DNA of 64,000 nt from Streptomyces sp. RPT161 (GTDB taxonomy: Bacteria; Actinomycetota; Actinomycetes; Streptomycetales; Streptomycetaceae), in NCBI RefSeq assembly GCF_027533845.1, contig NZ_JAPZVN010000026.1, positions 1 to 64,000 on the forward strand. The letters run 5' to 3'. The notes under the pieces were generated by a model. That model did no database searches and was not told where the DNA came from. It was given only the letters and a program-made list of their open reading frames with translations. Both the position numbers and the translations under genes were made by a program. Shown piece after piece: positions 1 to 64,000 of the stretch; the stretch's first letter is position 1; the number at the start of each line of letters is the position of its first letter.

Positions 1-60
1 CTCCCAAAATCCAGGGATCCGTCACCGATGACGGCCCACGGACGGCCCAGCCCCTAGACG

Positions 61-101
61 AAAGCCCTCTACCGGCAGCAAACACGCTGGTAGAGGGCTT
101 T
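61..101. terminator. Stem-loop terminator downstream of cdsA
   Basis: A perfect 13-bp inverted repeat (61-73 AAAGCCCTCTACC with 89-101) encloses a 15-nt loop. The sequence ends in T's on the plus strand and, because the stem begins AAA, also gives T's on the minus strand. It lies about 130 bp beyond the cdsA stop and could end transcription from either side. Positions 102-230 hold no gene that I recognise. Confidence 0.65.
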
Positions 102-230
102 TCTCTGCTCAGAGATCATCAGTTCTCCGGGTGCAGGCATGATTTGTCCAGTGTCGCAGACGCCTAAGGCGTTCCCCTCCCTCGCGCCCGGCAGCCTCGG
201 CCGGAGGCCCACCGGGCGGCGCCGGAGCCG

Positions 231-1316
231 TCAGCTCGCCCCGACGAAGACGACCAGAAGCAGCCAGACCACCGGGGCGGTGGGCAGCAGCGAGTCGAGC
301 CGGTCCATGATGCCGCCGTGGCCCGGCAGCAGCGTGCCCATGTCCTTGATGCCCAGGTCCCGCTTGATCATGGACTCGCCGAGGTCGCCGAGCGTGGCGC
401 TGGCCGCGACCGCAAGCCCCAGCAGCAGGCCCTGCCACCACTGGCCGCCGTCGATGAGGAACCGCATCGACAGCGCGCCCGCGGCCATCGCGAAGGTGAC
501 CGCGCCGACCAGGCCCTCACGGGTCTTGCCGGGGCTGATCCGGGGCGCCAGCTTGTGCCTGCCGAACCGCCAGCCGACCGCGTAGGCGCCGGTGTCGCTG
601 ACCACGGTGAGCAACAGGAAGACGAACACCCGCCACGGACCGTCGTGCGCGGCCAGCATCATCACCACGAACGTGGCGAGGAACGGCACGTAGAACGCGG
701 CGAACAGGCCCGCGGTGACATCCCGTAGGTAGTTCTCCGGTGGCTGGGTCATCCGCCACACCAGGACCGCCAGCGCGGTCAGCGCCATCGCCACCCAGGC
801 GCCCTCGGCGTCGCGTACGTAACCGGCGATCACCATCGCCGTGCCGCCGACCGCCAACGGCACCAGCGGCACCCGGATGCCCTTGCGCTCGGAGAGCCGA
901 CTGGTCAGCTCCCACAGGCCCACGACCACCGCGAGCACCACCACGCCGACGAAGACCGCCTTCACCACGAAGAGCGCGGCGATGATGACGGCGCCGAGCC
1001 CGACGCCGACCCCTATCGCGGCGGGCAGGTTACGGCCCGCCTTCTTCTTCGTCCGGTTGGCGCGGCGCCCGCCCGGCACCGCCGAAGCACCGGACGCCCC
1101 GGCTCCGGAGTGCGGCGCCGCGGACGCGTGACGCTCTGACGGCACGGGGGACTCGTCCCGGAACTGCGGGCCGCCACTGGCGTCCGGTACTGGTGGCATG
1201 GGTCGAGTCTGCGCCGCCTCCCCGCCGTCGTAGCCAGGACCCGCCGAGAAATGCGGCTGCTCGGGGGCCCTCCAGTAACCGGCGCCCGGCGAGGACCCCC
1301 GTGAAGAGTCGTTCAT
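231..1316 (-). CDS. cdsA: Phosphatidate cytidylyltransferase (CDP-diglyceride synthase)
   Basis: This integral membrane enzyme converts phosphatidic acid and CTP to CDP-diacylglycerol, the precursor of phosphatidylglycerol, cardiolipin and phosphatidylinositol lipids. The 361-aa protein has a Pro/Ala/Gly-rich, probably disordered N-terminus of about 95 residues followed by several hydrophobic helices. The family signature is near the C-terminus: SATLGDLGESMIKRD, then KDMGTLLPGHGG and MDRLDS. The extra N-terminal region is common in actinobacterial CdsA but absent from the E. coli enzyme. The ATG overlaps the frr stop by one base (TGATG), so the two genes are almost certainly translated in tandem. 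The assignment rests on the signature and the frr-cdsA order. Confidence 0.95.
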   Translation of the reverse strand: MNDSSRGSSPGAGYWRAPEQPHFSAGPGYDGGEAAQTRPMPPVPDASGGPQFRDESPVPSERHASAAPHSGAGASGASAVPGGRRANRTKKKAGRNLPAAIGVGVGLGAVIIAALFVVKAVFVGVVVLAVVVGLWELTSRLSERKGIRVPLVPLAVGGTAMVIAGYVRDAEGAWVAMALTALAVLVWRMTQPPENYLRDVTAGLFAAFYVPFLATFVVMMLAAHDGPWRVFVFLLLTVVSDTGAYAVGWRFGRHKLAPRISPGKTREGLVGAVTFAMAAGALSMRFLIDGGQWWQGLLLGLAVAASATLGDLGESMIKRDLGIKDMGTLLPGHGGIMDRLDSLLPTAPVVWLLLVVFVGAS

Positions 1317-1873
1317 CAGACCTCTAGCAGCTCTGCTTCCTTGTGCTTGAGCAGCTCGTCGACCTGCGCCACGTACTTGGCGGTGGTGTCGTCGAGCTCC
1401 TTCTCGGCACGCCGCACCTCGTCCTCGCCGGTCTCCTTGTCCTTGACGAGCTTGTCGAGGGCGTCCTTGGCCTTGCGCCGGACGCTGCGGATCGAGACCT
1501 TCGCGTCCTCGCCCTTGGTCCTGGCGACCTTGATGTAGTCCCGGCGGCGCTCCTCGGTCAGCTCCGGGAACGTCACTCGGATGATGTTGCCGTCGTTCGA
1601 CGGGTTGACGCCCAGGTCGGAGTCGCGGATCGCCTGCTCGATGTTGCGCAGCGCGCTCTTGTCGAACGGAGTCACCACGGCCATCCGCGGCTCGGGCACC
1701 GAGAAGGACGCCAACTGGTTGATGGGCGTCAAGGCGCCGTAGTAGTCCGCCACGATCTTGTTGAACATCGCCGGGTGCGCACGCCCGGTGCGGATCGCGG
1801 CGAAGTCCTCCTTGGCGACCACGACGGCCTTTTCCATCTTCTCCTCGGCTTCGAGGAGGATCTCTTCGATCAC
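1316..1873 (-). CDS. frr: Ribosome recycling factor
   Basis: RRF works with EF-G to split post-termination ribosomes. The protein is about 185 aa, the normal RRF length, and carries the characteristic segments [10 protein letters not shown] near residue 30, [32 protein letters not shown] and VRRKAKD. Two starts are possible: ATG at 1876, only 3 nt from an AGGAG, and GTG at 1873, 6 nt from it. I prefer GTG on spacing, and it also gives the 185-aa length I recall for streptomycete RRF. frr is followed directly by cdsA and preceded by pyrH after about 150 bp, a very conserved bacterial order. Confidence 0.95.
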
Positions 1874-2026
1874 CATGTGCTCCTGGTCCTCATCATGAGC
1901 AGAGTCTCGCCCCTGCGTGCGCGCGTCTTCCCTGCACGGTGTCGAACCGGCAGCGTGTTGTCCATCCCCGTACCGGACTGTTCGGTCCGCTGCGGGGTTG
2001 CCGTACCCCTGGTCGCGGGGTCGTGC

Positions 2027-2815
2027 TCAGTCCCGGGTGCCGTGCTCGCTCACCAGCGTGCCGATCTTCTCACCCTTCACGGCACGGGCGATGTTCCCCT
2101 CAGTGAGGAGTTCGAAGACCAGGATGGGCAGCTTGTTGTCCCGGCACAGCGTGATCGCGGTGGCGTCGGCCACCTTCAGGTCACGGGCCAGGACCTCGTC
2201 GTACTCCAGGGCGTCGAACTTCACCGCGTCCGGGTTGACCTTCGGGTCGGAGTCGTAGACGCCGTCCACCCCGTTCTTGCCCATCAGGATCTCCTCGGCG
2301 TGGATCTCCAGGGCGCGCTGCGCGGCGGTGGTGTCGGTGGAGAAGTACGGCATGCCCATGCCCGCGCCGAAGATGACCACCCGGCCCTTCTCCAAGTGCC
2401 GCACGGCCCGCAGCGGAATGTACGGCTCGGCGACCTGGCCCATGGTGATGGCGGTCTGCACCCGCGTGTCGATGCCCTCCTTCTCCAGGAAGTCCTGGAG
2501 CGCCAGGCAGTTCATGACGATGCCGAGCATGCCCATGTAGTCCGAGCGCGCCCGGTCCATGCCGCGCTGCTGGAGCTCGGCGCCACGGAAGAAGTTGCCG
2601 CCGCCGATCACGACGGCGATCTGCGTGCCGCCGCGAACCACCGCCGCGATCTCCCGCGCGATCTTGTGCACGACATCGGGGTCCACGCCGAGGCTGCCGC
2701 CACCGAACGCCTCGCCGGAAAGCTTCAGCAGGAACCGGCGCGGCTTGCTGCCGCTGTTGTCAGTGCCTTCGGCGTTGTTGGCCGTCGAATCGCCGGTGCG
2801 GTCGTCCTGATCCAT
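2027..2815 (-). CDS. pyrH: UMP kinase
   Basis: This enzyme phosphorylates UMP to UDP for pyrimidine nucleotide synthesis. The 262-aa protein belongs to the amino acid kinase fold, with the phosphate-binding start [14 protein letters not shown] after about 25 acidic residues, the GGGNFFRG loop, [11 protein letters not shown] and [11 protein letters not shown]-like elements (here [15 protein letters not shown]). The reading frame is open upstream to 2875, but the ATG at 2815 has a GAGGAG ribosome-binding site 7 nt upstream and gives an expected N-terminus. A strong hairpin separates it from tsf, so it may be transcribed partly by read-through and partly from its own start. Confidence 0.95.
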
Positions 2816-2840
2816 GGAGTTCTCCTCGTGCACGTACGAA

Positions 2841-2891
2841 GGAGGCCATTGCCGTGGGTCTCGTTGAGTTCCCATGACGGCAATGGCCTCC
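2841..2891 (-). terminator. 15-bp stem-loop between tsf and pyrH
   Basis: GGAGGCCATTGCCGT (2841-2855) pairs perfectly with 2877-2891 around a 21-nt loop. It lies between the tsf stop (2971) and the pyrH start (2815). There is no T-run, so it fits a Streptomyces-style terminator or attenuator that lowers read-through from rpsB-tsf into pyrH-frr-cdsA. Confidence 0.65.
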
Positions 2892-2970
2892 TCGTCACAA
2901 CTGCGGCCGGCCGGCCAGCGGCCGACCGCGATCGACCCTTGCGGGGTCGCGGGTCTTACGCTTGCGCGAC

Positions 2971-3807
2971 TCAGACGCCGACGCGGATGCGCGCGAAGCG
3001 CTTCAGCGTGACGCCGGCCTCGTCCAGCACCTTCTGCACGGACTTCTTGTTGTCCTTGGCGAAGGGCTGGTCCACCAGCACGTTCTCCTTGTAGAAGCCC
3101 GTCACCCGGCCGTCGACGATCTTCGACAGGGCAGCCTCCGGCTTGCCCTCCTCACGCGCGGTGGCCTCGGCGACGCGGCGCTCGTTCTCCACGACCTCGG
3201 CCGGGACCTCCTCACGGGTGAGGAACTTCGGCGAGAACGCGGCGATGTGCTGCGCGACGTCCTTGGCGACCTCGGCGTTCGCCTTGTCCAGCTCGACCAG
3301 CACACCGACCTGCGGCGGCAGGTCGGGCATGGTGCGGTGCATGTACGCGGCGACGAAACCGTCGGTGAACTGCGCGAAGCGGTCCAGGACGATCTTCTCG
3401 CCGAGGTTGGCGTTGGCCTCGTCGACGTAAGCCTGGACGGTCTTGCCGGCCTCGATCTCGGAGGCGAGCAGCGCCTCGAGGTCGGCCGGGGAGGTCTTGG
3501 CGACGTGCGCGGCCAGCGCGTCGGCGACGGCGAGGAACTTCTCGCCCTTCGCCACGAAGTCCGTCTCGCACTTCAGCTCGAGCAGCACACCGGAGGCGTT
3601 GTCGTCGGCGATGAGCGAGACCACGGCACCGTTCTCGGCGCTACGGCTCTCGCGCTTGGCGACGCCCTTCTGGCCCTTGACGCGCAGGATCTCGACGGCC
3701 TTCTCGACGTTGCCCTCGGCCTCGTCCAGCGCCTTCTTGCAGTCCATCATGCCGGCGCCGGTGAGCTCACGGAGCTTCTTGACGTCGGCGGCGGTGTAGT
3801 TCGCCAT
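2971..3807 (-). CDS. tsf: Translation elongation factor Ts
   Basis: EF-Ts is the guanine-nucleotide exchange factor that recycles EF-Tu. The 278-aa length is normal for actinobacteria. The N-terminal signature [20 protein letters not shown] continues with [12 protein letters not shown], and the core has [12 protein letters not shown] and [18 protein letters not shown]. It follows rpsB by 150 bp in the usual rpsB-tsf operon; the gap contains a GC-rich stem-loop. The last residues (RFARIRVGV) are typical of the family. Confidence 0.97.
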
Positions 3808-3880
3808 GGTCCCTGGAATCTCTTCTCGGAAAGTCGGGGGTCTACCACCGGTGGCCCGTGCCGGTCAGCGGTTCCACCGG

Positions 3881-3933
3881 TGAACGGCGGGGGCCGGTCC
3901 TCGTAAGGAAGGTCCCGTCCCCCGCCGCGTTCA
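3881..3933 (-). promoter_or_regulatory. Stem-loop in the rpsB-tsf spacer
   Basis: TGAACGGCGGGGG (3881-3893) can pair with the segment ending at 3933 (CCCCCGCCGCGTTCA read on the plus strand), leaving a 2-nt bulge. Just outside it two copies of CACCGGTG occur (near 3846 and 3875). This is where many bacteria have a partial terminator or processing hairpin that sets the S2:EF-Ts ratio; that role is inferred. Confidence 0.5.
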
Positions 3934-3957
3934 GCCGTGTGAGCCGGTGGCTACGGC

Positions 3958-4833
3958 TCAGGCCTGCTCGCCCTCGGCGGGCTTCTCGGCCTCGGCGACC
4001 GGAGCCTTCTCCTCGGCAGCCGCGGTCTCCTCGGCGACCGGGGCCTTCTCCTCGGCGGCCTGGGCCTTCTCGCCCTCCAGCAGCTCGCGCTCCCACTCGG
4101 CCAGCGGCTCGGCCGGGGCGGCCTTGTCACCGGTGGCGGCACCGGAGCGGGCGATCAGACCCTCGGCCACGGCGTCGGCGATCACGCGGGTGAGCAGGGT
4201 GACGGAGCGGATCGCGTCGTCGTTGCCCGGGATCTTGTAGTCGACCTCGTCCGGGTCGCAGTTGGTGTCGAGGATCGCGACGACCGGGATGCGCAGCTTG
4301 CGCGCCTCACCGACGGCGATGTGCTCCTTCTTGGTGTCCACGATCCAGACGGCGCTCGGCACCTTCTGCATGTCGCGGATACCGCCGAGGGTCTTCTCCA
4401 GCTTGTTCTTCTCGCGCTCGAGGACCAGGAGCTCCTTCTTGGTGAGGCCGGAGGCGGCCACATCCGTGAAGTCGATCTCCTCAAGCTCCTTCAGGCGCTG
4501 CAGGCGCTTGTAGACCGTCGAGAAGTTGGTGAGCATGCCGCCCAGCCAGCGCTGGTTGACGAACGGCATGCCGACGCGGGTCGCCTGCTCGGCGATGGCC
4601 TCCTGGGCCTGCTTCTTCGTACCGACGAAGAGGATGGAACCGCCGTGCGCGACGGTCTCCTTGACGAACTCGTAGGCGCGGTCGATGTACGACAGCGACT
4701 GGAGAAGGTCGATGATGTAGATGCCGTTGCGCTCGGTGAAGATGAAGCGCTTCATCTTCGGGTTCCAGCGGCGGGTCTGGTGCCCGAAGTGGACGCCGCT
4801 CTCCAGCAGCTCCCGCATCGTGACGACGGCCAT
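3958..4833 (-). CDS. rpsB: 30S ribosomal protein S2
   Basis: S2 is a late-assembling small-subunit protein. The 291-aa product starts [20 protein letters not shown], followed by [12 protein letters not shown], both hallmark S2 sequence, and contains [12 protein letters not shown] and [14 protein letters not shown]. The C-terminal ~50 residues are an Ala/Glu-rich extension (repeated EEKAPVAEE-type units), a feature of streptomycete S2. The ATG at 4833 has AAGGAG 8 nt upstream; an open frame continues to 5079 but lacks S2 similarity. It heads the rpsB-tsf operon and has a leader of about 200 nt. Confidence 0.97.
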
Positions 4834-5018
4834 TGCCGTGCTCCTTGGGTACTCGGTTCCGTGGCCGCCGGGCGGCTGCCACGCCTGACGCCCCGACGCG
4901 CCATGCCGCGGGAGCCTTGCGCTGGCGCGAGTCTTCCGAGGACCGAGGGACGCGGCCACCGTGCTGCCCATGACGTTCATGACGTGGACTGACGCGACGG
5001 CGGCGGGGCGTGCGAAGT

Positions 5019-5052
5019 CGACCCGGGGGCCCGGGTCGCCAGGGAAAGTGTA
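5019..5052 (-). promoter_or_regulatory. Probable rpsB promoter with 5' hairpin
   Basis: On the minus strand a good -10 hexamer, TACACT, lies at 5052-5047. No convincing -35 is seen. Immediately downstream, CGACCCGGG (5038-5030) pairs perfectly with 5027-5019, so a transcript starting near 5040 would carry a 5'-terminal GC hairpin. The leader to the rpsB ATG would be about 200 nt, long enough for autoregulation by S2; that role is inference. Confidence 0.45.
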
Positions 5053-5146
5053 CGGGACCGGCGAGGCGCCGGGCGACACGGCGGTTTCCGGCGGATTTCG
5101 GTTTTAGGGAGGGTGCGAGGCGATTTCACCCGCATGAGTGGCCCAG

Positions 5147-5173
5147 TTGTCCACACTCTCCGAGTTGTCCACA
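5147..5173 (+). promoter_or_regulatory. Two direct DnaA-box-like nonamers
   Basis: TTGTCCACA occurs at 5147-5155 and again at 5165-5173, same strand, 18 bp apart. Both match the DnaA box consensus preferred in Streptomyces. They lie in the divergent spacer between rpsB and the M23 peptidase gene, 50-75 bp before the latter's start, so they could act as DnaA-responsive control sites. There is no wider box cluster that would suggest oriC. Confidence 0.5.
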
Positions 5174-5223
5174 GCTTCCGCCCAAGATCATCCCGCTCCA
5201 GGCGAGTGCGCGACAGTAACGCC

Positions 5224-6105
5224 ATGCAGACGAGAACGCAGCGGCACCAGCCGCAGAAGACGACCGCGGGCTCCCGGGGGTTGGGGACGCGCACGGCGGA
5301 GGACGCCAGAGGGTTGGGGCAGGCCCGGGCGGCGGTCACGGCGGTGGCGGCCTTACTGCTCGCGGTGCTCCCGGCGGGCCGAGCCACCGGCGCACCCGAC
5401 CCGAACGGCCAGCGAGCATGGCCGGTCACCGCCCCCGGCGGCCGAGAACCACCCACGGTGGTACGCGGCTTCGAACCGCCACCACTCCCCTGGTCCCCCG
5501 GCCACCGAGGCGCCGACCTCGCCGCCACCCCGGGCGCCCAGGTACGAGCCGCAGCGCCAGGCCGCATCACCTTCGCCGGCACGGTGGCGGGCCAGGGCGT
5601 GGTCACGGTCGAACTCACCGGCACCGGAACACCACCGCTACGCACCACCTACGAGCCCGTCCGGGCAACTCTCCCGACCGGCACGCAGGTGGCCGCCGGG
5701 CAACCCGTCGGCGTCCTGCTGTCCGGCCCCTTCCACTGCCCCGCGGGCTGTCTCCACTGGGGGCTGCTACGAGGTGACGTCTATCTGGACCCGCTGACCC
5801 TGATCCCGGCCCCCCTTCGACGGCACGGACCCTCGCGGTTGCTGCCGCTGGTCGGGGTTGAGGCAAGTGCGGGGTCGGAGCGGAGGGACGCCGGGTCGGC
5901 TGCGGTGGGGGTTGACGCAAGTGCGGGGTCGGATGGGTTGGCCGCCGGGTCGGCTGCGGTGGCAGTTGTGTTGAGCGGTGCCGCCGTGCCGAGAGTGGGG
6001 ACGGGTGCGGCGGGGGGTTTGGGGGTGGCGATGGTGGTGCTTCCAGCGGTGTGGGCATTTGCCTGGGGGCGGCGGCGGAGGCACAGCGCGGGGACGCGCG
6101 ACTGA
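5224..6105 (+). CDS. Secreted M23 (LytM/peptidase) domain protein
   Basis: The product is a 293-aa envelope protein with an M23-type zinc endopeptidase-like domain, a family that usually cuts or regulates peptidoglycan. I chose the ATG at 5224 (MQTRTQRHQ); the frame stays open upstream to 5113. A hydrophobic segment near residues 35-50 looks like a signal peptide or anchor. The domain shows HRGADLAATPGAQVRAAAPG (first zinc His and Asp) and HWGLLRG (final His). The C-terminal part has two 18-residue repeats (VGVEASAGSERRDAGSAA type), then a hydrophobic helix and Arg-rich end (GRRRRH), suggesting a C-terminal membrane anchor. It is divergent from rpsB and convergent with the TetR gene. Confidence 0.85.
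   Translation: MQTRTQRHQPQKTTAGSRGLGTRTAEDARGLGQARAAVTAVAALLLAVLPAGRATGAPDPNGQRAWPVTAPGGREPPTVVRGFEPPPLPWSPGHRGADLAATPGAQVRAAAPGRITFAGTVAGQGVVTVELTGTGTPPLRTTYEPVRATLPTGTQVAAGQPVGVLLSGPFHCPAGCLHWGLLRGDVYLDPLTLIPAPLRRHGPSRLLPLVGVEASAGSERRDAGSAAVGVDASAGSDGLAAGSAAVAVVLSGAAVPRVGTGAAGGLGVAMVVLPAVWAFAWGRRRRHSAGTRD
5854..5961 (+). repeat. Two tandem 54-bp units in the M23 gene
   Basis: The segment beginning GGGGTTGAGGCAAGTGCG at 5854 recurs at 5908 with exactly 54-bp periodicity, encoding two 18-aa copies between the peptidase domain and the C-terminal hydrophobic helix. A partial third start (VAVVLSG) follows. The repeat keeps the frame, so it changes only linker length. Confidence 0.85.
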
Positions 6106-6135
6106 GGGACGGCGGGTACTGTCCCGCCGCCCCTC

Positions 6136-6176
6136 GGAGGGGGAGGGGGTGGGGAGGGAGGGGGCGGGGGGGGAGG
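6136..6176. other. G-rich tract between convergent genes
   Basis: About 40 bases are almost pure G on the plus strand with single A, T or C interruptions, giving many runs of four or more G. It sits between the stops of the M23 gene (6105) and the TetR gene (6188). The sequence meets G-quadruplex criteria by eye and could act as a roadblock for converging transcription; no function is shown. Confidence 0.6.
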
Positions 6177-6187
6177 CCCCCAAGGGG

Positions 6188-6778
6188 TTAGGAGACGGTG
6201 CTCCCGACCCCCCGCAATGCCATGGACACTGCGGCCTGGGTGATGGCGTCGGGGTCTTCGGCCGCGCCCAGTTCGATGCGGCGGACCGCGGCGTCGACGA
6301 TGCCCTGGAGCAGCATGGCGGTCAGCCGGGGTTCTCGGTGGCCCAGTTCGCTGAGCGCTTCGACGACCATGGCGATCAGTCCGCCGTGCGCGGCGCGGAT
6401 CTTCTCGCGGGCGCCCGGGTCGAGTTCGCCCGCCGAGATGGCGACGACCGCGCGGTGTCGGCGGTCACCGACCAGGGCGAGTTGCTGCCGTACGTACGCC
6501 TCGATCTTGCGCTCGGCGGTGTCGGCGGTTTCCATGGCCGCCTCGACCTCGGCGGCCCAGACGGGGAAGTCGACCGCGCACAGTTCCTCCACCACGGCCG
6601 CCCGGGACCGGAAGTACTCGTAGACGGAGGAGCGCGCGAGGCCGGTGCGCTCGGCGAGGGCGGGGAACGTCAGCGCTTCCGTACCGCCCTCGGACAGCAG
6701 GGAACGCGCGGCGTCCAGCAGGGCGCTGCGCTGCATCGTCCGGTGCTCGGCCACTGAGGCCGCTCGAATCCTGGGCAC
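6188..6778 (-). CDS. TetR-family transcriptional regulator
   Basis: The product is about 196 aa. The N-terminal helix-turn-helix runs from roughly residue 16 to 60: ALLDAARSLLSEGGTEALTF, then LAERTGLARSSVYEYFRS, a clear TetR DNA-binding domain. The C-terminal ligand domain is helical and not assignable to a ligand. The frame is open to 6829, overlapping whiG; the GTG at 6778 (MPRIRAA) avoids the overlap and leaves a normal N-terminal arm, but its ribosome site is weak. It lies directly downstream of whiG on the same strand and may be co-transcribed. Target genes are unknown. Confidence 0.85.
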   Translation of the reverse strand: MPRIRAASVAEHRTMQRSALLDAARSLLSEGGTEALTFPALAERTGLARSSVYEYFRSRAAVVEELCAVDFPVWAAEVEAAMETADTAERKIEAYVRQQLALVGDRRHRAVVAISAGELDPGAREKIRAAHGGLIAMVVEALSELGHREPRLTAMLLQGIVDAAVRRIELGAAEDPDAITQAAVSMALRGVGSTVS

Positions 6779-6812
6779 CCCACCACTGTACGGACAACGG
6801 CCCCGGCTGGGG

Positions 6813-7661
6813 TCAGCAGCGCCCCACATCCGCCAGCTTCGCGCGGAGCTGGAGGACCGACTTGGTGTGGATCTGGCTGACGCGGCTTTCGGTGACGCCG
6901 AGGACGTGTCCGATCTCGGCGAGCGTGAGGCCCTCGTAGTAGTAGAGGGTGACGACGGTCTTCTCGCGTTCGGGGAGGGTGTTGACGGCGCGGGCGAGGA
7001 GTCGGCGCAGTTCGCGGTCCTCGGCGACTTCCACGGGGTTGTCGGCGGCGCGGTCTTCGAGGGTGTCGACGAGGCTGAGGCGGTCGCCGCCTTCGGTGCC
7101 GACGTGCAGGAGTTCTTCGAGGGCGACGACGTTGGCGAGGGAGAGCTGGCCGAAGATGGTGTGCAGTTCCTCGACGGGGATGTCCATCTCGGTGGCGACT
7201 TCGGCTTCGGTGGGTGTGCGGTGGTAGCGCGCTTCGAGGGTCGCGTAGGCGCGTTCGACGGCGCGGGCCTTCTGGCGTACGGAGCGCGGGATCCAGTCGA
7301 GCGCCCTCAGTTCGTCGATCATGGCGCCGCGGATGCGGCTGATGGCGTAGGTCTCGAACTTGATGGAGCGTTCTGGTTCGAACTTCTCGATGGCGTCGAT
7401 GAGTCCGAAGATGCCGGAGGAGACGAAGTCGGCCTGTTCGACGTTGGGGGGCAGGCCGACGCTGACCCGGCCGGCGACGTACTTCACCAGGGGTGAGTAG
7501 TGCAGGATCAGTTGCTCGCGTAGTCGTGGCTCCCCGGTGGCCTTGTAGGAGCGCCACAGCTCGTCGAGTGCGGAGGGGGCGGCGGTCTGCGCGCGCGGTG
7601 GAACTCCGCGGTCGTCGGTGGCCGCGGTCGCGCGGTCAGGCCCGGAGATGTGCTGGGGCAT
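6813..7661 (-). CDS. whiG: RNA polymerase sigma factor WhiG (FliA/SigD class)
   Basis: WhiG directs early sporulation transcription in aerial hyphae of Streptomyces (whiH, whiI) and is held inactive by an anti-sigma factor, RsiG with c-di-GMP. The 282-aa length and sequence match what I know of S. coelicolor Whi[41 protein letters not shown] (region 2), [20 protein letters not shown] (region 3) and [20 protein letters not shown] (region 4 HTH). The ATG at 7661 gives the typical [10 protein letters not shown] start. The upstream 270 bp contain a BldD-like palindrome. A whiG gene is strong evidence that the organism sporulates by aerial hyphae. Confidence 0.96.
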
Positions 7662-7758
7662 GCGTCGCCTTGAGCCGTTCTGCCGTGACGTGGGGTGGGG
7701 ATTCGGGTCTCCGCGAGCGTAGCGTGAGCCGGGCGTCGCGTTGTGCTACGACGTTCGG

Positions 7759-7773
7759 GTGAGCCTCACGCAG
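7759..7773 (+). promoter_or_regulatory. Candidate BldD operator upstream of whiG
   Basis: GTGAGCCTCAC (7759-7769) is a perfect palindrome about 100 bp upstream of the whiG start, and it overlaps TCACGCAG (7766-7773), which matches the first half of the published BldD motif nTnACnC(A/T)GnGTnAn. The second half is poor. BldD is known to repress whiG in S. coelicolor, which makes the site plausible. The rest of 7662-7931 contains no gene that I see. Confidence 0.35.
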
Positions 7774-7931
7774 ATACGTTCCGCCATACAGGGAGTTGGG
7801 CTGGACGTCTCTTTGCCCTTTCCTGCCCTGCCTGTTGCGTATTAAAGCGTTCTGCGGTCATTCCCCTAACCTCGTCATCGGGTCGTCCCAGGTCAAGAAC
7901 CTTCCTGTCACCTGATGGTGTGTTGACCGGG

Positions 7932-9086
7932 TCACCGGATCCGGGGGGTGCCACTCTCTCGGGCGGCGTTGGTCAGTCGCCAGCGGGTGCCGTGGCGTTC
8001 GACGAAGCCGAGGGTGTGGAGTTCGTGGAGGCGGCCGGCGGCTTCGTCCATGCCGGTTCCGGCGGCGCGGGCGATGTGTTCGGTGTCGGCGTCGCCGTGG
8101 CCGGGGAGTCCTTCGAGTACCGCGGCGGTGGCGGGTGCCAGCAGGTCTCTGGGGTGTACGGGGCTTCGGCGTTCGGGTGCCAGGTCGTCGCCGATGCTGC
8201 CGGTGAGTTCGATGATGTCGGTGGCGTCGGCGACCAGTTGGCCTTCCTCGCGCAGGAGTTGGTGGACTCCCGCTGACAGTGCTGAGGTGACGGGGCCGGG
8301 TACGCCCATGGTGATGCGGCCGAGAGCGGTGGCGCGACGGGCGGTGATCAGTGAGCCGCTGCGTAGTTGGGCTTCGACCACCACGGTGCCGCGGGCGAGT
8401 GCGGCGATGACGCGGTTGCGTTGGATGAAGCGGCTGCGGGTGGGGTGTTCACCGGGTGGCAACTCGGCGATGATCATGCCCTGTTGGGTGATGCGTCGGA
8501 GTAACTCGGTGTTGCCGCGCGGGTATGGCTTGTCCACTCCGCAGGCGACGACGGCGATAGTGGCGCCATGGGCGGCGAGTGCGCCGCGGTGTGCTGCGCT
8601 GTCGATGCCGTAGGCGGCGCCGGAGATGACGGTCCAGCCTGCTTCGGCGAGGTCGGAGGCGAGGGTGGCGGCGATGTGTGTGCCGTAGTCGCTGCTGGCG
8701 CGGGCGCCGACGATGGCGATGGAGCGCAGTGCCCAGGGGCGTAGCGCGGGGTGGCCGATGGCCCATAGCCCTACGGGGCGTTGGTCTCCGAGGTCGTTGA
8801 GTTGGCTGGGCCAGTCGGGGTCGTTGGGGCAGATGAAGCGGCCGCCGAGGGTTTCGATGGTGGCCAGGTCGTTGTCTGGTCGGGCGTGTTGGGCGCGTAG
8901 TCGGTATCCGGCGGTGCGGGTGTCGCTGATGCCGGGTAGGGGGTGTCGGGTGGTGAGCATGCGCAGGGTTTCGATGGGGCCGTGTTCGCGGAGCCATCGG
9001 CCGATGGCGGGGTCGCCGGGTTCGGCGATTCTGCTGAGTGCGGCGCGGGCCCGGCGCTCGTCGGTCGGTGTGGGTTCGGTGGTCAT
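7932..9086 (-). CDS. dprA: DNA-processing protein DprA
   Basis: DprA binds incoming single-stranded DNA and loads RecA during transformation; in non-competent bacteria its role is less clear. The 384-aa protein starts at the ATG at 9086 ([13 protein letters not shown]). It has an N-terminal helical domain, the Rossmann-like core from about residue 120 (AIVGARASSDYGTHIAATLA, VISGAAYGIDSAAHRGALA, VVACGVDKPYPRGN, AELPPGEHPTRSRFIQRNR) and a C-terminal winged-helix region. The start codon overlaps the comM stop (ATGA), so dprA, comM and yraN form one translationally coupled operon. Confidence 0.93.
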   Translation of the reverse strand: MTTEPTPTDERRARAALSRIAEPGDPAIGRWLREHGPIETLRMLTTRHPLPGISDTRTAGYRLRAQHARPDNDLATIETLGGRFICPNDPDWPSQLNDLGDQRPVGLWAIGHPALRPWALRSIAIVGARASSDYGTHIAATLASDLAEAGWTVISGAAYGIDSAAHRGALAAHGATIAVVACGVDKPYPRGNTELLRRITQQGMIIAELPPGEHPTRSRFIQRNRVIAALARGTVVVEAQLRSGSLITARRATALGRITMGVPGPVTSALSAGVHQLLREEGQLVADATDIIELTGSIGDDLAPERRSPVHPRDLLAPATAAVLEGLPGHGDADTEHIARAAGTGMDEAAGRLHELHTLGFVERHGTRWRLTNAARESGTPRIR

Positions 9087-10705
9087 GTGCCGCTCCCTAC
9101 GGTGGCGGGGACTCCGCGGTGTACGCCGGTGCGCAGTTGGAGGGCCTGGCCGACGTCGTCGTAGCTGGGGCGGTCGTGTCCGGCGAGGTCGGCGACGGTC
9201 CAGGCGACGCGGAGTACTCGGTCGAGGCCTCGTGCGGTGAGCAGGCCGCGTTCCATTTCGCGTTCGATGTCGCGCATGGCTCCGGTGCGTACTCTCCAGC
9301 GGGTGCGCAGTTCGTGTCCGGGGACTTCGCTGTTGGTGTTCCAGGGGAGGTCCTGATAGCGGGCGGCGGCTCGTTGTCTGGCTTCGTGGACGCGTTCGGC
9401 GACGTGTGCGGTGGTTTCGCCTCTGGTGCCGTGGCCGATCAGTTCGGAGCGGCTGACGGTGTCGACGGTGACGCGTAGGTCGACGCGGTCCAGTAGTGGG
9501 CCGGAGAGTCGTGCCTGGTAGCGGCGTACCTGGTTGGGTGTGCACTCGCAGCCGCCGCCGAGGAGGGCGTGTCGGCCGCAGGGGCACGGGTTGGCGGCGA
9601 AGACGAGGAGGAATTTGGCGGGTAGCCGCATGACGCCTCCGCTGCGGGCGACGACGACGTGCCCGGATTCGAGGGGTTGACGTAGGGCTTCCAGGACGCG
9701 GGTGCTGAATTCGGGGGCTTCGTCGAGGAACAGCACTCCGTGGTGGGCGAGGGAGACGGCTCCTGGTCTGGGGAGTCCGCTGCCGCCGCCGACGATGGAG
9801 GGCATGGTGGCGGAGTGGTGTGGGGCGCAGTAGGGGGCGGATTCGATGTGGGGTTTGCCGGGCGGCAGGACTCCGGCGATGGAGTGGACGGCGGTGACTT
9901 CGAGGGATTCCTGTCGGGTGAGGGGTGGCAGGAGTCCGGGGAGTCGTTCGGCGAGCATGGTTTTGCCCGCGCCGGGTGGTCCGGACAGGTAGAGGTGGTG
10001 GCTGCCGGCCGCGGCGATTTCCAGGGCTTTGCGGGCGGCGGGTTGTCCTGCGACGTCGGCGAGGTCGGGTGGGTGTGCGCCGCGGGTGGTGCCCAGGCCG
10101 AGGCCTGGTCCGAGTCCGGGGATGGTGAGTCCGGTGCTGATGGTGTCGGGGTGTCTGTCGTTGTCGTCGGGTTCTTCTTCTGGGATGGGTTCGTCGTTGA
10201 GCGCGGCGATGAGTTGACGCAGGCTGCGTACGCCGAGGACGGCGATGTCGGGTACCAGGGTGGCTTCGGCGGTTGCGCGTTCGGGGACGACGACGTGGCG
10301 GTATCCGGCGTCGGCGGCGGCGAGTACGGCGGGCAGGACGCCGCGTACTGGTCGTACGCGGCCGTCGAGGCCGAGTTCGCCGATCATCATGAGGTCGGCG
10401 ATGGCGGTTGGCGCGATGCGTTCGGCGGCGGCGAGTACGGCGCAGGCGACGGCCAAATCGAAGCCACTGCCGCTTTTGGGTACGGAGGCCGGGCTGAGGC
10501 CGACGGTGAGTTTCTTCTGCGGCCAGGTCTCGCCGCTGTTGACGAGGGCGGCGCGGACGCGGTCGCGGCTTTCGGAGAGGCTTTTGTCGGGGAGGCCGAC
10601 GAGGGTGAACGCGGCGACGCCTGGTTCGAGGTCGGCTTGGACTTCGACGACGACTCCTTCGACGCCGACGAGGGCGACGGAGCAGGTGCGGGCGAATCCC
10701 ATCAC
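9083..10705 (-). CDS. comM: YifB/ComM-type Mg-chelatase-like AAA+ ATPase
   Basis: ComM is a hexameric helicase that promotes branch migration during natural transformation in some bacteria; the family is widespread elsewhere. The 540-aa protein has an N-terminal Lon-protease-like fold (residues 1-170: [40 protein letters not shown]), a Walker A loop [20 protein letters not shown] near residue 245, a Walker B segment [11 protein letters not shown] and the C-terminal helical domain. CxCG cysteines ([19 protein letters not shown]) are in the usual place. It overlaps dprA and yraN by ATGA junctions. Confidence 0.93.
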
Positions 10706-11061
10706 GCCACGCCCCGTACGTGTTCGAGGCGGGTGGCGCCGCGTTGCGGGACGAGGACGCCGATGAGGTCGATGCGGACGCCGCCTGGTGGTGGTCCGCC
10801 GTGTTGGGCGAGCCAGTGTTCGGCGAGGTGTCGTAGCCGCTGGGCCTTGACGGGGGTCATGGCGGCCATGGGGTGCTGGTAGGCGCCGCCGGTTCGGGAT
10901 TTGACCTCGCAGATGACGAGGCAGTCGCCTTCGGCGGCGACGATGTCGATCTCTCCCGCGGCGCAGCGCCAGTTGCGGGCGAGGACGGTCAGGCCGGTGT
11001 GGGTGAGTCGTTGGGCGGCGAGTTTCTCGCCGTAGCGGCCGAGGGCTGTGCGGGCGTTCAT
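10702..11061 (-). CDS. UPF0102 (YraN) endonuclease-like protein
   Basis: This 119-aa protein has a restriction-endonuclease-like fold, usually adjacent to comM/dprA; its physiological role is not established. The nuclease-type motif is [20 protein letters not shown] (D-x~10-ExK) near residue 40-60, preceded by [18 protein letters not shown]. The ATG at 11061 has GGAGG 8 nt upstream, so it is preferred over the GTG at 11070. Its stop overlaps the comM start (ATGA). Cooperation with ComM and DprA is inferred from context. Confidence 0.9.
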
Positions 11062-11143
11062 GGGTACCACCTCCGGGACCGACTGTGCCGGTTCCAGAGG
11101 TGGCCAGATGATCTTGAATGGATTCTGTGGGCTACCGCCCGGT

Positions 11144-11152
11144 TGTGGACAA
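11144..11152 (-). promoter_or_regulatory. DnaA-box-like nonamer upstream of yraN
   Basis: The minus strand reads TTGTCCACA here, inside a GTTGTCCACAACC context, about 85 bp before the yraN start. It is the same nonamer as the pair upstream of the M23 gene. In both places GAGTTGTCCACA is followed on the same strand by AAGATCATC, after about 10 bp near 5185 and after about 26 bp near 11110. Confidence 0.4.
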
Positions 11153-11230
11153 CTCCGTCACCCGTGAGGGTGAAACCCTCTCTTCAGCGGCGTCCCGCAC
11201 CCTCACCCGGGCCCAGACCCACCCGTGAGG

Positions 11231-11557
11231 TCACGCGTTGAACCCGGAGTCGTTGGAGGGCAGATCGAGGTCGCTCTTGTTCAGCTCCTCGATGTTCACG
11301 TCCTTGAACGTCAGGACCCGTACCTGCTTGACGAAGCGGGCTGGCCGGTACATGTCCCACACCCATGCGTCGGCCATCGACACCTCGAAGAACACCTCGC
11401 CCTGGACCGAGTGCACCTGCATCTCGTAGTCGTTGGTCAGGTAGAAGCGGCGCTCGGTCTCGATCACGTATTTGAACAGACCGACGACATCGCGGTACTC
11501 CCGGTAGAGCTTCAGCTCCATCTCGGTCTCGTACTTTTCGAGGTCCTCGGCGCTCAT
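11231..11557 (-). CDS. DUF2469 family protein
   Basis: This 108-aa conserved actinobacterial protein of unknown function starts MSAEDLEKYETEMELKLYRE and has an acidic, aromatic-rich middle (EVFFEVSMADAWVWDMYRPA, RFVKQVRVLTFKDVN). It is one of the most conserved small proteins in the phylum, and it is usually found beside yraN and the signal-peptidase cluster, as here. There is no signal peptide or membrane segment. The name is secure; the function is unknown. Confidence 0.9.
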   Translation of the reverse strand: MSAEDLEKYETEMELKLYREYRDVVGLFKYVIETERRFYLTNDYEMQVHSVQGEVFFEVSMADAWVWDMYRPARFVKQVRVLTFKDVNIEELNKSDLDLPSNDSGFNA

Positions 11558-11596
11558 GGCATGTTCCCCTTCAGCGGTACGTTCCTCCGCCGACTT

Positions 11597-12172
11597 TCAC
11601 TCGCTCTCTGTCTCCAGAAGCAGCGGCGACGGCGGAGGCCCCTCATCAAGCAGCCTACGCAGCAGCTCGGCGAGCCTGGTCGGATACACCGTCTCACGGG
11701 TGGCGAGCAGTTCCTCGCAGGTCCACCAGCGCAGTGCGCGCACGCTACGTCGTTCCAGCTCCGTGTGGCCGCCGGTGTCCAGCTCGGTGGCGTCGGTCCG
11801 GCCCAGGTAGTACCACTCGTCCTGCTCCCAGCGCCGCCCGTCGAAGTCGAACGCGCACGAGCGCTGCCAGACCACCGGGCCCAGCCGTATCGAGGTGATG
11901 CCCGTCTCCTCCGCCACCTCGCGGCGCGCCGCGGCCGGCAGGCTCTCCCCCGGCTCGACCCCGCCACCGGGGGTGAACCACCAGGTGGTGGCCGGGTCGG
12001 CGGGCTCGAAGCCGTGCAGCAGCAGGATCCGGTCCGCCGGATCCAGAAGGATCACCCGGGCGGCCCGCCGCATCGGCCCGGCGGGCCCGGCCGCGACCGC
12101 CGCAACGGCTTCGGCCTCGGCCCCCGGCTCGCCCATGGCCGAAGCCCCGGCCGCGGGTCCGACGCCGCTCAC
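11597..12172 (-). CDS. NUDIX hydrolase
   Basis: NUDIX enzymes hydrolyse nucleoside diphosphates linked to another moiety. The 191-aa protein shows a full NUDIX box, GGGVEPGESLPAAARREVAE followed by ETGI, around residues 75-100, with the fold flanked by RAARVILLDPADRILLLHGF and WYYLGRTDATELD. The substrate cannot be inferred. The GTG at 12172 is 4 nt after the sipZ stop, so it is probably co-transcribed with sipZ; a later ATG (MGEPGAEAE) is a possible alternative start because no clear ribosome site is present. Confidence 0.88.
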   Translation of the reverse strand: MSGVGPAAGASAMGEPGAEAEAVAAVAAGPAGPMRRAARVILLDPADRILLLHGFEPADPATTWWFTPGGGVEPGESLPAAARREVAEETGITSIRLGPVVWQRSCAFDFDGRRWEQDEWYYLGRTDATELDTGGHTELERRSVRALRWWTCEELLATRETVYPTRLAELLRRLLDEGPPPSPLLLETESE

Positions 12173-12176
12173 CGTC

Positions 12177-12920
12177 TCACGCCCCGGCCAGTACCCGGCG
12201 CCGTTGCGCGCGCCTGCGCCTGCGTCCCGCGATCGGGCCGTACGCCGCGCCGCCCAGGATCAGCAGCACGCCCGCCGCGACCGCCGAGGCGATCCAGGTG
12301 ATCGGCCCCGGTGTGGAGACCCCGCCGGGCAGGGCCGCGAAGGCGGTCGGGCGGGTGACCTCCTTGAGCTGGCCGAGCGGCCAGACGACGGCGTCCACCC
12401 GGGCCGCGACCTCGCCGCTGGGCACCGCCCCGTGGTCGACGTCGGACAGGTGCACCCGGGAGTCCATCGAGACCTGGCGGTTGTCGCCGAGCATGAACAG
12501 CTGCCCGCGCGGCACCGTGGTGGCCGGGATCGGCGCCTGGCCGCGCTGGAGCAGATACGGTTCGTCGACCGGCTGACCGTTGACCGTCAACCTGCCCTGC
12601 TTGTCGCAGCAGGCGATCCTGTCGCCGCCGACCGCCACCACCCGTTTGACCATCGGCTCGTTGCCCCACAGCGGATCGTTGAACACCACCACGTCACCAC
12701 GGTGCACCTGGTCGCCGTGGATGCGCTGGGCGAGCACCCGGTCACCGGGGTTGACGGTCGGCTGCATCGAGTCGGTCGGCACGGTGTACGGCCGGTAGAG
12801 GAGCGCGCCCCAGGCGAATCCGCCCAGGAACAGCAGACAGCCGACGGCCACGGCCACCCCGGACAGTACGTTGCCGAGGCGGCCGTGGCCGCTGTTCGCT
12901 TGGGTATCCCGGCTGCTCAT
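12177..12920 (-). CDS. sipZ: Type I signal peptidase SipZ
   Basis: This membrane enzyme removes signal peptides from Sec and Tat exported proteins. It has 247 aa, with an N-terminal transmembrane helix (NVLSGVAVAVGCLLFLGGFA), catalytic Ser in PTDSMQPTVNPGDRVLA, catalytic Lys in PMVKRVVAVGGDRIACCD, the box LGDNRQVSMDSR, and a C-terminal helix with an Arg-rich end. It is the last of four tandem paralogues. The S. lividans work placed sipZ at the head of a separate operon; here sipZ starts 33 bp after sipY and runs into the NUDIX gene. Confidence 0.93.
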   Translation of the reverse strand: MSSRDTQANSGHGRLGNVLSGVAVAVGCLLFLGGFAWGALLYRPYTVPTDSMQPTVNPGDRVLAQRIHGDQVHRGDVVVFNDPLWGNEPMVKRVVAVGGDRIACCDKQGRLTVNGQPVDEPYLLQRGQAPIPATTVPRGQLFMLGDNRQVSMDSRVHLSDVDHGAVPSGEVAARVDAVVWPLGQLKEVTRPTAFAALPGGVSTPGPITWIASAVAAGVLLILGGAAYGPIAGRRRRRAQRRRVLAGA

Positions 12921-12952
12921 GGGCGCACCCTACCGGGCGGTACCCGCGGTGG

Positions 12953-13948
12953 TCAGCAGTCCTCCCGCTGCTTTTTGACCATGCGGCGACGCCGCAGCAG
13001 CACCAGCGGAACCGCTCCCGCCAGCCCGCCGACGGCGGGGACGGCCCCGGCGGCGGCGGCGTTGATGCCGGGCTGGTCGAACGTCGACGGGATCGGCAGC
13101 GTGCTCCACCGGGTGACCGGCCAGGCGACCACGATGGCGCGGCCGACGACCTGGTTGACCGAGACCGTGCCGCCGCCGGGCAGCATCTGGTGGTAGCGGG
13201 AGTCCAGCGAGTCCTGCCGGTGGTCGCCCATCACCCAGATGCGGTTCGGCGGGATCTTGATCGGGCCGAACGGCTTGTCACCGCAGGGGGTGTTGCCGGG
13301 GAAGATGTACGGCTCGTCGAGCGGCTTGCCGTTGACGATGACCGGTCCGGTGCCCTTGCACTCGACCGTGTCGCCGCCGACCGCGATGACCCGCTTGATC
13401 AGGTCCTTCTCCTCGGCGGACGGCATCAGGCCGATGAAGCTGAGCACCTTCTGGAAGGCGGAGGCCACCGGGTTGGTGGTGGTCGGCGGGTTCTCCTCCA
13501 GCCAGCCGCCCGGGTCGTGGAAGACCACGACCTCGCCGCGCGACGGCTTCGAGCCGAACCACGGGGTGAGCTTGTCGACCAGCACCCGGTCGCCGACCTG
13601 CAGCGTGTTCTGCATCGACTGCGACGGGATGGAGAACGCCTGTACCAGGAAGGTCTTGATGATGAGAGCCAGGACCAGGGCGATGCCGATGAGGATCGGC
13701 AGTTCCTTCCAGAAGGAGCGCGGCTTCTTGGGCTCGCCCGCGCCCGCCCGGCCGCGCTTGCCCCAGGACCAGCGGCTGCCGGAGCCACCGGGGCCGGCGC
13801 CGTCCTGCTCGAACCGCTGCGTACCGTCCGCGTCAGGGGACTTGCCGAGATTCACCGCCGTCGCCTCTTTCTCGGCGGCGCCGACCGATGGGCCCTGCCC
13901 TTCGGGCTCGCCGGGTCCGGACCGTGCGCCGACCACCAGGTCCCCCAC
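12953..13948 (-). CDS. sipY: Type I signal peptidase SipY
   Basis: About 331 aa. After a ~100-residue charged, flexible N-terminus it has a transmembrane helix (ELPILIGIALVLALIIKTFL), the catalytic serine in SIPSQSMQNTLQVGDRVLVD, the lysine in KDLIKRVIAVGGDTVEC, the box GDHRQDSLDSRYHQ and a C-terminal hydrophobic/Arg-rich tail. I chose GTG at 13948 (MGDLVVGARSG), which follows GAGGAG by 5 nt and resembles my memory of the streptomycete SipY N-terminus. This makes it overlap the sipX C-terminus by 116 bp; a later GTG at 13855 would reduce that overlap to 23 bp. Confidence 0.9.
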   Translation of the reverse strand: MGDLVVGARSGPGEPEGQGPSVGAAEKEATAVNLGKSPDADGTQRFEQDGAGPGGSGSRWSWGKRGRAGAGEPKKPRSFWKELPILIGIALVLALIIKTFLVQAFSIPSQSMQNTLQVGDRVLVDKLTPWFGSKPSRGEVVVFHDPGGWLEENPPTTTNPVASAFQKVLSFIGLMPSAEEKDLIKRVIAVGGDTVECKGTGPVIVNGKPLDEPYIFPGNTPCGDKPFGPIKIPPNRIWVMGDHRQDSLDSRYHQMLPGGGTVSVNQVVGRAIVVAWPVTRWSTLPIPSTFDQPGINAAAAGAVPAVGGLAGAVPLVLLRRRRMVKKQREDC

Positions 13949-14897
13949 TTCCACTCCTCACTCCGCGCCACGGCCTGCTCCGCGCGCGATGCAGGCCCAT
14001 CACTCCCATAACGAGCGGGAGTTCCGCAGGAGTCGGGAGTTGGACCATTCCTTGCCGATTATTGGCCTTCCCCAGGGCCGTCGCCCCATCCGCGCCCGGG
14101 TTGGGCACCGATGCGAACGTTCCTGGTTCCGGCAGGGTCCGCCAGTGCGAGAAGGGCCAGGCGATCACGAACGCCCGACCCACCACCTGGCTCTCGGCGA
14201 CCGTACCGCCTCCGGGCTCGTCCATGTGGTAGCGCGAGTCGGCCGAGTCGCTTCGGTGGTCGCCCATCACCCACAGCCGCCCGGCGGGGACGGTGAGGCT
14301 GAACCGGATCTGCGACGGCGGGTTGCCCGGCGCCACGTACGGCTCGTCCAGGGCCCTGCCGTTGACCATGATCCGGCCCTGGGTGTCGCAGCAGGCGACC
14401 TTGTCGCCGCCGACCGCGATCACCCGCTTGATCAGGTCCTGCTCGTTCGCCGCCGGAAGCAGACCGATGAAGGTGAAGAACTGCTTGACCTGCTTGATGC
14501 CCTCCGGGTCCGGCTTCGGTTTGGGTTCGCCGTCCAGCCAGTGGCCCGGGTCCTTGAACACCACCACGTCGCCGCGCTGCGGTTTCGCCCCGAACCACGG
14601 GGTGAGCTTGTCGACCAGCACCCGGTCGCCGATCCGGATGGTCTCCTCCATCGATCCGGAGGGGATCACAAAAGCCTGCACCAGGAAGGTCTTGAGGACC
14701 AGAGCGATCAGCAGCGCCACCCCGATCAGGATCGGCACCTCCCTGGCGGCCGACCGGCGCCGTCGCCGCTTGACCCGCTGGGCGGCGCGTCGCCGCTCCG
14801 CCCGCCCCGGGGACGTGCGCCCCTCGGGCCCCACCGCTGCCGCCGGGCCGACGGCCGAGCGGTGGTGGCCGTTGCGGGACCGTCCGCGATTACCCAT
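13833..14897 (-). CDS. sipX: Type I signal peptidase SipX
   Basis: About 354 aa. It has an Arg-rich N-terminus (RRAAQRVKRRRRRSAAREV), a transmembrane helix (PILIGVALLIALVLKTFLVQ), catalytic Ser in VIPSGSMEETIRIGDRVLVD, catalytic Lys in QDLIKRVIAVGGDKVACCD and the box GDHRSDSADSRYH. The last ~60 residues after LPLVMGVMGL are basic and low-complexity. The ATG at 14897 overlaps the sipW stop by 8 nt. The C-terminal extension is encoded in a region shared with the sipY N-terminus. Confidence 0.9.
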   Translation of the reverse strand: MGNRGRSRNGHHRSAVGPAAAVGPEGRTSPGRAERRRAAQRVKRRRRRSAAREVPILIGVALLIALVLKTFLVQAFVIPSGSMEETIRIGDRVLVDKLTPWFGAKPQRGDVVVFKDPGHWLDGEPKPKPDPEGIKQVKQFFTFIGLLPAANEQDLIKRVIAVGGDKVACCDTQGRIMVNGRALDEPYVAPGNPPSQIRFSLTVPAGRLWVMGDHRSDSADSRYHMDEPGGGTVAESQVVGRAFVIAWPFSHWRTLPEPGTFASVPNPGADGATALGKANNRQGMVQLPTPAELPLVMGVMGLHRARSRPWRGVRSGSGGPGGRRTVRTRRARRAGPIGRRRRERGDGGESRQVP

Positions 14898-15711
14898 GCG
14901 CACCGCCGGTGGCCGGATGCGCGGGCGGCGGTACGTGGGCGAAGCCCGCCGGGCGGTGCAGGGCGCGGATCCGGTCGAACGGCCAGCCGATCCAGTCGGC
15001 GCGTCCGATCACCTCGTCCACCGGGACGGTGCCGCCGCCGGGGTCGCCGAGGTGGTCGCGGGAGTCCCGTGAGTCGCTGCGGTGGTCGCCCATCACCCAT
15101 AGCCTTCCCGGCGGCACGACGATGTCGAACGGGATCTGGGAGGGCGCGTCGCCGGGGTAGAGGTAGTCCTCCTCGACGGGCTGCCCGTTGACCATGATCC
15201 TGCCCTGCTTGTCGCAGCATGTGACGCGGTCGCCGCCGACTCCCACCACGCGCTTGATGTAGTCCGTCTCGTCCGGCTGCGCCAGCCCGGCCATGCTGCC
15301 CACGGTGCGCACCAGGTGGGTCAGCGGGTTGCCCGGCGGCGGGTCCTGGACGAAGGATCCGGCGCCGTTGAAGACGATCACGTCGCCGCGCCGCGGCTGG
15401 TTGCCGAAACGGTACGCCAGCTTGTTGACGACAACCCGGTCGCCGACCCTCAGGGTGTTCTCCATCGATCCGCTGGGGATCAGGAACGGCTGCACCAGGT
15501 AGGTGTTGACCAGGACGAGCGTGCCCAGGCAGAGGACGGCCAGCAGCGCCACCTCCTGCCACAGGCGCAGCCCGTCCCACCAACCGCGGGCGGCGCGCAG
15601 CCGGGCGCGGGCGCCGCACGGCCCGGGAACGGCGAAGCGCGACCGCCCGATCCGCCCCTGGGGGTTGGATGAGCGGTCGCGCTCCACGTCAGGTTGTGCT
15701 TCGGTGTCCAT
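14890..15711 (-). CDS. sipW: Type I signal peptidase SipW
   Basis: 273 aa, the first of the four tandem sip genes. The transmembrane helix is near residues 50-70 (VALLAVLCLGTLVLVNTYLV), followed by the catalytic serine in IPSGSMENTLRVGDRVVVNK, lysine in DYIKRVVGVGGDRVTCCD and the box GDHRSDSRDSRDH. No hydrophobic C-terminal helix is seen, unlike SipY and SipZ. It starts 95 bp after the rplS stop, with a hairpin in between. Name by position and similarity to the S. lividans sipW-sipZ cluster. Confidence 0.9.
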   Translation of the reverse strand: MDTEAQPDVERDRSSNPQGRIGRSRFAVPGPCGARARLRAARGWWDGLRLWQEVALLAVLCLGTLVLVNTYLVQPFLIPSGSMENTLRVGDRVVVNKLAYRFGNQPRRGDVIVFNGAGSFVQDPPPGNPLTHLVRTVGSMAGLAQPDETDYIKRVVGVGGDRVTCCDKQGRIMVNGQPVEEDYLYPGDAPSQIPFDIVVPPGRLWVMGDHRSDSRDSRDHLGDPGGGTVPVDEVIGRADWIGWPFDRIRALHRPAGFAHVPPPAHPATGGAHG

Positions 15712-15763
15712 CGGGGGCAGAGCCTATCCGGCCCAGCTGTGCCCGCTGGTCCGAGGCGCCGGG

Positions 15764-15790
15764 GCCGGATCGGGCGGTGCGCGATCCGGC
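15764..15790 (-). terminator. Stem-loop after rplS
   Basis: GCCGGATCG (15764-15772) pairs perfectly with 15782-15790 over a 9-nt loop, 17 bp beyond the rplS stop and 53 bp before sipW. There is no T-run. It is a likely (partial) terminator dividing the ribosomal operon from the sip cluster. Confidence 0.5.
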
Positions 15791-15806
15791 GCGGCGGGCG
15801 CGAGAC

Positions 15807-16157
15807 TCAGCTCTCGCGCTTCTCCTTGATCTTGGCGGCCTTGCCGCGCAGCTCGCGCAGGTAGTACAGCTTGGCGCGGCGGACGTCACCGCGGGTCACG
15901 ACCTCGATCTTCTCGACGATCGGGGTGTGCACCGGGAAGGTGCGCTCCACGCCGACGCTGAAGCTGACCTTGCGGACGGTGAAGGTCTCGCGGACGCCGG
16001 AGCCCTGCCGGCGGATGACCACGCCCTTGAACTGCTGCACACGGGAGCGGTTGCCCTCGATGACGCGGACGTGCACGTTGACCGTGTCGCCCGGGCGGAA
16101 GCCGGGGATGTCCGAGCGCTTGGAGGCGTTGTCGACAACGTCGAGCAGGTGCGACAT
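15807..16157 (-). CDS. rplS: 50S ribosomal protein L19
   Basis: L19 sits at the 30S-50S interface. The 116-aa protein begins [20 protein letters not shown], then [32 protein letters not shown] and [13 protein letters not shown], all typical. The ATG at 16157 is used; the frame extends upstream but without similarity. It follows trmD by 130 bp in the conserved rpsP-rimM-trmD-rplS arrangement. Confidence 0.97.
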
Positions 16158-16287
16158 GATTGTCTGCTTTCTTCGCTGATGCCACAGGTCATCAGCGGTA
16201 GTTCGGAGATGAGTTCGGGGTGCCGCGTTGCCGTCCGGGCGTCGTTCCCCCTGTGGCAGGGGCGCACGGCGGGCGTACAGCAGCTGC

Positions 16288-17103
16288 CTATTCTTCCACG
16301 GGCCCGGCCGCTCGCCCAAATCGCCCGTCCAGGTCCTGGGTCCAGCCCAGTTCCGCGAGCAGGGCGCGGTCGTGTTTGTCCAGGGCGGCGGGGTCGCAGC
16401 GCTCGATCAGGTCGGGTCGCAGGGCGCTGGTGCGGCGGAACGCCTGGTCCCGCCGCCACCGCGCGATCTTGCCGTGGTGGCCGCTGACCAGCACTTCGGG
16501 GATGGCGCGGTCGCGCCACACCGGGGGCTTGGTGTAGACGGGGCCTTCCAGCAGGTCGGCCATGGCGCCGGGGGCGAAGGAGTCGTCGCGGTGCGATTCG
16601 GCGTTGCCCAGCACGCCGGGCAGCAGTCGGGCCACCGCCTCGGTGATGACGAGGACCGCGGCTTCGCCGCCGGCGAGCACGTAGTCGCCGATGGAGACCT
16701 CGTGCACCTCCCACCGCTCGGCGTAGGCGTCGATCACCCGGCGGTCGATGCCCTCGTAGCGGGCGGGTGTGAAGACCAGCCAGGGCTTGGCCGACAGTTC
16801 CACGGCGAGCCGCTGGGTGAAGGGGCGCCCGCTGGGCGTCGGCACCACCATGACCGGTCGGACGTCGGACGGGCCGGAGGCCTCGACGGCGTCCAGCGCC
16901 TCGCCCCACGGCTCGGGCTTCATGACCATGCCGGGTCCGCCGCCGTAGGGCGTGTCGTCCACGGTGTGGTGCCGGTCGTGCGTCCACTGCCGCAGGTCGT
17001 GCACGCGCACGTCCAGCTGGCCGCGGGCGCGCGCCTTGCCGACGAGCGAGACGTTCAGCGGTTCGAGGTACTCCGGGAAGATCGTGACGACGTCGATCCG
17101 CAT
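16288..17103 (-). CDS. trmD: tRNA (guanine37-N1)-methyltransferase
   Basis: TrmD makes m1G37 in tRNAs that read CNN codons, preventing +1 frameshifts. The 271-aa protein starts [20 protein letters not shown] and shows the trefoil-knot SAM site: [14 protein letters not shown] near residue 60 and [19 protein letters not shown] near residue 130, plus [13 protein letters not shown]. The ATG overlaps the rimM stop by one base (TGATG). Confidence 0.96.
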
Positions 17104-17654
17104 CAGGGCTGTTCCCGCTCCCGCGTGCTGTCGATCTCCGCGTCGCGCTCGTCCAGCAGGCCGGGCGGCGGGGTGATGACGGCGATCTGCCGCTCCAGGT
17201 CGATGTCCGGGACGATCTCGCTGACGAACGGGATCAGCACCTCGCTGCCGTCCGGGCGTTGGACGACCAGCAGATCCTGGTAGGGCAGGTGGGTGATCTC
17301 GGCGATCCGGCCGACGGCGGTGCCGTTCTCGGTCACCACGTCGAGGTCGATCAGCTGGTGGTCGTAGAACTCCTCGGGGTCCTCCGGCGTCTCCTGCGGG
17401 TCGACCTCGGCGATCAGCAGCGTGTTGCGCAGGGCCTCGGCACCGTTGCGGTCGCTGACGCCGGCGAAGCGCAGCAGCAGCCGTCCGCTGTGCACGCGAC
17501 CGGTCTCGATGGTCAGCGGGCCCGCGGACGCCGGGTCGGTGGCGAGCACGGCGCCGGGCCCGAGCCGCAGCTCGGGCTCGTCGGTGCGTACCTCGATCGT
17601 GACCTCGCCCTTGATGCCGTGGGCGCGGCCGATCCGGCCGACTACGAGCTGCAC
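17103..17654 (-). CDS. rimM: 16S rRNA processing protein RimM
   Basis: RimM binds S19 and assists 30S head maturation. The product is 183 aa: [20 protein letters not shown] at the N-terminus, [15 protein letters not shown], then a PRC-barrel C-terminal half ([40 protein letters not shown]). GTG at 17654 has GGAGG 7 nt upstream, which fixes the start even though the frame is open to 17714. It is translationally coupled to trmD. Confidence 0.95.
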
Positions 17655-17787
17655 GGGTTCACCTCCCGGTGAGGAGTACGAGATGGGAATGCGGCGGGGG
17701 CGGCGCCCCCCCACTTCCCGTTGAGGGGTACGGCATGGAGTTCGTTGCGGGGAGGGCGGTTCTCCCGTCCCCGATTCTCAACCCGAA

Positions 17788-17860
17788 CGGCTCGGGCCGG
17801 GGCGGCCGTAGCCGTCCCGGCCCGAGCCGGTGTTGGGGTGCCGGGGCGCCGGCCCCGGCA
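17788..17860. terminator. Two adjacent strong hairpins between khpA and rimM
   Basis: CGGCTCGGGCCGGG (17788-17801) pairs with 17816-17829 (14 bp, 14-nt loop); 9 bp further, TGCCGGGGC (17839-17847) pairs with 17852-17860 around GCCG. They lie in the 221-bp gap after khpA. They may reduce read-through into rimM-trmD, or act as RNA processing sites. Confidence 0.6.
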
Positions 17861-17875
17861 GAAGCCCGGTCCTGC

Positions 17876-18115
17876 TCAGCGGACCTGGTCCACGTCGACG
17901 AGGTCGACGCGGACACCGCGTCCGCCGAGGGCACCGACGACCGTACGCAGCGCGCGGGCGGTGCGGCCGTTGCGGCCGATCACCTTGCCGAGGTCGTCCG
18001 GGTGCACCCGGACCTCCAGCACGCGCCCGCGGCGCAGGTTGCGCGAGGCGACCTGCACGTCGTCCGGGTTGTCGACGATGCCTTTCACGAGGTGCTCAAG
18101 AGCCTCCTCAAGCAT
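17876..18115 (-). CDS. khpA: KH-domain RNA-binding protein (KhpA)
   Basis: This small 79-aa KH protein is encoded beside rpsP; in Gram-positives KhpA pairs with KhpB and affects cell elongation and RNA control. The KH fold carries the signature VHPDDLGKVIGRNGRTARAL (GxxG = GRNG) near residues 35-55. The C-terminus ends RVDLVDVDQVR. It starts 2 nt after the rpsP stop, so the two are co-translated. I see no khpB/jag homologue in this window. Confidence 0.92.
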   Translation of the reverse strand: MLEEALEHLVKGIVDNPDDVQVASRNLRRGRVLEVRVHPDDLGKVIGRNGRTARALRTVVGALGGRGVRVDLVDVDQVR

Positions 18116-18117
18116 GC

Positions 18118-18561
18118 TCAGGACTCGGTCGACTCGGTGGCGGCCTCGGCCTCAGCGGCCTCGTCCGCCTTCTTCTCAGCCTTCTTCGCCTTGGGGGTGA
18201 TCGCCTCACCCTTCGGCTCGTCCGCGGACTCCTTGGCGGCGGCCTCGAAGAGGGCGCGCTTGTCGGCCTTCGGCTCGGCGACGAGCAGCGGGGCCGGGGC
18301 GGGCTCGCCCTTGAACTTCTGCCAGTCGCCGGTCTTCTTGAGGATGGCGAGGACCGGCTCGGTCGGCTGGGCGCCGACGCCGAGCCAGTACTGCACGCGC
18401 TCGCTGTCGACCTGGATCAGCGACGGGTTCTGCACCGGCTGGTACAGGCCGATCTCCTCGATGGCCCGGCCGTCACGGCGGGTACGGGAGTCGGCGACGA
18501 CGATGCGGTAGTGAGGCGAACGGATCTTGCCCAGACGCTTCAGCTTGATCTTGACTGCCAC
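18118..18561 (-). CDS. rpsP: 30S ribosomal protein S16
   Basis: 147 aa: the conserved S16 core is residues 1-80 ([60 protein letters not shown]), followed by an actinobacterial Ala/Glu/Lys-rich tail of about 65 residues. It heads the rpsP-khpA-rimM-trmD-rplS block. The ATG at 18561 has a GGAG-containing leader. Confidence 0.97.
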
Positions 18562-18767
18562 GGGAGTGGGTTCTCCTGGTATTGACGTGGTTGGGCAGCA
18601 CGGATCGCCACGTGGGGTTGTGGGAGCCGGTTGCCCGACGGACGCGTCAGCCGAAGGAGAGAGGGGTCCTGCACGGCTGCCGAGTGCTCAGCGGACCATT
18701 CTGCCACACCGCGCCGCCCACTCGTGCCGCCGCCTCCCGTCCCGACGGCCTTCACGCTGCCGTCGCC

Positions 18768-19379
18768 TCATGCCGCGCCGACCACCTCCGGGATGCGGAA
18801 CGGCTGTCCGCACGCACCGCACATGATCGGCGCCTGCTCCAGCACGGACGGGACGACCCTGACGTTGCGACCGCAGTCGCAGACCGCCTTGACGCGTACG
18901 CCGCCGCCGGACGAGCCGTGCCGGGCGGCCGGGCCGCGGAAGGAGCGGCTGGTGTCGGCGGCGGTCGCCGCGGTGTGCGCCTTCAGCGCGCGCTGCAACC
19001 GCTCGATCGTCGGCCGGTACCGCTTCCTGGTCTCCGGGCGCATCACGACCAGCGAGAAGCCGCTGCTGGGATGCGGCTCCTCGGAGTGGTCCAGGCCCAG
19101 TTCGTCGGCGATCGCCAGGAACCGGCGGTTGTGGTAGCGGCCCGCGCGCGAGGTGTCACGTACGCCGCGGGCGGCGGCGATTCCGTGTACGGCCTCGTGC
19201 AGCAGCCTTTCGAAGGAGAGCTCGGTGCCGCAGGCGGACGAGGACTCTCCGATCAGGGACTCGGGGGCGGCCAGATCCGGCAGCTCGGGGTGGTGCCGTT
19301 GGATGTCGGCCCACGCGACTGCCAGCTCGGCGGCGAGAACTGGTGGTGTCGTGCTCACGTCGTGACAACGAGTAGACAT
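18768..19379 (-). CDS. SprT-like putative metalloprotein with zinc ribbon
   Basis: 203 aa. The core HEAVHGIAAARG is a HExxH-type metal site near residue 50, followed by RYHNRRFLAIADELGLDH, a layout seen in SprT/SPRTN-like and related metalloproteins. The C-terminus has CxC and CxxC pairs (CDCGRNVRV, MCGACGQPF), a zinc ribbon. The frame is open upstream to 19550, but ATG at 19379 (MSTRCHDV) fits better; its ribosome site is weak. Whether it is a protease is unknown. It stands alone between rpsP and proS. Confidence 0.75.
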   Translation of the reverse strand: MSTRCHDVSTTPPVLAAELAVAWADIQRHHPELPDLAAPESLIGESSSACGTELSFERLLHEAVHGIAAARGVRDTSRAGRYHNRRFLAIADELGLDHSEEPHPSSGFSLVVMRPETRKRYRPTIERLQRALKAHTAATAADTSRSFRGPAARHGSSGGGVRVKAVCDCGRNVRVVPSVLEQAPIMCGACGQPFRIPEVVGAA

Positions 19380-19505
19380 GCCGCTGTGTTCCGATTCCGG
19401 GGCTATCCCAAATAATTTGCACGTACTCGTCAGTTCGGGCTCATGCATCCGACTGAGGGCGGGTGCGGACGTCTGTGGATGAGCTGTGCGTCCGTGGAAC
19501 AAGCC

Positions 19506-19566
19506 GGGGCGTACCACTGCGGCGCCGCCGGGGATGGCTCCCCGGGACATCGCGGTGGTACGCCCC
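19506..19566 (-). terminator. Nested stem-loop after proS
   Basis: GGGGCGTACCACTGCG (19506-19521) pairs with 19551-19566 with one mismatch; inside it CCGGGGA (19528-19534) pairs perfectly with 19539-19545 around TGGC. The result is an unusually long nested hairpin about 70-130 bp beyond the proS stop, read on the minus strand. Confidence 0.65.
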
Positions 19567-19596
19567 GTCTTGTGGCTCGCTATTCGTGTTGTGTGC

Positions 19597-19621
19597 GGTC
19601 CCGTGTGGTCGGTACGGGACC
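19597..19621 (-). terminator. Second stem-loop next to the proS stop
   Basis: GGTCCCGT (19597-19604) pairs perfectly with ACGGGACC (19614-19621) over a 9-nt loop, 12 bp after the proS stop codon. Together with the nested hairpin beyond it, it probably ends proS transcription. Confidence 0.6.
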
Positions 19622-19633
19622 GGCTGGCCGGGC

Positions 19634-21046
19634 TCAGTACGCCCGGGACACCAAGGCGACCGTACCGGGTGCGTCGTCGGCCTGCGGCACCGACCCGTCC
19701 TCACTCACCAGGCAGCGCACGGTGACGCTCTGCTCGGCAAGCCTGGCCTCGCCCTCCGGGCCCAGCTTGGCCCACGGGATGCGGGCCCAACCGGTCTGTG
19801 CCGCCTCGGCGGCCTCGTCGATGGTGGCCACGTCGGTGGTACGGGCCTCGCGCCGCTCGCGCGACTGCCGCAGCAGCAGCGCCTGGTCCTCCTCCAGCAC
19901 CTTCGGCAGCACCGCGGCGAGCCCGTCGAGGGCCACCGGCTCCTTGCCGCCGGGGATGCGCCGGGCCAGCATGGCGGTGCCGTTCTCCAGGTCGCGCGGG
20001 CCGACCTCGATGCGCACCGGGACGCCCTTGAGCTCCCAGTCGACGGCGCGGCGGCCGAACGGGGTGTCGGTGCGGTCGTCCACCTGGACCCGGACGCCCG
20101 CGGCCTTGAGCTGGTCGCCGATCTCGCGGACCTTGGCGATCACCGCGTCGTCGCCCTTGATGGCGAGGACCACGGCCTGGATCGGGGCCAGCCGCGGCGG
20201 GACCCGCAGCCCGTTGTCGTCGCCGTGGGACATGATCAGTCCGCCGACCATACGGGTGGACACGCCCCAGGAGGTCTGCCAGACGAGTTCCTGCCGTCCG
20301 TCCTTGGACAGGTACTGGGTCTCGAAGGCGCGGGCGAAGTTCTGGCCCAGCTCATGGCTGGTGCCCATCTGCAGGGCCTTGCCGTCGCCCATCATCGCTT
20401 CGAGGGTGAGGGTGTTGATCGCGCCCGCGAAGCGCTCCTTGGCGGTCTTGCGGCCCAGCACCACGTCGATGGCCAGGACGTTGGTCATGAAGTCGCCGTA
20501 GACCTCGCGGTGGATGCGGGCGGCGTAGTCGCGGGCGTCCTCGTAGGAGGCGTGCGCGGTGTGGCCCTCCTGCCAGAGGAACTCGGTGGTGCGCAGGAAG
20601 ACCCGCGGGCGCATCTCCCAACGCACCACGTTCGCCCACTGGTTGACCAGCAGCGGCAGGTCGCGGTAGCTCTGCACCCACTTGGAGAAGTACTCGTTGA
20701 TGATCGTCTCGGAGGTGGGCCGGACGACCACCGGCTCCTCCAGGTCCTTGCCGCCCGCGTGGGTGACCACGGCCAGTTCGGGGGCGAAGCCCTCGACGTG
20801 CTCGGCCTCCTTGGTCAGGTAGGACTGCGGGATGAACAGCGGGAAGTACGCGTTCTGCGCGCCCGCGTCCTTGATCCGCGCGTCCATCTCCTGCTGCATC
20901 CGCTCCCACAGCCCGTACCCGTACGGTCGGATGACCATGGTGCCGCGCACCGGGCCGTTGTCGGCCAGCTCGGCCTTGTTGATCAAGTCCTGGTACCAGC
21001 GGGGGAAATCGTCCGCCTGGGGAGTGAGTACGGGAGCCTTTGCCAT
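19634..21046 (-). CDS. proS: Prolyl-tRNA synthetase, short archaeal/eukaryote-type
   Basis: This class II aminoacyl-tRNA synthetase charges tRNA-Pro. At 470 aa it lacks the INS editing domain of the usual ~570-aa bacterial form and instead matches the type-3 (archaeal/eukaryotic) architecture: ADDFPRWYQDLINKAELADN at the start, RPTSETIINEYFSKWVQSY, motif 2 around RPRVFLRTTEFLWQEGHTAH, and motif 3 TRMVGGLIMSHGDDNGLRVP. The anticodon-binding domain follows (DRTDTPFGRRAVDWELKGVP, then VRIEVGPRDLE). ATG at 21046 is 7 nt after a good -10 and has no ribosome site, suggesting a leaderless mRNA. Whether a second, bacterial-type proS exists elsewhere cannot be seen. Confidence 0.93.
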   Translation of the reverse strand: MAKAPVLTPQADDFPRWYQDLINKAELADNGPVRGTMVIRPYGYGLWERMQQEMDARIKDAGAQNAYFPLFIPQSYLTKEAEHVEGFAPELAVVTHAGGKDLEEPVVVRPTSETIINEYFSKWVQSYRDLPLLVNQWANVVRWEMRPRVFLRTTEFLWQEGHTAHASYEDARDYAARIHREVYGDFMTNVLAIDVVLGRKTAKERFAGAINTLTLEAMMGDGKALQMGTSHELGQNFARAFETQYLSKDGRQELVWQTSWGVSTRMVGGLIMSHGDDNGLRVPPRLAPIQAVVLAIKGDDAVIAKVREIGDQLKAAGVRVQVDDRTDTPFGRRAVDWELKGVPVRIEVGPRDLENGTAMLARRIPGGKEPVALDGLAAVLPKVLEEDQALLLRQSRERREARTTDVATIDEAAEAAQTGWARIPWAKLGPEGEARLAEQSVTVRCLVSEDGSVPQADDAPGTVALVSRAY

Positions 21047-21053
21047 GGCGCAG

Positions 21054-21059
21054 ATCGTA
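21054..21059 (-). promoter_or_regulatory. -10 hexamer for a likely leaderless proS transcript
   Basis: On the minus strand TACGAT ends 7 nt before the proS ATG, and there is no Shine-Dalgarno sequence between. This spacing places the transcription start at or next to the ATG. No strong -35 is visible. Confidence 0.45.
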
Positions 21060-21295
21060 CGGGCAGGGCGCGCCCGAGCGTGAATCGGCCGTCCTCCCGG
21101 GCTCGGGCGGGGCGCCGCGCACGGGCCGCCCGGGTACGGCGGAGGGGGGCGCACAGAGGGCGCGTTCAAGCGCTCCTGCGTAGCCTCTGGACTACGGACG
21201 GGAAGCGGAGTTCCCTGGCTTGCGGGGGGTCTGGCGCACGACGTGAGGCGCAGACGGGGGCACTCGACGACGACTCGCTGGAATGAGGCCGCTCG

Positions 21296-22129
21296 ATGAC
21301 ACCCATGCTCGTTTCCTCCGCGCCCGGGCTGACCGCACGGCCGGAGCGTTCCGATGGCGGCGCGCGTGACTGGGCGGAGATCCAGGAGCGGATGCTGGTG
21401 CCGCTGTACGAGGCCGTGTACGAACGGCTTGAGGTGGGGCCGCGCACCCGCCTGCTGGGCATCGGTTGCGGTGCCGGTCTGGCGCTGCTGCTGGCCGCGG
21501 CGCGGGGCGCGGCGGTGACCGGGGTGGACCGGGACGGGCGGCGGCTGGCGTTGGCCCGGGAGCGGCTGCTGCCCGCGCCGCAGTGGGGTGCGCGGCGGGC
21601 CGACTACGGGCAGGCGCGGCTGGTGCTGGGCGGTCCGGAGGGTGCGGCGGTGCCCGGTGCCGCCGCGTTCACGGTGGTGACGGCGTTCGATCCGGCGCTG
21701 CCCGGGGAGTGGCTGGTCCCCGCGCTGCGGGCGGCGGGCGGGCTGGCGCAGCGGGGGGCGGCGGTGGTGCTGGCCGGCTGGGGTCCGCCCGAGCGGTGTG
21801 CCACGGCGCGGGTGCTGCGGGTCGCGGAGCGGCTGGCAGGGCTGGCGGAGCCGGTGCGGGTGAGCGTACGGGACGGCCTTGAGGACACCGCGCGCATGGC
21901 CGGGCTGCGGTTGGACGGTTCGGGGCGGGTGGCGTGCCCGTTCGGCTACCCGGACATGGACAGCGCGGTGCGGGGGCTGGTGTCCACCGGTCTGTTCGAC
22001 GCGGCGGTCGAGGCCACCGACCGCCCCCAGGTCGACAAGGAGCTGGCCGAGGCGCTGCACCCCTACCGCCGCCCGGACGGCACGGTCCGGATGGAGAACG
22101 TCTTCCGGTACGTGCTCGCACGGGCCTGA
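21296..22129 (+). CDS. SAM-dependent methyltransferase
   Basis: 277 aa, class I methyltransferase fold. Motif I reads RTRLLGIGCGAGLALLLAAA (GxGxG with Gly instead of the usual Asp before it) near residues 50-70, then VTGVDRDGRRLALARERL for the acidic ribose-binding strand and FTVVTAFDPALP. The C-terminal half contains EDTARMAGLRLDGSGRVACP and a closing YRRPDGTVRMENVFRYVLA. The substrate is unknown. A GAGG lies 8 nt before the ATG. It is divergent from proS and convergent with ftsH; such genes are common beside ftsH in Streptomyces. Confidence 0.82.
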   Translation: MTPMLVSSAPGLTARPERSDGGARDWAEIQERMLVPLYEAVYERLEVGPRTRLLGIGCGAGLALLLAAARGAAVTGVDRDGRRLALARERLLPAPQWGARRADYGQARLVLGGPEGAAVPGAAAFTVVTAFDPALPGEWLVPALRAAGGLAQRGAAVVLAGWGPPERCATARVLRVAERLAGLAEPVRVSVRDGLEDTARMAGLRLDGSGRVACPFGYPDMDSAVRGLVSTGLFDAAVEATDRPQVDKELAEALHPYRRPDGTVRMENVFRYVLARA

Positions 22130-22175
22130 GCGCCGGTACGGCGGAGGCCGGCCGCGGCGCCCACCGAGCGGAACG

Positions 22176-24104
22176 TCAGCTGTCCGTCCGTTCCGGGCGC
22201 GGGATGCCCGCGGTCCGGTACGCCTCGTCCTCCTCCAGCGTCTCGCGCTCCAGCAACGCCTCGGCGAGCGCGTCGAGTTGGGGCCGGTGCTCGGTGAGCA
22301 GGCGGCACGCGTGCTCGTAGCACTCGTCCACGATGCGCCGCATCTCCGCGTCGACCGCGTCGAGGGTGGCGGGCGCGGCGGCCAGCCCGTAGGCCTGCTG
22401 GGCGTCCTGCGGCAGGGCGGTGAGCCGGCCGATGCGTTCGCTCATTCCCCAGCGGGCGACCATGCCGCGCACGATGTTGGTGACCTGCTCCAGGTCGCTC
22501 TCGGCGCCGGTGGTGATGACGCCGAAGACGGTCTGCTCGGCGGCCATGCCGCCCAGCGCGCCGATGATCCGGCCGCGCAGGTACTCCTCGGTGTAGGCGT
22601 AGCGGTCGGCGTCGGGAGTGGACAGGGTGACGCCCAGCGCCCGGCCGCGCGGCACGATGGTGACCTTGCGGACCGGGTCCGCTCCCGGTTGCAGCATGCC
22701 GAGCAGCGCGTGTCCGCTCTCGTGGTAGGCGGTGCGCCGACGTTCCTCGTAGGGCATCACCAGGGGGCGTTCGGCGCCGAGTTGGACCTTTTCCAGGGCG
22801 TCGGACAGCTCGGGTTGACCGACGGCGTCCAGGTTGCGCTTGACGGCGAGCAGGGCCGCCTCGTTGGCCAGGTTGGCCAGTTCCGCACCGGTCATTCCCG
22901 GGGTGGAGCGGGCGACGTGGGCGAGGTCGACCTGCTGGCCCAGCGGTACGTCGCGGGTGTGGATGCGCAAGATCGCCTCCCGCCCGGCCCGGTCCGGTGG
23001 GCTGACCTGCACGGTGCGGTCGAAGCGGCCGGGCCGCAGCAGCGCGGGGTCGAGGACGTCGGCGCGGTTGGTGGCGGCGAGCACGACCACGCCCTCGGAG
23101 CCGGAGAACCCGTCCATCTCGGTGAGGATCTGATTGAGCGTCTGCTCGCGCTCGTCGTGGCCGCCCATGCCGCTGCCGCTGCCGCGTGCCCGGCCGATGG
23201 TGTCGATCTCGTCGATGAAGATGATCGCGGGGGCGACCTTGCGGGCCTCGTTGAACAGTTCGCGGACCCGGCTGGCCCCGACACCGACGATCATCTCGAT
23301 GAACTCGGAGGCCGAGGCGGAGAAGAACGGTACGTCCGCCTCGCCGGCCACGGCGCGGGCCAGCAGTGTCTTGCCGGTGCCGGGCGGTCCGGCGAGCAGT
23401 ACGCCGCGCGGCATCCGGGCGCCCAGTCTGCGGTAGGCGTCGGGCCGTTTGAGGAAGTCGACCACCTCGCTCAGCTCCGCCTCGACCTCGTCGATCCCGG
23501 CGACGTCGTCGAAGGTGGTGCGCCTGCCCTCCTCGGGCGCCACCGGCTTGGGCGGGGCCTTGCGGCCCAGTCCGCCGAGACCGCCGCTGAGCGCTCCGCT
23601 CATCCGCCGCGCGATGATGATCCACAGTGCGACCAGGAGCAGCATGGGGGCCAGCGACAGCAGCAGGTTGGCGAGGAAGCTGCGCTGCTGCACCACGGGT
23701 TCGGCGGTGACCGTGACGTTGTGCTTGGTCAGCTGGGACCAGAGCTTGTCGTCGGCGAAGGACGGGCGCTGGGTGTCGAAGTTCTTGTACGTGCCCTTGC
23801 CCGAGGGGACCGGCGCGCTGCTCTTGAGTTCGCCCTGGATCGCGTCGCCCTTGGCGTAGATCTTGGTGATGTTGCCCGCGCCGAGCTGCTTGCTGAACTC
23901 GGTGTACGAGATCGACTGGCTGGTCGGGCCGCCGAAGAACGACAGCAGCGCGTCGGTGATCAGGAAGACGGCCAGGGCGGTCAGGATCATGCCGCCCCAG
24001 CCGCCCAGCCGCCGGCGCGGCCGCTGCGGCGGGGGCGGCGGTGGCGCGCCCTCCGACCGCCACGGCTGGTCCGGGCTCTGTCGGGGCGGTACGGAGTTGG
24101 TCAT
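22176..24104 (-). CDS. ftsH: ATP-dependent zinc metalloprotease FtsH
   Basis: This membrane-anchored AAA+ protease degrades misfolded membrane and regulatory proteins. The 642-aa protein has two N-terminal transmembrane helices (residues ~35-60 and ~165-190) flanking an extracellular domain, Walker [19 protein letters not shown], Walker [16 protein letters not shown], the second region of homology ([20 protein letters not shown]) and the zinc site [11 protein letters not shown]. The N-terminus is Pro-rich. Streptomyces often carry a second ftsH near hpt/folE; the one beside ffh is this gene. Confidence 0.95.
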
Positions 24105-24174
24105 GGTTCGACCATACGGACAAGCTCTGACAGGCGGCGGGACCCCTACCCGGAACGTCCTCGTCCGCGCGGGC

Positions 24175-24738
24175 TCACAGGCCGGGCCACTCCTCGGCGG
24201 TGAGCGCGAACCGCTCGTGGTCCCGCCAGGCGCCGTTGATGTAGAGCATGCGCGGCGAGAAGCCCTCGTGCCGGAACCCGAGCCGCTTGGCCAGCGCGAT
24301 GGAACGGACGTTGTCCGGCTGGATGTTGATCTCCAGACGGTGCAGCGCCAGGCCGTCCGCGGCGTCGGGGCCGCGGCCCGAAGAACCCGCGTTGGGCGTG
24401 GTGGGTGACGGGTGGGCGAAGCACCGGTCGATCACCTGGCGCATGCCCTCGGTCATCCGGCCGGTGCCCGCGTACGGCAGGTACGAGTCGTAGCCGAGGG
24501 CGCCGTTGCGGAACCGGCCGCGCACGATGTTGGCGACGTTGCACTTGCCGACGAGGCCGCCGTCCTCGTCGTTGACGACCAGGAAGGTCTGGAGCGTCGG
24601 CCCCTGGTTGCGCAGCAGCTCGGCGAACCCGTTGGGGTCGACCGGGTTCCAGGCGCCGATGTGCTCGGCGGACCGGGTGACGGCCTCGGCGTAGGCCGTC
24701 GCATCCGCTGGTCGTGGCGGCCTGATGTGAACGCGCAT
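24175..24738 (-). CDS. GNAT-family N-acetyltransferase (RimJ-like)
   Basis: 187 aa. The acetyltransferase fold is seen from VHIRPPRPADATAYAEAVTR to the acetyl-CoA segment GTGRMTEGMRQVIDRCFAHP, LEINIQPDNVRSIALAKRLG and FRHEGFSPRMLYINGAWRDH, the usual RimJ/RimL ordering. Members acetylate ribosomal protein N-termini, antibiotics or amino acids; the substrate cannot be told. It lies between ffh (22 bp) and ftsH, same strand, so may be co-transcribed with ffh. Confidence 0.87.
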   Translation of the reverse strand: MRVHIRPPRPADATAYAEAVTRSAEHIGAWNPVDPNGFAELLRNQGPTLQTFLVVNDEDGGLVGKCNVANIVRGRFRNGALGYDSYLPYAGTGRMTEGMRQVIDRCFAHPSPTTPNAGSSGRGPDAADGLALHRLEINIQPDNVRSIALAKRLGFRHEGFSPRMLYINGAWRDHERFALTAEEWPGL

Positions 24739-24760
24739 GGTGATCGGTCGCGGCCCCCGG

Positions 24761-26305
24761 TCAGCCCATGAACTTCTTGAACTCGTCGGGCAGTTCGAAC
24801 TTGCCGTCGTCGCCCGCCGGGAGGCCGAACGGGTTGTCGGGCTGCTGTTCGCGGCGGGCGGCGGCCGCGGCCTCGTCGGCCTTGCGCTTCATCGGGTTGC
24901 CGCTGCGCTGCTTGCCCTTGGCGGGCTTGGCCTTCTTCTTGTTGCGGGCCCCGCCCCCCAGGCCCGGCATGCCCGGCATCCCGGGCATCCCCGGCATGCC
25001 GCCCTGCGCCATGCGGGACATCATCTTGCGGGCGTCGAAGAACCGCTCCACCAGGTTCTTGACCGCGCCCACCTCGACGCCGGAACCCCGGGCGATACGG
25101 GCCCGGCGCGAGCCGTTGATGATCGTCGGGTCGGTGCGCTCGGCCGGGGTCATCGACTTGATGATCGCGGCGGTGCGGTCCACGTCCCGCTCGTCCAGGT
25201 TGTTGATCTGGTCCTTGATCTGGTTCATCCCCGGCAGCATGCCGAGCAGCTTGGAGATGGACCCCATCTTGCGGACCTGCTCCATCTGCTGGAGGAAGTC
25301 GTCGAGGGTGAACTCCTTGGGGCCCTTCGCCAGCTTGGCCGCCATCTTCTCGGCCTCGGCCTGGCTGAAGGTCTGCTCGGCCTTCTCGATCAGGCTGAGC
25401 ACATCGCCCATGCCCAGGATGCGGGACGCCATGCGGTCCGGGTGGAACGCGTCGAAGTCGTCCAGCTTCTCGCCGTTGGAGGCGAACATGATCTGCTTGC
25501 CGGTGACGTGCGCCACCGACAGCGCGGCGCCACCGCGCGCGTCACCGTCGAGCTTGGAGAGCACCACGCCGTCGAAGCCGACGCCGTCGAGGAAGGCCTG
25601 GGCGGTGTTGACCGCGTCCTGACCGATCATGGCGTCGACGACGAAGAGGATCTCGTCCGGGCTGACCGCGTCGCGGATGTCCGCGGCCTGCTGCATCAGC
25701 TCCTGGTCGATGCCGAGGCGGCCCGCGGTGTCCACGATGACCACGTCGTGCTGCTTGGTGCGCGCGTACTCGATGGAGTCCTTGGCGACCTTCACCGGGT
25801 CGCCGACGCCGTTGCCCGGCTCGGGCGCGTAGACCGCGACGCCCGCCCGCTCGGCGACGACCGCGAGCTGGTTGACCGCGTTCGGACGCTGGAGGTCACA
25901 GGCGACCAGCAGCGGGGTGTGTCCCTGGCCCTTGAGCCAGCTGCCGAGCTTTCCGGCGAGCGTGGTCTTACCGGCGCCCTGGAGACCGGCCAGCATGATC
26001 ACGGTCGGCGGGGTCTTGGCGAACCGCAGCCGGCGGGTCTCGCCGCCGAGGATGCCGATCAGCTCCTCGTTGACGATCTTGATGACCTGCTGGGCCGGGT
26101 TGAGCGCCTGCGAGACCTCGGCGCCTAGCGCCCGCTCCTTGACCTGCTTGATGAACGCGCGGACCGCGGGGAGCGCGACGTCCGCCTCCAGCAGCGCGAT
26201 GCGGATCTCACGCGCGGTGGCGTCGATGTCCGCCTCGGACAGGCGGCCCTTGCCCCGGAGGTTCTTGAAGGTCGCTGCGAGGCGATCGGAGAGAGTGTCG
26301 AACAC
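24761..26305 (-). CDS. ffh: Signal recognition particle protein Ffh
   Basis: Ffh binds the SRP RNA and signal sequences and, with FtsY, targets membrane proteins to the translocon. The 514-aa protein starts at GTG 26305 (MFDTLSDRLAATFKNLRGKG). The NG domain has GLQGAGKTTLAGKLG (G1), VDTAGRLGIDQELM (G3) and LSKLDGDARGGAALSV (G4); the M domain has methionine/glycine-rich repeats (GMPGMPGMPGMPG) then KGKQRSGNPMKRK. The frame runs upstream to 26383 but without similarity, and GAGG lies 13 nt before the GTG. FtsY is encoded about 7.6 kb away in this window. Confidence 0.96.
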   Translation of the reverse strand: MFDTLSDRLAATFKNLRGKGRLSEADIDATAREIRIALLEADVALPAVRAFIKQVKERALGAEVSQALNPAQQVIKIVNEELIGILGGETRRLRFAKTPPTVIMLAGLQGAGKTTLAGKLGSWLKGQGHTPLLVACDLQRPNAVNQLAVVAERAGVAVYAPEPGNGVGDPVKVAKDSIEYARTKQHDVVIVDTAGRLGIDQELMQQAADIRDAVSPDEILFVVDAMIGQDAVNTAQAFLDGVGFDGVVLSKLDGDARGGAALSVAHVTGKQIMFASNGEKLDDFDAFHPDRMASRILGMGDVLSLIEKAEQTFSQAEAEKMAAKLAKGPKEFTLDDFLQQMEQVRKMGSISKLLGMLPGMNQIKDQINNLDERDVDRTAAIIKSMTPAERTDPTIINGSRRARIARGSGVEVGAVKNLVERFFDARKMMSRMAQGGMPGMPGMPGMPGLGGGARNKKKAKPAKGKQRSGNPMKRKADEAAAAARREQQPDNPFGLPAGDDGKFELPDEFKKFMG

Positions 26306-26567
26306 GGCGTCGCGGATCCTCGGGTCGGCGGCGGGCGGATATCGCCCTCCAGGGTATCCGGACAGTCCAGGTGCGGTCTCCACCGCGGTCCGGCCAGCGG
26401 TGGAGAAGCGTGGAGAGGGTGGTAAATCCGCTCAGTCCCGAGCTTGGAGTTGCCCGTGGGGTGATCGGGTACGTGGGACCGCGAAGCGGGCGTACTGGCG
26501 CGGCTTCGCAACAGTACGGGCGCCCACCGGCAGCGGCTCGCCCCGGACGGACCGCCACCGCAGCGCG

Positions 26568-29024
26568 TCAACCCAGCGCCGCCTCCAGCTCCCGGGCCAC
26601 CTCTGCCGCCTGGTCCGGCGGAAGCGGGGTGCCGTCCAGGCCCACCACGTAGAACGCGTCCACCGCGTTGGCGCCCAGTGTGCTGATCCGCGCCGAGCGC
26701 ACCGCCACCCCGGCCGCGTCCTCCAGGGCGCGGCCGATGCGGTGCAGCAGCCCCGGCGCGTCCTGCGCCCGGACCTCGATCACGGTGGCCACCTCGGAGG
26801 TGCCGCCCACCACCGTCACTCTCGGCGGCGGCGCCGGAACGCCCCTGCGGCGCGGATAGGCGGCCTCGCGCTCCGCCAGCCGGGACTCGATGTCCAAGGA
26901 CCCCTCGAAGGCCCGCGCGAAGTCGGCCCGCAGCCGGGCCACCTCCGGCAGCGAGCCGAACTCCGCCGCCACCCGCCAGCTGAGCAGGGTCACCAGGCCC
27001 GCCCCGATCGGGTCCGCGGTGCGCAGGTCCGCCGCGCGCACCGTCAGCCGGTGCAGCGCCAGTACGCCCGCCGCCGCGGGCAGCAGCCCGGGCCGGTCCG
27101 GCACCGCCAGCAGCAGTTCCACGCCGACCGGCTCGGTGCCGTCCTCCGCCACCGGCTCCGACTCGGCCCGCAGCGCCAGCACCGGGGCGCCGGTGCGTGC
27201 CGCCTCGACCGCCAGCCGCTCCTCCTCGGCCGACAGCTCCCGGGTCGGCGGCCCCGGCGGCGCCTCACCCGCCAGTAGCCCCGCCACCCGGCGCACCAGG
27301 TCGGCGACGAGCGAGGCCCGCCACGCGCTCCACGCCGCCGGCCCGGTAGCGAGCGCGTCGGCCTGGGTCAGCGCGTGCAACAGGTCGAGGCACTCCACCG
27401 ACCTGACCGCCTTCGCCACCGACTCGACGGTGGCCGGATCGTCCAGGTCGCGCCGGGTGGCCGTCTCGATGAGCAGCAGATGGTGCCGTACCAGCAGGGC
27501 GAGGGTGTCGGCGTCGGCGCGGCCGAAGCCCAGGCGCGCGGCCACGTCCCGGGCGATGACCTCGCCCGCCACGCAGTGGTCGCCCGGCCAGCCCTTGCCG
27601 ATGTCGTGCAGCAGTGCGCCGATCAGCAGCAGGTCGGGGCGGCCGACCTGGCGGGTCAGCCTCGCCGCCTGCACGGCGGTCTCGACCAGGTGCCGGTCAA
27701 CCGTCCAGCGGTGTACGGGGTTTCGCTGCGGGCGGCAGCGCACCCGCTCCCAGTCCGGCAGCAGCCCGGTGATCAGTCCCTCGGCCTCCAGCGCCTCCCA
27801 CACCGGCACCGTGGCCTGCCCGGCGCCGAGCAGCGTGACCAGTTGCTCCCGGGCCTCCGCGGGCCACGGCACCGGCAGCGCGGGCGCGGCGGCGGCCAGC
27901 GCCCGTACCGCGGGCACCGAGATCGGCAGGCCCGCCTGGGCGGCGGCGGCCGCCGCGCGCAGCGGCAGCACCGGGTCACGCTCCGGCCGGGCGGTGCGGG
28001 CCAGCACCGCCTCGCCCTCCTGCTCCACCACGCCCTCGGCCAGCGGCACCCGCTCCACGTCCACCGGCTCCACGCGGCCGCGCCCCAGGAACCGTTTGCG
28101 GGGCCGCGCCGACCGTGCGCGCAGCACCCGGCCGACCGCGCGCCAGGTCACGTCGCTCGCGTACGCCACCGTGCGGGCCGCCTCGTACACCTGCCGCAGC
28201 AGTGTGTCGGCGTCCAGCACGCCCAGCCAGGAGGCGACCTGGTCCTGCTCCTGCAGGCTCAGCCGGTCGGTGGCGCGCCCGGTGACCAGGTGCAGCGCGT
28301 CGCGGGTGTCCAGCAGCCGGGTGCGGGCCTCGGCCAGGCCCTCGCGGGGGGCGTCGGCCAGCCAGGAGGCGGCGACGGCGCGCAGCACGGTCGCGTCGCG
28401 CAGTCCGCCGCGCGCCTCCTTCAGGTCGGGTTCCAGCAGATGGGCCAACTCGCCCTGGCGGGCCGCCCGTTGCAGGCACAGCTCGTGCAGTTCGGGCAGC
28501 CGTTTGGGGGCCTGTGCGCGCCAGTCGGCGAACACGGCGGTGCGCAGGGCGGCGGTGATCGCCGGGTCGCCCGCGATGTGGCGTGCGTCGAGCAGGCCGA
28601 GCTGCACCTTCAGGTCGTCCTCGGCGGTCTTGCGGGCCTCGGCGGGGGTACGCACCGAGTGGTCCAGGGCCAGGCCGAGGTCCCACACCGGGTACCACAG
28701 GCGGTCGGCGAGCGCGGAGACCTCGCGGGTGCCGGCCGTGCCGTCGTGTAGCAGCAGCAGGTCCAGGTCGCTGCGCGGGGAGAGTTCGCCGCGCCCGTAG
28801 CCTCCGACGGCGACCAGTGCGGTACCGGTGGGCCGGGTCGGGAAGAGTCCGGTGAGCCACCGGTCGGTCAGGTCGGCGAGCGTGGCACGGCGCGACGGCC
28901 CTGGCTGGCCCTCCTCGTTGAGCAGGGCCAGCCGGGCCGCCGCATAGCCGGCATCGGGCGACCGTGCGCCGTCCGGTACACGGTGGGGGGTCCCGGAGGC
29001 CTCCGGGACGGCACGGTCAGTCAT
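26568..29024 (-). CDS. glnD: [Protein-PII] uridylyl/adenylyltransferase GlnD
   Basis: GlnD modifies the PII protein GlnK in response to nitrogen status; in Streptomyces it adenylylates GlnK on Tyr51. The 818-aa protein has an N-terminal nucleotidyltransferase (VAVGGYGRGELSPRSDLDLL near residue 75), an HD phosphohydrolase domain (LIGALLHDIGKGWPGDHCVA, near residue 435) and two C-terminal ACT domains (VELLLAVPDRPGLLPAAAGV; VIEVRAQDAPGLLHRIGRAL). I took ATG 29024 with GGGAG upstream; the frame extends to 29150. It is the last gene of amtB-glnK-glnD. Confidence 0.95.
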   Translation of the reverse strand: MTDRAVPEASGTPHRVPDGARSPDAGYAAARLALLNEEGQPGPSRRATLADLTDRWLTGLFPTRPTGTALVAVGGYGRGELSPRSDLDLLLLHDGTAGTREVSALADRLWYPVWDLGLALDHSVRTPAEARKTAEDDLKVQLGLLDARHIAGDPAITAALRTAVFADWRAQAPKRLPELHELCLQRAARQGELAHLLEPDLKEARGGLRDATVLRAVAASWLADAPREGLAEARTRLLDTRDALHLVTGRATDRLSLQEQDQVASWLGVLDADTLLRQVYEAARTVAYASDVTWRAVGRVLRARSARPRKRFLGRGRVEPVDVERVPLAEGVVEQEGEAVLARTARPERDPVLPLRAAAAAAQAGLPISVPAVRALAAAAPALPVPWPAEAREQLVTLLGAGQATVPVWEALEAEGLITGLLPDWERVRCRPQRNPVHRWTVDRHLVETAVQAARLTRQVGRPDLLLIGALLHDIGKGWPGDHCVAGEVIARDVAARLGFGRADADTLALLVRHHLLLIETATRRDLDDPATVESVAKAVRSVECLDLLHALTQADALATGPAAWSAWRASLVADLVRRVAGLLAGEAPPGPPTRELSAEEERLAVEAARTGAPVLALRAESEPVAEDGTEPVGVELLLAVPDRPGLLPAAAGVLALHRLTVRAADLRTADPIGAGLVTLLSWRVAAEFGSLPEVARLRADFARAFEGSLDIESRLAEREAAYPRRRGVPAPPPRVTVVGGTSEVATVIEVRAQDAPGLLHRIGRALEDAAGVAVRSARISTLGANAVDAFYVVGLDGTPLPPDQAAEVARELEAALG

Positions 29025-29083
29025 ACGGTCTCCCAATGCCAGGCGCGATTCCGCATCGTCCAGGGTGGGTCGTCCGCGCGGGC

Positions 29084-30804
<1,721 letters not shown>

Positions 30805-30888
30805 CGGCGCCTCCTCGTCGTCGGTACGGCCCGCGTTGGCGTGGGGGAATGAAAGGGCCGGTTATCGCCTAGAGCGTGGCCCAGCCGG

Positions 30889-30926
30889 GTTTCAGTCGCC
30901 GCCGTGCGGTGTTTCGCCGCCGTGAC
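30889..30926 (-). promoter_or_regulatory. GlnR-type operator upstream of amtB
   Basis: Read on the plus strand the site is GTTTC-n6-CGCCG-n6-GTTTC-n6-GTGAC: GTTTC at 30889-30893 and 30911-30915, GTGAC at 30922-30926, with exact 6-bp spacers throughout. Its reverse complement gives gTnAc-n6-GaAAc for one complete GlnR box, plus a second box whose gTnAc half is degenerate (30900-30904). GlnR controls amtB-glnK-glnD in S. coelicolor. The rest of 30805-31148 contains no gene. Confidence 0.7.
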
Positions 30927-31148
30927 GAAGATGGCGCGCGTGTTACGGCCGAGTGAACCGGTCCGCGCCGGTCATGGTGAACGCGGTACTCCGTATACCG
31001 GTACCCGCTGGCTGCTACAGGCCACTGGCGGGCCCTTCGACGCGCAGACAGAACCGGCCGCGGCGGTTGCCCGTCGACCTGGCGGTGGGGGAGCCTAGTC
31101 GGGCTGATCGGGGTGGCCGCCGCGGCCGGAGTGAAGGGGTCCGTCACA

Positions 31149-32660
31149 TCACACGGCCTGGGCCGCCGGATCCTGCTCGTAGTCGTCGGGAAGGTCGGTG
31201 CGCAGCCGGTCGCTGAGCGCGACAACCTCGGCCACCTGCCCGAAGTCGCGCACAGCGGTGTCGGTGGTGCGGCGGATGCGGGTGTTCACCCGCTCGGAAC
31301 GGATCCTCCTGGCGACGCCGATCGCCTGCACGGCCAGCTCGGAGGCGTGCTCGGGGTCCTTCTGGAGCAGATGGACGCTGGCCATGCCGATGAGGTTCAG
31401 GGCGTAGCTGCGCTGGTGCTCCGGGTCCTGGGCGAACAGTTCCACGGCACGCTCCATCACCGGCTGCGCCAGCGAGGCGTATGTGGGGCTGCGGCCCGCG
31501 ACGTACGCCAGGTCACGGTAGGAGTGCGCGTTCTCCGCGTTCAGCTCGGCCTCGGAGAAGAACCGCATCCAGTCCGGGTCCTCGTCCGGGTGGCGGTCGG
31601 TGAAGGTGTCCTCGGCCATCCGCACCGCGCGGTGGCACTTCTGCACCTGGCCCATGCTGGCGTAGGCGCGGGCCTCCATCGCGTAGAGCATCGACTGCGT
31701 GGTGGCGGTGGCGGTGTCCCGGCTGCCGTACTGGGCGAGGTGGATAAGCTCCAACGCGTCGTCGGGACGGCCGAGGTGGAGCATCTGGCGGCTCATGTTG
31801 GACAGCACATAGGCGCCGAGCGGGCGGTCCCCGGCCTCCTTCGCGGCGTGCAGCGCGAGCACGAAGTACTTCTGCGCGCTGGGCTGTAGGCCCACGTCGT
31901 AGCTCATCCACCCGGCGAGTTCGGCGAGTTCGGCGGTGACCTTGAACAACCGCCTGGAAACCGGTTCCGGATGGCTCTCCTGGAGCAGGTCGGTCACCTC
32001 GTGCAGCTGCCCGACGACCGCCTTGCGGCGCAGGCCGCCGCCGCACTGGGCGTCCCACTGGCGGAACATGACCGTGGTGGCCTCCAGCAGGTCCAGCTCG
32101 GGGCCGGAGAGCTTGGTGGGCCGGGACGACCGCTCGGCGCGCGGGGTGCGGGAGGGCGGGACGGCGTCGGCCGCCGGGGTGGGCACCAGCCAGCGCTGCA
32201 TCGGCTCGATCAGCGCGGGCCCGGCGGACAGCGCCAGCGAGGCGCCGAGGAAGCCGCGCCGCCCCAGCATCAGGTCGCTGCGGGAGAACTCGCTGATCAG
32301 CTCGACGGTTTGGGGCCCCGCCCAGGGCAGGTCGACACCGGAGGTGGCGGGGGGCTGGTGCGCGCTGCGCAGGCCGAGGTCCTCGATGGCGACGACCGAG
32401 CCGAACCGCTCGGAGAACAGCTCGGAGAGGATTCTCGGGATCGGCTCGCGCGGCTGCTCGCCGTCCAGCCAGCGCCGCACCCGGGAGGTGTCGGTGCTGA
32501 CGTGGTGCGCGCCGATCTGCCGCGCCCGGCGGTTGACCTGACGGGCCAGCTCGCCCTTGGACCAACCGCTGCGGACGAACCACGAACGCAGTTGTTCGTT
32601 GGCCTGCTTCTCCGCGACGCCGCTGGCCTCGGCCTCGCCGCTCGTGACGCTTCCGCCCAC
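31149..32660 (-). CDS. nsdA: Transcriptional/developmental regulator NsdA
   Basis: NsdA is a streptomycete regulator whose loss raises sporulation and antibiotic production in S. coelicolor. The 503-aa protein closely matches it as I recall: NEQLRSWFVRSGWSKGELAR, HVSTDTSRVRRWLDGEQPRE in the N-terminal DNA-binding-like part, and a long TPR-like C-terminal half (TVMFRQWDAQCGGGLRRKAV, LALHAAKEAGDRPLGAYVLS, LIHLAQYGSRDTATATTQSM). GTG at 32660 (MGGSVTSGEAEASG) has a GGGGG about 8 nt upstream and fits known orthologues; a longer open frame reaches 32936. It follows amtB and is divergent from the primase-like gene. Confidence 0.93.
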   Translation of the reverse strand: MGGSVTSGEAEASGVAEKQANEQLRSWFVRSGWSKGELARQVNRRARQIGAHHVSTDTSRVRRWLDGEQPREPIPRILSELFSERFGSVVAIEDLGLRSAHQPPATSGVDLPWAGPQTVELISEFSRSDLMLGRRGFLGASLALSAGPALIEPMQRWLVPTPAADAVPPSRTPRAERSSRPTKLSGPELDLLEATTVMFRQWDAQCGGGLRRKAVVGQLHEVTDLLQESHPEPVSRRLFKVTAELAELAGWMSYDVGLQPSAQKYFVLALHAAKEAGDRPLGAYVLSNMSRQMLHLGRPDDALELIHLAQYGSRDTATATTQSMLYAMEARAYASMGQVQKCHRAVRMAEDTFTDRHPDEDPDWMRFFSEAELNAENAHSYRDLAYVAGRSPTYASLAQPVMERAVELFAQDPEHQRSYALNLIGMASVHLLQKDPEHASELAVQAIGVARRIRSERVNTRIRRTTDTAVRDFGQVAEVVALSDRLRTDLPDDYEQDPAAQAV

Positions 32661-33166
32661 CGGAACGCCCCCATCCCACTTCTCTTCGCCGAACTGTCCA
32701 AAGGATGCCGCCAGTTGGGGCTCCTTGTCCTCAACGCGCCACCCCCGGTGACCGAATGCCTGTGCGTTCTCTGCCTCCGGCATACCCGCGGACGGCGCGA
32801 CTTCCGTGGGCTCGTAAACCGAAAGTAATCCCGTGATCACCCATCCGGCGAGGGCAGATACCAAATCGCCACCATTCGCCACCCCTTCGAATGAACTCTT
32901 CCCTGCTCGCACACGATTCACTTGACAGATGAACATCAGGTCCGGGTGGAGCGAAGCGCGCCAGGGCGCGCACTACACCGCGCACCACACCCCGCGCCGC
33001 GATGCGCCGCCGACGCGCCGCCGCCGACGGCGCGTCGGCCCTGGGGCGTGGGCAGGCAGCCCGAACCACATATCGCGCTGATCCGTGCCGCCAGGGCCTC
33101 CACCGAGGGTGGTGGTGGGCGACGGGCGGGCGTAACCATCGACGAATTCCGAGTGTTGGAGGTGAC
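32661..33166. other. 506-bp divergent spacer between nsdA and the primase-like gene
   Basis: The 32790-32935 part is clearly lower in GC than its surroundings and probably holds the nsdA promoter; a plus-strand TTGACA lies at 32922-32927 without a good -10. A perfect 11-bp hairpin, CCGACGCGCCG (33010-33020) with 33028-33038, precedes the primase-like gene. I see no coding sequence: the upstream in-frame extension of nsdA lacks similarity to NsdA. Confidence 0.55.
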
Positions 33167-33844
33167 ATGGGCTTCACGATCGGCAGCTTCCGGGAGATTC
33201 GGGACATCACTCCCGGCGTGCGCCGCCGCACCCGCGCCTCGGTCCGCTCAACGATCGCGGAGTACACGGCGGTGCACGGCTGGGCGGTGGCCCCTGGTGC
33301 CCGCGCCACCCGGGGCGGTGGCCAGTGCAGTTGCGGTGATCCGGGGTGCGCGGCGCCCGGAGCCCACGCGTTGGACTTCGCCGACGAGATTCCGGCCGGC
33401 GCGACCGGTGAACAGGTCGGCGTCGCCTGGGCGTTGACGCCGGGCGCGGCCGTACTGCTGCCCACCGGGCGGACGTTCGATGTGTTGGAGGTGGCCGAGG
33501 AGGCGGGCTGCCGGGCGATGGTGCGGCTGGAGCGGATGGGACTGCGGCTCGGCCCGGTGATCGGCACGCCGGACGGCCGTGCGCTGTTCTTCGTCGCGCC
33601 CGGCGCGGCGGACGAGCTGCCGCGGCTGCTCTACCGGATGGGCTGGGACGGCGCCGCTCTCGATCTGCGCTGCCGGGGACTGGGTGAGCACGTCACCGCC
33701 CCGCCGTCGGACCTCGGGGGGCTGGGGCCGGTGCGCTGGCTGCGGCCGCCCTCTCCGGACCGGCAGCCGCCGGAGGCCCGGCTGCTGCTGGGCACGCTGG
33801 CGTACGTGTGCCATCGGCACGGGACGCTGGCGCGGACGATGTGA
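33167..33844 (+). CDS. Primase-polymerase-like (Prim-Pol domain) protein, probably degenerate
   Basis: The 225-aa product resembles the 'bifunctional DNA primase/polymerase, N-terminal' family of streptomycetes: AEYTAVHGWAVAPGARATRG at residues 30-50, followed by a cysteine cluster (GQCSCGDPGCAAPGAHALDF) and a glycine/valine-rich core with FDVLEV where the catalytic DxD of true archaeo-eukaryotic primases would be. The acidic pair appears absent, so a non-catalytic role is likely. ATG at 33167 is preceded by GGAGGTG. It is divergent from nsdA, an arrangement found widely in Streptomyces. Confidence 0.7.
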   Translation: MGFTIGSFREIRDITPGVRRRTRASVRSTIAEYTAVHGWAVAPGARATRGGGQCSCGDPGCAAPGAHALDFADEIPAGATGEQVGVAWALTPGAAVLLPTGRTFDVLEVAEEAGCRAMVRLERMGLRLGPVIGTPDGRALFFVAPGAADELPRLLYRMGWDGAALDLRCRGLGEHVTAPPSDLGGLGPVRWLRPPSPDRQPPEARLLLGTLAYVCHRHGTLARTM

Positions 33845-33855
33845 TCCCGGCATGC

Positions 33856-33889
33856 GTAAGGGGCGCCCGCACAAGCGGGCGCCCCTTAC
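33856..33889. terminator. Bidirectional terminator hairpin, primase-like gene / ftsY
   Basis: GTAAGGGGCGCCCGC (33856-33870) and its perfect complement 33875-33889 enclose ACAA: 15 bp with a tetraloop, placed between the convergent stops at 33844 and 33903. There is no T-run, as is usual in Streptomyces. Confidence 0.75.
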
Positions 33890-33902
33890 CGTTACGTGTC
33901 GG

Positions 33903-35132
33903 TCAGTCGCCGATCAGCGCGTCGACGAACGCCTCCGGCTCGAACGGCGCCAGGTCGTCCGGCCCCTCGCCGAGGCCGACCAGCTTGACCGGTACGCCCA
34001 GCTCCCGCTGGACGGCGACCACGATGCCGCCCTTCGCGGTGCCGTCGAGCTTGGTCAGGGCGATGCCCGTGATGTCCACGACCTCGGCGAAGACGCGGGC
34101 CTGGACCAGCCCGTTCTGGCCGGTGGTGGCGTCGAGGACGAGGATCACCTCGTCCACGGGGCCGTGCTTCTCCACGACGCGCTTGACCTTGCCCAGCTCG
34201 TCCATCAGGCCGGTCTTGGTGTGCAGGCGGCCTGCGGTGTCGATCAGCACCACGTCGGCGCCCTCGGAGATACCTTCCTTCACCGCGTCGAAGGCGACGG
34301 AGGCCGGGTCGCCGCCCTCCGGGCCGCGGACGGTGCGCGCGCCGACCCGCTCGCCCCAGGTCTGGAGCTGGTCGGCGGCGGCGGCACGGAAGGTGTCGGC
34401 GGCGCCCAGCACCACGCTGCGGCCGTCGGCCACCAGGACCCGGGCCAGCTTGCCGGTGGTGGTGGTCTTGCCGGTGCCGTTGACCCCGACCACCATCAGC
34501 ACGGCCGGGGTGTCCTGGGGGCTCTCGGTGTGCAGGACACGGTCCATGTCGGTGCCGACCAGCGCCAGCAGCTCCTCGCGCAGCAGTGTGCGCAGTTCTT
34601 CGGGGCTGCGGGTGCCCAGCACCTTGACGCGGGTGCGCAGCCGCTCGACCAGTTCCTGGGTGGGGGCCACGCCGACGTCGGCGGTGAGCAGGGTGTCCTC
34701 GATCTCCTCCCAGGTGTCCTCGTCGAGGCGGTCCCGGGAGAGCAGGGTGAGCAGCCCCTTGCCGAGGGTGGTCTGGGAGCGGGACAGCCGGGAGCGCAGC
34801 CGCACCAGGCGGCCCGCGGTGGGCTCCGGTACCTCGATGGGCGGGGCCAGCGGTTCCCCGGCGACCTCGGTGGGCTCCTCGACCTCCGGGGCCTCGACGG
34901 CGGTGGCCGCCTCCGGCAGGTCGACCTCCTCGATGGTCCTGCGGGGTTCTTCGCGGGGTTCCTCCGCCTCCTCGCCGACGTGCGGCTCGGCCGGCGGGGC
35001 GGTGATCTTCGGTTCTGCCGACGGCGGCGGCGCGGGCGGCAGCTGCTTCTTGCGGCGGCTGCTGACCACGAGGCCGCTGAGCGCGCCGACCGCGACCAGG
35101 GCGATGACTACAGCAAGGATGACGGTTTCCAT
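33903..35132 (-). CDS. ftsY: Signal recognition particle receptor FtsY
   Basis: 409 aa. The N-terminus is a transmembrane helix (ETVILAVVIALVAVGALSGL), which is typical of actinobacterial FtsY, followed by an acidic A-domain (PEVEEPTEVAGEPLAPPIEV) and the NG GTPase domain: GVNGTGKTTTTGKLA, AADQLQTWGERVGA, IDTAGRLHTKTGLMDELGKV, TKLDGTAKGGIVVAVQ. ATG at 35132 is chosen; an upstream in-frame extension to 35246 has no similarity. It is divergent from the permease gene. Confidence 0.96.
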   Translation of the reverse strand: METVILAVVIALVAVGALSGLVVSSRRKKQLPPAPPPSAEPKITAPPAEPHVGEEAEEPREEPRRTIEEVDLPEAATAVEAPEVEEPTEVAGEPLAPPIEVPEPTAGRLVRLRSRLSRSQTTLGKGLLTLLSRDRLDEDTWEEIEDTLLTADVGVAPTQELVERLRTRVKVLGTRSPEELRTLLREELLALVGTDMDRVLHTESPQDTPAVLMVVGVNGTGKTTTTGKLARVLVADGRSVVLGAADTFRAAAADQLQTWGERVGARTVRGPEGGDPASVAFDAVKEGISEGADVVLIDTAGRLHTKTGLMDELGKVKRVVEKHGPVDEVILVLDATTGQNGLVQARVFAEVVDITGIALTKLDGTAKGGIVVAVQRELGVPVKLVGLGEGPDDLAPFEPEAFVDALIGD

Positions 35133-35224
35133 AACGCCCTCCAGTATCGGCCACGGCCCAACGCCCGTGCCCGTGAAGACGCGGGGCTCACAGCTAAAGC
35201 AACTTAATGGGACAAAGGTCACCC

Positions 35225-35270
35225 TTGACGTCTTCCTGACGCGCATACGATCCTGATCTGCAATGCGCGT
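35225..35270 (+). promoter_or_regulatory. Promoter with overlapping operator-like inverted repeat, permease gene
   Basis: TTGACG (35225-35230) and TACGAT (35246-35251) form a -35/-10 pair with 15-bp spacing. ACGCGCAT (35239-35246) and ATGCGCGT (35263-35270) are a perfect 8-bp inverted repeat that covers the -10, as an operator would. The transcript leader to the ATG at 35346 would be about 90 nt. The regulator is unknown. Confidence 0.5.
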
Positions 35271-35345
35271 AGACGGGACTTAATGATCGTCTCATAGCCG
35301 CTGTCGCCCCTCCCCCTCGATTTCCCGCTCGGAGAAACCACCCTT

Positions 35346-36800
35346 ATGGAGAAGACGCCTGCTCCCGATGCCGAAGGTGCCATCGAGACCCGCGGCATCG
35401 AGCCCGTCCCCGACTCCGAGCGGCACGGCCGCGTCAGAGAACTCTTCCCCACCTGGGTCGCGGCCAACATCAGCGTCCTGCTGCTCACCATGGGCGCGGG
35501 CCTTGTGGTCTCCAACGGCCTGAACTTCTACCAGGTCCTGCTGGTCGCCGTTCTCGCCCCCATTGTCTCGTACGGCATCGTGGGCGTGCTGACCATCGCG
35601 GGCAAGCGCGGTGGCGCGCCTGGCATGACGCTCTCCCGTGCGGTGTTCGGTCAGCGGGGCAACCTCTTCCCCGGTGCGGTCACCTGGATCGCGCGCTGGG
35701 GCTGGGAGACGATCAACGCGGTGACCGGCGCGTACGCGGTGCTCACCATCTTGAACCTGCTGTTCGGGATCAAGAGCAACACACCGCTGATCGTCGTCAC
35801 CCTGCTGTTCTTCGTCGGCGCCACCTTCACGGTCAGCGGTATGGGCCGCAAGGTGCTGCTGCTGTGCAACAAGTGGTCGGCGTACCTGTTCGGCGCGTTC
35901 AGCATCGCGGTGCTGGGCTATCTGATCGCCGAGACCGACTGGTCCGCGGTCTTCTCCCGCCCGGCGGGCTCAACGGCGTTGCTGGTGGCCGGAGTCGGCA
36001 CCATCGCGGCCGGTGGTATCAGCTGGGCGCCGTCCGGTGCGGACTTCTCCCGCTACCTGCCGCGTACCGCCTCCAGCAAGGGCATCGTGGGCAACACCGT
36101 CGCGGGCGCGGGCATCGTCGTGGTGCCGCTGGTGCTGATGGGCGCGGTGATGGCGGTCGGCACCCCGGACCTGGCGAAGGCCACCGACCCGGTGTCGTTC
36201 ATCGGCAAGCTGCTGCCGATGTGGCTGTCGGTGCCGTACCTGCTGATCGCGCTGATCGGCATGCTGCTCATCAACAGCATGTCGATGTACTCGGCCGGGT
36301 TCACCGCGCAGACTCTGGGCTTCAAGATCCCGCGCGCCTGGGCGGTCAGCGTCAACGCGGTCATCAGCCTGGTCTTCGGCTCGCTGCTGATGATCGTGGC
36401 GACCAGCTTCATCAGCTCGTTCATCTCCTTCCTGACCCTGCTGGCGGTCTCGTTCTCGGCCTGGATCGGCGTCTTCGGCGTCGACATGCTGCGGGGTCGG
36501 GTGTACGACCCGAAGGCGCTGATGGACACCACCCGCACCAGCGCCTACTGGTACCAGGGCGGCTTCGCCTGGCAGGCGATGACCGCCTGGGCGGCGGGCC
36601 TGGCCACCGGTCTGTGCTTCACGGCGGTGTCCTGGTTCTCCGGCCCGCTGGCCGGCACCTGGCTGGGCAAGAACGGTCTCGGCTGGGCGGTCACCATCGT
36701 CGTCGCCGCCGTGCTGTACGCGGTGCTGCCCCGGCAGAAGGCGGTTGCCGCCGCTGAGGCGGCGGAGCCCGTCGACCTGGACAAGACCCTGGTCGGCTGA
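35346..36800 (+). CDS. NCS1-family purine/cytosine permease
   Basis: This secondary transporter of nucleobases or related compounds has 484 aa and about twelve hydrophobic segments. NCS1 hallmarks include RELFPTWVAANISVLLLTMG at the start of TM1, KRGGAPGMTLSRAVFGQRGN, GISWAPSGADFSRYLP and FISSFISFLTLLAVSFSAWI. Which base (cytosine, purines, allantoin, thiamine precursor) cannot be told from sequence. A GAGAAACC sequence upstream is a weak ribosome site. It is followed by a strong terminator. Confidence 0.88.
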   Translation: MEKTPAPDAEGAIETRGIEPVPDSERHGRVRELFPTWVAANISVLLLTMGAGLVVSNGLNFYQVLLVAVLAPIVSYGIVGVLTIAGKRGGAPGMTLSRAVFGQRGNLFPGAVTWIARWGWETINAVTGAYAVLTILNLLFGIKSNTPLIVVTLLFFVGATFTVSGMGRKVLLLCNKWSAYLFGAFSIAVLGYLIAETDWSAVFSRPAGSTALLVAGVGTIAAGGISWAPSGADFSRYLPRTASSKGIVGNTVAGAGIVVVPLVLMGAVMAVGTPDLAKATDPVSFIGKLLPMWLSVPYLLIALIGMLLINSMSMYSAGFTAQTLGFKIPRAWAVSVNAVISLVFGSLLMIVATSFISSFISFLTLLAVSFSAWIGVFGVDMLRGRVYDPKALMDTTRTSAYWYQGGFAWQAMTAWAAGLATGLCFTAVSWFSGPLAGTWLGKNGLGWAVTIVVAAVLYAVLPRQKAVAAAEAAEPVDLDKTLVG

Positions 36801-36820
36801 CCTCAGACGCTCCAACTCGA

Positions 36821-36857
36821 CGTCCCCCCTTCGCCGTTGCCCGGCGGAGGGGGGACG
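36821..36857. terminator. Terminator after the permease gene
   Basis: CGTCCCCCCT (36821-36830) pairs with AGGGGGGACG (36848-36857), with an inner CGCCG/CGGCG pairing and a small loop; CTTTCG follows. It lies 21 bp beyond the permease stop. Confidence 0.7.
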
Positions 36858-37300
36858 CTTTCGTACGGTGGCGCGACGCCTGGCCGGTGAACTTCCCTCT
36901 CGTCAGGGCCCGTTGGAAAACGGACGGGCAGAGCCGTGGGAGGTCGGGTTGCTCCCCGCGCGGCGGAGACCGGCTGGGGGCTTGGGGGCAGGCGCCCGCC
37001 CCCGGCGAGGGATGACCTGTCGGGGCGTGCGCTTCTGTTCGGGCCGCGGGCCCGGGTCGCACGCGGGCCTCGGGGCTGGCGAGTCCGAACCGGTGTCCCG
37101 CCGCATCGGCGCGAGCCTGTCGGTGTTCGAACGCGCCCCGCCAGTGGGCCCCGCCTCCGGCCTCCCGTAAACCCGGAACCGTAATCGGACGGGCGGTTGC
37201 CCGTCCCCCTGCCGAGCACACCGCCGCGCGCTGCCAGCTCGCCCTCCCCCAGCGGCGCTTGGGCGCGCCGCCGAGGAAGCCCCGCCCCCGAAAACCCGTC
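36858..37300. other. Gene-free 440-bp stretch between convergent permease and glcP
   Basis: Only low-complexity, GC-rich reading frames are present; none has codon use or sequence I recognise. It has several short inverted repeats (for example CCGTT/AACGG near 36912 and GGGGGC/GCCCCC near 36985). It may be decayed DNA or simple spacer. Confidence 0.5.
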
Positions 37301-37329
37301 GCCCCGGCTCAGCGGGGCTGAGCCGGGGC
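37301..37329 (-). terminator. Terminator after glcP
   Basis: GCCCCGGCTCAGC (37301-37313) pairs perfectly with 37317-37329 around GGG, 35 bp beyond the glcP stop. On the minus strand it is followed by a short TTTT. It is a strong, almost loop-less GC stem. Confidence 0.75.
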
Positions 37330-37363
37330 GGCGGTGCTGGAAGGGGCGGGCAAGCGGGGTTGG

Positions 37364-38794
37364 TCAGCCCATCTCTTCCAGAGCCTTGCCCTTCGTCTCC
37401 CGGACGAAGAACGCCACGAACGGGATCGAGAGGAGGGCGAAGAAGGTGTAGATCACGTAGGCACCGGACAGGTTCCAGTCGGAGAGCGACGGGAAGCTGA
37501 CCGTGATGAGCCAGTTGGCGATCCACTGCGCGGCGGCGGCCACGCCGAGCGCCGCCGCCCGGATCTTGTTCGGGAACATCTCACCGAGCAGCACCCAGAC
37601 CACCACGCCCCAGGACAGGGCGAAGAACAGCACGAACGCGTGGGCCGCGCCGAGCGCCACCGCGCCCTGCAGTCCCGGCATGTGGATGTGCGTGCCGGAG
37701 CCGGTCTTGTACGAGAACGCCCAGGCGCACAGTCCCAGCGAGACGGCCATACCGGCGGAGCCGATCAGCGCGAGCGGCTTGCGCCCGATCCGGTCCACGA
37801 AGACCATCGCGATCACGGTGCCGATCACGTTGATGATCGAGGTGGTGAACGAGTACAGGAACGAGCTGGTCGGGTCGATGCCGACGGACTGCCACAGCGA
37901 CGCGGAGTAGTAGAAGATCACGTTGATGCCGACCAGCTGCTGGAAGACCGACAGCCCGATGCCCACCCACACGATCGGCAGGAGGCCCACCCGGCCGCCG
38001 AGCAGGTCCTTGAACGTGGACCTGTGCTCGCGGTGCATGGCGGTGCGGATCTCGGTGATGCGGGCGTCGAGGTCGGCCTGGCCGCCCTCGACCTCGGCGA
38101 GCACCTTGCGCGCGTCGGCCTCGCGGCCCGCGGAGATCAGGAAGCGCGGGGACTCCGGGATGGCGAAGGACAGCAGCCCGTAGAGCGCCGCGGGGACCAC
38201 CATCACGCCGAGCATCCACTGCCAGGCCTCAAGGCCGCCGAGGTGGCCGCGCTGCTGGCCGTGAGCCATCTGCAGGATGCCGTAGTTGACCAGCTGTGAG
38301 ATCGCGATGCCGATGACGATCGCGGCCTGCTGGAAGGAGCCGAGGCGGCCTCGGTAGGCGGGCGGTGCGACCTCGGCTATGTACGCGGGGCCGATCACCG
38401 AGGCCATGCCGATGCCGAAGCCACCGATCACCCGCCAAAGGGTGAGGTCCCACACGGCGAACGGCAGCGCGGAGCCGATCGCGCTCACCACGAACAGCAG
38501 CGAGGCGATCCGCATGACGCGGATCCGGCCGATGCGGTCGGCGAGGCGGCCCGCGGTGGCGGCGCCGATCGCGCAGCCGAGCAGTGCCGCGGCGACCACC
38601 TGGGCGAGCAGGGCGTGGCTGATGCCGAACTTGCCCTGGATGCCGTTGACAGCGCCGTTGATCACGGAGCTGTCGTAGCCGAAGAGGAATCCGCCCATGG
38701 CTGCGGCGGCGGTGATGAAGATGACGTGGCCAAGGTGGTCAGGCGCGGCCCCGGGGCCGTCCTTTCCGAGGTCCACTGCGCTGCTACTGGTCAA
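37364..38794 (-). CDS. glcP: MFS sugar transporter, glucose permease GlcP
   Basis: 476 aa, a major facilitator sugar porter. In S. coelicolor the GlcP glucose permease is encoded in this same position near ftsY/smc, and the present protein matches it throughout: GHVIFITAAAAMGGFLFGYD, the GRLADRIGRIR loop, PAYIAEVAPPAYRGRLGSFQ, FAIPESPRFLISAG, VDRIGRKPLALIGS and a C-terminus VRETKGKALEEMG. Start: the only codon with a good ribosome site is TTG at 38794 (AGGAG, 6-nt spacing), giving MTSSSAVDL, which resembles GlcP; an upstream in-frame start to 38872 is less likely. Confidence 0.92.
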   Translation of the reverse strand: MTSSSAVDLGKDGPGAAPDHLGHVIFITAAAAMGGFLFGYDSSVINGAVNGIQGKFGISHALLAQVVAAALLGCAIGAATAGRLADRIGRIRVMRIASLLFVVSAIGSALPFAVWDLTLWRVIGGFGIGMASVIGPAYIAEVAPPAYRGRLGSFQQAAIVIGIAISQLVNYGILQMAHGQQRGHLGGLEAWQWMLGVMVVPAALYGLLSFAIPESPRFLISAGREADARKVLAEVEGGQADLDARITEIRTAMHREHRSTFKDLLGGRVGLLPIVWVGIGLSVFQQLVGINVIFYYSASLWQSVGIDPTSSFLYSFTTSIINVIGTVIAMVFVDRIGRKPLALIGSAGMAVSLGLCAWAFSYKTGSGTHIHMPGLQGAVALGAAHAFVLFFALSWGVVVWVLLGEMFPNKIRAAALGVAAAAQWIANWLITVSFPSLSDWNLSGAYVIYTFFALLSIPFVAFFVRETKGKALEEMG

Positions 38795-38920
38795 GGTGAA
38801 CTCCTGGGGCTCCGCACTGAGCCCTCCCTGGGGGCCTGGATCTTCGACTGCTTCGAGTGTCAGGCGATCCAACGCCCGTGACCACTCGGCTATACATCGA
38901 AAGTTAAAACGACGTTGCAG

Positions 38921-38948
38921 AGACTATGCCTTCAAGTTTCGAAGTCAA
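38921..38948 (-). promoter_or_regulatory. Probable glcP promoter
   Basis: On the minus strand TTGACT (38948-38943) and TAGTCT (38926-38921) are separated by 16 bp. The area is markedly AT-richer than its surroundings, unusual for this genome. The leader to the TTG start would be about 120 nt. glcP is glucose-induced in S. coelicolor, so further control sites may lie here; none is obvious to me. Confidence 0.5.
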
Positions 38949-39049
38949 TAGGGGGCAGTGGGTCTGTTTGGACACAATTACCGGCAGGGGACGTTCACGT
39001 ATTGAACTCTTGACGGAAGCGTCGCCAAGCCGATACCAACGGCGTCCGA

Positions 39050-42000
39050 CTACTTCTTTCCGTCCCCCAGCCGCTGACTGATCACCTTCGACACACCGTC
39101 GCCCTGCATCGACACGCCGTACAGCGCGTCGGCGACCTCCATCGTGCGCTTCTGGTGGGTGATCACGATCAGCTGCGAGCTCTCCTGAAGCTCCTTCATG
39201 ATCCCGATCAGCCGTTGGAGGTTGGTGTCGTCGAGCGCGGCCTCCACCTCGTCCATCACATAGAACGGGCTGGGCCGCGCCTTGAAGATCGACACCAGCA
39301 GCGCCACCGCGGTCAGCGACCGCTCGCCGCCGGAGAGCAGGGAGAGCCGCTTGACCTTCTTGCCCGGCGGCCTGGCCTCCACCTCGACGCCGGTGGCCAG
39401 CATGTCGTCGGGGTCGGTGAGGATCAGCCGTCCCTCACCGCCGGGGAACAGCCTGGAGAAGACGCCCTCGAACTCCCGCGCGGTGTCGTGGTAGGCGGCC
39501 GTGAAGACCTGCTCGACGCGCTCGTCGACCTCCTTGACCACCTGCAACAGGTCGGCACGGGTCTTCCTGAGGTCTTCCAGCTGCTCGGAGAGGAACTTGT
39601 GCCGCTCCTCCAGAGCCGCGAACTCCTCAAGGGCGAGCGGGTTGACCTTGCCGAGCTGCTGGTACGCCTTCTCGGCGGCGCGCAGCCGCTTCTCCTGCTC
39701 GGCACGCACATAAGGGCGCGGCGCGCCCTCGGTGTCCGCCGCCTCTCCCCCGGCCGGGGGGATCGTCGCCGCGGCGTGAGGCGCCTCGGTTGACGGTGGT
39801 GGAGGCAGACGGGTGGGCGGTACGAGCTGGTCGGGGCCGTACTCGGCGACCAGTCCGGCCGGTTCGACGCCGTGCTCCTCCAGCGCCTTGGCCTCCAGTT
39901 GTTCGATGCGCAGCCGCTTCTCGGCGCCCAGCACCTCGCCGCGGTGCACCGAGTCGGTGAGCTTGTCCAGCTCGGACTTCAGACCGCGTGCGGCGTCCCG
40001 TTCGGCGGCCAGCCGGGCCTCGCGCTCCGCCTTCGTCCGCTCCGCGGCCGACCGCTCCTGCTCGGCGCGGGCCAGCGAGACGGTGACGTACTCCAACAGG
40101 CCCCGGGCACCGGCCAGTACGGCGGAGGCCACCCGCCCCTCGTGCTCCTGGCGCGCCCTGCGCTGGGCGGCGCGCGCCCGCGCCTCACGCTCCATGCGCG
40201 CCGCCCGGTCCAGCGCGTCGGCGCGGCCCGCGAGGGCCTTGACCCGCTCCTCGTGGGTGCGCAGTTGCAGCCGGGCCTCCATCTCGGTCTGCCGGGCGTT
40301 GGCGCCGTCGGCGGCGAGCCGGTCCCGGTGCGAGGTGTCCGGTTCCTCCTCGGCCGGGCTCTGTTCGGCCTCCCGCAGCCGGCCGGTCAGCTCGGCGAGT
40401 TCCGCGCCGGCCTTGGCCAGCGACTCCTCGGCGCGGGCGACGGCCGCCGAGGCGCGCTCCGCCTCCCCGGCCGCGCCGCGCGCCTGGCCGCCGAGGCGGC
40501 CGAGTTGCTGGGCGACCGCCGACTTCTCCCTCTCCGCGTCCCGTCGCGCGGCGGCGAGCTGCTCCACCGTACGGGTGGCCTGCGCACGCCGCTCCTTGGC
40601 CCGGGCCTGGGTCTCGGTGAGCTCCTCGCAGCGGGCCGCGAGCTCGCGCAGCCGTGCCGCCGCCTCGTCGACCGCCGCCTGCACCTCCAACTGGCTCGGC
40701 GCCCCGGCCGACCCGCCGTGCGCGAAGTGGGCCGCCAGTACGTCGCCTTCGGCGGTGACGGCGGTGAGCCCGGGGTGCCGGGCGATCAACGCCTCGGCGT
40801 CCGCGAGGGTGTCCACCACCACGGTGTCGCGCAGCAGCCGGCGAAGTGCGGGCAGCAACTCCTCGGGCCCGCCCACGAGTTCGGCGGCGGGCCGCCCGGC
40901 GTCAGGAAACGTTCCGTCTGCCGTCCGGACAGCCTGCTCCGCCGCGGCCCCGCCGATGAGCAGGGCGGCCCGGCCCGCGTCGTCCTTGCGCAGCAGCCGC
41001 AGGGCCGCGGCGGCGGCACCGGGGTGGCTCACCGCGACGGCGTCGGCCGCGGCGCCCAGCGCGGCGGCGACCGGGACCTCGAACCCCGGTGCGACGGTGA
41101 GCAGTTCGGCGGCCGGTCCCAGCAGTCCGGTGAGCCGGTCGGTGGCGCCGAGCAGTATCCCGGTGCCGTCCTTGCGGCGCAGTCCGAGGGCGAGCGCGTC
41201 GTGCCGGGCGGAGAGCGCGGCGCGTTCCCGTTCGGCGGCGGTGGCGGCCTCGCGGGCGGCGGTCAGCTCCTCCTCGGCCCCCTCCAGCTCGGCCCGGGCG
41301 GACTCGTAACGTTCCTCCAACTCCGCGTCGCCCGCGGCCAGGCCGTCGACCTGGGCTCTTAGCTGCTCGTACTCCTCCTGTGCGGCCACCGCGCGCTCGG
41401 CCGCCTCGTCGCGGGCGGCGGCCAGTCGGCCGATCTCGGCCTCGGCGGCGCCGGCCCGGCTGCGGGCCGCGTTGACCTGACCGTGCAGCCGGGCGAGGCC
41501 CTCGCGGCGGTCGGCGATCGCCCGGGCGACCGCCTTGAGCCGCTGGTCCTCCTGGGCGAGGGCGCGCTCCAGTTCGGCGCGGTGCGCGACGGTGTCGTCC
41601 AGCGCGGACCGGGCGGCCTCCAGCGCCGCGGCCAGCTCGGCCTCCTGTTCGCGGATGCGGGCCGCTTCGCGCTCCATGTCCTCCGGGTCGCGGCCACGCC
41701 GCTCCTCTGTCTGCGGTGCGGTGGCGTGCTTGACCTTCTGCTCGGCCAGGCCGATGGTCCCGCGCACCCGCTCGGCGAGTTGCGACAGCCCGTACCAGGT
41801 CTGCTGGGCCTCGGCGAGCCGCGGCCCGGTCTGCCGTACCTGTTCCTCCAGTTGGGCCTCGCGCCGCGTGGCGATGGCCAGTTCGGCCTCGACCGCGTCG
41901 CGGCGTTCCTTCAGCGCTGTCTCGTCGGCGATCTCGCTGCGCAGTGCGGCGCGCAGGGTGACCAGGTCGTCGGCGAGCAGCCGCAGCCGGGCGTCCCGCA

Positions 42001-42664
42001 GGTCGGCCTGGATGACGGCGGCGCGGCGGGCTACGGCGGCCTGGCGGCCCAGCGGTTTGAGCTGGCGGCGCAACTCGGCGGTCAGGTCGGTGACCCGGGC
42101 CAGATTGGCCTGCATCGCGTCCAGTTTGCGCAGCGCCTTCTCCTTGCGCTTGCGGTGCTTGAGGACGCCCGCCGCCTCCTCGATGAAGGCGCGGCGGCCC
42201 ATCGGGTCGGCGTGCAGTACGGAGTCGAGCTGGCCCTGGCCGACGATGACGTGCATCTCGCGGCCGATACCGGAGTCGGACAGCAGTTCCTGGATGTCGA
42301 GCAGGCGGCAGGTGTCGCCGTTGATCTGGTACTCGCTGCCGCCGTTGCGGAACATCGTCCGCGTGATGGTGACCTCGGCGTAGTCGATGGGCAGGGCGCC
42401 GTCGCCGTTGTCGATGGTGAGCGAGACCTCGGCGCGGCCGAGCGGCGGGCGGCCGGTGGTGCCCGCGAAGATCACGTCCTCCATCTTGCCGCCGCGCAGG
42501 CTCTTGGCGCCCTGTTCGCCCATGACCCAGGACAGGGCGTCCACCACGTTGGACTTGCCCGAGCCGTTGGGGCCCACGACGCAGGTGATGCCGGGTTCGA
42601 AACGCAGGGTGGTGGCCGACGCGAAGGATTTGAACCCGCGCAGGGTCAAGCTCTTGAGGTGCAC
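39050..42664 (-). CDS. smc: Chromosome segregation protein SMC
   Basis: This is the structural core of bacterial condensin, acting with ScpA/ScpB in chromosome organisation. The 1204-aa protein has Walker A GPNGSGKSNVVDALSWVMGE near residue 32, long charged coiled coils (about 170-500 and 680-1020), a hinge domain between them (EDGILLGATDRL-like GTGILLGATDRLTGLLGPAA), the C-terminal signature KRLSLLSGGERSLTAVALLV and Walker B PFYVMDEVEAALDDTNLQRL. The length is normal. Pro/Ala-rich linkers near residues 970-1000 are an actinobacterial feature. ATG at 42664. Confidence 0.96.
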   Translation of the reverse strand: MHLKSLTLRGFKSFASATTLRFEPGITCVVGPNGSGKSNVVDALSWVMGEQGAKSLRGGKMEDVIFAGTTGRPPLGRAEVSLTIDNGDGALPIDYAEVTITRTMFRNGGSEYQINGDTCRLLDIQELLSDSGIGREMHVIVGQGQLDSVLHADPMGRRAFIEEAAGVLKHRKRKEKALRKLDAMQANLARVTDLTAELRRQLKPLGRQAAVARRAAVIQADLRDARLRLLADDLVTLRAALRSEIADETALKERRDAVEAELAIATRREAQLEEQVRQTGPRLAEAQQTWYGLSQLAERVRGTIGLAEQKVKHATAPQTEERRGRDPEDMEREAARIREQEAELAAALEAARSALDDTVAHRAELERALAQEDQRLKAVARAIADRREGLARLHGQVNAARSRAGAAEAEIGRLAAARDEAAERAVAAQEEYEQLRAQVDGLAAGDAELEERYESARAELEGAEEELTAAREAATAAERERAALSARHDALALGLRRKDGTGILLGATDRLTGLLGPAAELLTVAPGFEVPVAAALGAAADAVAVSHPGAAAAALRLLRKDDAGRAALLIGGAAAEQAVRTADGTFPDAGRPAAELVGGPEELLPALRRLLRDTVVVDTLADAEALIARHPGLTAVTAEGDVLAAHFAHGGSAGAPSQLEVQAAVDEAAARLRELAARCEELTETQARAKERRAQATRTVEQLAAARRDAEREKSAVAQQLGRLGGQARGAAGEAERASAAVARAEESLAKAGAELAELTGRLREAEQSPAEEEPDTSHRDRLAADGANARQTEMEARLQLRTHEERVKALAGRADALDRAARMEREARARAAQRRARQEHEGRVASAVLAGARGLLEYVTVSLARAEQERSAAERTKAEREARLAAERDAARGLKSELDKLTDSVHRGEVLGAEKRLRIEQLEAKALEEHGVEPAGLVAEYGPDQLVPPTRLPPPPSTEAPHAAATIPPAGGEAADTEGAPRPYVRAEQEKRLRAAEKAYQQLGKVNPLALEEFAALEERHKFLSEQLEDLRKTRADLLQVVKEVDERVEQVFTAAYHDTAREFEGVFSRLFPGGEGRLILTDPDDMLATGVEVEARPPGKKVKRLSLLSGGERSLTAVALLVSIFKARPSPFYVMDEVEAALDDTNLQRLIGIMKELQESSQLIVITHQKRTMEVADALYGVSMQGDGVSKVISQRLGDGKK

Positions 42665-42825
42665 GCCGAGCTCTCCTCCTCCACTGCGCGGCGGCTGCCG
42701 CTGATGACGCTGTCGAGGAGTCGGACTCTACAGTTCGAGCCCGGTTTCACCGGGGAGGATGCAGGGCACACCAGAGGTTAAGAAACGAAGAGGATCACGG
42801 GGGTGCGGTCGAGGGGGACACGACG

Positions 42826-42847
42826 AAGGGACGCCGAAGCGTCCCTT
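42826..42847 (-). terminator. UUCG-capped terminator after the coiled-coil gene
   Basis: AAGGGACGC (42826-42834) and its complement 42839-42847 enclose CGAA, which on the minus-strand RNA reads GACGC-UUCG-GCGUC, the extra-stable cUUCGg tetraloop. It lies between the 66-aa coiled-coil gene (stop 42915) and smc. Confidence 0.65.
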
Positions 42848-42914
42848 TACATAACTTCAAGCGGTGTGCTGATCCGGGCCGAGCGGTTTCGGCCGGGTCA
42901 AGCCAGCAGCCGGA

Positions 42915-43115
42915 TCAAGCCAGCGCGGGCTCCGCCTGGGGTACGTCGATGGAGCTGAGCAGCGACTCTTCACGCGACGAAGCCAGAGCGTCGTTTTCGG
43001 CCTGGATCCGTACAAGCTCGGACTCCAGGTCCTGTACACGCTGCTGAAGTCGTCGCATCTCGGCGAGGAGTCGCGGGTCGGGACCGCCGACGTAACCGAG
43101 AAGCGCCTTTGCCAT
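42915..43115 (-). CDS. Small conserved coiled-coil protein (66 aa)
   Basis: MAKALLGYVGGPDPRLLAEM is followed by a leucine-heptad coiled coil (RRLQQRVQDLESELVRIQAE) and a short acidic tail. A short protein of this kind is encoded upstream of smc in many actinobacteria, but no function is known to me. ATG at 43115 has GGAGG 10 nt upstream; the frame is open to 43220 but the extension is low-complexity. With a terminator after it, the gene is probably monocistronic. Confidence 0.82.
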   Translation of the reverse strand: MAKALLGYVGGPDPRLLAEMRRLQQRVQDLESELVRIQAENDALASSREESLLSSIDVPQAEPALA

Positions 43116-43244
43116 GATGGATGGTCCTCCACGCTGAGTGACCGACCTAAGCGGTGTGGGTCGTGAGGGGGTTGCCGCACCCGCCGTTTGCGCCGCCGCC
43201 GTTGTCCTTCTCACAGCCAAACAGCTAAGGTGCGCGGGGCTTCC

Positions 43245-43273
43245 AGCGTCTCACCAAAAGGTTTGACGGTCAA
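43245..43273 (-). promoter_or_regulatory. Possible promoter of the 66-aa coiled-coil gene
   Basis: On the minus strand TTGACC (43273-43268) and GACGCT (43250-43245) are 17 bp apart. The -35 lies in a perfect TTGAC-g-GTCAA palindrome (43263-43273). The -10 is weak. The rest of the 352-bp gap 43116-43467 shows no gene. Confidence 0.3.
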
Positions 43274-43467
43274 CACGATCACACCCCTGTCGTGCGGCGC
43301 GCCGTCAACGTCACGCGGCGCGTCACTCGCCGCGGGGGCACCCGCAGGGGGCTCAGAGATCATCCTTCGCGGCAGCCTGGCACGCCGATCCGGAAAAGGC
43401 AACCGCCACAGCCGAGCTGTACCGCCCAATTGCCCGCAGCCTATGCGCGGCTTCCCGGCCCACGCCA

Positions 43468-43836
43468 TCAGCGGGTGCTGAATCCGTCATATCCGCCCCG
43501 CGGCTCACCCCAGATCTCCGTGACACCATCGACCCGACCTGGGGTTTCGCCGCCCCTGAGCCAGTCGAGCAGTCGCTCGCAGCGCTCCTTGGCGCCCTCC
43601 GCGACCACCTGGACGCGCCCGTCGGCGAGGTTGGAGACGTAGCCGCGCAGGCCGCCGATCTCCAGTGCCGTGACCCGGGTCCACCACCGGAAGCCCACAC
43701 CCTGGACCCGGCCGCGCACCCAGGCGGTCATCCGCACCTGACCGTCGGCTCCGTCGTCGCCGACATCACCGTTTCGGACGTGGTCGACGTCACCGTTCTG
43801 GACGCACCCATCGCCGTTGCGGTCCGAGTCGTTCAC
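43468..43836 (-). CDS. acyP: Acylphosphatase with an acidic N-terminal extension
   Basis: This enzyme hydrolyses acyl phosphates. The catalytic core (about residues 36-122) has [20 protein letters not shown] (catalytic Arg) and [17 protein letters not shown] (catalytic Asn). The ~35-residue N-terminus is an Asp/Asn/Gly-rich repeat (NGDG, NGDV, NGDV) not found in typical 90-100-aa acylphosphatases. GTG at 43836 has GAGAGG about 8 nt upstream; starting inside the extension is possible. acyP lies near smc, as in other Streptomyces. Confidence 0.85.
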
Positions 43837-44126
43837 CGGGTTTCCCTCTCTCCATGACCGCGTCCAGTCCTGTGTCATATGCCGCAGGTCCGGCGCGGCC
43901 GACGGACGTCAACCGTACGCGGGCACCGCGCGACGGCGGCCCGCGGCACCGATGCAACGGCTCCCGCGGACATCCGGCACCCCGTCAATTACCTGGGTCA
44001 CGCGCGGGTGTCGGCCCGGGTTCGATACAGTCACGCCGGATCAGGACTCACCCGTTCGAGTGAACGCGGGCGTTCTTCCGCAGCGCCGCGGGGCACCGCC
44101 GACACCGGGAAGCGAGGACCGCGCAG

Positions 44127-45104
44127 ATGGGCCGCCATCGCCGCACTTCCGCCGAACCCGCCCCACCTGCCGCCCGTCGCACGCCGCCACCCGCGACGCA
44201 GGCCCTTCGGACCGCCGCGTCGCCTGCCCCGTCCCACCGGCCGGTGCCCGGCCGCGGCAGGGAGCCGCGGCCCAACCCCCCGGTGCGCACGGGTCTGTTG
44301 GGCGCCGCCGCCGCGCTCGCGGTCGGCGCGGTGGCCGTCGCCTCCGGACTCGTGCCGGTGCCGGGCGGGGCCCCAGGCGGCAACACCCTGGGCGCCCCGG
44401 ACGACGCCCCCGGCAACCTGCCGCGGGCCGACGGCGCCCCCACCACTCCGGTGACCGGCGCCGTCCCGACGGACCGGGGCTCCGTGCCGACGAGCCGGGA
44501 CGCCGGACGCGGTGCCGACCCGGGCGGGCCGGTGCCCGTCGGATCACCGGGCCGGTCGGCGCGGCCGTCACCGACCGCCGTACCGCCGCAGCGCGGCGCC
44601 GGCACAGCCGCCGCCTCCGCCACCCCAACCGCCCCACCGAGCACCGCCGCCCCGGACGGCACCGACGGCGCGAGCGGCAGCGACGCCCCCTACGGCAGCA
44701 TCGGCCAACCGTCGGGGCCCGGCGCGGCCGACCGAGCGGTGCGTCAGGTACTCGCCCTGGTGAACCAGCAGCGCGCCGCGGCGGGCTGCGTACCGCTCAC
44801 CGAGGACCCCCGGCTGGGCACCCTCGCCCAGGACTTCAGCCAGGACATGGCCGCCCACGGATTCTTCGGCCACACGGACCAGAACGGCAGGTCGCCGTGG
44901 GACCGGGCGGCCTCGCTGGGGATAGCGAACCTGGGCGGCGAGAACATCGCCCGCGGCCAGACCGACGCCAAGGCGGCGATGGACTCCTGGATGGGCAACC
45001 CGGAGCACCGGGCGAACATCCTCGACTGCGAGTACCACACCATCGGGATAGGCGTCGACTTCACCTCCAGCGGCCCTTGGTGGACGCAGGACTTCGGCTT
45101 CTGA
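44127..45104 (+). CDS. Secreted CAP (SCP/PR-1)-domain protein
   Basis: 325 aa: an N-terminus beginning MGRHRRTSAEPAPP, a transmembrane/signal segment near residue 60 (LLGAAAALAVGAVAVASGL), a 120-residue Pro/Thr/Ala-rich linker, then a C-terminal CAP domain from about residue 205: VLALVNQQRAAAGCVPLTED, FSQDMAAHGFFGHTDQNGRS, GENIARGQTDAKAAMDSWMG, NPEHRANILDCEYHTIGIGV. Two cysteines may form the usual disulfide. CAP proteins are common in streptomycete exteriors; function unknown. GAGGA lies about 9 nt before the ATG. Confidence 0.85.
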   Translation: MGRHRRTSAEPAPPAARRTPPPATQALRTAASPAPSHRPVPGRGREPRPNPPVRTGLLGAAAALAVGAVAVASGLVPVPGGAPGGNTLGAPDDAPGNLPRADGAPTTPVTGAVPTDRGSVPTSRDAGRGADPGGPVPVGSPGRSARPSPTAVPPQRGAGTAAASATPTAPPSTAAPDGTDGASGSDAPYGSIGQPSGPGAADRAVRQVLALVNQQRAAAGCVPLTEDPRLGTLAQDFSQDMAAHGFFGHTDQNGRSPWDRAASLGIANLGGENIARGQTDAKAAMDSWMGNPEHRANILDCEYHTIGIGVDFTSSGPWWTQDFGF

Positions 45105-45173
45105 GGCCACCGGGGCGGCAGTTGCGCCCGATGGGCTCCGTCAGCCCTGCGGCACAATCGAATTGACGCTACG

Positions 45174-45764
45174 TCAGGCGGCCTTGCCCGCGACGAAGGT
45201 CCGCGCGGTGTCGGCGATCCGGCGGCCGAGGTGCTCGGCGGTGGCGATGTCGGCCTTGTGGACGGCGTCCGGACCCTCGTCGCTGTTGGACTGGGCGCCC
45301 GCGCCGAGGAAGATGCCCAGCCGGTTGAGGTCGTTCTCGGAGGCGGTGGAGGCGTTCCAGCCCGGGTGCAGACCGAGGCTCACCCAGTGCATGCCGTGCT
45401 GGGCGGCGAGCACGGTGAAGAACTGCAGGGTGTGCAGCTTGTCGCCGCTCTTGGAGGCGGAGTTGGTGAATCCGGCGGCCAGCTTGTCCTTCCACGCGGC
45501 GCTGAACCAGCGCTTGGAGCTGGCCTCCGCGAAGGCGTGGAAGGCGGCCGAGGCGGTACCCATGTAGGTCGGCGAGCCGAAGACGATGGCGTCGGAGGCG
45601 TCCAGCAGCGCCCACTGCTCGTCGGTGATCTTCTCGACGTCGACCAGGTGGACGGTGGCGCCCGCGGCGGCGGCGCCGTCGCGCACGGCCTCGGCGAGGA
45701 CGGCGGTGTGCCCGTAGCCGGAGTGGTAGGCGACGGCCACGACGGGGGTGACGGGAGTGGTCAC
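45174..45764 (-). CDS. NADPH-dependent FMN reductase/flavodoxin-like protein (WrbA-type)
   Basis: 196 aa, flavodoxin fold: VVAVAYHSGYGHTAVLAEAV near the N-terminus (phosphate-binding loop for FMN), DAIVFGSPTYMGTASAAFHA for the second FMN loop, and AAGFTNSASKSGDKLHTLQF then LAAQHGMHWVSLG. Such proteins reduce quinones or act in oxidative stress. GTG at 45764 has AAGGAG 7 nt upstream. It is divergent from an HxlR regulator, a pairing that usually means direct control by a redox- or electrophile-sensing HxlR protein. Confidence 0.88.
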   Translation of the reverse strand: MTTPVTPVVAVAYHSGYGHTAVLAEAVRDGAAAAGATVHLVDVEKITDEQWALLDASDAIVFGSPTYMGTASAAFHAFAEASSKRWFSAAWKDKLAAGFTNSASKSGDKLHTLQFFTVLAAQHGMHWVSLGLHPGWNASTASENDLNRLGIFLGAGAQSNSDEGPDAVHKADIATAEHLGRRIADTARTFVAGKAA

Positions 45765-45895
45765 GGTTGTGCTCCTTGATGCGATCGGCCCCGGGCGCCG
45801 TCGATCAGGCACCCCGGGGTGGCACCAACAGGAGAGCACTTTCCAAAAGAAAGCGCAACCCTTAAGTTAGCGCTGCATGGGGGTACGCTTGGGTT
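45765..45895. promoter_or_regulatory. HxlR/flavoprotein divergent regulatory region
   Basis: The spacer has two inverted repeats: CTTTC/GAAAG (around 45839-45853) and GCGCAAC-CCTTAA-GTTaGCGC (45853-45873). On the plus strand TACGCT (45884-45889) ends 6 nt before the hxlR ATG, consistent with a leaderless hxlR transcript. The overlap of repeats and promoter suggests autoregulation and control of the divergent reductase; that is inference. Confidence 0.5.
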
Positions 45896-46351
45896 ATGGC
45901 TACGACCGAGACCTCCGCCTGTCCGTCCGCCGGCGCGGCAGGACTGGCGCAGCGGCCCGAAGGGCCTCCGTTGGAGGAGTGCGACGGGCGGGCGTTCGAC
46001 GTGTTCGCCAAGGCCTGTCCGTCACGCTCGACGCTGGAGCACGTCACCGGGCGCTGGGGCAGCCTGACACTGGGCGCGCTCAGCGAGAGCACGCTGCGCT
46101 TCAACGAGTTGCGCCGCCGGGTCGACGGCGTGAGCGAGAAGATGCTGTCCCAGACCCTGCACGCGCTGGAGCGCGACGGACTGGTGCACCGCGAGTCGGC
46201 GGCCACCAACCCGCCGCGGGTGGACTACCGCCTCACCCCGCTGGGCCGTGCGGTGGCCGAGCGGCTGCTGTCGCTGATCAACCTGGTGGAGGAGCGGATG
46301 CCCGAGGTGCTGGCCGCCCGGGAGGCCTATGAGGCCCGCGGCGGGCGCTGA
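45896..46351 (+). CDS. HxlR-family transcriptional regulator
   Basis: 151 aa, winged-helix Hxl[41 protein letters not shown] and [20 protein letters not shown], with [20 protein letters not shown]. Cysteines at residues 9, 29 and 41 resemble those that sense quinones or electrophiles in YodB/QorR relatives. Its 3' end overlaps the convergent mutM gene by 25 bp. It is divergent from a flavin reductase, which supports a redox-sensing role. Confidence 0.88.
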
Positions 46352-47199
46352 CAGCGCGGGCAGAAGTAACTGGACCGGTTCATCCACGGCCGCCGGCGGA
46401 TCGGCGTGCCACAACGGCGGCACGGCTCGCCCTCGCGGCCGTACGCGTCCAACGACCGGTCGAAGTAGCCCGATTCGCCGTTGACGTTGACGTAGAGGCT
46501 GTCGAAACTGGTGCCCCCGGCGGCCAGCGCGTCACCCATCACGTCGCGGATGTGGCCGACCAACTCCGCGGTGCGCGACCGGTTCATGGTGGCGGTGGGG
46601 CGGTCGTAGTGCAGCTTGCCGCGCCACAGCGCCTCGTCCGCGTAGATGTTGCCGACGCCGCTGATCAGCGACTGGTCGAGCAGCGCGCGCTTGAGCGTGG
46701 TGCGGCGGCGGCGCAGCGCGCCGTGGAAGGCGTCCTCGTCGAACGACTTCTCCAGCGGGTCGGGGGCGATGTGCGCGAGCGGCAGCGGCAGGCCCACCGC
46801 GGCGTCCGGGCCGTCGGGAACCGCGTCGTGCACCGACAGACCGCCGAAGGTGCGCTGGTCGACGAAGCGCAGCTCGGTCTCCACCTCGTCGGTGAACCGG
46901 ATGCGGATCCGCAGGTGCGTCTCGTCGGGCGCCTCCCGCGGCTGGACGAGTAGTTGACCGCTCATGCCGAGGTGTCCGAGCAGCGAACTGCCGTTGCCCA
47001 GCGGCAGCCAGAGGTACTTGCCGCGCCGGTGCGCCGGGCCGAGGCTGAGCCCGCGCAGCCGGTCGGCGAAGTCGGCCCCGCCCGCGATGTGCCGACGCAC
47101 CGCGCGTGGGTGCAGCACCTCGACATCGGCGACCGTACGGCCGCTTACCCAGCGATCGAGTCCGCGGCGGACGACCTCCACCTCTGGCAGCTCGGGCAT
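46327..47199 (-). CDS. mutM: Formamidopyrimidine-DNA glycosylase (MutM/Fpg)
   Basis: MutM removes 8-oxoguanine and related lesions. 290 aa: it starts [20 protein letters not shown] (Pro2 catalytic after Met removal, Glu3), then [20 protein letters not shown] with the conserved Lys, [20 protein letters not shown] and the C-terminal zinc finger CRRCGTP...FCPRCQ. ATG at 47199 defines the true N-terminus, since Pro2 is essential. It follows rnc by 131 bp. Confidence 0.95.
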
Positions 47200-47222
47200 G
47201 TCCCCTCCCAGCGTTACGGGCC

Positions 47223-47241
47223 CCACCCCAGGATGGGGTGG
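47223..47241 (-). other. Small hairpin between rnc and mutM
   Basis: CCACCCC (47223-47229) pairs with GGGGTGG (47235-47241) over a 5-nt loop in the rnc-mutM spacer, on the minus strand ahead of mutM. It may be a weak attenuator. Confidence 0.4.
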
Positions 47242-47330
47242 AGCCCGCCCGTTGCTCTCCACCGCCCTCGAAGGAGGCCCTGCGGGCCGCAGTGTCGGCG
47301 GTAGCGTGTCACACGGCTCTGAACGGCCGA

Positions 47331-48095
47331 TCAGTGGGAGGCGGTCTGCTCCTGGGCGGAGGCTTCCCGCTGCTCGCGCTTGGCGCGGATCTCCCGCCAG
47401 GCGGACTCGGCCGCCTGCTGTTCGGCTTCCTTCTTGCTGCGGCCGGTGCCGGTGCCGTACGTGACACCACCGACGCGGGCGGCAGCCGTGAAGGTCTTCT
47501 CGTGGTCCGGCCCCGACTCGGTGACCAGGTACTCGGGGACACCGAGCGCCTCAGTCGCGGTCAGCTCCTGGAGACTGGTCTTCCAGTCCAGGCCCGCCCC
47601 GAGGTTCGAGGACTTCTCGATCAGCGGATCGAAGAGTCGGTGCACCAGCTCGGACGCCGCGTCCAGACCCTGGTCCAGATAGACGGCACCGATCACGGCC
47701 TCCAGGGTGTCGGCGAGGATCGACGCCTTGTCCCGGCCGCCGGTCCCCTCCTCACCCCGGCCCAGGCGGATGAAGCTGCCCAGCTCAAGGCCGCGGGCCA
47801 CCTCCGCTAGCGCACGCGAGTTGACCACCGCGGCCCGCAGCTTGGCCAGTTGGCCCTCGGGCAGGTCCGGGTGGGCCCGGTACAGCGTGTCGGTGACGAC
47901 CAGACCGAGCACGGAGTCACCAAGGAACTCCAGCCGCTCGTTGGTCGGCAGCCCGCCGTTCTCGTACGCGAACGAACGATGGGTGAGCGCACGCACCAGA
48001 AGGGCGGGATCGAGTGTGTACCCGAGCCGCCCTTCCAGAAGCGTGTGGGACGAGGCTGCCTTGATGGCGTCTGCCGACGACTTGGCGTCTGACAT
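47331..48095 (-). CDS. rnc: Ribonuclease III
   Basis: RNase III processes rRNA precursors and double-stranded RNA; in S. coelicolor the gene is absB and affects antibiotic production. About 254 aa, with the signature [40 protein letters not shown] near the middle and a C-terminal dsRNA-binding domain ([20 protein letters not shown] to [20 protein letters not shown]). ATG at 48095 ([10 protein letters not shown]) fits, though GTG 48107 is possible. It lies in the rpmF-yceD operon. Confidence 0.95.
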
Positions 48096-48114
48096 GAAGC
48101 CTGTCACCTACCGA

Positions 48115-48288
48115 TCAGACCTCGAGGACCTGACGCTTGTTGTAGGTGCCGCAGCTCGGGCACGCGATGTGCTGCTGCTTCGGCTCGTGGCAGCGCTCAC
48201 ACGCCACGAGGGTGGGGACCGCAGCCTTCCACTGCGACCGGCGGTGGCGCGTGTTGCTGCGCGACATCTTCCGCTTCGGAACAGCCAC
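48115..48288 (-). CDS. rpmF: 50S ribosomal protein L32
   Basis: 57 aa: [20 protein letters not shown] at the start and [20 protein letters not shown], a four-cysteine zinc ribbon, showing this is the zinc-binding (C+) form. GTG at 48288 has GGAG 8 nt upstream and the conserved AVPKRK follows, fixing the start. It sits 2 bp after yceD and 19 bp before rnc. Zinc-free paralogues controlled by Zur occur elsewhere in streptomycetes. Confidence 0.96.
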
Positions 48289-48290
48289 GG

Positions 48291-48893
48291 CTATTTCTCC
48301 TGCTTCTCGTCGACGCCGCGCTCGGCGCCGCTCATGTTGTCCTTCTCGCCGGCCTTGAGGGATTCGGCGAGTCCCTGCAGTGCCGCCCAACGAACGTCGG
48401 CGGCATCGTGGTGGTGCTCCGGGTTGTCCGCCAGCCGCGCTCCGCACTCGGAGCACAGGCCAGGGCAGTCCTCCCGGCACACCGGCTGCAGCGGCAGTTC
48501 CAGCACCACCGCGTCACGCAGCACGGATTCGAGGTCGAACATGTCGTCCTCAAGGACGAGCAGTTCCTCCTCGTCGCCGTCCTCGGTCTCTTCCGCGTCA
48601 CCGCCGAAGCGCTGGTCGGCGTCCGGGTAGGAGAACAGCTCCTGGAAGTCCGAGTCGAGCTCCCACTCGACCGGCTCCAGACACCTTACGCACTCCCCCT
48701 CGACCGGCGCATGGGCGGTACCCGTGACGAGCACGCCTTCCATGACCGATTCCAGCCGAAGGTCCAGTTCGATCGAGGCCCCTTCGGGCACACCGATCAC
48801 CCCGGCGATGCCGAGGTCCGCGGGCGCGGGCACCGTGCGGGAGACCTTCTTCATCGCGCCAGGCCGACGACCCAGCTCGCGTGTGTCGAACAC
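48291..48893 (-). CDS. yceD: YceD family (DUF177) protein
   Basis: 200 aa if started at GTG 48893. YceD proteins are encoded beside rpmF and are linked to 23S rRNA and ribosome assembly. The core has [40 protein letters not shown] and [20 protein letters not shown] (Cys-x3-Asp-Cys-x3-Cys-x2-Cys). The frame continues upstream as [19 protein letters not shown], which I remember as conserved in Streptomyces orthologues, but no normal start codon precedes it; ATC at 48926 is the only candidate. See findings. Confidence 0.9.
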
Positions 48894-49021
48894 GAGAGGG
48901 TCTCGGTGGTCAAGGCGGGCGTTGATGGCTTCCTGCTTTCCTCGGTGCGTGTGCCGTACGGCGCGGGCCGACCTGGAAGAGGGCAGCCGGAAACCGGCTC
49001 ATCAAACAGGCCGGAGGTGTC

Positions 49022-49050
49022 AGGATACTGGACGCGGGCCTCTGGCCCAA
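49022..49050 (-). promoter_or_regulatory. Promoter of the yceD-rpmF-rnc-mutM block
   Basis: On the minus strand TTGGGC (49050-49045) and TATCCT (49027-49022) are 17 bp apart. The leader to the yceD start would be about 95-130 nt. Confidence 0.5.
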
Positions 49051-49060
49051 CTTCGGGCCA

Positions 49061-49095
49061 GCGCCGGCCCCGTTTCCGCGAACAGGGGCCGGCGC
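49061..49095 (-). terminator. Terminator after the DivIVA-like gene
   Basis: GCGCCGGCCCC (49061-49071) pairs perfectly with GGGGCCGGCGC (49085-49095) over a 13-nt loop, 3 bp after the stop at 49098. It also lies just upstream of the yceD promoter, shielding it from read-through. Confidence 0.75.
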
Positions 49096-49097
49096 GG

Positions 49098-50189
49098 TCA
49101 GCGGCCCTGTTCCAGCTCCCGCAGGCGGTCCAGGTCGATCAGTCCGGTGTCGAAGAAGCTGGTCTCGTCCAGTCCGGTCGGCTGCACGGCGTGCTGCTGG
49201 TACGGCTGTTGCTGCTGGTGCTCGTGCGGCTGGTGCTGGTGTGGGATCTGGTGCTCGTACCCCTGCTGCTGCCAGCCGTACGCGGGGTCGGTGTACTCGG
49301 TCTGCTGCGGGACGTAGCCGTAGGCGTCGTAGCCGCCGCCCTGGTACGGGTCCTGCTGGTAGCCGCCGTAGTCGGCCGCCATCGGCGCGTACTCGGGCTG
49401 CTGCGGGTAGTCGTAGGCGGCGGGCTGCTCCTGGGGTACCGGCTCCGGCTGCGCGCCCGCCAGGCCCGCCAGATACTCGGCGTCGCTCTGCTGGGCGGCC
49501 ATCGGGGTGCCGTCGGCCGCCAGGCCGTCCTGGGCCGCCATGTGGGCGGCCAACTCGTCGACGGGGCGGTGCCCGGTGAGCTTCTGGCGGCCCCGGCCGA
49601 CCGCCTCCAGGGTCTTGGCCAGCACCGCCTCGAACGCGCCCAGCTTGGCGTCCACGTAGGCGTCGGCGCGGCGGCGCAGTTCCTCGGGGTCGCCGGTACG
49701 CTCCGGCGCCTCCTCGTCCGCCATGCCTTGCTCGTCGGTGCCGGGGCCGCGGCCGAGCAGCTTCTCGCGACCGCGGTCGACCGAGCCGAGGGTCTTGGTG
49801 AGGACCACCTCGAAGTTGGCGAGCTTGCTGTCGACGTACTCGTCGGCCTCCGCGCGGATCTCCTCGGCCTCCTGGCGGGCCTCGGCCAGGATCCGGTCGG
49901 CCTCGGCCTGGGAGCGCCGGGCGACCTCGGTGTCGGAGACCAGCGAGCCGCGCTGCTCGTGGGCGGAGGCGATGATCCGCTCGGCCTCCGCCCGCGCCTC
50001 GGCGACCATCTGCTCGCGGTCACCGAGCAGCGCCTGGGCCTGGGAGAGCGAGTCCGGGAGGGCGTCGCGCACCTCGGACAGCATGGCGAGCAGTTCGGCC
50101 CGGTTGACCACGCAGGAGGCCGACATCGGCATGGAGCGCGCGCCTTCGACGGCCGCGACGATCTCGTCGAGCTTCTTTTGCACGTCCAT
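49098..50189 (-). CDS. DivIVA-like coiled-coil cell-envelope protein with Q/Y-rich tail
   Basis: 363 aa. Residues 1-220 are a helical coiled coil beginning MDVQKKLDEIVAAVEGARSM with long Glu/Ala/Arg heptads (EAERIIASAHEQRGSLVSDT). The segments around residues 117-150 and 177-210 are 60 residues apart and alike (EYVDSKLANFEVVLTKTLGS; AYVDAKLGAFEAVLAKTLEA), an internal duplication. The C-terminal ~140 residues are Gln/Tyr/Pro/Gly-rich (QPEYAPMAADYGGYQQDPYQ). Database names for this family vary (ATP synthase B/B'-like, cell division initiation). It lies upstream of yceD; coaD is about 130 bp away, so they are not tightly coupled. Confidence 0.82.
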   Translation of the reverse strand: MDVQKKLDEIVAAVEGARSMPMSASCVVNRAELLAMLSEVRDALPDSLSQAQALLGDREQMVAEARAEAERIIASAHEQRGSLVSDTEVARRSQAEADRILAEARQEAEEIRAEADEYVDSKLANFEVVLTKTLGSVDRGREKLLGRGPGTDEQGMADEEAPERTGDPEELRRRADAYVDAKLGAFEAVLAKTLEAVGRGRQKLTGHRPVDELAAHMAAQDGLAADGTPMAAQQSDAEYLAGLAGAQPEPVPQEQPAAYDYPQQPEYAPMAADYGGYQQDPYQGGGYDAYGYVPQQTEYTDPAYGWQQQGYEHQIPHQHQPHEHQQQQPYQQHAVQPTGLDETSFFDTGLIDLDRLRELEQGR

Positions 50190-50315
50190 GTCCGTTAAGT
50201 CTTTCCTCGGCGGGCCCGGCGCGGGCCGGGTGGTTGGGTCAGACTCTACGACCACCGGGCGCGCCCGGCACGCCGCCTGACGACCCGTCAGAAAGTTCCG
50301 GGCGCGGTGGTCGGC

Positions 50316-50825
50316 TCAGTCCCGGCCCAGCTTCTCGCGCAGCGCCCGCAGCACGGCGTCCGGCACCAGGTGGGAGACGTCGCCGCCCCACTGGGCGACC
50401 TCCTTGACCAGGCTGGAGGACAGGAAGCTGTAGGTGGGGTTGGTGGGGACGAAGAGGGTTTCCACGCCGGACAGCCCGTTGTTCATCTGGGCCATCTGCA
50501 GCTCGTAGTCGAAGTCGCTCACCGCGCGCAGCCCCTTGACGATGGCGGGGATGTCGCGCTGCTTGCAGAAGTCCACCAGCAGGCCGTGGAAGGCCTCCAC
50601 CCGAACGTTGCCGAACTCCTCGGTGACCTGCTCGATCAGCGCTATGCGCTCGTCGACGGTGAACAGGCCCTGCTTCGCCTTGTTGATCATCACGGCGACG
50701 TAGACCTCGTCGTACAGCCGGGACGCGCGGGCGATGATGTCGAGGTGTCCGTTGGTGATGGGGTCGAATGACCCCGGACAGACGGCGCGGCGCAACAGTG
50801 GTTCCTCGCTCTCCGATGCGGTCAT
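50316..50825 (-). CDS. coaD: Phosphopantetheine adenylyltransferase
   Basis: CoaD makes dephospho-CoA, the penultimate step of CoA synthesis. 169 aa: AVCPGSFDPITNGHLDIIAR contains the T/HxGH nucleotidyl site; EQVTEEFGNVRVEAFHGLLV and PTNPTYSFLSSSLVKEVAQW (the ISSSxVR-type motif) follow. ATG at 50825 overlaps the rsmD stop (ATGA). Confidence 0.95.
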   Translation of the reverse strand: MTASESEEPLLRRAVCPGSFDPITNGHLDIIARASRLYDEVYVAVMINKAKQGLFTVDERIALIEQVTEEFGNVRVEAFHGLLVDFCKQRDIPAIVKGLRAVSDFDYELQMAQMNNGLSGVETLFVPTNPTYSFLSSSLVKEVAQWGGDVSHLVPDAVLRALREKLGRD

Positions 50826-51418
50826 GACGCGTCGGCGGTGGCGTCGGCGCGTGTCGCGGCGGCGCGACCGTACCAAAGTGTGCCCTCGCCGTACCGACGG
50901 GCCCGAAGCCCCTCGAAGCCCTCGGGCCAGCGGAACTCTCCGCCCCTGGTGCTCCTCTCCACGGTGGCGAGCACCTCGTCGGCGAGCCAGCCCTGGGCCT
51001 GGAGTGTGAGCAGGATCTCGCGCAGTTGGTCGTCGGTGACCGCGTAGGGCGGGTCCAGGAAGACCACGTCGAACGGGGCCGCGGGGGGCGGTCCGGCGAT
51101 CAGCTTCTCGGCCTTGGCGGCGCGCACTTCGGCGCCCGGCAGGCCGATGGTGCGCACGTTGTCCCGGATGGTGCGGGCGGCCCGGGCGTCCGCCTCGACC
51201 AGCAGTACGTGTTCGGCGCCGCGGGACAGCGCCTCCAGGCCCACGGCACCGGAGCCGCCGTACAGGTCGAGCACCCTGGCGCCGTGCAGGGAGCCGCGCA
51301 GCGACTCCCAGGTGGAGAACAGCCCTTCGCGGGCCCGGTCGGACGTGGGCCGGGTGCCCTGTCCTGGCGGGACGGCCAGTCGACGCCCTCCTGCGGCACC
51401 GGCGATCACGCGGGTCAC
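50822..51418 (-). CDS. rsmD: 16S rRNA (guanine966-N2)-methyltransferase RsmD
   Basis: 198 aa: starts MTRVIAGAAGGRRLAVPPGQ, then RPTSDRAREGLFSTWESLRG, the SAM-binding LDLYGGSGAVGLEALSRGA, VLLVEADARAARTIRDNV and the catalytic DPPY (VFLDPPYAV). GTG at 51418. The rsmD-coaD pair is a conserved order, translationally coupled. Confidence 0.94.
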   Translation of the reverse strand: MTRVIAGAAGGRRLAVPPGQGTRPTSDRAREGLFSTWESLRGSLHGARVLDLYGGSGAVGLEALSRGAEHVLLVEADARAARTIRDNVRTIGLPGAEVRAAKAEKLIAGPPPAAPFDVVFLDPPYAVTDDQLREILLTLQAQGWLADEVLATVERSTRGGEFRWPEGFEGLRARRYGEGTLWYGRAAATRADATADAS

Positions 51419-51525
51419 CCTCGGTCACGTCCCCTTGAGTCGTTCTTGGCGGCGGCGCGACGGGTCCGCCGCCGCACCACAACGATACGTAGCCCCCGGC
51501 GGGCCCGCCTGCGGGGGCCAGGCAC

Positions 51526-51539
51526 CGTTCCCGGGAACG
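51526..51539. other. 14-bp perfect palindrome upstream of rsmD
   Basis: CGTTCCCGGGAACG is self-complementary, about 110 bp before rsmD. Next to it, GCCCCC/GGGGGC arms flank GGCGGGCCCGCC (51492-51518), making a further fold. It may be an operator or structured leader; no known motif fits. Confidence 0.35.
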
Positions 51540-51592
51540 ACCCGCGTCCGGGACCATGCCCTTGGCTGGTTCGGTGTGCCTGTACCGCCTCA

Positions 51593-51628
51593 GCGGGGGC
51601 TGGTTGGTTGCTCGCCTCCAGCCCCCGC
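51593..51628 (-). terminator. Terminator after the HTH-like gene
   Basis: GCGGGGGCTGG (51593-51603) and CCAGCCCCCGC (51618-51628) form a perfect 11-bp stem with a 14-nt loop, 10 bp after the stop at 51639. Confidence 0.7.
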
Positions 51629-51638
51629 CGCGACGTCG

Positions 51639-52166
51639 CTACGAGCCGTTGGGGGTCGGATCGGCCGGGGCCGATCCGACCAGGGCGGGCGACGCGTAAC
51701 GGGACCAGGACAGGCAGCCGTCCGGCGGGCAGTGTTCGGGGTGGCGGGGGTCGTGCCCCAGCTCCCGCAGCTTGGTGCGGACCGAGTCCGGCGTACGGCC
51801 GAAGCGCGCGGCGGTCCGCGCTATGGACTCCCCGTCGTGGAAGCGGCGCAACAGCTCCTCCTCGTGTTGCGGTACCCACGGCGCACCGTGGCCGGGGAAC
51901 AGTTCCCGCAGCACATCGCGGTCCGGGATCGGCTCCGCCACGTCGGCGACCAGCGCGAGCGCGCGCAGCGCCCTGTTCAGCGCTATCCGCACGGTGGCCA
52001 CGTCCCCCATCGGCAGCCGCAGTTGGCCGCAGGCCAGCGGGGTCTGCGGATCGGCCTCGCTCCAGCCGGTGAGCGTCAGCGTGACGGTGAGGTCGTCCTC
52101 ACTGGCGAGTTCGATCCGGAAGACCTTGTCGCCGAGCGGCAGTTCGTTCAGATGGCGAAACGCCAT
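51639..52166 (-). CDS. Conserved streptomycete protein with a helix-turn-helix-like region
   Basis: 175 aa; I do not recognise a named family. It starts MAFRHLNELPLGDKVFRIEL (ATG 52166, AGGGGG upstream), has a beta-rich N-terminal half, then a helix-turn-helix-like stretch, ESIARTAARFGRTPDSVRTK, followed by LRELGHDPRHPEHCPPDG. The HTH resembles those of Myb/SANT or small bacterial DNA-binding proteins; function unknown. It lies between rsmD and recG, same strand. Confidence 0.78.
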   Translation of the reverse strand: MAFRHLNELPLGDKVFRIELASEDDLTVTLTLTGWSEADPQTPLACGQLRLPMGDVATVRIALNRALRALALVADVAEPIPDRDVLRELFPGHGAPWVPQHEEELLRRFHDGESIARTAARFGRTPDSVRTKLRELGHDPRHPEHCPPDGCLSWSRYASPALVGSAPADPTPNGS

Positions 52167-52271
52167 GATCCAGCCCCCTAGGGTCCAAGTCAGCCCATCC
52201 ACGGTCGGATTGGCTCGGACTGGTTCCATTCTCCCAGGGGGGTCTGACAATTCAGGGTTCCGAGGCGGGGC

Positions 52272-54530
52272 TCAGCCCTTCTCCAGATACCCCTCGCGCG
52301 AGGCGTCGACCAGACTGTCCAACGCGCTCAACAGGTCCGGATGTCCGGCCAGTTCGGGGTCCTCCGCGACCAGCGCGCCGGCCTCCTCGCGGGCCGCCTC
52401 GATGACCTCCACGTCGTCGATGACGGCGAGCATCCGCAGGGACGACCGGGTGCCGGACTGCGCCTGCCCCAGCACATCGCCCTCCCGGCGCTGCTCCAGG
52501 TCGATCCGGGACAGCTCGAACCCGTCCAGCGTCGCCGCCACCGCGTCCAGCCGCGCCCGTGCGGAGCTCGCCTCGGGCATCTCGGTGACCAGCAGGCACA
52601 GGCCCGCCGCGCTCCCCCGGCCGACCCGGCCGCGCAACTGGTGCAGCTGCGAGACGCCGAACCGGTCGGCGTCCATGATCACCATCGCGGTGGCGTTCGG
52701 GACGTTCACCCCGACCTCGATGACGGTGGTGGCGACCAGCACGTCGACCTCCGCGGCCGCGAACCGTCGCATCACGTCGTCCTTGGCGTCCGGCGCCATC
52801 CGGCCGTGCAGCACCTCCACCCGCAGTCCGCGCAGCGGACCCCTGGCGATCTGCTCGGCGACGTCGAGCACCGCGAGCGCCGGGCGGCGCTCCGCCTCGT
52901 CCTCGCCCGGCCTCTGCTGGGGCTCGTCTCCCTGGTTCGCCTCTCCACCCGCTCGCGGCCCCCGCGGGCGGCCCGCCTGCTCCCGTGCGTCGCTCACGTC
53001 CTCGTCGCCGATGCGCGGGCACACCACGTACGCCTGGTGCCCGGCCTCGACCTCCTCGCGTACCCGCTCCCAGGCGCGGGTCAGGAAGTGCGGCTTGTCC
53101 TTCGCCGGTACCACATGGGTGGCGATCGGGGAGCGCCCGGCGGGCAGTTGGTCGAGTACCGAGGTCTCCAGGTCGCCGAAGACGGTCATGGCGACCGTGC
53201 GCGGGATCGGGGTGGCGGTCATCACCAGCAGGTGCGGGGGCTGCTTGCCCTTGCCGCGCAGCGCGTCACGCTGTTCGACGCCGAAGCGGTGCTGCTCGTC
53301 CACGACGACCAGCCCGAGGTCGTGGAACCGCACGGCGTCCTCGATCAGCGCATGGGTGCCGATGACGATTCCGGCCTCGCCGGTGACCAGGTCGAGCAGC
53401 GCCTGGCGGCGGGCGGCCGTGCCCATCGACCCGGTGAGCAGCACCACCTTGGTCCCGACGTCGGAACCGCCGAGCATTCCCGCCTCGGCCAGTTCGCCCA
53501 TCATCTCGGTGATCGACCGGTGGTGCTGCTGGGCCAGCACCTCGGTGGGCGCCAGCATCGCGGCCTGCCCCCCGGCGTCCACCACGGCCAGCATCGCGCG
53601 CAGCGCGACCAGCGTCTTACCGGAGCCGACCTCGCCCTGCAGCAGCCGGTGCATCGGGTGCTCGGTGGCCAGGTCGGCGAAGATCTCCGCACTGACCGCG
53701 CGCTGCCCCTCGGTGAGGGTGAACGGCAGCTTGGCGTCGAAGGCGCTCAGCAGTCCGTCCTCGCCCGGCACCCGCGCGACGGCGGGCAGCGCGGCGTCGG
53801 CGGCGCGCCGCCGGGCCAGCGCGACCTGGAGCACGAACGCCTCGTCCCACTTGAGGCGTTGGCGGGCGGCGGCGATGTCGGCCTTGGTGCGCGGCCGGTG
53901 CACCTTCTCCAGCGCCTCGGGCAGCGGGGCCAGTCCGCGGGCGCCCCGCAGCCTGTCCGGCAGCGGTTCGCCGACGCCCGTCCAGCCGGTCGCCGCGAGG
54001 GAGTTGAGCACCGTTTCCACGGACTGGGCGATCTGCCAGGAGGCGATCTGCTTGCACGCCGGGTACAGCGGCAGCAGCCGGTTGGCGAACGTCTCCACGG
54101 CGTCCGTGCCGTCCTCCGCGTCCAGCAACTGGTAGTCGGGGTGGGCGAGTTGGCGCACCCGGTTGAAGACCGTGACCTTGCCCGCGAACATCCCGCGCCG
54201 ACCGGGGATCAGCTTCTGGTGGTGGTAGTGCGCGGCCTTGTTGAAGAACACCAGTTGCAGTGAGCCGCTGCCGTCGGTGACCACGACTTCCAGGCGGAGC
54301 CCCTTGCCGTGGTTGTAGGTCTTCTTCTCGGCCTTGGCCACCCGGGCCACCACGGTGACGTGCTCGTCCAGCGGGAGGTCGGCGAGCCGGGTCAGCTCGC
54401 CGCGCTCGGCGTACCTGCGGGGGTAGTGGTGCAGCAGGTCGCCGGCGGTGTGCAGGTCCAGGTGGTCGGCCAGCACCTTTGCGGTGCGGTCGCCGACCAC
54501 TTTGCGGAGGGGTTCGTCCAGGGCAGCCAT
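52272..54530 (-). CDS. recG: ATP-dependent DNA helicase RecG
   Basis: RecG remodels stalled forks and branched DNA. 752 aa: N-terminal wedge/OB region (VVARVAKAEKKTYNHGKGLR, LQLVFFNKAAHYHHQKLIPG), then helicase motifs: LLQGEVGSGKTLVALRAMLA (Walker A), VVDEQHRFGVEQRDALRGKG (motif II), MTATPIPRTVAMTVFGDLE (III) and VATTVIEVGVNVPNATAMVI, HQLRGRVGRGSAAGLCLLV (VI). A ~30-residue Gly/Glu-rich insert near residue 510 is typical of actinobacterial RecG. ATG at 54530 fits homologues; 54539 is possible. No clear ribosome site. Confidence 0.95.
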   Translation of the reverse strand: MAALDEPLRKVVGDRTAKVLADHLDLHTAGDLLHHYPRRYAERGELTRLADLPLDEHVTVVARVAKAEKKTYNHGKGLRLEVVVTDGSGSLQLVFFNKAAHYHHQKLIPGRRGMFAGKVTVFNRVRQLAHPDYQLLDAEDGTDAVETFANRLLPLYPACKQIASWQIAQSVETVLNSLAATGWTGVGEPLPDRLRGARGLAPLPEALEKVHRPRTKADIAAARQRLKWDEAFVLQVALARRRAADAALPAVARVPGEDGLLSAFDAKLPFTLTEGQRAVSAEIFADLATEHPMHRLLQGEVGSGKTLVALRAMLAVVDAGGQAAMLAPTEVLAQQHHRSITEMMGELAEAGMLGGSDVGTKVVLLTGSMGTAARRQALLDLVTGEAGIVIGTHALIEDAVRFHDLGLVVVDEQHRFGVEQRDALRGKGKQPPHLLVMTATPIPRTVAMTVFGDLETSVLDQLPAGRSPIATHVVPAKDKPHFLTRAWERVREEVEAGHQAYVVCPRIGDEDVSDAREQAGRPRGPRAGGEANQGDEPQQRPGEDEAERRPALAVLDVAEQIARGPLRGLRVEVLHGRMAPDAKDDVMRRFAAAEVDVLVATTVIEVGVNVPNATAMVIMDADRFGVSQLHQLRGRVGRGSAAGLCLLVTEMPEASSARARLDAVAATLDGFELSRIDLEQRREGDVLGQAQSGTRSSLRMLAVIDDVEVIEAAREEAGALVAEDPELAGHPDLLSALDSLVDASREGYLEKG

Positions 54531-54616
54531 CGTGTCCATCTTGGCGCACGGCACCGACAATCCGGCATCAGGCGGCCGCTCGCCATCGCGGTCCGCGGCG
54601 CGGTCGTGCCCATCCG

Positions 54617-56317
54617 TCACTCGACGCCGATGAGCAGCAGGCGGCTGCCCTGGCCGCCCTCGTAGAGGACGGTGTCCACTGCCAGGTGGGATTCGCGGAC
54701 GTGGGACTGCAGGCGGTCGGCCAGGTCGGGCGGGGCATCCTCGCCGAGGACCAGGGTGACCATTTCGCCGCCCGCCGCGAGCATGCGGTCGAGCAGGGTG
54801 ACGGCGGTGTGCGCCACGTCGCGGCCGATGACGGCCACGTCGCCGTCGATCAGGCCGAGGGTGTCTCCGGCCTGGCAGACGCCCGCCATGGTCCACGACT
54901 CGTGCTCGGCGACGGCCAGTTCGGCGTACCGGGTGGCCCCGGCGGCGGCCGTCATCGCCACCACGTCCTCGTCGAACCGGCGGGACGGCTGGTGTACCGC
55001 GAGCGCCGCGATGCCCTGGACCACGGACCTGGTCGGGATCAGCGCGACCCGCACCCCGTCGGCGCGGAGCCGTTCCGCGGCCGCCGCGACGGTGGGCCGC
55101 AGCTCGTCCTCGTTGGGCAGCAGCACCGCCTCCCTGGCCCCCGCCCGGCGGATGACCTGCGCGATCTCGCCGCTGGCCAGCGGTTCGCCGGGGCGAGTGG
55201 GGACCACCACGGCCCCGGCCTCGGCGCACAGCTCGGCCAGTCCGTCGCCCTCGACCACGGCCACGATCGCCCGGCCGGCCGCGGTCGCCGGGCGGGTTGC
55301 CGCCGTCTGGGCCGCCGCGCCGAAGTGGGTGATGCGGATCCGGTAAGGCCGTCCGGCCTCGACGCCTGCCTCGACGGCGGCGCCCGCGTCATCGACATGG
55401 ACGTGCACGTTCCACAGGCCGTCGCCGCCGACCACGACCAGGCAGTCGCCCAGCGCGTCGAGTTGTCTCCTGAGCCGGTCGACCGCCTCCTGCGGGGCCT
55501 CCAGCAGGTAGATCACCTCGTAGCCGGGGCCGCCGGGCACCGCGTGCGGATCCCCCACCGCGTCCTGGCCGTGTCCCGCGCAGCCGTACGGAACCAGCGG
55601 CGGGTGCAGGGCGGGTGAGGCGGGCAGCCGGTCGGTGGCGTCGCCGCGCAGCGCCTCGGCGAGCGCGCCCAGCACCGCGACCAGGCCGAGCCCGCCCGCG
55701 TCCACGACCCCGGCGCGGCCCAGGACGTCGAGCTGGCCGGTGGTACGGGCCAGCGCGGCGTGGGCGCCCTGGTAGGCGGCGGCGGCGACGGCCACCAGGT
55801 CGTCCGGGGCGTCGGCCTCACCGTTGTCCCGGGAAGCAGCGACGGGGGGCGTCCCCTGACAGGCCGCGGAGGCGGCGTCGGCCGCGGCGGTGGCGACGGT
55901 GAGCATGGTGCCCTCGACGGGATGGGCGACCGCCTGGTACGCCGATCCGGCCGCGGCCCGTAGCGCCTTGCGCAGCCCGGCCGCGTCCGGCTGCTCGGCC
56001 AGCACCTCGCTCATCGCGCGCAGCAGTTGCGCCAGGATGGTGCCGGAGTTGCCGCAGGCCCCGATGAGCGCGCCGTGCGCCATGGTGCGTACCGCCTCGG
56101 CGACGCCGGGGGTGCTGCCCGATGCGGCGTAGCCGTCGAAGACGGCGTCCACGGACTGGGCGGCGGACTCGACGGTCAGATAGAGGTTGGTGCCGGTGTC
56201 ACCGTCGGCGACCGGGTACACGTTGATCGCGTCGATCTCCTCGCGCGCCCGGCCGAGCGCCCGCAGGGCCAGCCTGCACCAGGTGCGCACCGCGGCGGCG
56301 TCGAGCGTGTGCGGCAC
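54617..56317 (-). CDS. DAK2-domain protein (FakA/YloV-like)
   Basis: 566 aa. N-terminal DAK2 domain: AINVYPVADGDTGTNLYLTV and GALIGACGNSGTILAQLLRA (ATP/Mg site). The middle and C-terminal halves contain the FakA-type degV-like region (VVAVVEGDGLAELCAEAGAV, PNEDELRPTVAAAAERLRA). In Firmicutes FakA is fatty acid kinase with FakB; in actinobacteria the role is not proven. GTG at 56317 has AGGAGG upstream. It is divergent from rpmB. Confidence 0.87.
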   Translation of the reverse strand: MPHTLDAAAVRTWCRLALRALGRAREEIDAINVYPVADGDTGTNLYLTVESAAQSVDAVFDGYAASGSTPGVAEAVRTMAHGALIGACGNSGTILAQLLRAMSEVLAEQPDAAGLRKALRAAAGSAYQAVAHPVEGTMLTVATAAADAASAACQGTPPVAASRDNGEADAPDDLVAVAAAAYQGAHAALARTTGQLDVLGRAGVVDAGGLGLVAVLGALAEALRGDATDRLPASPALHPPLVPYGCAGHGQDAVGDPHAVPGGPGYEVIYLLEAPQEAVDRLRRQLDALGDCLVVVGGDGLWNVHVHVDDAGAAVEAGVEAGRPYRIRITHFGAAAQTAATRPATAAGRAIVAVVEGDGLAELCAEAGAVVVPTRPGEPLASGEIAQVIRRAGAREAVLLPNEDELRPTVAAAAERLRADGVRVALIPTRSVVQGIAALAVHQPSRRFDEDVVAMTAAAGATRYAELAVAEHESWTMAGVCQAGDTLGLIDGDVAVIGRDVAHTAVTLLDRMLAAGGEMVTLVLGEDAPPDLADRLQSHVRESHLAVDTVLYEGGQGSRLLLIGVE

Positions 56318-56444
56318 CGGTTTCCTCCTGTGGGGCGGCCGACGTGTGGCACCCGACAGTAGTGGCGCCGGGGGCCGCGGCGGTCCCTAGGGTGCTCCGG
56401 TCGGCGGACGGCCCGCGGCGGGGGGCCGTCGGGACCATGGTAGT

Positions 56445-56473
56445 TTTTCTGTACGGAGTGGGCGTTGTATGCT
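56445..56473 (+). promoter_or_regulatory. rpmB promoter
   Basis: TTTTCT (56445-56450) and TATGCT (56468-56473) are separated by 17 bp; the -10 is close to consensus. The leader to the rpmB GTG (56560) would be about 80 nt and contains several short GC stems. Confidence 0.5.
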
Positions 56474-56559
56474 TCTCCGGTTGCCCGGCACCAGTCGGGC
56501 CTTCCTCTCGGCCCGCCGAGAACTCACCGTACGTGCATCTGAAGTCTTTGGAGTGACCC

Positions 56560-56745
56560 GTGGCTGCCAACTGCGACGTCTGCGGCAAGGGGCCGGGCTT
56601 CGGCAACAACATCTCGCACTCGCACCGCCGTACGCGCCGTCGTTGGAACCCCAACATCCAGACGGTGCGTGCTGTGGTCGGTCGGACGCCGAAGCGCCTC
56701 AACGTCTGCACCTCGTGCATCAAGGCCGGCAAGGTCGCGCGCTGA
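56560..56745 (+). CDS. rpmB: 50S ribosomal protein L28
   Basis: 61 aa: [56 protein letters not shown]. Two CxxC pairs make it the zinc-binding (C+) form. GTG at 56560 after GGAG. It stands alone on the plus strand between the DAK2 gene and thiD. Confidence 0.96.
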
Positions 56746-56785
56746 CGTCCACCGCGTCGTCGTAGCGCAGCCCTGCGGCTCATCG

Positions 56786-56819
56786 AAAACCGGTCCACCT
56801 GTCGGTGGGCCGGTTTTTT
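56786..56819. terminator. Bidirectional intrinsic terminator, rpmB / thiD
   Basis: AAAACCGG-tCCACC (from 56786) pairs with GGTGG-gCCGGTTTTTT (to 56819), a GC-rich stem with A-run on one side and T-run on the other, placed between the convergent stops 56745 and 56848. It is the most classical Rho-independent terminator in the window. Confidence 0.88.
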
Positions 56820-56847
56820 GCCGTCTCCGGAGCGGCCCGCGGGCCGC

Positions 56848-57636
56848 TCAGCGCCACTGCCAGGCGTGGTCGACCGGGCCGATTCCGGCGCCCAGGGGAT
56901 ATCCGGCGGCGATGGCACCGGTCACATAGCTCTTGGCGGCGCCCACCGCCTCGGGGACGCTCAGCCCGTTGGCCAGGTGGACGGCGATGGCACTGGCCAG
57001 GGTGCAGCCGGTGCCGTGGGTGTGCCGGTTGTCGTGCCGGGTGGCGCGGAACCAGTGCTCGTCGGTGCCGTTGGTGAGCAGGTCCACCGGCGCGCCCGGC
57101 AGATGGCCGCCCTTGACCAGCACCCAGCGCGGTCCGAAGGCGAGCATGGCGCGGGCGGCGTCCGGCATCGCCGACTCGTCGGTCACCTTGACGCCGGTGA
57201 GCTGCTCGACCTCGTCCAGGTTGGGGGTGGCGACGGTCGCGGTGGGCAGCAGCCTGGCGCGTACCGGGTCGAGTGCCTCGGTGGCCAGCAGGGTGTCGCC
57301 GTGCTTGGAGATGCCGACCGGGTCGACCACCACCGGCACGTCGATCCCGTCGAGCAGTTCCGCGACGGTGCGCACAAGCTCCGCGGAGGCGAGCATGCCG
57401 GTCTTGACGGCCTGGACCCCGATGTCGTCCATGACGCTGCGGAACTGGGCTTGTACGGCCTCGGCGGGCAGCTCCCAGGCGCCCTGCACGCCGAGCGAGT
57501 TCTGCGCGGTCACCGCGGTGATCACGCTCATGCCGTGCGCGCCGAGCGCCTGCGCCGTCTTCAGATCGGCCTGGATGCCGGCGCCGCCTGCGGAGTCGGA
57601 GCCGGCGATGGCCAGGACGCGTGGGGGAGTCTCCAT
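56848..57636 (-). CDS. thiD: Hydroxymethylpyrimidine/phosphomethylpyrimidine kinase
   Basis: ThiD phosphorylates the thiamine pyrimidine moiety twice. 262 aa with the ribokinase-family ATP and substrate motifs [20 protein letters not shown] (P-loop-like) and [20 protein letters not shown]-terminal [20 protein letters not shown] (GTGD-like motif). ATG at 57636 gives [10 protein letters not shown]. It follows thiL by 113 bp, same strand. Confidence 0.94.
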
Positions 57637-57749
57637 ATGCCCGAACCTAACGGGTCCACTCTCAACTGACCGTAAACGGCCGGCGAACGGTTTGCTTTCC
57701 GGGGGTGAGCCCCCGTACCTCTTCGACCGGGGCAGGCCCCGGATCTCCG

Positions 57750-58709
57750 CTACCCCCCGAAGTGGTCCCAGCCGCCCGCGCGGTCCCATGGCGCGCCGTC
57801 GACCGTCACCTGGGGGCCCGCCTTACCGGCGGCCAGTACCTCGCCGATCACCCGCCAGCGGGCGGGCAGCTTGGTGTCCGGCGGGAACGTCGCCACGATC
57901 GCGTGGTCCTCTCCCCCGGTGAGCACCCACTGCATCGGGTCGACGCCGACCGCCTGGCCGATGTCCTTCATCTGAGCGGGCACGTCGATGTCGCCGGACT
58001 TCAGGTCGATGTGCACCCCGCTGGCCGCCGCGATGTGCCCGAGATCGGCCACCAGGCCGTCGCTGACGTCGGTCATCGCGGTGGCGCCCAGATCGGCGGC
58101 GGCGGGTCCCGCGTGGTACGGCGGCTCGGGCCGCCGGTGCGCCTCTACGAACGCGCGAGGGCTGCGGAACCCGCGGGAGAGCACCGCGAATCCGGCCGCC
58201 GACCAGCCCAGCCACCCGGTCACCGCCACCGCGTCGCCGGGTCGGGCGCCGGAGCGTGTCACCGGTCGGCGGTTGCGCAGGTCACCGAGCGCCGTGATCG
58301 CCACGGTGATGGTGTCTCCGCCGACCACGTCGCCGCCGACCACGGCCGCGCCCGCGACGTCGCACTCGTCGCGCAGCCCGTCCATCAGCTCGGTGGGCCA
58401 GGTGGCGGGCAGTTCGGCGGGAACGACCAGGCCGAGCAGCAGCGCGGTGGGCACCGCGCCCATGGCGGCGATGTCGGCGAGGTTCTGGGCCGCCGCCTTG
58501 CGGCCGACGTCATAGGCTGTGGACCAGTCCCGCCGGAAGTGCCGCCCTTCGAGCAGCACGTCCGTGCTGGCCACCACGCGCCGGTCGGGCGCTGCCACCA
58601 CGGCCGCGTCGTCGCCCGGCCCCAGCTGTACGGCCGGGGTGGCGGTGAGCCGGGAGGTCAACTCCCTGATGAGCCCGAACTCCCCCAGCTCACCCACGGT
58701 CCCCTTCAT
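57750..58709 (-). CDS. thiL: Thiamine-monophosphate kinase
   Basis: ThiL makes thiamine pyrophosphate, the last step of the pathway. 319 aa: [20 protein letters not shown] at the start, [20 protein letters not shown] and [20 protein letters not shown] (metal/substrate site), then [18 protein letters not shown] and [23 protein letters not shown] at 58709 with AGGAG about 8 nt upstream. No TPP riboswitch is visible in the gap. Confidence 0.94.
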
Positions 58710-58948
58710 CTCACTCGCTCCTTCAGCAACGCCTTGCGCAACGCAGTCCCCTTCACCCGCGGGCGGTCGGCCGTCGGCCGCCAGCTCGTCAACCCAGCCC
58801 CGGGAACGTCTCCCATGGCCTTGAAGGCATGGGAGGTTCCCCCTCCGCCGCGCCGACCGCACCGCGCGGGTCTCCCCGCCGCACGCGACGACGCGGTACG
58901 GTTGCCGTCCCCTTCCCACATGATCCTCGTAGCCGCCCTGGAGGTTCC

Positions 58949-59182
58949 GTGGTACAGGCCTACATCCTGATCCAGACCGAGGTCGGCAAGGCCTCGGCGG
59001 TAGCGGAGGTGATCTCCAGCATCCCCGGAGTCATCATGGCCGAGGACGTCACCGGCCCCTATGACGTGATCGTGCGCGCACAGGCGGACACAGTCGATGA
59101 ACTCGGCCGCATGGTGGTCGCCAAGGTCCAGCAAGTGGACGGCATCACCCGCACGCTGACCTGCCCGGTCGTCCATCTGTAG
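58949..59182 (+). CDS. Stand-alone AsnC/Lrp ligand-binding (RAM) domain protein
   Basis: 77 aa: QAYILIQTEVGKASAVAEVI, SIPGVIMAEDVTGPYDVIVR and DELGRMVVAKVQQVDGITRT match the C-terminal RAM domain of Lrp/AsnC regulators, but there is no DNA-binding helix-turn-helix. Such domains may bind amino acids and pair with full-length Lrp proteins. GTG at 58949 follows GGAGG by about 5 nt. It lies divergent from thiL and upstream of the DUF3515 gene (19 bp). Confidence 0.9.
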   Translation: MVQAYILIQTEVGKASAVAEVISSIPGVIMAEDVTGPYDVIVRAQADTVDELGRMVVAKVQQVDGITRTLTCPVVHL

Positions 59183-59201
59183 CCCCGCCTATGCTCGGTC
59201 G

Positions 59202-59738
59202 GTGAGTTCTTCCGTCCACCGGCCGCGCGATTTGTCCAAGTTGTCCCGACTAGCTCGCCTTTGTGGTTCGCTGCCCGTCGCCGCCGTTCTGCTGGCGGCG
59301 GCGGGCTGTTCGTCCAGCGCCACGGACACCGTCGCCGTGCCGACCCCGTCGGCCGCCGTGGCGGCGGTGTGCCGGGCGCTGCACAACGCGCTCCCGGAGA
59401 AGGTCAACGGGCTGGCCCGGCGCCCGACCCACCCGGCGTCGGACCTCACCGCCGCGTGGGGCGACCCCGCCATCGTGCTGCGCTGCGGAGTGCCCACGCC
59501 CGATGTCCTGAATCCCGGCAGCGCACATTACAACCCGACCGCGGACGCGGCGTCGATCAACGGCGTGGACTGGCTGCCGGAAAAGCAGTCGGACGGCAGT
59601 GTGCGCTGCACCACCACGCTGCGCAAGGCGTTCGTGGAAGTGACGATCCCGTCGAAGTACACCGGCCCGTACGGCGACATCAGCGCGCTCACCGATCTCG
59701 CCGACGCGGTCAAGAAGTCGGATCCGGCGGGGCTTTGA
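59202..59738 (+). CDS. DUF3515 family lipoprotein
   Basis: 178 aa; an N-terminal hydrophobic helix with lipobox AAVLLAAAGCSSSATD (Cys at about residue 36) marks it as a lipoprotein. The C-terminal domain has WGDPAIVLRCGVPTPDVLN and NGVDWLPEKQSDGSVRCTTT with a conserved Cys pair, and IPSKYTGPYGDISALTDLAD. DUF3515 is a conserved actinobacterial domain of unknown role, here co-directional with the RAM-domain gene and convergent with ddl. Confidence 0.88.
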   Translation: MSSSVHRPRDLSKLSRLARLCGSLPVAAVLLAAAGCSSSATDTVAVPTPSAAVAAVCRALHNALPEKVNGLARRPTHPASDLTAAWGDPAIVLRCGVPTPDVLNPGSAHYNPTADAASINGVDWLPEKQSDGSVRCTTTLRKAFVEVTIPSKYTGPYGDISALTDLADAVKKSDPAGL

Positions 59739-59763
59739 GCGGTGCCCCGCCGGTTCGGCGTGC

Positions 59764-60921
59764 TCAGCGCAGCCCGGTGGAGCGGCGCAGCGCCGCCTGC
59801 AACAGCCGGTCGATCAGCTCCGGATAGCTGACTCCGCTCTCCTGCCACATCCGCGGGTACATAGAGATCGGTGTGAAGCCCGGCATGGTGTTGATCTCGT
59901 TGATCACGAACTCGCCCTCGTCGGTGAGGAAGAAGTCCGCGCGTACCAGGCCCTCGCAGGACGCCGCCTCGAACGCGGCGATCGCCAGCCGCTGCACCTC
60001 GGCCGTCTCCTCGGCGGTGAGCGGCGCGGGCACCACGCCCTCGGCGGAGTCGATGTACTTGGCCTCGAAGTCGTAGAAGTCATGCGCGGTGACCGGCGGG
60101 ATCCAGGCCGGGACGCTGGCCCGCGGGCCGTCCTCGAACTCCAGCACCCCGCACTCGATCTCGCGCCCGGACAGCAGCGCCTCGACGATCACCTTGGGGT
60201 CGTGGCGACGGGCTTCCGCCATCGCCTCCTCAAGACCGGAGATGTCGTCGACCTTGCTGATGCCCATGGACGAGCCCGCCCGCGCGGGCTTCACGAACAC
60301 CGGCCAGCCGTGCTCGGCCGCGAACTCCACGACCCTCTCGCGGGCCGCGGCGGGGTCGTGCTCCCACTCGCGGGGGCGGATCACCTCGTACGGGCCGACC
60401 GGCAGCCCGAAGGAGGTGAAGACCCGCTTCATGTACTCCTTGTCCATGCCCACCGCGGAGGCCAGCACGCCTGCGCCGACGTACGGCACCCCGGACAACT
60501 CCAGCAGGCCCTGGAGCGTGCCGTCCTCACCGTAGGGGCCGTGCAGCACCGGGAAGACCACGTCGACCTCGCCAAGCGCCTTGGGGACCGCGCCCGGTTC
60601 GGTGTAGACCACCTCGCGGCTGGCCGGGTCCACCGGCAGCACGACCGAGCCGTCCGGTGACTCGGCGAGCTGGTCGACGCTCGGCAGGGCACGGTTGGCG
60701 ATGGCCATCCGCTCCGGGTCGTCGGCGGTCAGCGCCCAACGCCCGTCGGTCGTGATGCCGATGGGCAGCACGTCGTACTTGGCGCGGTCGATGGCACGCA
60801 GTACAGCGCCCGCGGTGAGGACGGAGATGGCGTGCTCGGAGCTACGGCCGCCGAACACGACGGCGACCCGCGGCTTGCGCGGCGGCCGCTCGCTGCTGTG
60901 GAGAGAAGGCATGTTGCTCAT
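59764..60921 (-). CDS. ddl: D-alanine-D-alanine ligase
   Basis: Ddl joins two D-alanines for peptidoglycan. 385 aa with the ATP-grasp features: VAVVFGGRSSEHAISVLTAG, VLHGPYGEDGTLQGLLELSG, PVFVKPARAGSSMGISKVDD and EINTMPGFTPISMYPRMWQE. The omega-loop segment YDFEAKYIDSAE keeps the Tyr typical of D-Ala ligases rather than the D-Lac type of VanA. ATG at 60921 with AGGG upstream. It follows gpsA in the ddl-gpsA-plsC-cofC neighbourhood. Confidence 0.95.
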   Translation of the reverse strand: MSNMPSLHSSERPPRKPRVAVVFGGRSSEHAISVLTAGAVLRAIDRAKYDVLPIGITTDGRWALTADDPERMAIANRALPSVDQLAESPDGSVVLPVDPASREVVYTEPGAVPKALGEVDVVFPVLHGPYGEDGTLQGLLELSGVPYVGAGVLASAVGMDKEYMKRVFTSFGLPVGPYEVIRPREWEHDPAAARERVVEFAAEHGWPVFVKPARAGSSMGISKVDDISGLEEAMAEARRHDPKVIVEALLSGREIECGVLEFEDGPRASVPAWIPPVTAHDFYDFEAKYIDSAEGVVPAPLTAEETAEVQRLAIAAFEAASCEGLVRADFFLTDEGEFVINEINTMPGFTPISMYPRMWQESGVSYPELIDRLLQAALRRSTGLR

Positions 60922-60955
60922 GTCGCTCTGACCCTACCGTTCGGTTCCGGACACA

Positions 60956-61960
60956 CTAGCGACGCTCGGCCTTCGCGGAGCGCGACATCAGCTCCTTGAG
61001 CGCCACGAGCGGCGGTTTGCCCTCGTGCACGATCTCCACCACGGTCTCGGTGATCGGCACCTCGACACCGTGCCTGCGGGCCAGATCCAGCACCGATTCA
61101 CAGGATTTGACGCCCTCGGCGGTCTGCTTGGTGACCGCGACCGTCTCCTCCAGGGTCATCCCGCGGCCCAGGTTGCGCCCGAAGGTGTTGTTGCGGGACA
61201 GCGGCGAGGAGCACGTCGCCACCAGGTCGCCCAGCCCGGCGAGGCCCGCGAAGGTGTGCGCGTCGGCGCCCATCGCCAGCCCGAGCCGGGTGGTTTCGGC
61301 CAGGCCGCGGGTGATCAGCGACGCCTTGGCGTTGTCGCCGAGCCCCATGCCGTCGGCGATGCCGACCGCGAGCGCGATGACGTTCTTCACGGCGCCGCCG
61401 AGTTCGCAGCCGACCACGTCGGTGTTGGTGTACGGCCGGAAGTACGCGGTGTGGCAGGCCGCCTGCAACCTCTGGGCGACCGCCTCGTCCCGGCACGCGA
61501 CCACCGCGGCGGCCGGTTGCCGGGCGGCGATCTCCTTGGCCAGGTTGGGGCCGGACAGCACCGCCACGCGCTCCGGACCGGCCTTGGCGACCTCCTCGAT
61601 CACCTCGCTCATCCGCTTGGCGGTGCCGAGTTCGATGCCCTTCATCAGGCTGACCAGCACCGTGTCCGAGGGCAGCAGCGGCGCCCACTCGGTGAGGTTG
61701 GCGCGCAGCGTCTGGGACGGGATGGCCAGGATCACGAACCGCGCGTCACGCGCGGCCTCGGCTGGATCGGTGGTGGCCCGTACGCCGGGCGGCAGTTCGA
61801 CGCCCGGCAGGTAGTCCGGGTTGGAACGGGTGGTGTTGATGGCGTCGACCGGGGCGGCACGGCGGCCCCACAGGGTCACCTCGCATCCGGCGTCAGCCAG
61901 GATCATCGCGAAGGCCGTGCCCCAGGATCCGGTGCCGTACACCGCGCAGCGCGTCGTCAC
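60956..61960 (-). CDS. gpsA: Glycerol-3-phosphate dehydrogenase [NAD(P)+]
   Basis: GpsA reduces dihydroxyacetone phosphate to sn-glycerol-3-phosphate for phospholipids. 334 aa: [20 protein letters not shown] (dinucleotide-binding), [40 protein letters not shown] and [23 protein letters not shown] at 61960 directly abuts the plsC stop (TAA then GTG), so translation is coupled. Together with plsC it supplies glycerolipid precursors. Confidence 0.95.
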
Positions 61961-62725
61961 TTACGCTCCACTCTCTTCGTTCTCGGTCGCCGCCGCCGCA
62001 CGCCGGGCCGCCTGCTGGGCGCGGACCGCCTTGCGGTGGTCGTAACGCTCCGTGGGCGCGGGCTCCCCGCGGACTTCGGCGAGCAGCTCGGTGATCGCAT
62101 CCATGATCACGTCCGTTGCGGCGCGCAGGTTCTCCGCGGTGGGCTCCCGGTCGTAGAACGCGGACAGGTCGACCGGCGGCCCGGCCAGCACCCTGAACGT
62201 CTTGCGCGGAAAGAGCTTCAGCTTGCCGTACGGCGGCAGCGCCTCGTTGGCGCCCCACTGCGCGACCGGGATGACCGGCGCCTTGGTGAGCAGCGCGACC
62301 CGGGCCGCGCCGGTCTTGCCCGCCATCGGCCACTGGTCGGGGTCGCGGGTGAGGGTGCCCTCGGGGTAGAACGCCACGCACTCGCCGGAGTTGATGGCCT
62401 CCACGGCGGCCCGGAAGGCGTTGGCGGCGTCGGTCGACTCGCGGTAGACCGGGATCTGGCCGATGCGGCGCAGCATCCCGCCCACGACCGGGGCCTTGAA
62501 CAGCGCGTACTTGGCGAGGAAGCGCGGGACACGGCCGGTGTTGTACTGGAAATGCGCGTACGACAACGGGTCCAGGTACGAGTTGTGGTTGACCACGGTG
62601 ATGAATCCGCCGTCCGCTGGAATGTTCTCCATTCCGCGCCAGTCCCGCTTGAAGAACACGATGAGCCATGGTTTCGCGATGACGGCGGCCAAGCGGTACC
62701 AGAAGCCGATTCTGCGGCGGGACAC
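61961..62725 (-). CDS. plsC: 1-acyl-sn-glycerol-3-phosphate acyltransferase (PlsC-like)
   Basis: 254 aa: ITVVNHNSYLDPLSYAHFQY carries the HX4D acyltransferase motif, and VAFYPEGTLTRDPDQWPMAG the downstream glycine-rich motif (EGTLTR). GTG at 62725 (MSRRRIGFWYRLAAVIAKPW) has GAGGAGG 8 nt upstream. It acylates lysophosphatidic acid to phosphatidic acid, the substrate of CdsA at the other end of this window. It abuts gpsA. Confidence 0.92.
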   Translation of the reverse strand: MSRRRIGFWYRLAAVIAKPWLIVFFKRDWRGMENIPADGGFITVVNHNSYLDPLSYAHFQYNTGRVPRFLAKYALFKAPVVGGMLRRIGQIPVYRESTDAANAFRAAVEAINSGECVAFYPEGTLTRDPDQWPMAGKTGAARVALLTKAPVIPVAQWGANEALPPYGKLKLFPRKTFRVLAGPPVDLSAFYDREPTAENLRAATDVIMDAITELLAEVRGEPAPTERYDHRKAVRAQQAARRAAAATENEESGA

Positions 62726-62923
62726 CAGGACATCCTCCTCGATTGGCGCTGCCCGCGGTTTCATCTGCGCTTTCGGACAGCCGCACAAGTTTCGCCCCAG
62801 GCCCGCGCTCTGTCGAGAAGCACCCGCCGTGAACGGTTCGCGGCCGACGGCCACGGGGACGGTACCGACACCGTAACGCGGGTCGCCCGGGGCGTCGCGA
62901 CCGCCCACGGGGAGAATGACCGG

Positions 62924-63553
62924 ATGCGCAGCCAAAGGGTGTGGGATCTCGTCATACCGCTCAAACCGCTGGTCCTGGCCAAGAGCCGGCTGGGGGATCT
63001 GCGCCCTGGTCTGGCCCTCGCGTTCGCCCAGGACACGGTGGCCGCGGCACTGGCCTGCGCGGCGGTACGGGGGGTGCACGTGGTCACCGACGACGCGCTG
63101 GCCGCGGCCGAGCTGTCGGCGCTGGGCGCGCGGATCGTGCCGGACGCGCCCGCGGCGGGCCTCAACGCGGCGCTGGCGCACGGTGCGCGGGTGGTGCGGG
63201 CCGAGCGGGCGCTCGGCGCCGTGGCGGCCCTGAACGCGGATCTTCCGGCGCTGCGGCCCGCGGAGCTCGCGGCGGTGCTGGAGGCGGCGTCCGCCGAGGC
63301 CGGACGGGCGTTCCTCGCCGACGCGGCGGGCGTCGGCACCACACTGCTCGCCACCGCGCCCGGCACCGAACTGCGCCCCGCCTTCGGCGGCCCCTCCCGC
63401 GCCCGCCACCGAGCGTCCGGCGCCAGGGAGATCACACTGAGCGGAGTCGACTCGGTACGGCGGGACGTGGACACCGCCTCCGACCTGCGCGCCGCCCTCG
63501 CGTTGGGCGTGGGCCCCCATACGGCCAGGGCCACCGCGGCTCTCCAGTTGTAG
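62924..63553 (+). CDS. cofC: Phosphoenolpyruvate/2-phospholactate guanylyltransferase (CofC/FbiD)
   Basis: The CofC family makes the activated phosphoenolpyruvate or phospholactate precursor of coenzyme F420; in actinobacteria the enzyme (FbiD) uses PEP. 209 aa: WDLVIPLKPLVLAKSRLGDL, VHVVTDDALAAAELSALGAR, IVPDAPAAGLNAALAHGARV and AALNADLPALRPAELAAVLE. ATG at 62924; GGAG about 11 nt upstream. It is divergent from plsC. Confidence 0.92.
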   Translation: MRSQRVWDLVIPLKPLVLAKSRLGDLRPGLALAFAQDTVAAALACAAVRGVHVVTDDALAAAELSALGARIVPDAPAAGLNAALAHGARVVRAERALGAVAALNADLPALRPAELAAVLEAASAEAGRAFLADAAGVGTTLLATAPGTELRPAFGGPSRARHRASGAREITLSGVDSVRRDVDTASDLRAALALGVGPHTARATAALQL

Positions 63554-63741
63554 TCCCTTGCGGGGCGTTCGCCGGCGACCCGACAACGCGGATCACCACC
63601 ATCGTGCCGGAGCCTGCCTCAAGTCCCTGTCCGCCGCCGGGGCGGGCAACTCCCACGCCGCGGCCCGGCGGTGTCGAAAACCGCGTTCCAGGCCCGGGAA
63701 CCCGGCGCACCCGGAAGGGAACAGCGTGGTCGGCAGCCGAC

Positions 63742-63747
63742 TAGGCT
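63742..63747 (+). promoter_or_regulatory. -10 hexamer for the 72-aa gene
   Basis: TAGGCT ends 7 nt before the ATG at 63755, so the transcript probably begins at or beside the start codon (leaderless). A GGGAACA about 18 bp upstream could be a -35. The 63554-63754 gap otherwise contains no gene. Confidence 0.4.
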
Positions 63748-63754
63748 GCGAGGC

Positions 63755-63973
63755 ATGCAAGCGACGTCGTACACCTTCGATCCGGAGACCCGCAGCGGCA
63801 GCGTGCTGCTCGACGACGGCACGCCGGTGCCGTTCGACGCGGCGGCGTTCGACGCGGGCGGGCTGCGGTTGCTGCGCGTCGGCCAGCGGGTGCGCATCCG
63901 GATCGAGGGCGAGGGCGACGCCCGCCGAGTGGTCTTCGTGACGTTGCAGACCTTCGAGGACCCGGGGGCCTGA
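63755..63973 (+). CDS. Small OB-fold/cold-shock-like protein (72 aa)
   Basis: MQATSYTFDPETRSGSVLLD, DGTPVPFDAAAFDAGGLRLL, RVGQRVRIRIEGEGDARRVV, FVTLQTFEDPGA: a short beta-rich sequence with alternating hydrophobic/charged residues that resembles a cold-shock/OB fold, but without the RNP1 and RNP2 motifs of CspA. Function unknown. It follows cofC and has a leaderless-type promoter. Confidence 0.7.
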   Translation: MQATSYTFDPETRSGSVLLDDGTPVPFDAAAFDAGGLRLLRVGQRVRIRIEGEGDARRVVFVTLQTFEDPGA

Positions 63974-64000
63974 TCCGTCAACTTCCGCCGTCGACGCGGC

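Follow-up and report, generated by a model that had tools for sequence, protein, structure and literature searches.

Identification of sepIVA and its genomic context

The window analyzed in this work, a stretch of 64,000 nucleotides from Streptomyces sp. RPT161, contains on its minus strand, at positions 49098..50189, a gene encoding 363 amino acids plus a stop, without any internal stop; its translation begins with MDVQKKLDEIV. This gene is near certain to be the streptomycete sepIVA, because it combines sequence orthology with the same neighbor genes. The upstream neighbor is coaD (50316..50813, minus strand; PF01467 match). Downstream lie yceD, encoding a DUF177 protein (48291..48893; PF02620), rpmF for ribosomal protein L32 (48115..48288; PF01783) and rnc for RNase III (47331..48107; PF14622 and PF00035), each likewise on the minus strand, and mutM is a further downstream neighbor. 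As stated in the covered text of PMC11571769, the gene vnz26025 of S. venezuelae was named sepIVA by Sen et al. 2024 from such a gene context. Similar flanking genes were found across 41 loci (the window and 40 relatives, 7-9 kb each, scored for presence and not for gene order): yceD and rpmF in 41/41, coaD, rnc and mutM in 40/41, and rsmD in 39/41. The gaps are confined to one locus without coaD and rsmD at a contig end (L221), one without rnc and mutM (L239), and one without rsmD (L243). The protein also possesses the orthologous N-terminal block and the coiled coil, as captured by the core model A1, which was built from this gene and nine relatives. Its residues 1-30 (50100..50189, minus strand) hold the conserved MPMSASCVVNR block, most positions of which are invariant or nearly so in the alignment of ten proteins. 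The tag SCO5569 was considered for the sepIVA gene of S. coelicolor and rejected, since the covered part of PMC4681348 uses it for RNase III.

Core model A1 matched 99/99 genomes of the order, 169/246 genomes of the class sample and 142/149 genomes of the phylum sample, the weakest of these matches being perhaps not orthologues; a core match was absent from 77/246 class genomes. A second SepIVA paralogue in the genome of the window was rejected, since the whole-protein search finds the protein itself alone. A third, weak core-model match in this genome (E 5e-4; G000:C1:157894-158103) covers model positions 43-118 without most of the motif described below. It lies inside an open frame of 1273 codons, probably another long coiled-coil protein, and several short DNA matches to sepIVA occur close by in the same contig. 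Elsewhere in the window, an open reading frame of 325 amino acids with a low-complexity start is located at 44127-45104 on the plus strand, and we take its C-terminal part to resemble a CAP/SCP domain.

The best comparison is provided by the S. venezuelae SepIVA, which, in the covered text of PMC11571769, belongs to the same family and has similar flanking genes, a coiled-coil part and a disordered C-terminal extension, and is 32% identical to the M. smegmatis protein. According to the same text, an mNeonGreen-SepIVA fusion was found at hyphal tips, co-localized with DivIVA and partly diffuse, the protein interacts with itself and with DivIVA, and its knockout had no detectable phenotype, even without scy and filP. 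Localization at growth zones, which the earlier note had suggested, is thus already published for this orthologue. Tip or septal localization has also been published for the SepIVA of mycobacteria. There the protein is described as an essential septation factor, or as having a viable null with a septation defect (PMC7654743, in the part covered), whereas in Streptomyces it is a dispensable tip protein.

Relation to DivIVA and to ATP synthase subunit b

The label "DivIVA-like", under which the protein was first listed, is a loose one. What stands is that DivIVA/Wag31 is, like SepIVA, a coiled-coil scaffold of polar growth. Membership in the DivIVA family is not supported, because SepIVA scores 14.9 bits with PF05103 against a gathering cut-off of 28, while the DivIVA of the same genome, used as a control and encoded by a separate gene (L274, G000:C52:543367-544182), scores 65.6 bits. 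The NCBIfam Wag31 model is uninformative, its cut-off of 260 being missed both by SepIVA (17.2) and by the genome's own DivIVA (106 and 92). The latter carries a GPMGQ-repeat insert behind its N-terminal domain, and its tail, rich in Gly, Met and Gln, ends in GFLIDEDDN, unlike the end of SepIVA. Disordered regions are also contained in the DivIVA of actinobacteria (preprint PMC12393619, in the part covered). DivIVA assembles as a dimer of dimers through N- and C-terminal coiled coils, according to the covered part of PMC7340271, and a self-associating C-terminal helix in SepIVA would therefore be plausible, purely by analogy.

A weak likeness to subunit b of the F-type ATP synthase extends over the helical part of SepIVA (TIGR01144, E 1.9e-6). 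It stays below the curated cut-offs, with 27.8 vs 65.5 bits for TIGR01144 and 17.9 vs 28 for PF00430, and the neighbor genes differ. The TIGR01144 similarity is probably an ordinary coiled-coil resemblance.

Internal duplication of the C-terminal helix

In a self-comparison of SepIVA, the top ungapped diagonal has an offset of 60 and pairs residues 94-149 with residues 154-209 (29/56 identical, BLOSUM62 score 132). This score was reached by none of the shuffled sequences, whose maxima were 50 (plain), 63 (20-aa blocks) and 58 (40-aa blocks) in 100 shuffles each of the whole protein, and 50, 53 and 55 in 200 shuffles each of residues 1-215. A repeat with 60-residue spacing had been proposed in the earlier note for residues 117-150 and 177-210; the self-alignment confirms it, and its core lies slightly differently, at residues 115-146 and 175-206. 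A motif model of 32 positions, derived from relatives and the window itself, scores the two copies at 73.4 and 54.2 bits, respectively. It is the C-terminal helix of the SepIVA coiled coil, with the motif YVDxKLxxFExVLxKTLxxVxRGRxKL, that is doubled.

Copy 1, of ancestral type as judged below, was delimited by self-comparison and the motif model (residues 115-146; 49752..49847, minus strand). It is followed on the same strand by a variable linker (residues 147-174; 49668..49751), by the derived copy 2 (residues 175-206; 49572..49667), which is located within the predicted helix 168-205, and by a segment of the type PIDELAAHMAAQD (residues 207-222; 49524..49571) that is similar in single-copy relatives. 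The linker between the copies is 12 to 35 residues long in two-copy relatives. Of 135 distinct two-copy proteins, 103 have a repeat offset of 60; in the remaining ones it lies between 44 and 67.

Origin of the duplication

Among 25 genomes of the family of the window gene (f1) in the relatives search, sampled by genus, one copy was found in six (genera g2, g5, g11 and g15) and two copies in 19 (13 genera). Outside this family, 49/51 proteins have one motif: 5/5 and 1/1 from two other families of the order (f3 and f2, respectively) and 43/45 other proteins of the class. A maximum-likelihood tree was built from six neighboring genes (41 rows) and rooted on six other families of the class. A single branch of it separates the 24 two-copy rows from all others (support 100/98, present in 100% of 200 bootstrap trees), and the single-copy genera of f1 branch off before this clade, the root fork being weak (85/63); genus g11 adjoins the two-copy clade with support 93/86. 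In the order search, 86/86 f1 genomes (85 of them from genus g10) had at least two core matches among the matches listed, not every second match being placed, and 12/12 f3 genomes had one. All 80 of the best 80 of 162 named loci, mostly from Streptomyces, are two-copy. Because the two-copy rows form one clade and all sampled members of the clade are double, a single duplication inside the family fits these data, with no loss seen in the sample.

In the two remaining class proteins (L177 and L178, family f15) the motif is split by an insertion. About 29 extra residues stand between its KTL and RGR parts, and a second LxxTL precedes RGR. An independent duplication in f15 was considered and rejected, since the two partial motif matches reflect an insertion splitting the motif, perhaps a partial internal copy; the split is apparently a separate change near the site of the streptomycete duplication. 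Both proteins were dropped from the two-copy set, and in the tree a third f15 locus (L246, from G051, which is also the source of L177) carries the label single. The genome of the f2 protein (G025) has three core matches, and its SepIVA has one motif.

Two orthologues from family f6 (L205 and L206), which we take to be SepIVA of the mycobacterial type (MSMEG_2416 / Rv2927c), share with the window protein the conserved N-terminal block and the YVD...RGR motif. Unlike it, they have one motif copy with about 90 extra residues before it, and the long tail and the end peptide are missing. The length of the coil thus varies in these proteins and the end helix stays.

Divergence and constraint of the two copies

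Judged by sequence similarity, copy 1 is the ancestral-type copy and copy 2 the derived one: 43/46 single-copy motifs compared were nearer to copy 1 and 3/46 (L196, L200 and L209) nearer to copy 2. For this comparison 54 single-copy proteins were entered, of which eight were missed by the pattern, L177-L179 having been left out beforehand. In single-copy relatives (e.g. L027, L030 and L034) a segment resembling residues 207-222 comes after the sole motif, a pattern that a tandem duplication would leave if a new linker arose between the copies.

Copies 1 and 2 are the most constrained parts of SepIVA. Over 1500 random pairs of the 135 distinct two-copy proteins, copy 1 shows the highest mean pairwise identity (0.93), followed by copy 2 (0.86), the N part (0.80), the 15-residue end peptide (0.77), the linker (0.62), the segment after copy 2 (0.53) and the tail (0.34). 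The uncorrected pN/pS, taken over 1500 of the 2422 moderately divergent pairs, is 0.14 for copy 1, 0.20 for copy 2, 0.28 for the end peptide, 0.31 for the N part, 0.52 for the linker, 0.61 for the tail and 0.78 for the segment after copy 2; since the pairs share ancestry, both sets of values are summaries and not independent tests.

The consensus sequences of the two copies (143/147 loci with full 32-residue matches) differ at 11/32 positions. These positions cluster on one face of the helix, with direction 198 degrees (R 0.64, permutation p 0.0005), while the hydrophobic moment points to the other side (42 and 23 degrees). The same face is variable among 41 single-copy motifs selected by a narrower pattern (219 degrees, p 0.004). 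As the copies differ on an already variable face, copy 2 keeps the conserved face of the family, which speaks for the same contact being used twice and not for a new function. A role of copy 2 as a site for a new partner was rejected on this ground: with the conserved face unchanged, a new specificity there is unlikely.

Predicted structure of the repeat region

The AlphaFold model of the full protein, obtained with a shallow alignment of 38 rows from close relatives, has a mean pLDDT of 67 and a pTM of 0.38, with helices at residues 3-16, 30-145, 168-205, 213-221, 236-243 and 353-360, and pLDDT below 50 at residues 227-234 and 245-341. The long helix of residues 30-145 (49755..50102, minus strand) is presumed to form the coiled coil; mean pLDDT is 80-93 in the 10-residue blocks of residues 31-150. 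A separately modeled fragment of residues 94-222 reached a pTM of 0.62 and a mean pLDDT of 85, with helices at 95-144 and 168-205. Its best structural matches were two chains of the T7 tail complex (Z 8.4 and 8.2), followed by LSD1 416-514, FadA, the Rad50 hook, chemoreceptors and PspA/Vipp1. The best match of the whole model had Z 7.7, and such values (8.4 and 7.7) are ordinary for fold matches of long helices in the PDB. A sequence search of the PDB with SepIVA produced no significant match (best E 0.11, ATP synthase b), and a viral fold library held no match at E 0.001.

LSD1 416-514, the Rad50 hook and PspA/Vipp1 are antiparallel helical hairpins. The two motif helices of SepIVA apparently form such a hairpin as well, joined by the variable linker; this prediction comes from the structural matches and from a monomer model, in which helices that lack a partner may fold back on themselves. 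Dimer models had been made by Sen et al. 2024. A single continuous helix is argued against by the range of linker lengths (12-35 residues) and of offsets (44-67).

The two copies might instead remain unpacked and serve as two docking sites for the same partner, e.g. DivIVA, with a raised avidity at the tip. The residues D120, K122, E127, K132, R139, R141 and K143 (copy 1 numbering) are charged in both copies and would seem to be more than a coiled coil alone needs; the linker is variable, and an interaction with DivIVA exists. This arrangement is nevertheless rather doubtful in our judgment, as the two-helix arrangement is predicted with moderate confidence (pTM 0.62) and orthologues from outside the clade generally carry a single copy.

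The acidic tail and the conserved C-terminal peptide

The last repeat copy and the following segment are succeeded by an acidic tail rich in Q, A, P and Y (residues 223-339; 49173..49523, minus strand), characterized by its composition, the AlphaFold model and a test of aromatic spacing. The earlier note had described the last third of the protein as a Gln/Tyr/Pro/Gly low-complexity tail that may mediate clustering. Disorder is predicted by AlphaFold for residues 245-341. The composition applies to residues 260-340 (25% Q, 15% Y, 12% P and 11% G, with K and R absent) and does not extend to the last 24 residues or so, which constitute a conserved peptide that the note had overlooked. In 134 distinct tails pooled together, Q accounts for 23, A for 16, P for 13, Y for 11, G for 9, D for 8, R for 1.0 and K for 0.1 percent, and individual tails range from 8 to 34% in Q and from 6 to 15% in Y, with a mean net charge of -11.5. 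The tail keeps its composition and not its sequence.

Such a tail could be a condensate-forming region, in which multivalent Tyr/Gln contacts would concentrate SepIVA, together with DivIVA, at the tip and the repeat would add valency. The composition kept without the sequence is in line with this, as is the Q+Y share of 0.42 in an 80-residue window, the highest among 351 sampled ORFs of the same genome (464 kb; an approximate set from a crude ORF caller, in which some ORFs are surely wrong). Four of these ORFs, SepIVA included, have a share of at least 0.29, so that the Q/Y-rich sequence type is not unique, and the swing in Q content likewise speaks against such a role. Although predicted disordered and Tyr-rich, most tails have unevenly placed aromatics: compared by variance with 2000 random placements in 23 representatives, the spacing was not more even than random in most (mean z -0.49, 14/23 below 0). 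The exceptions were three f3 tails and G016, whose aromatics are strongly even (fractions 0.000 to 0.001), and, marginally, G015 (0.020) and G005 (0.035). The tail as a regular sticker-and-spacer sequence was therefore rejected as a general property. There is also almost no Lys or Arg for Tyr-cation contacts, and the charge is net negative. The S. venezuelae orthologue forms tip foci, which fits condensation, but is also partly diffuse, and no tail truncation is reported in the covered text of PMC11571769. With the aromatics mostly uneven and the S. venezuelae knockout without a phenotype, clustering or condensation by the tail is possible but unsupported, and we regard it as unlikely.

A separate ORF of 263 amino acids (11905-12696 of L267, on G000:C52, about 31 kb from divIVA) has a hydrophobic stretch in its N-terminal part and another stretch, rich in Tyr and Gln, with a Q+Y share of 0.35 over 80 residues, possibly a second tail of the same style.

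The conserved C-terminal peptide LDETSFFDTGLIDLDRLRELEQGR (residues 340-363; 49101..49172, minus strand) has the consensus DETS[FL]FDTx[ML]I and a predicted short helix at residues 353-360; mean pLDDT is 74 for residues 351-360. The pattern [FLYM]FDTxx[IL] was found in the last 40 residues of 135/135 distinct two-copy, 6/6 single-copy f1 and 5/5 f3 proteins. It was absent there from the single f2 protein (0/1), which has neither tail nor end peptide, and from all of the other class proteins (0/45), 11 of the 45 having at least 60 residues after the motif. The peptide is thus older than the duplication, given its presence in single-copy f1 and f3 proteins, and is not general to SepIVA. A stricter pattern missed 1/80 named loci (L060, with DETSMFDT), which was left out of the tail and peptide statistics. 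A motif common to other proteins of the genome was rejected, the search giving SepIVA and one further match at E 4.5.

Tethered docking peptides are built in this way, with a conserved end on a disordered spacer that evolves fast, and from its sequence features the tail may well be a spacer that tethers such a peptide. With this conserved end, a tether is no less likely than a condensate. In FtsZ a disordered linker presents a C-terminal peptide in the same layout; the SepIVA tail is instead Q/A/P/Y-rich and acidic, and homology is not claimed.

It could further be argued that neither the duplication nor the tail has a specific role, the former having been retained by chance as a neutral accident and the latter being a product of neutral low-complexity drift. 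The S. venezuelae knockout without a phenotype and the fast evolution of the tail and of the segment after copy 2 would agree with this. However, every sampled member of the clade has copy 2, which is constrained more strongly than the N part, and the end peptide is kept in all 135 distinct proteins; such neutrality is very improbable.

Proposed role of the doubled helix and the end peptide

As a whole, we consider the data best explained by a sepIVA in which the C-terminal helix was doubled once, copy 2 is folded back and the tail tethers the end peptide, an explanation to which we assign an even chance of being right. SepIVA would self-associate, presumably via its long coiled coil, and sit in the hyphal-tip polarisome together with DivIVA. 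The coil ends in the conserved helix, duplicated once in one clade of the family. Copy 1 stays at the end of the coil with its ancestral-type sequence; copy 2 follows the variable linker and most likely packs against copy 1 in an antiparallel hairpin. A helix-helix contact formerly made between molecules, or with a partner, would thereby have become intramolecular, and the end of the coil would be thickened and closed. The acidic Q/A/P/Y tail would act as a disordered spacer presenting DETSxFDTxMI and the short helix to a partner at the tip. Orthology, the repeat, its single origin in the sample, the constraint, the predicted disorder and the conserved end come from calculation; the hairpin, the internalized contact and the docking of the peptide are what we infer.

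The vector pUT18 places T18 at the C-terminus of the fusion. SepIVA was cloned in both pUT18 and pKT25 for the two-hybrid assay (covered text of PMC11571769); if T18 was on its C-terminus, DivIVA binding would need no free end peptide. Given the absent phenotype of the S. venezuelae knockout, none of the parts described here has a demonstrated use.

SepIVA itself is already known; the doubling of the helix and the end peptide are apparently undescribed so far. A text search of the main text of PMC11571769, where the disordered extension is mentioned, found neither the repeat nor the conserved end peptide. Neither was found described among the titles and abstract beginnings listed for the SepIVA literature, and the covered part of PMC13432765 makes no mention of SepIVA.

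In the doubled helix and the end peptide, the lineage differs in concrete ways that bear on the contrast between a septation factor and a dispensable tip protein, and the peptide is usable as bait for a component of the streptomycete polarisome. A more far-reaching and decidedly speculative proposal, which we think unlikely as it stands, is that the doubled assembly helix and the older, order-level FDT tether turned a septation/elongation factor into a hyphal-tip client. If this were true, the FDT end peptide would read the real partner of SepIVA and name a polarisome component, and a contact that joins SepIVA molecules to each other, or to a partner, elsewhere in actinobacteria would be satisfied within one molecule in streptomycetes.
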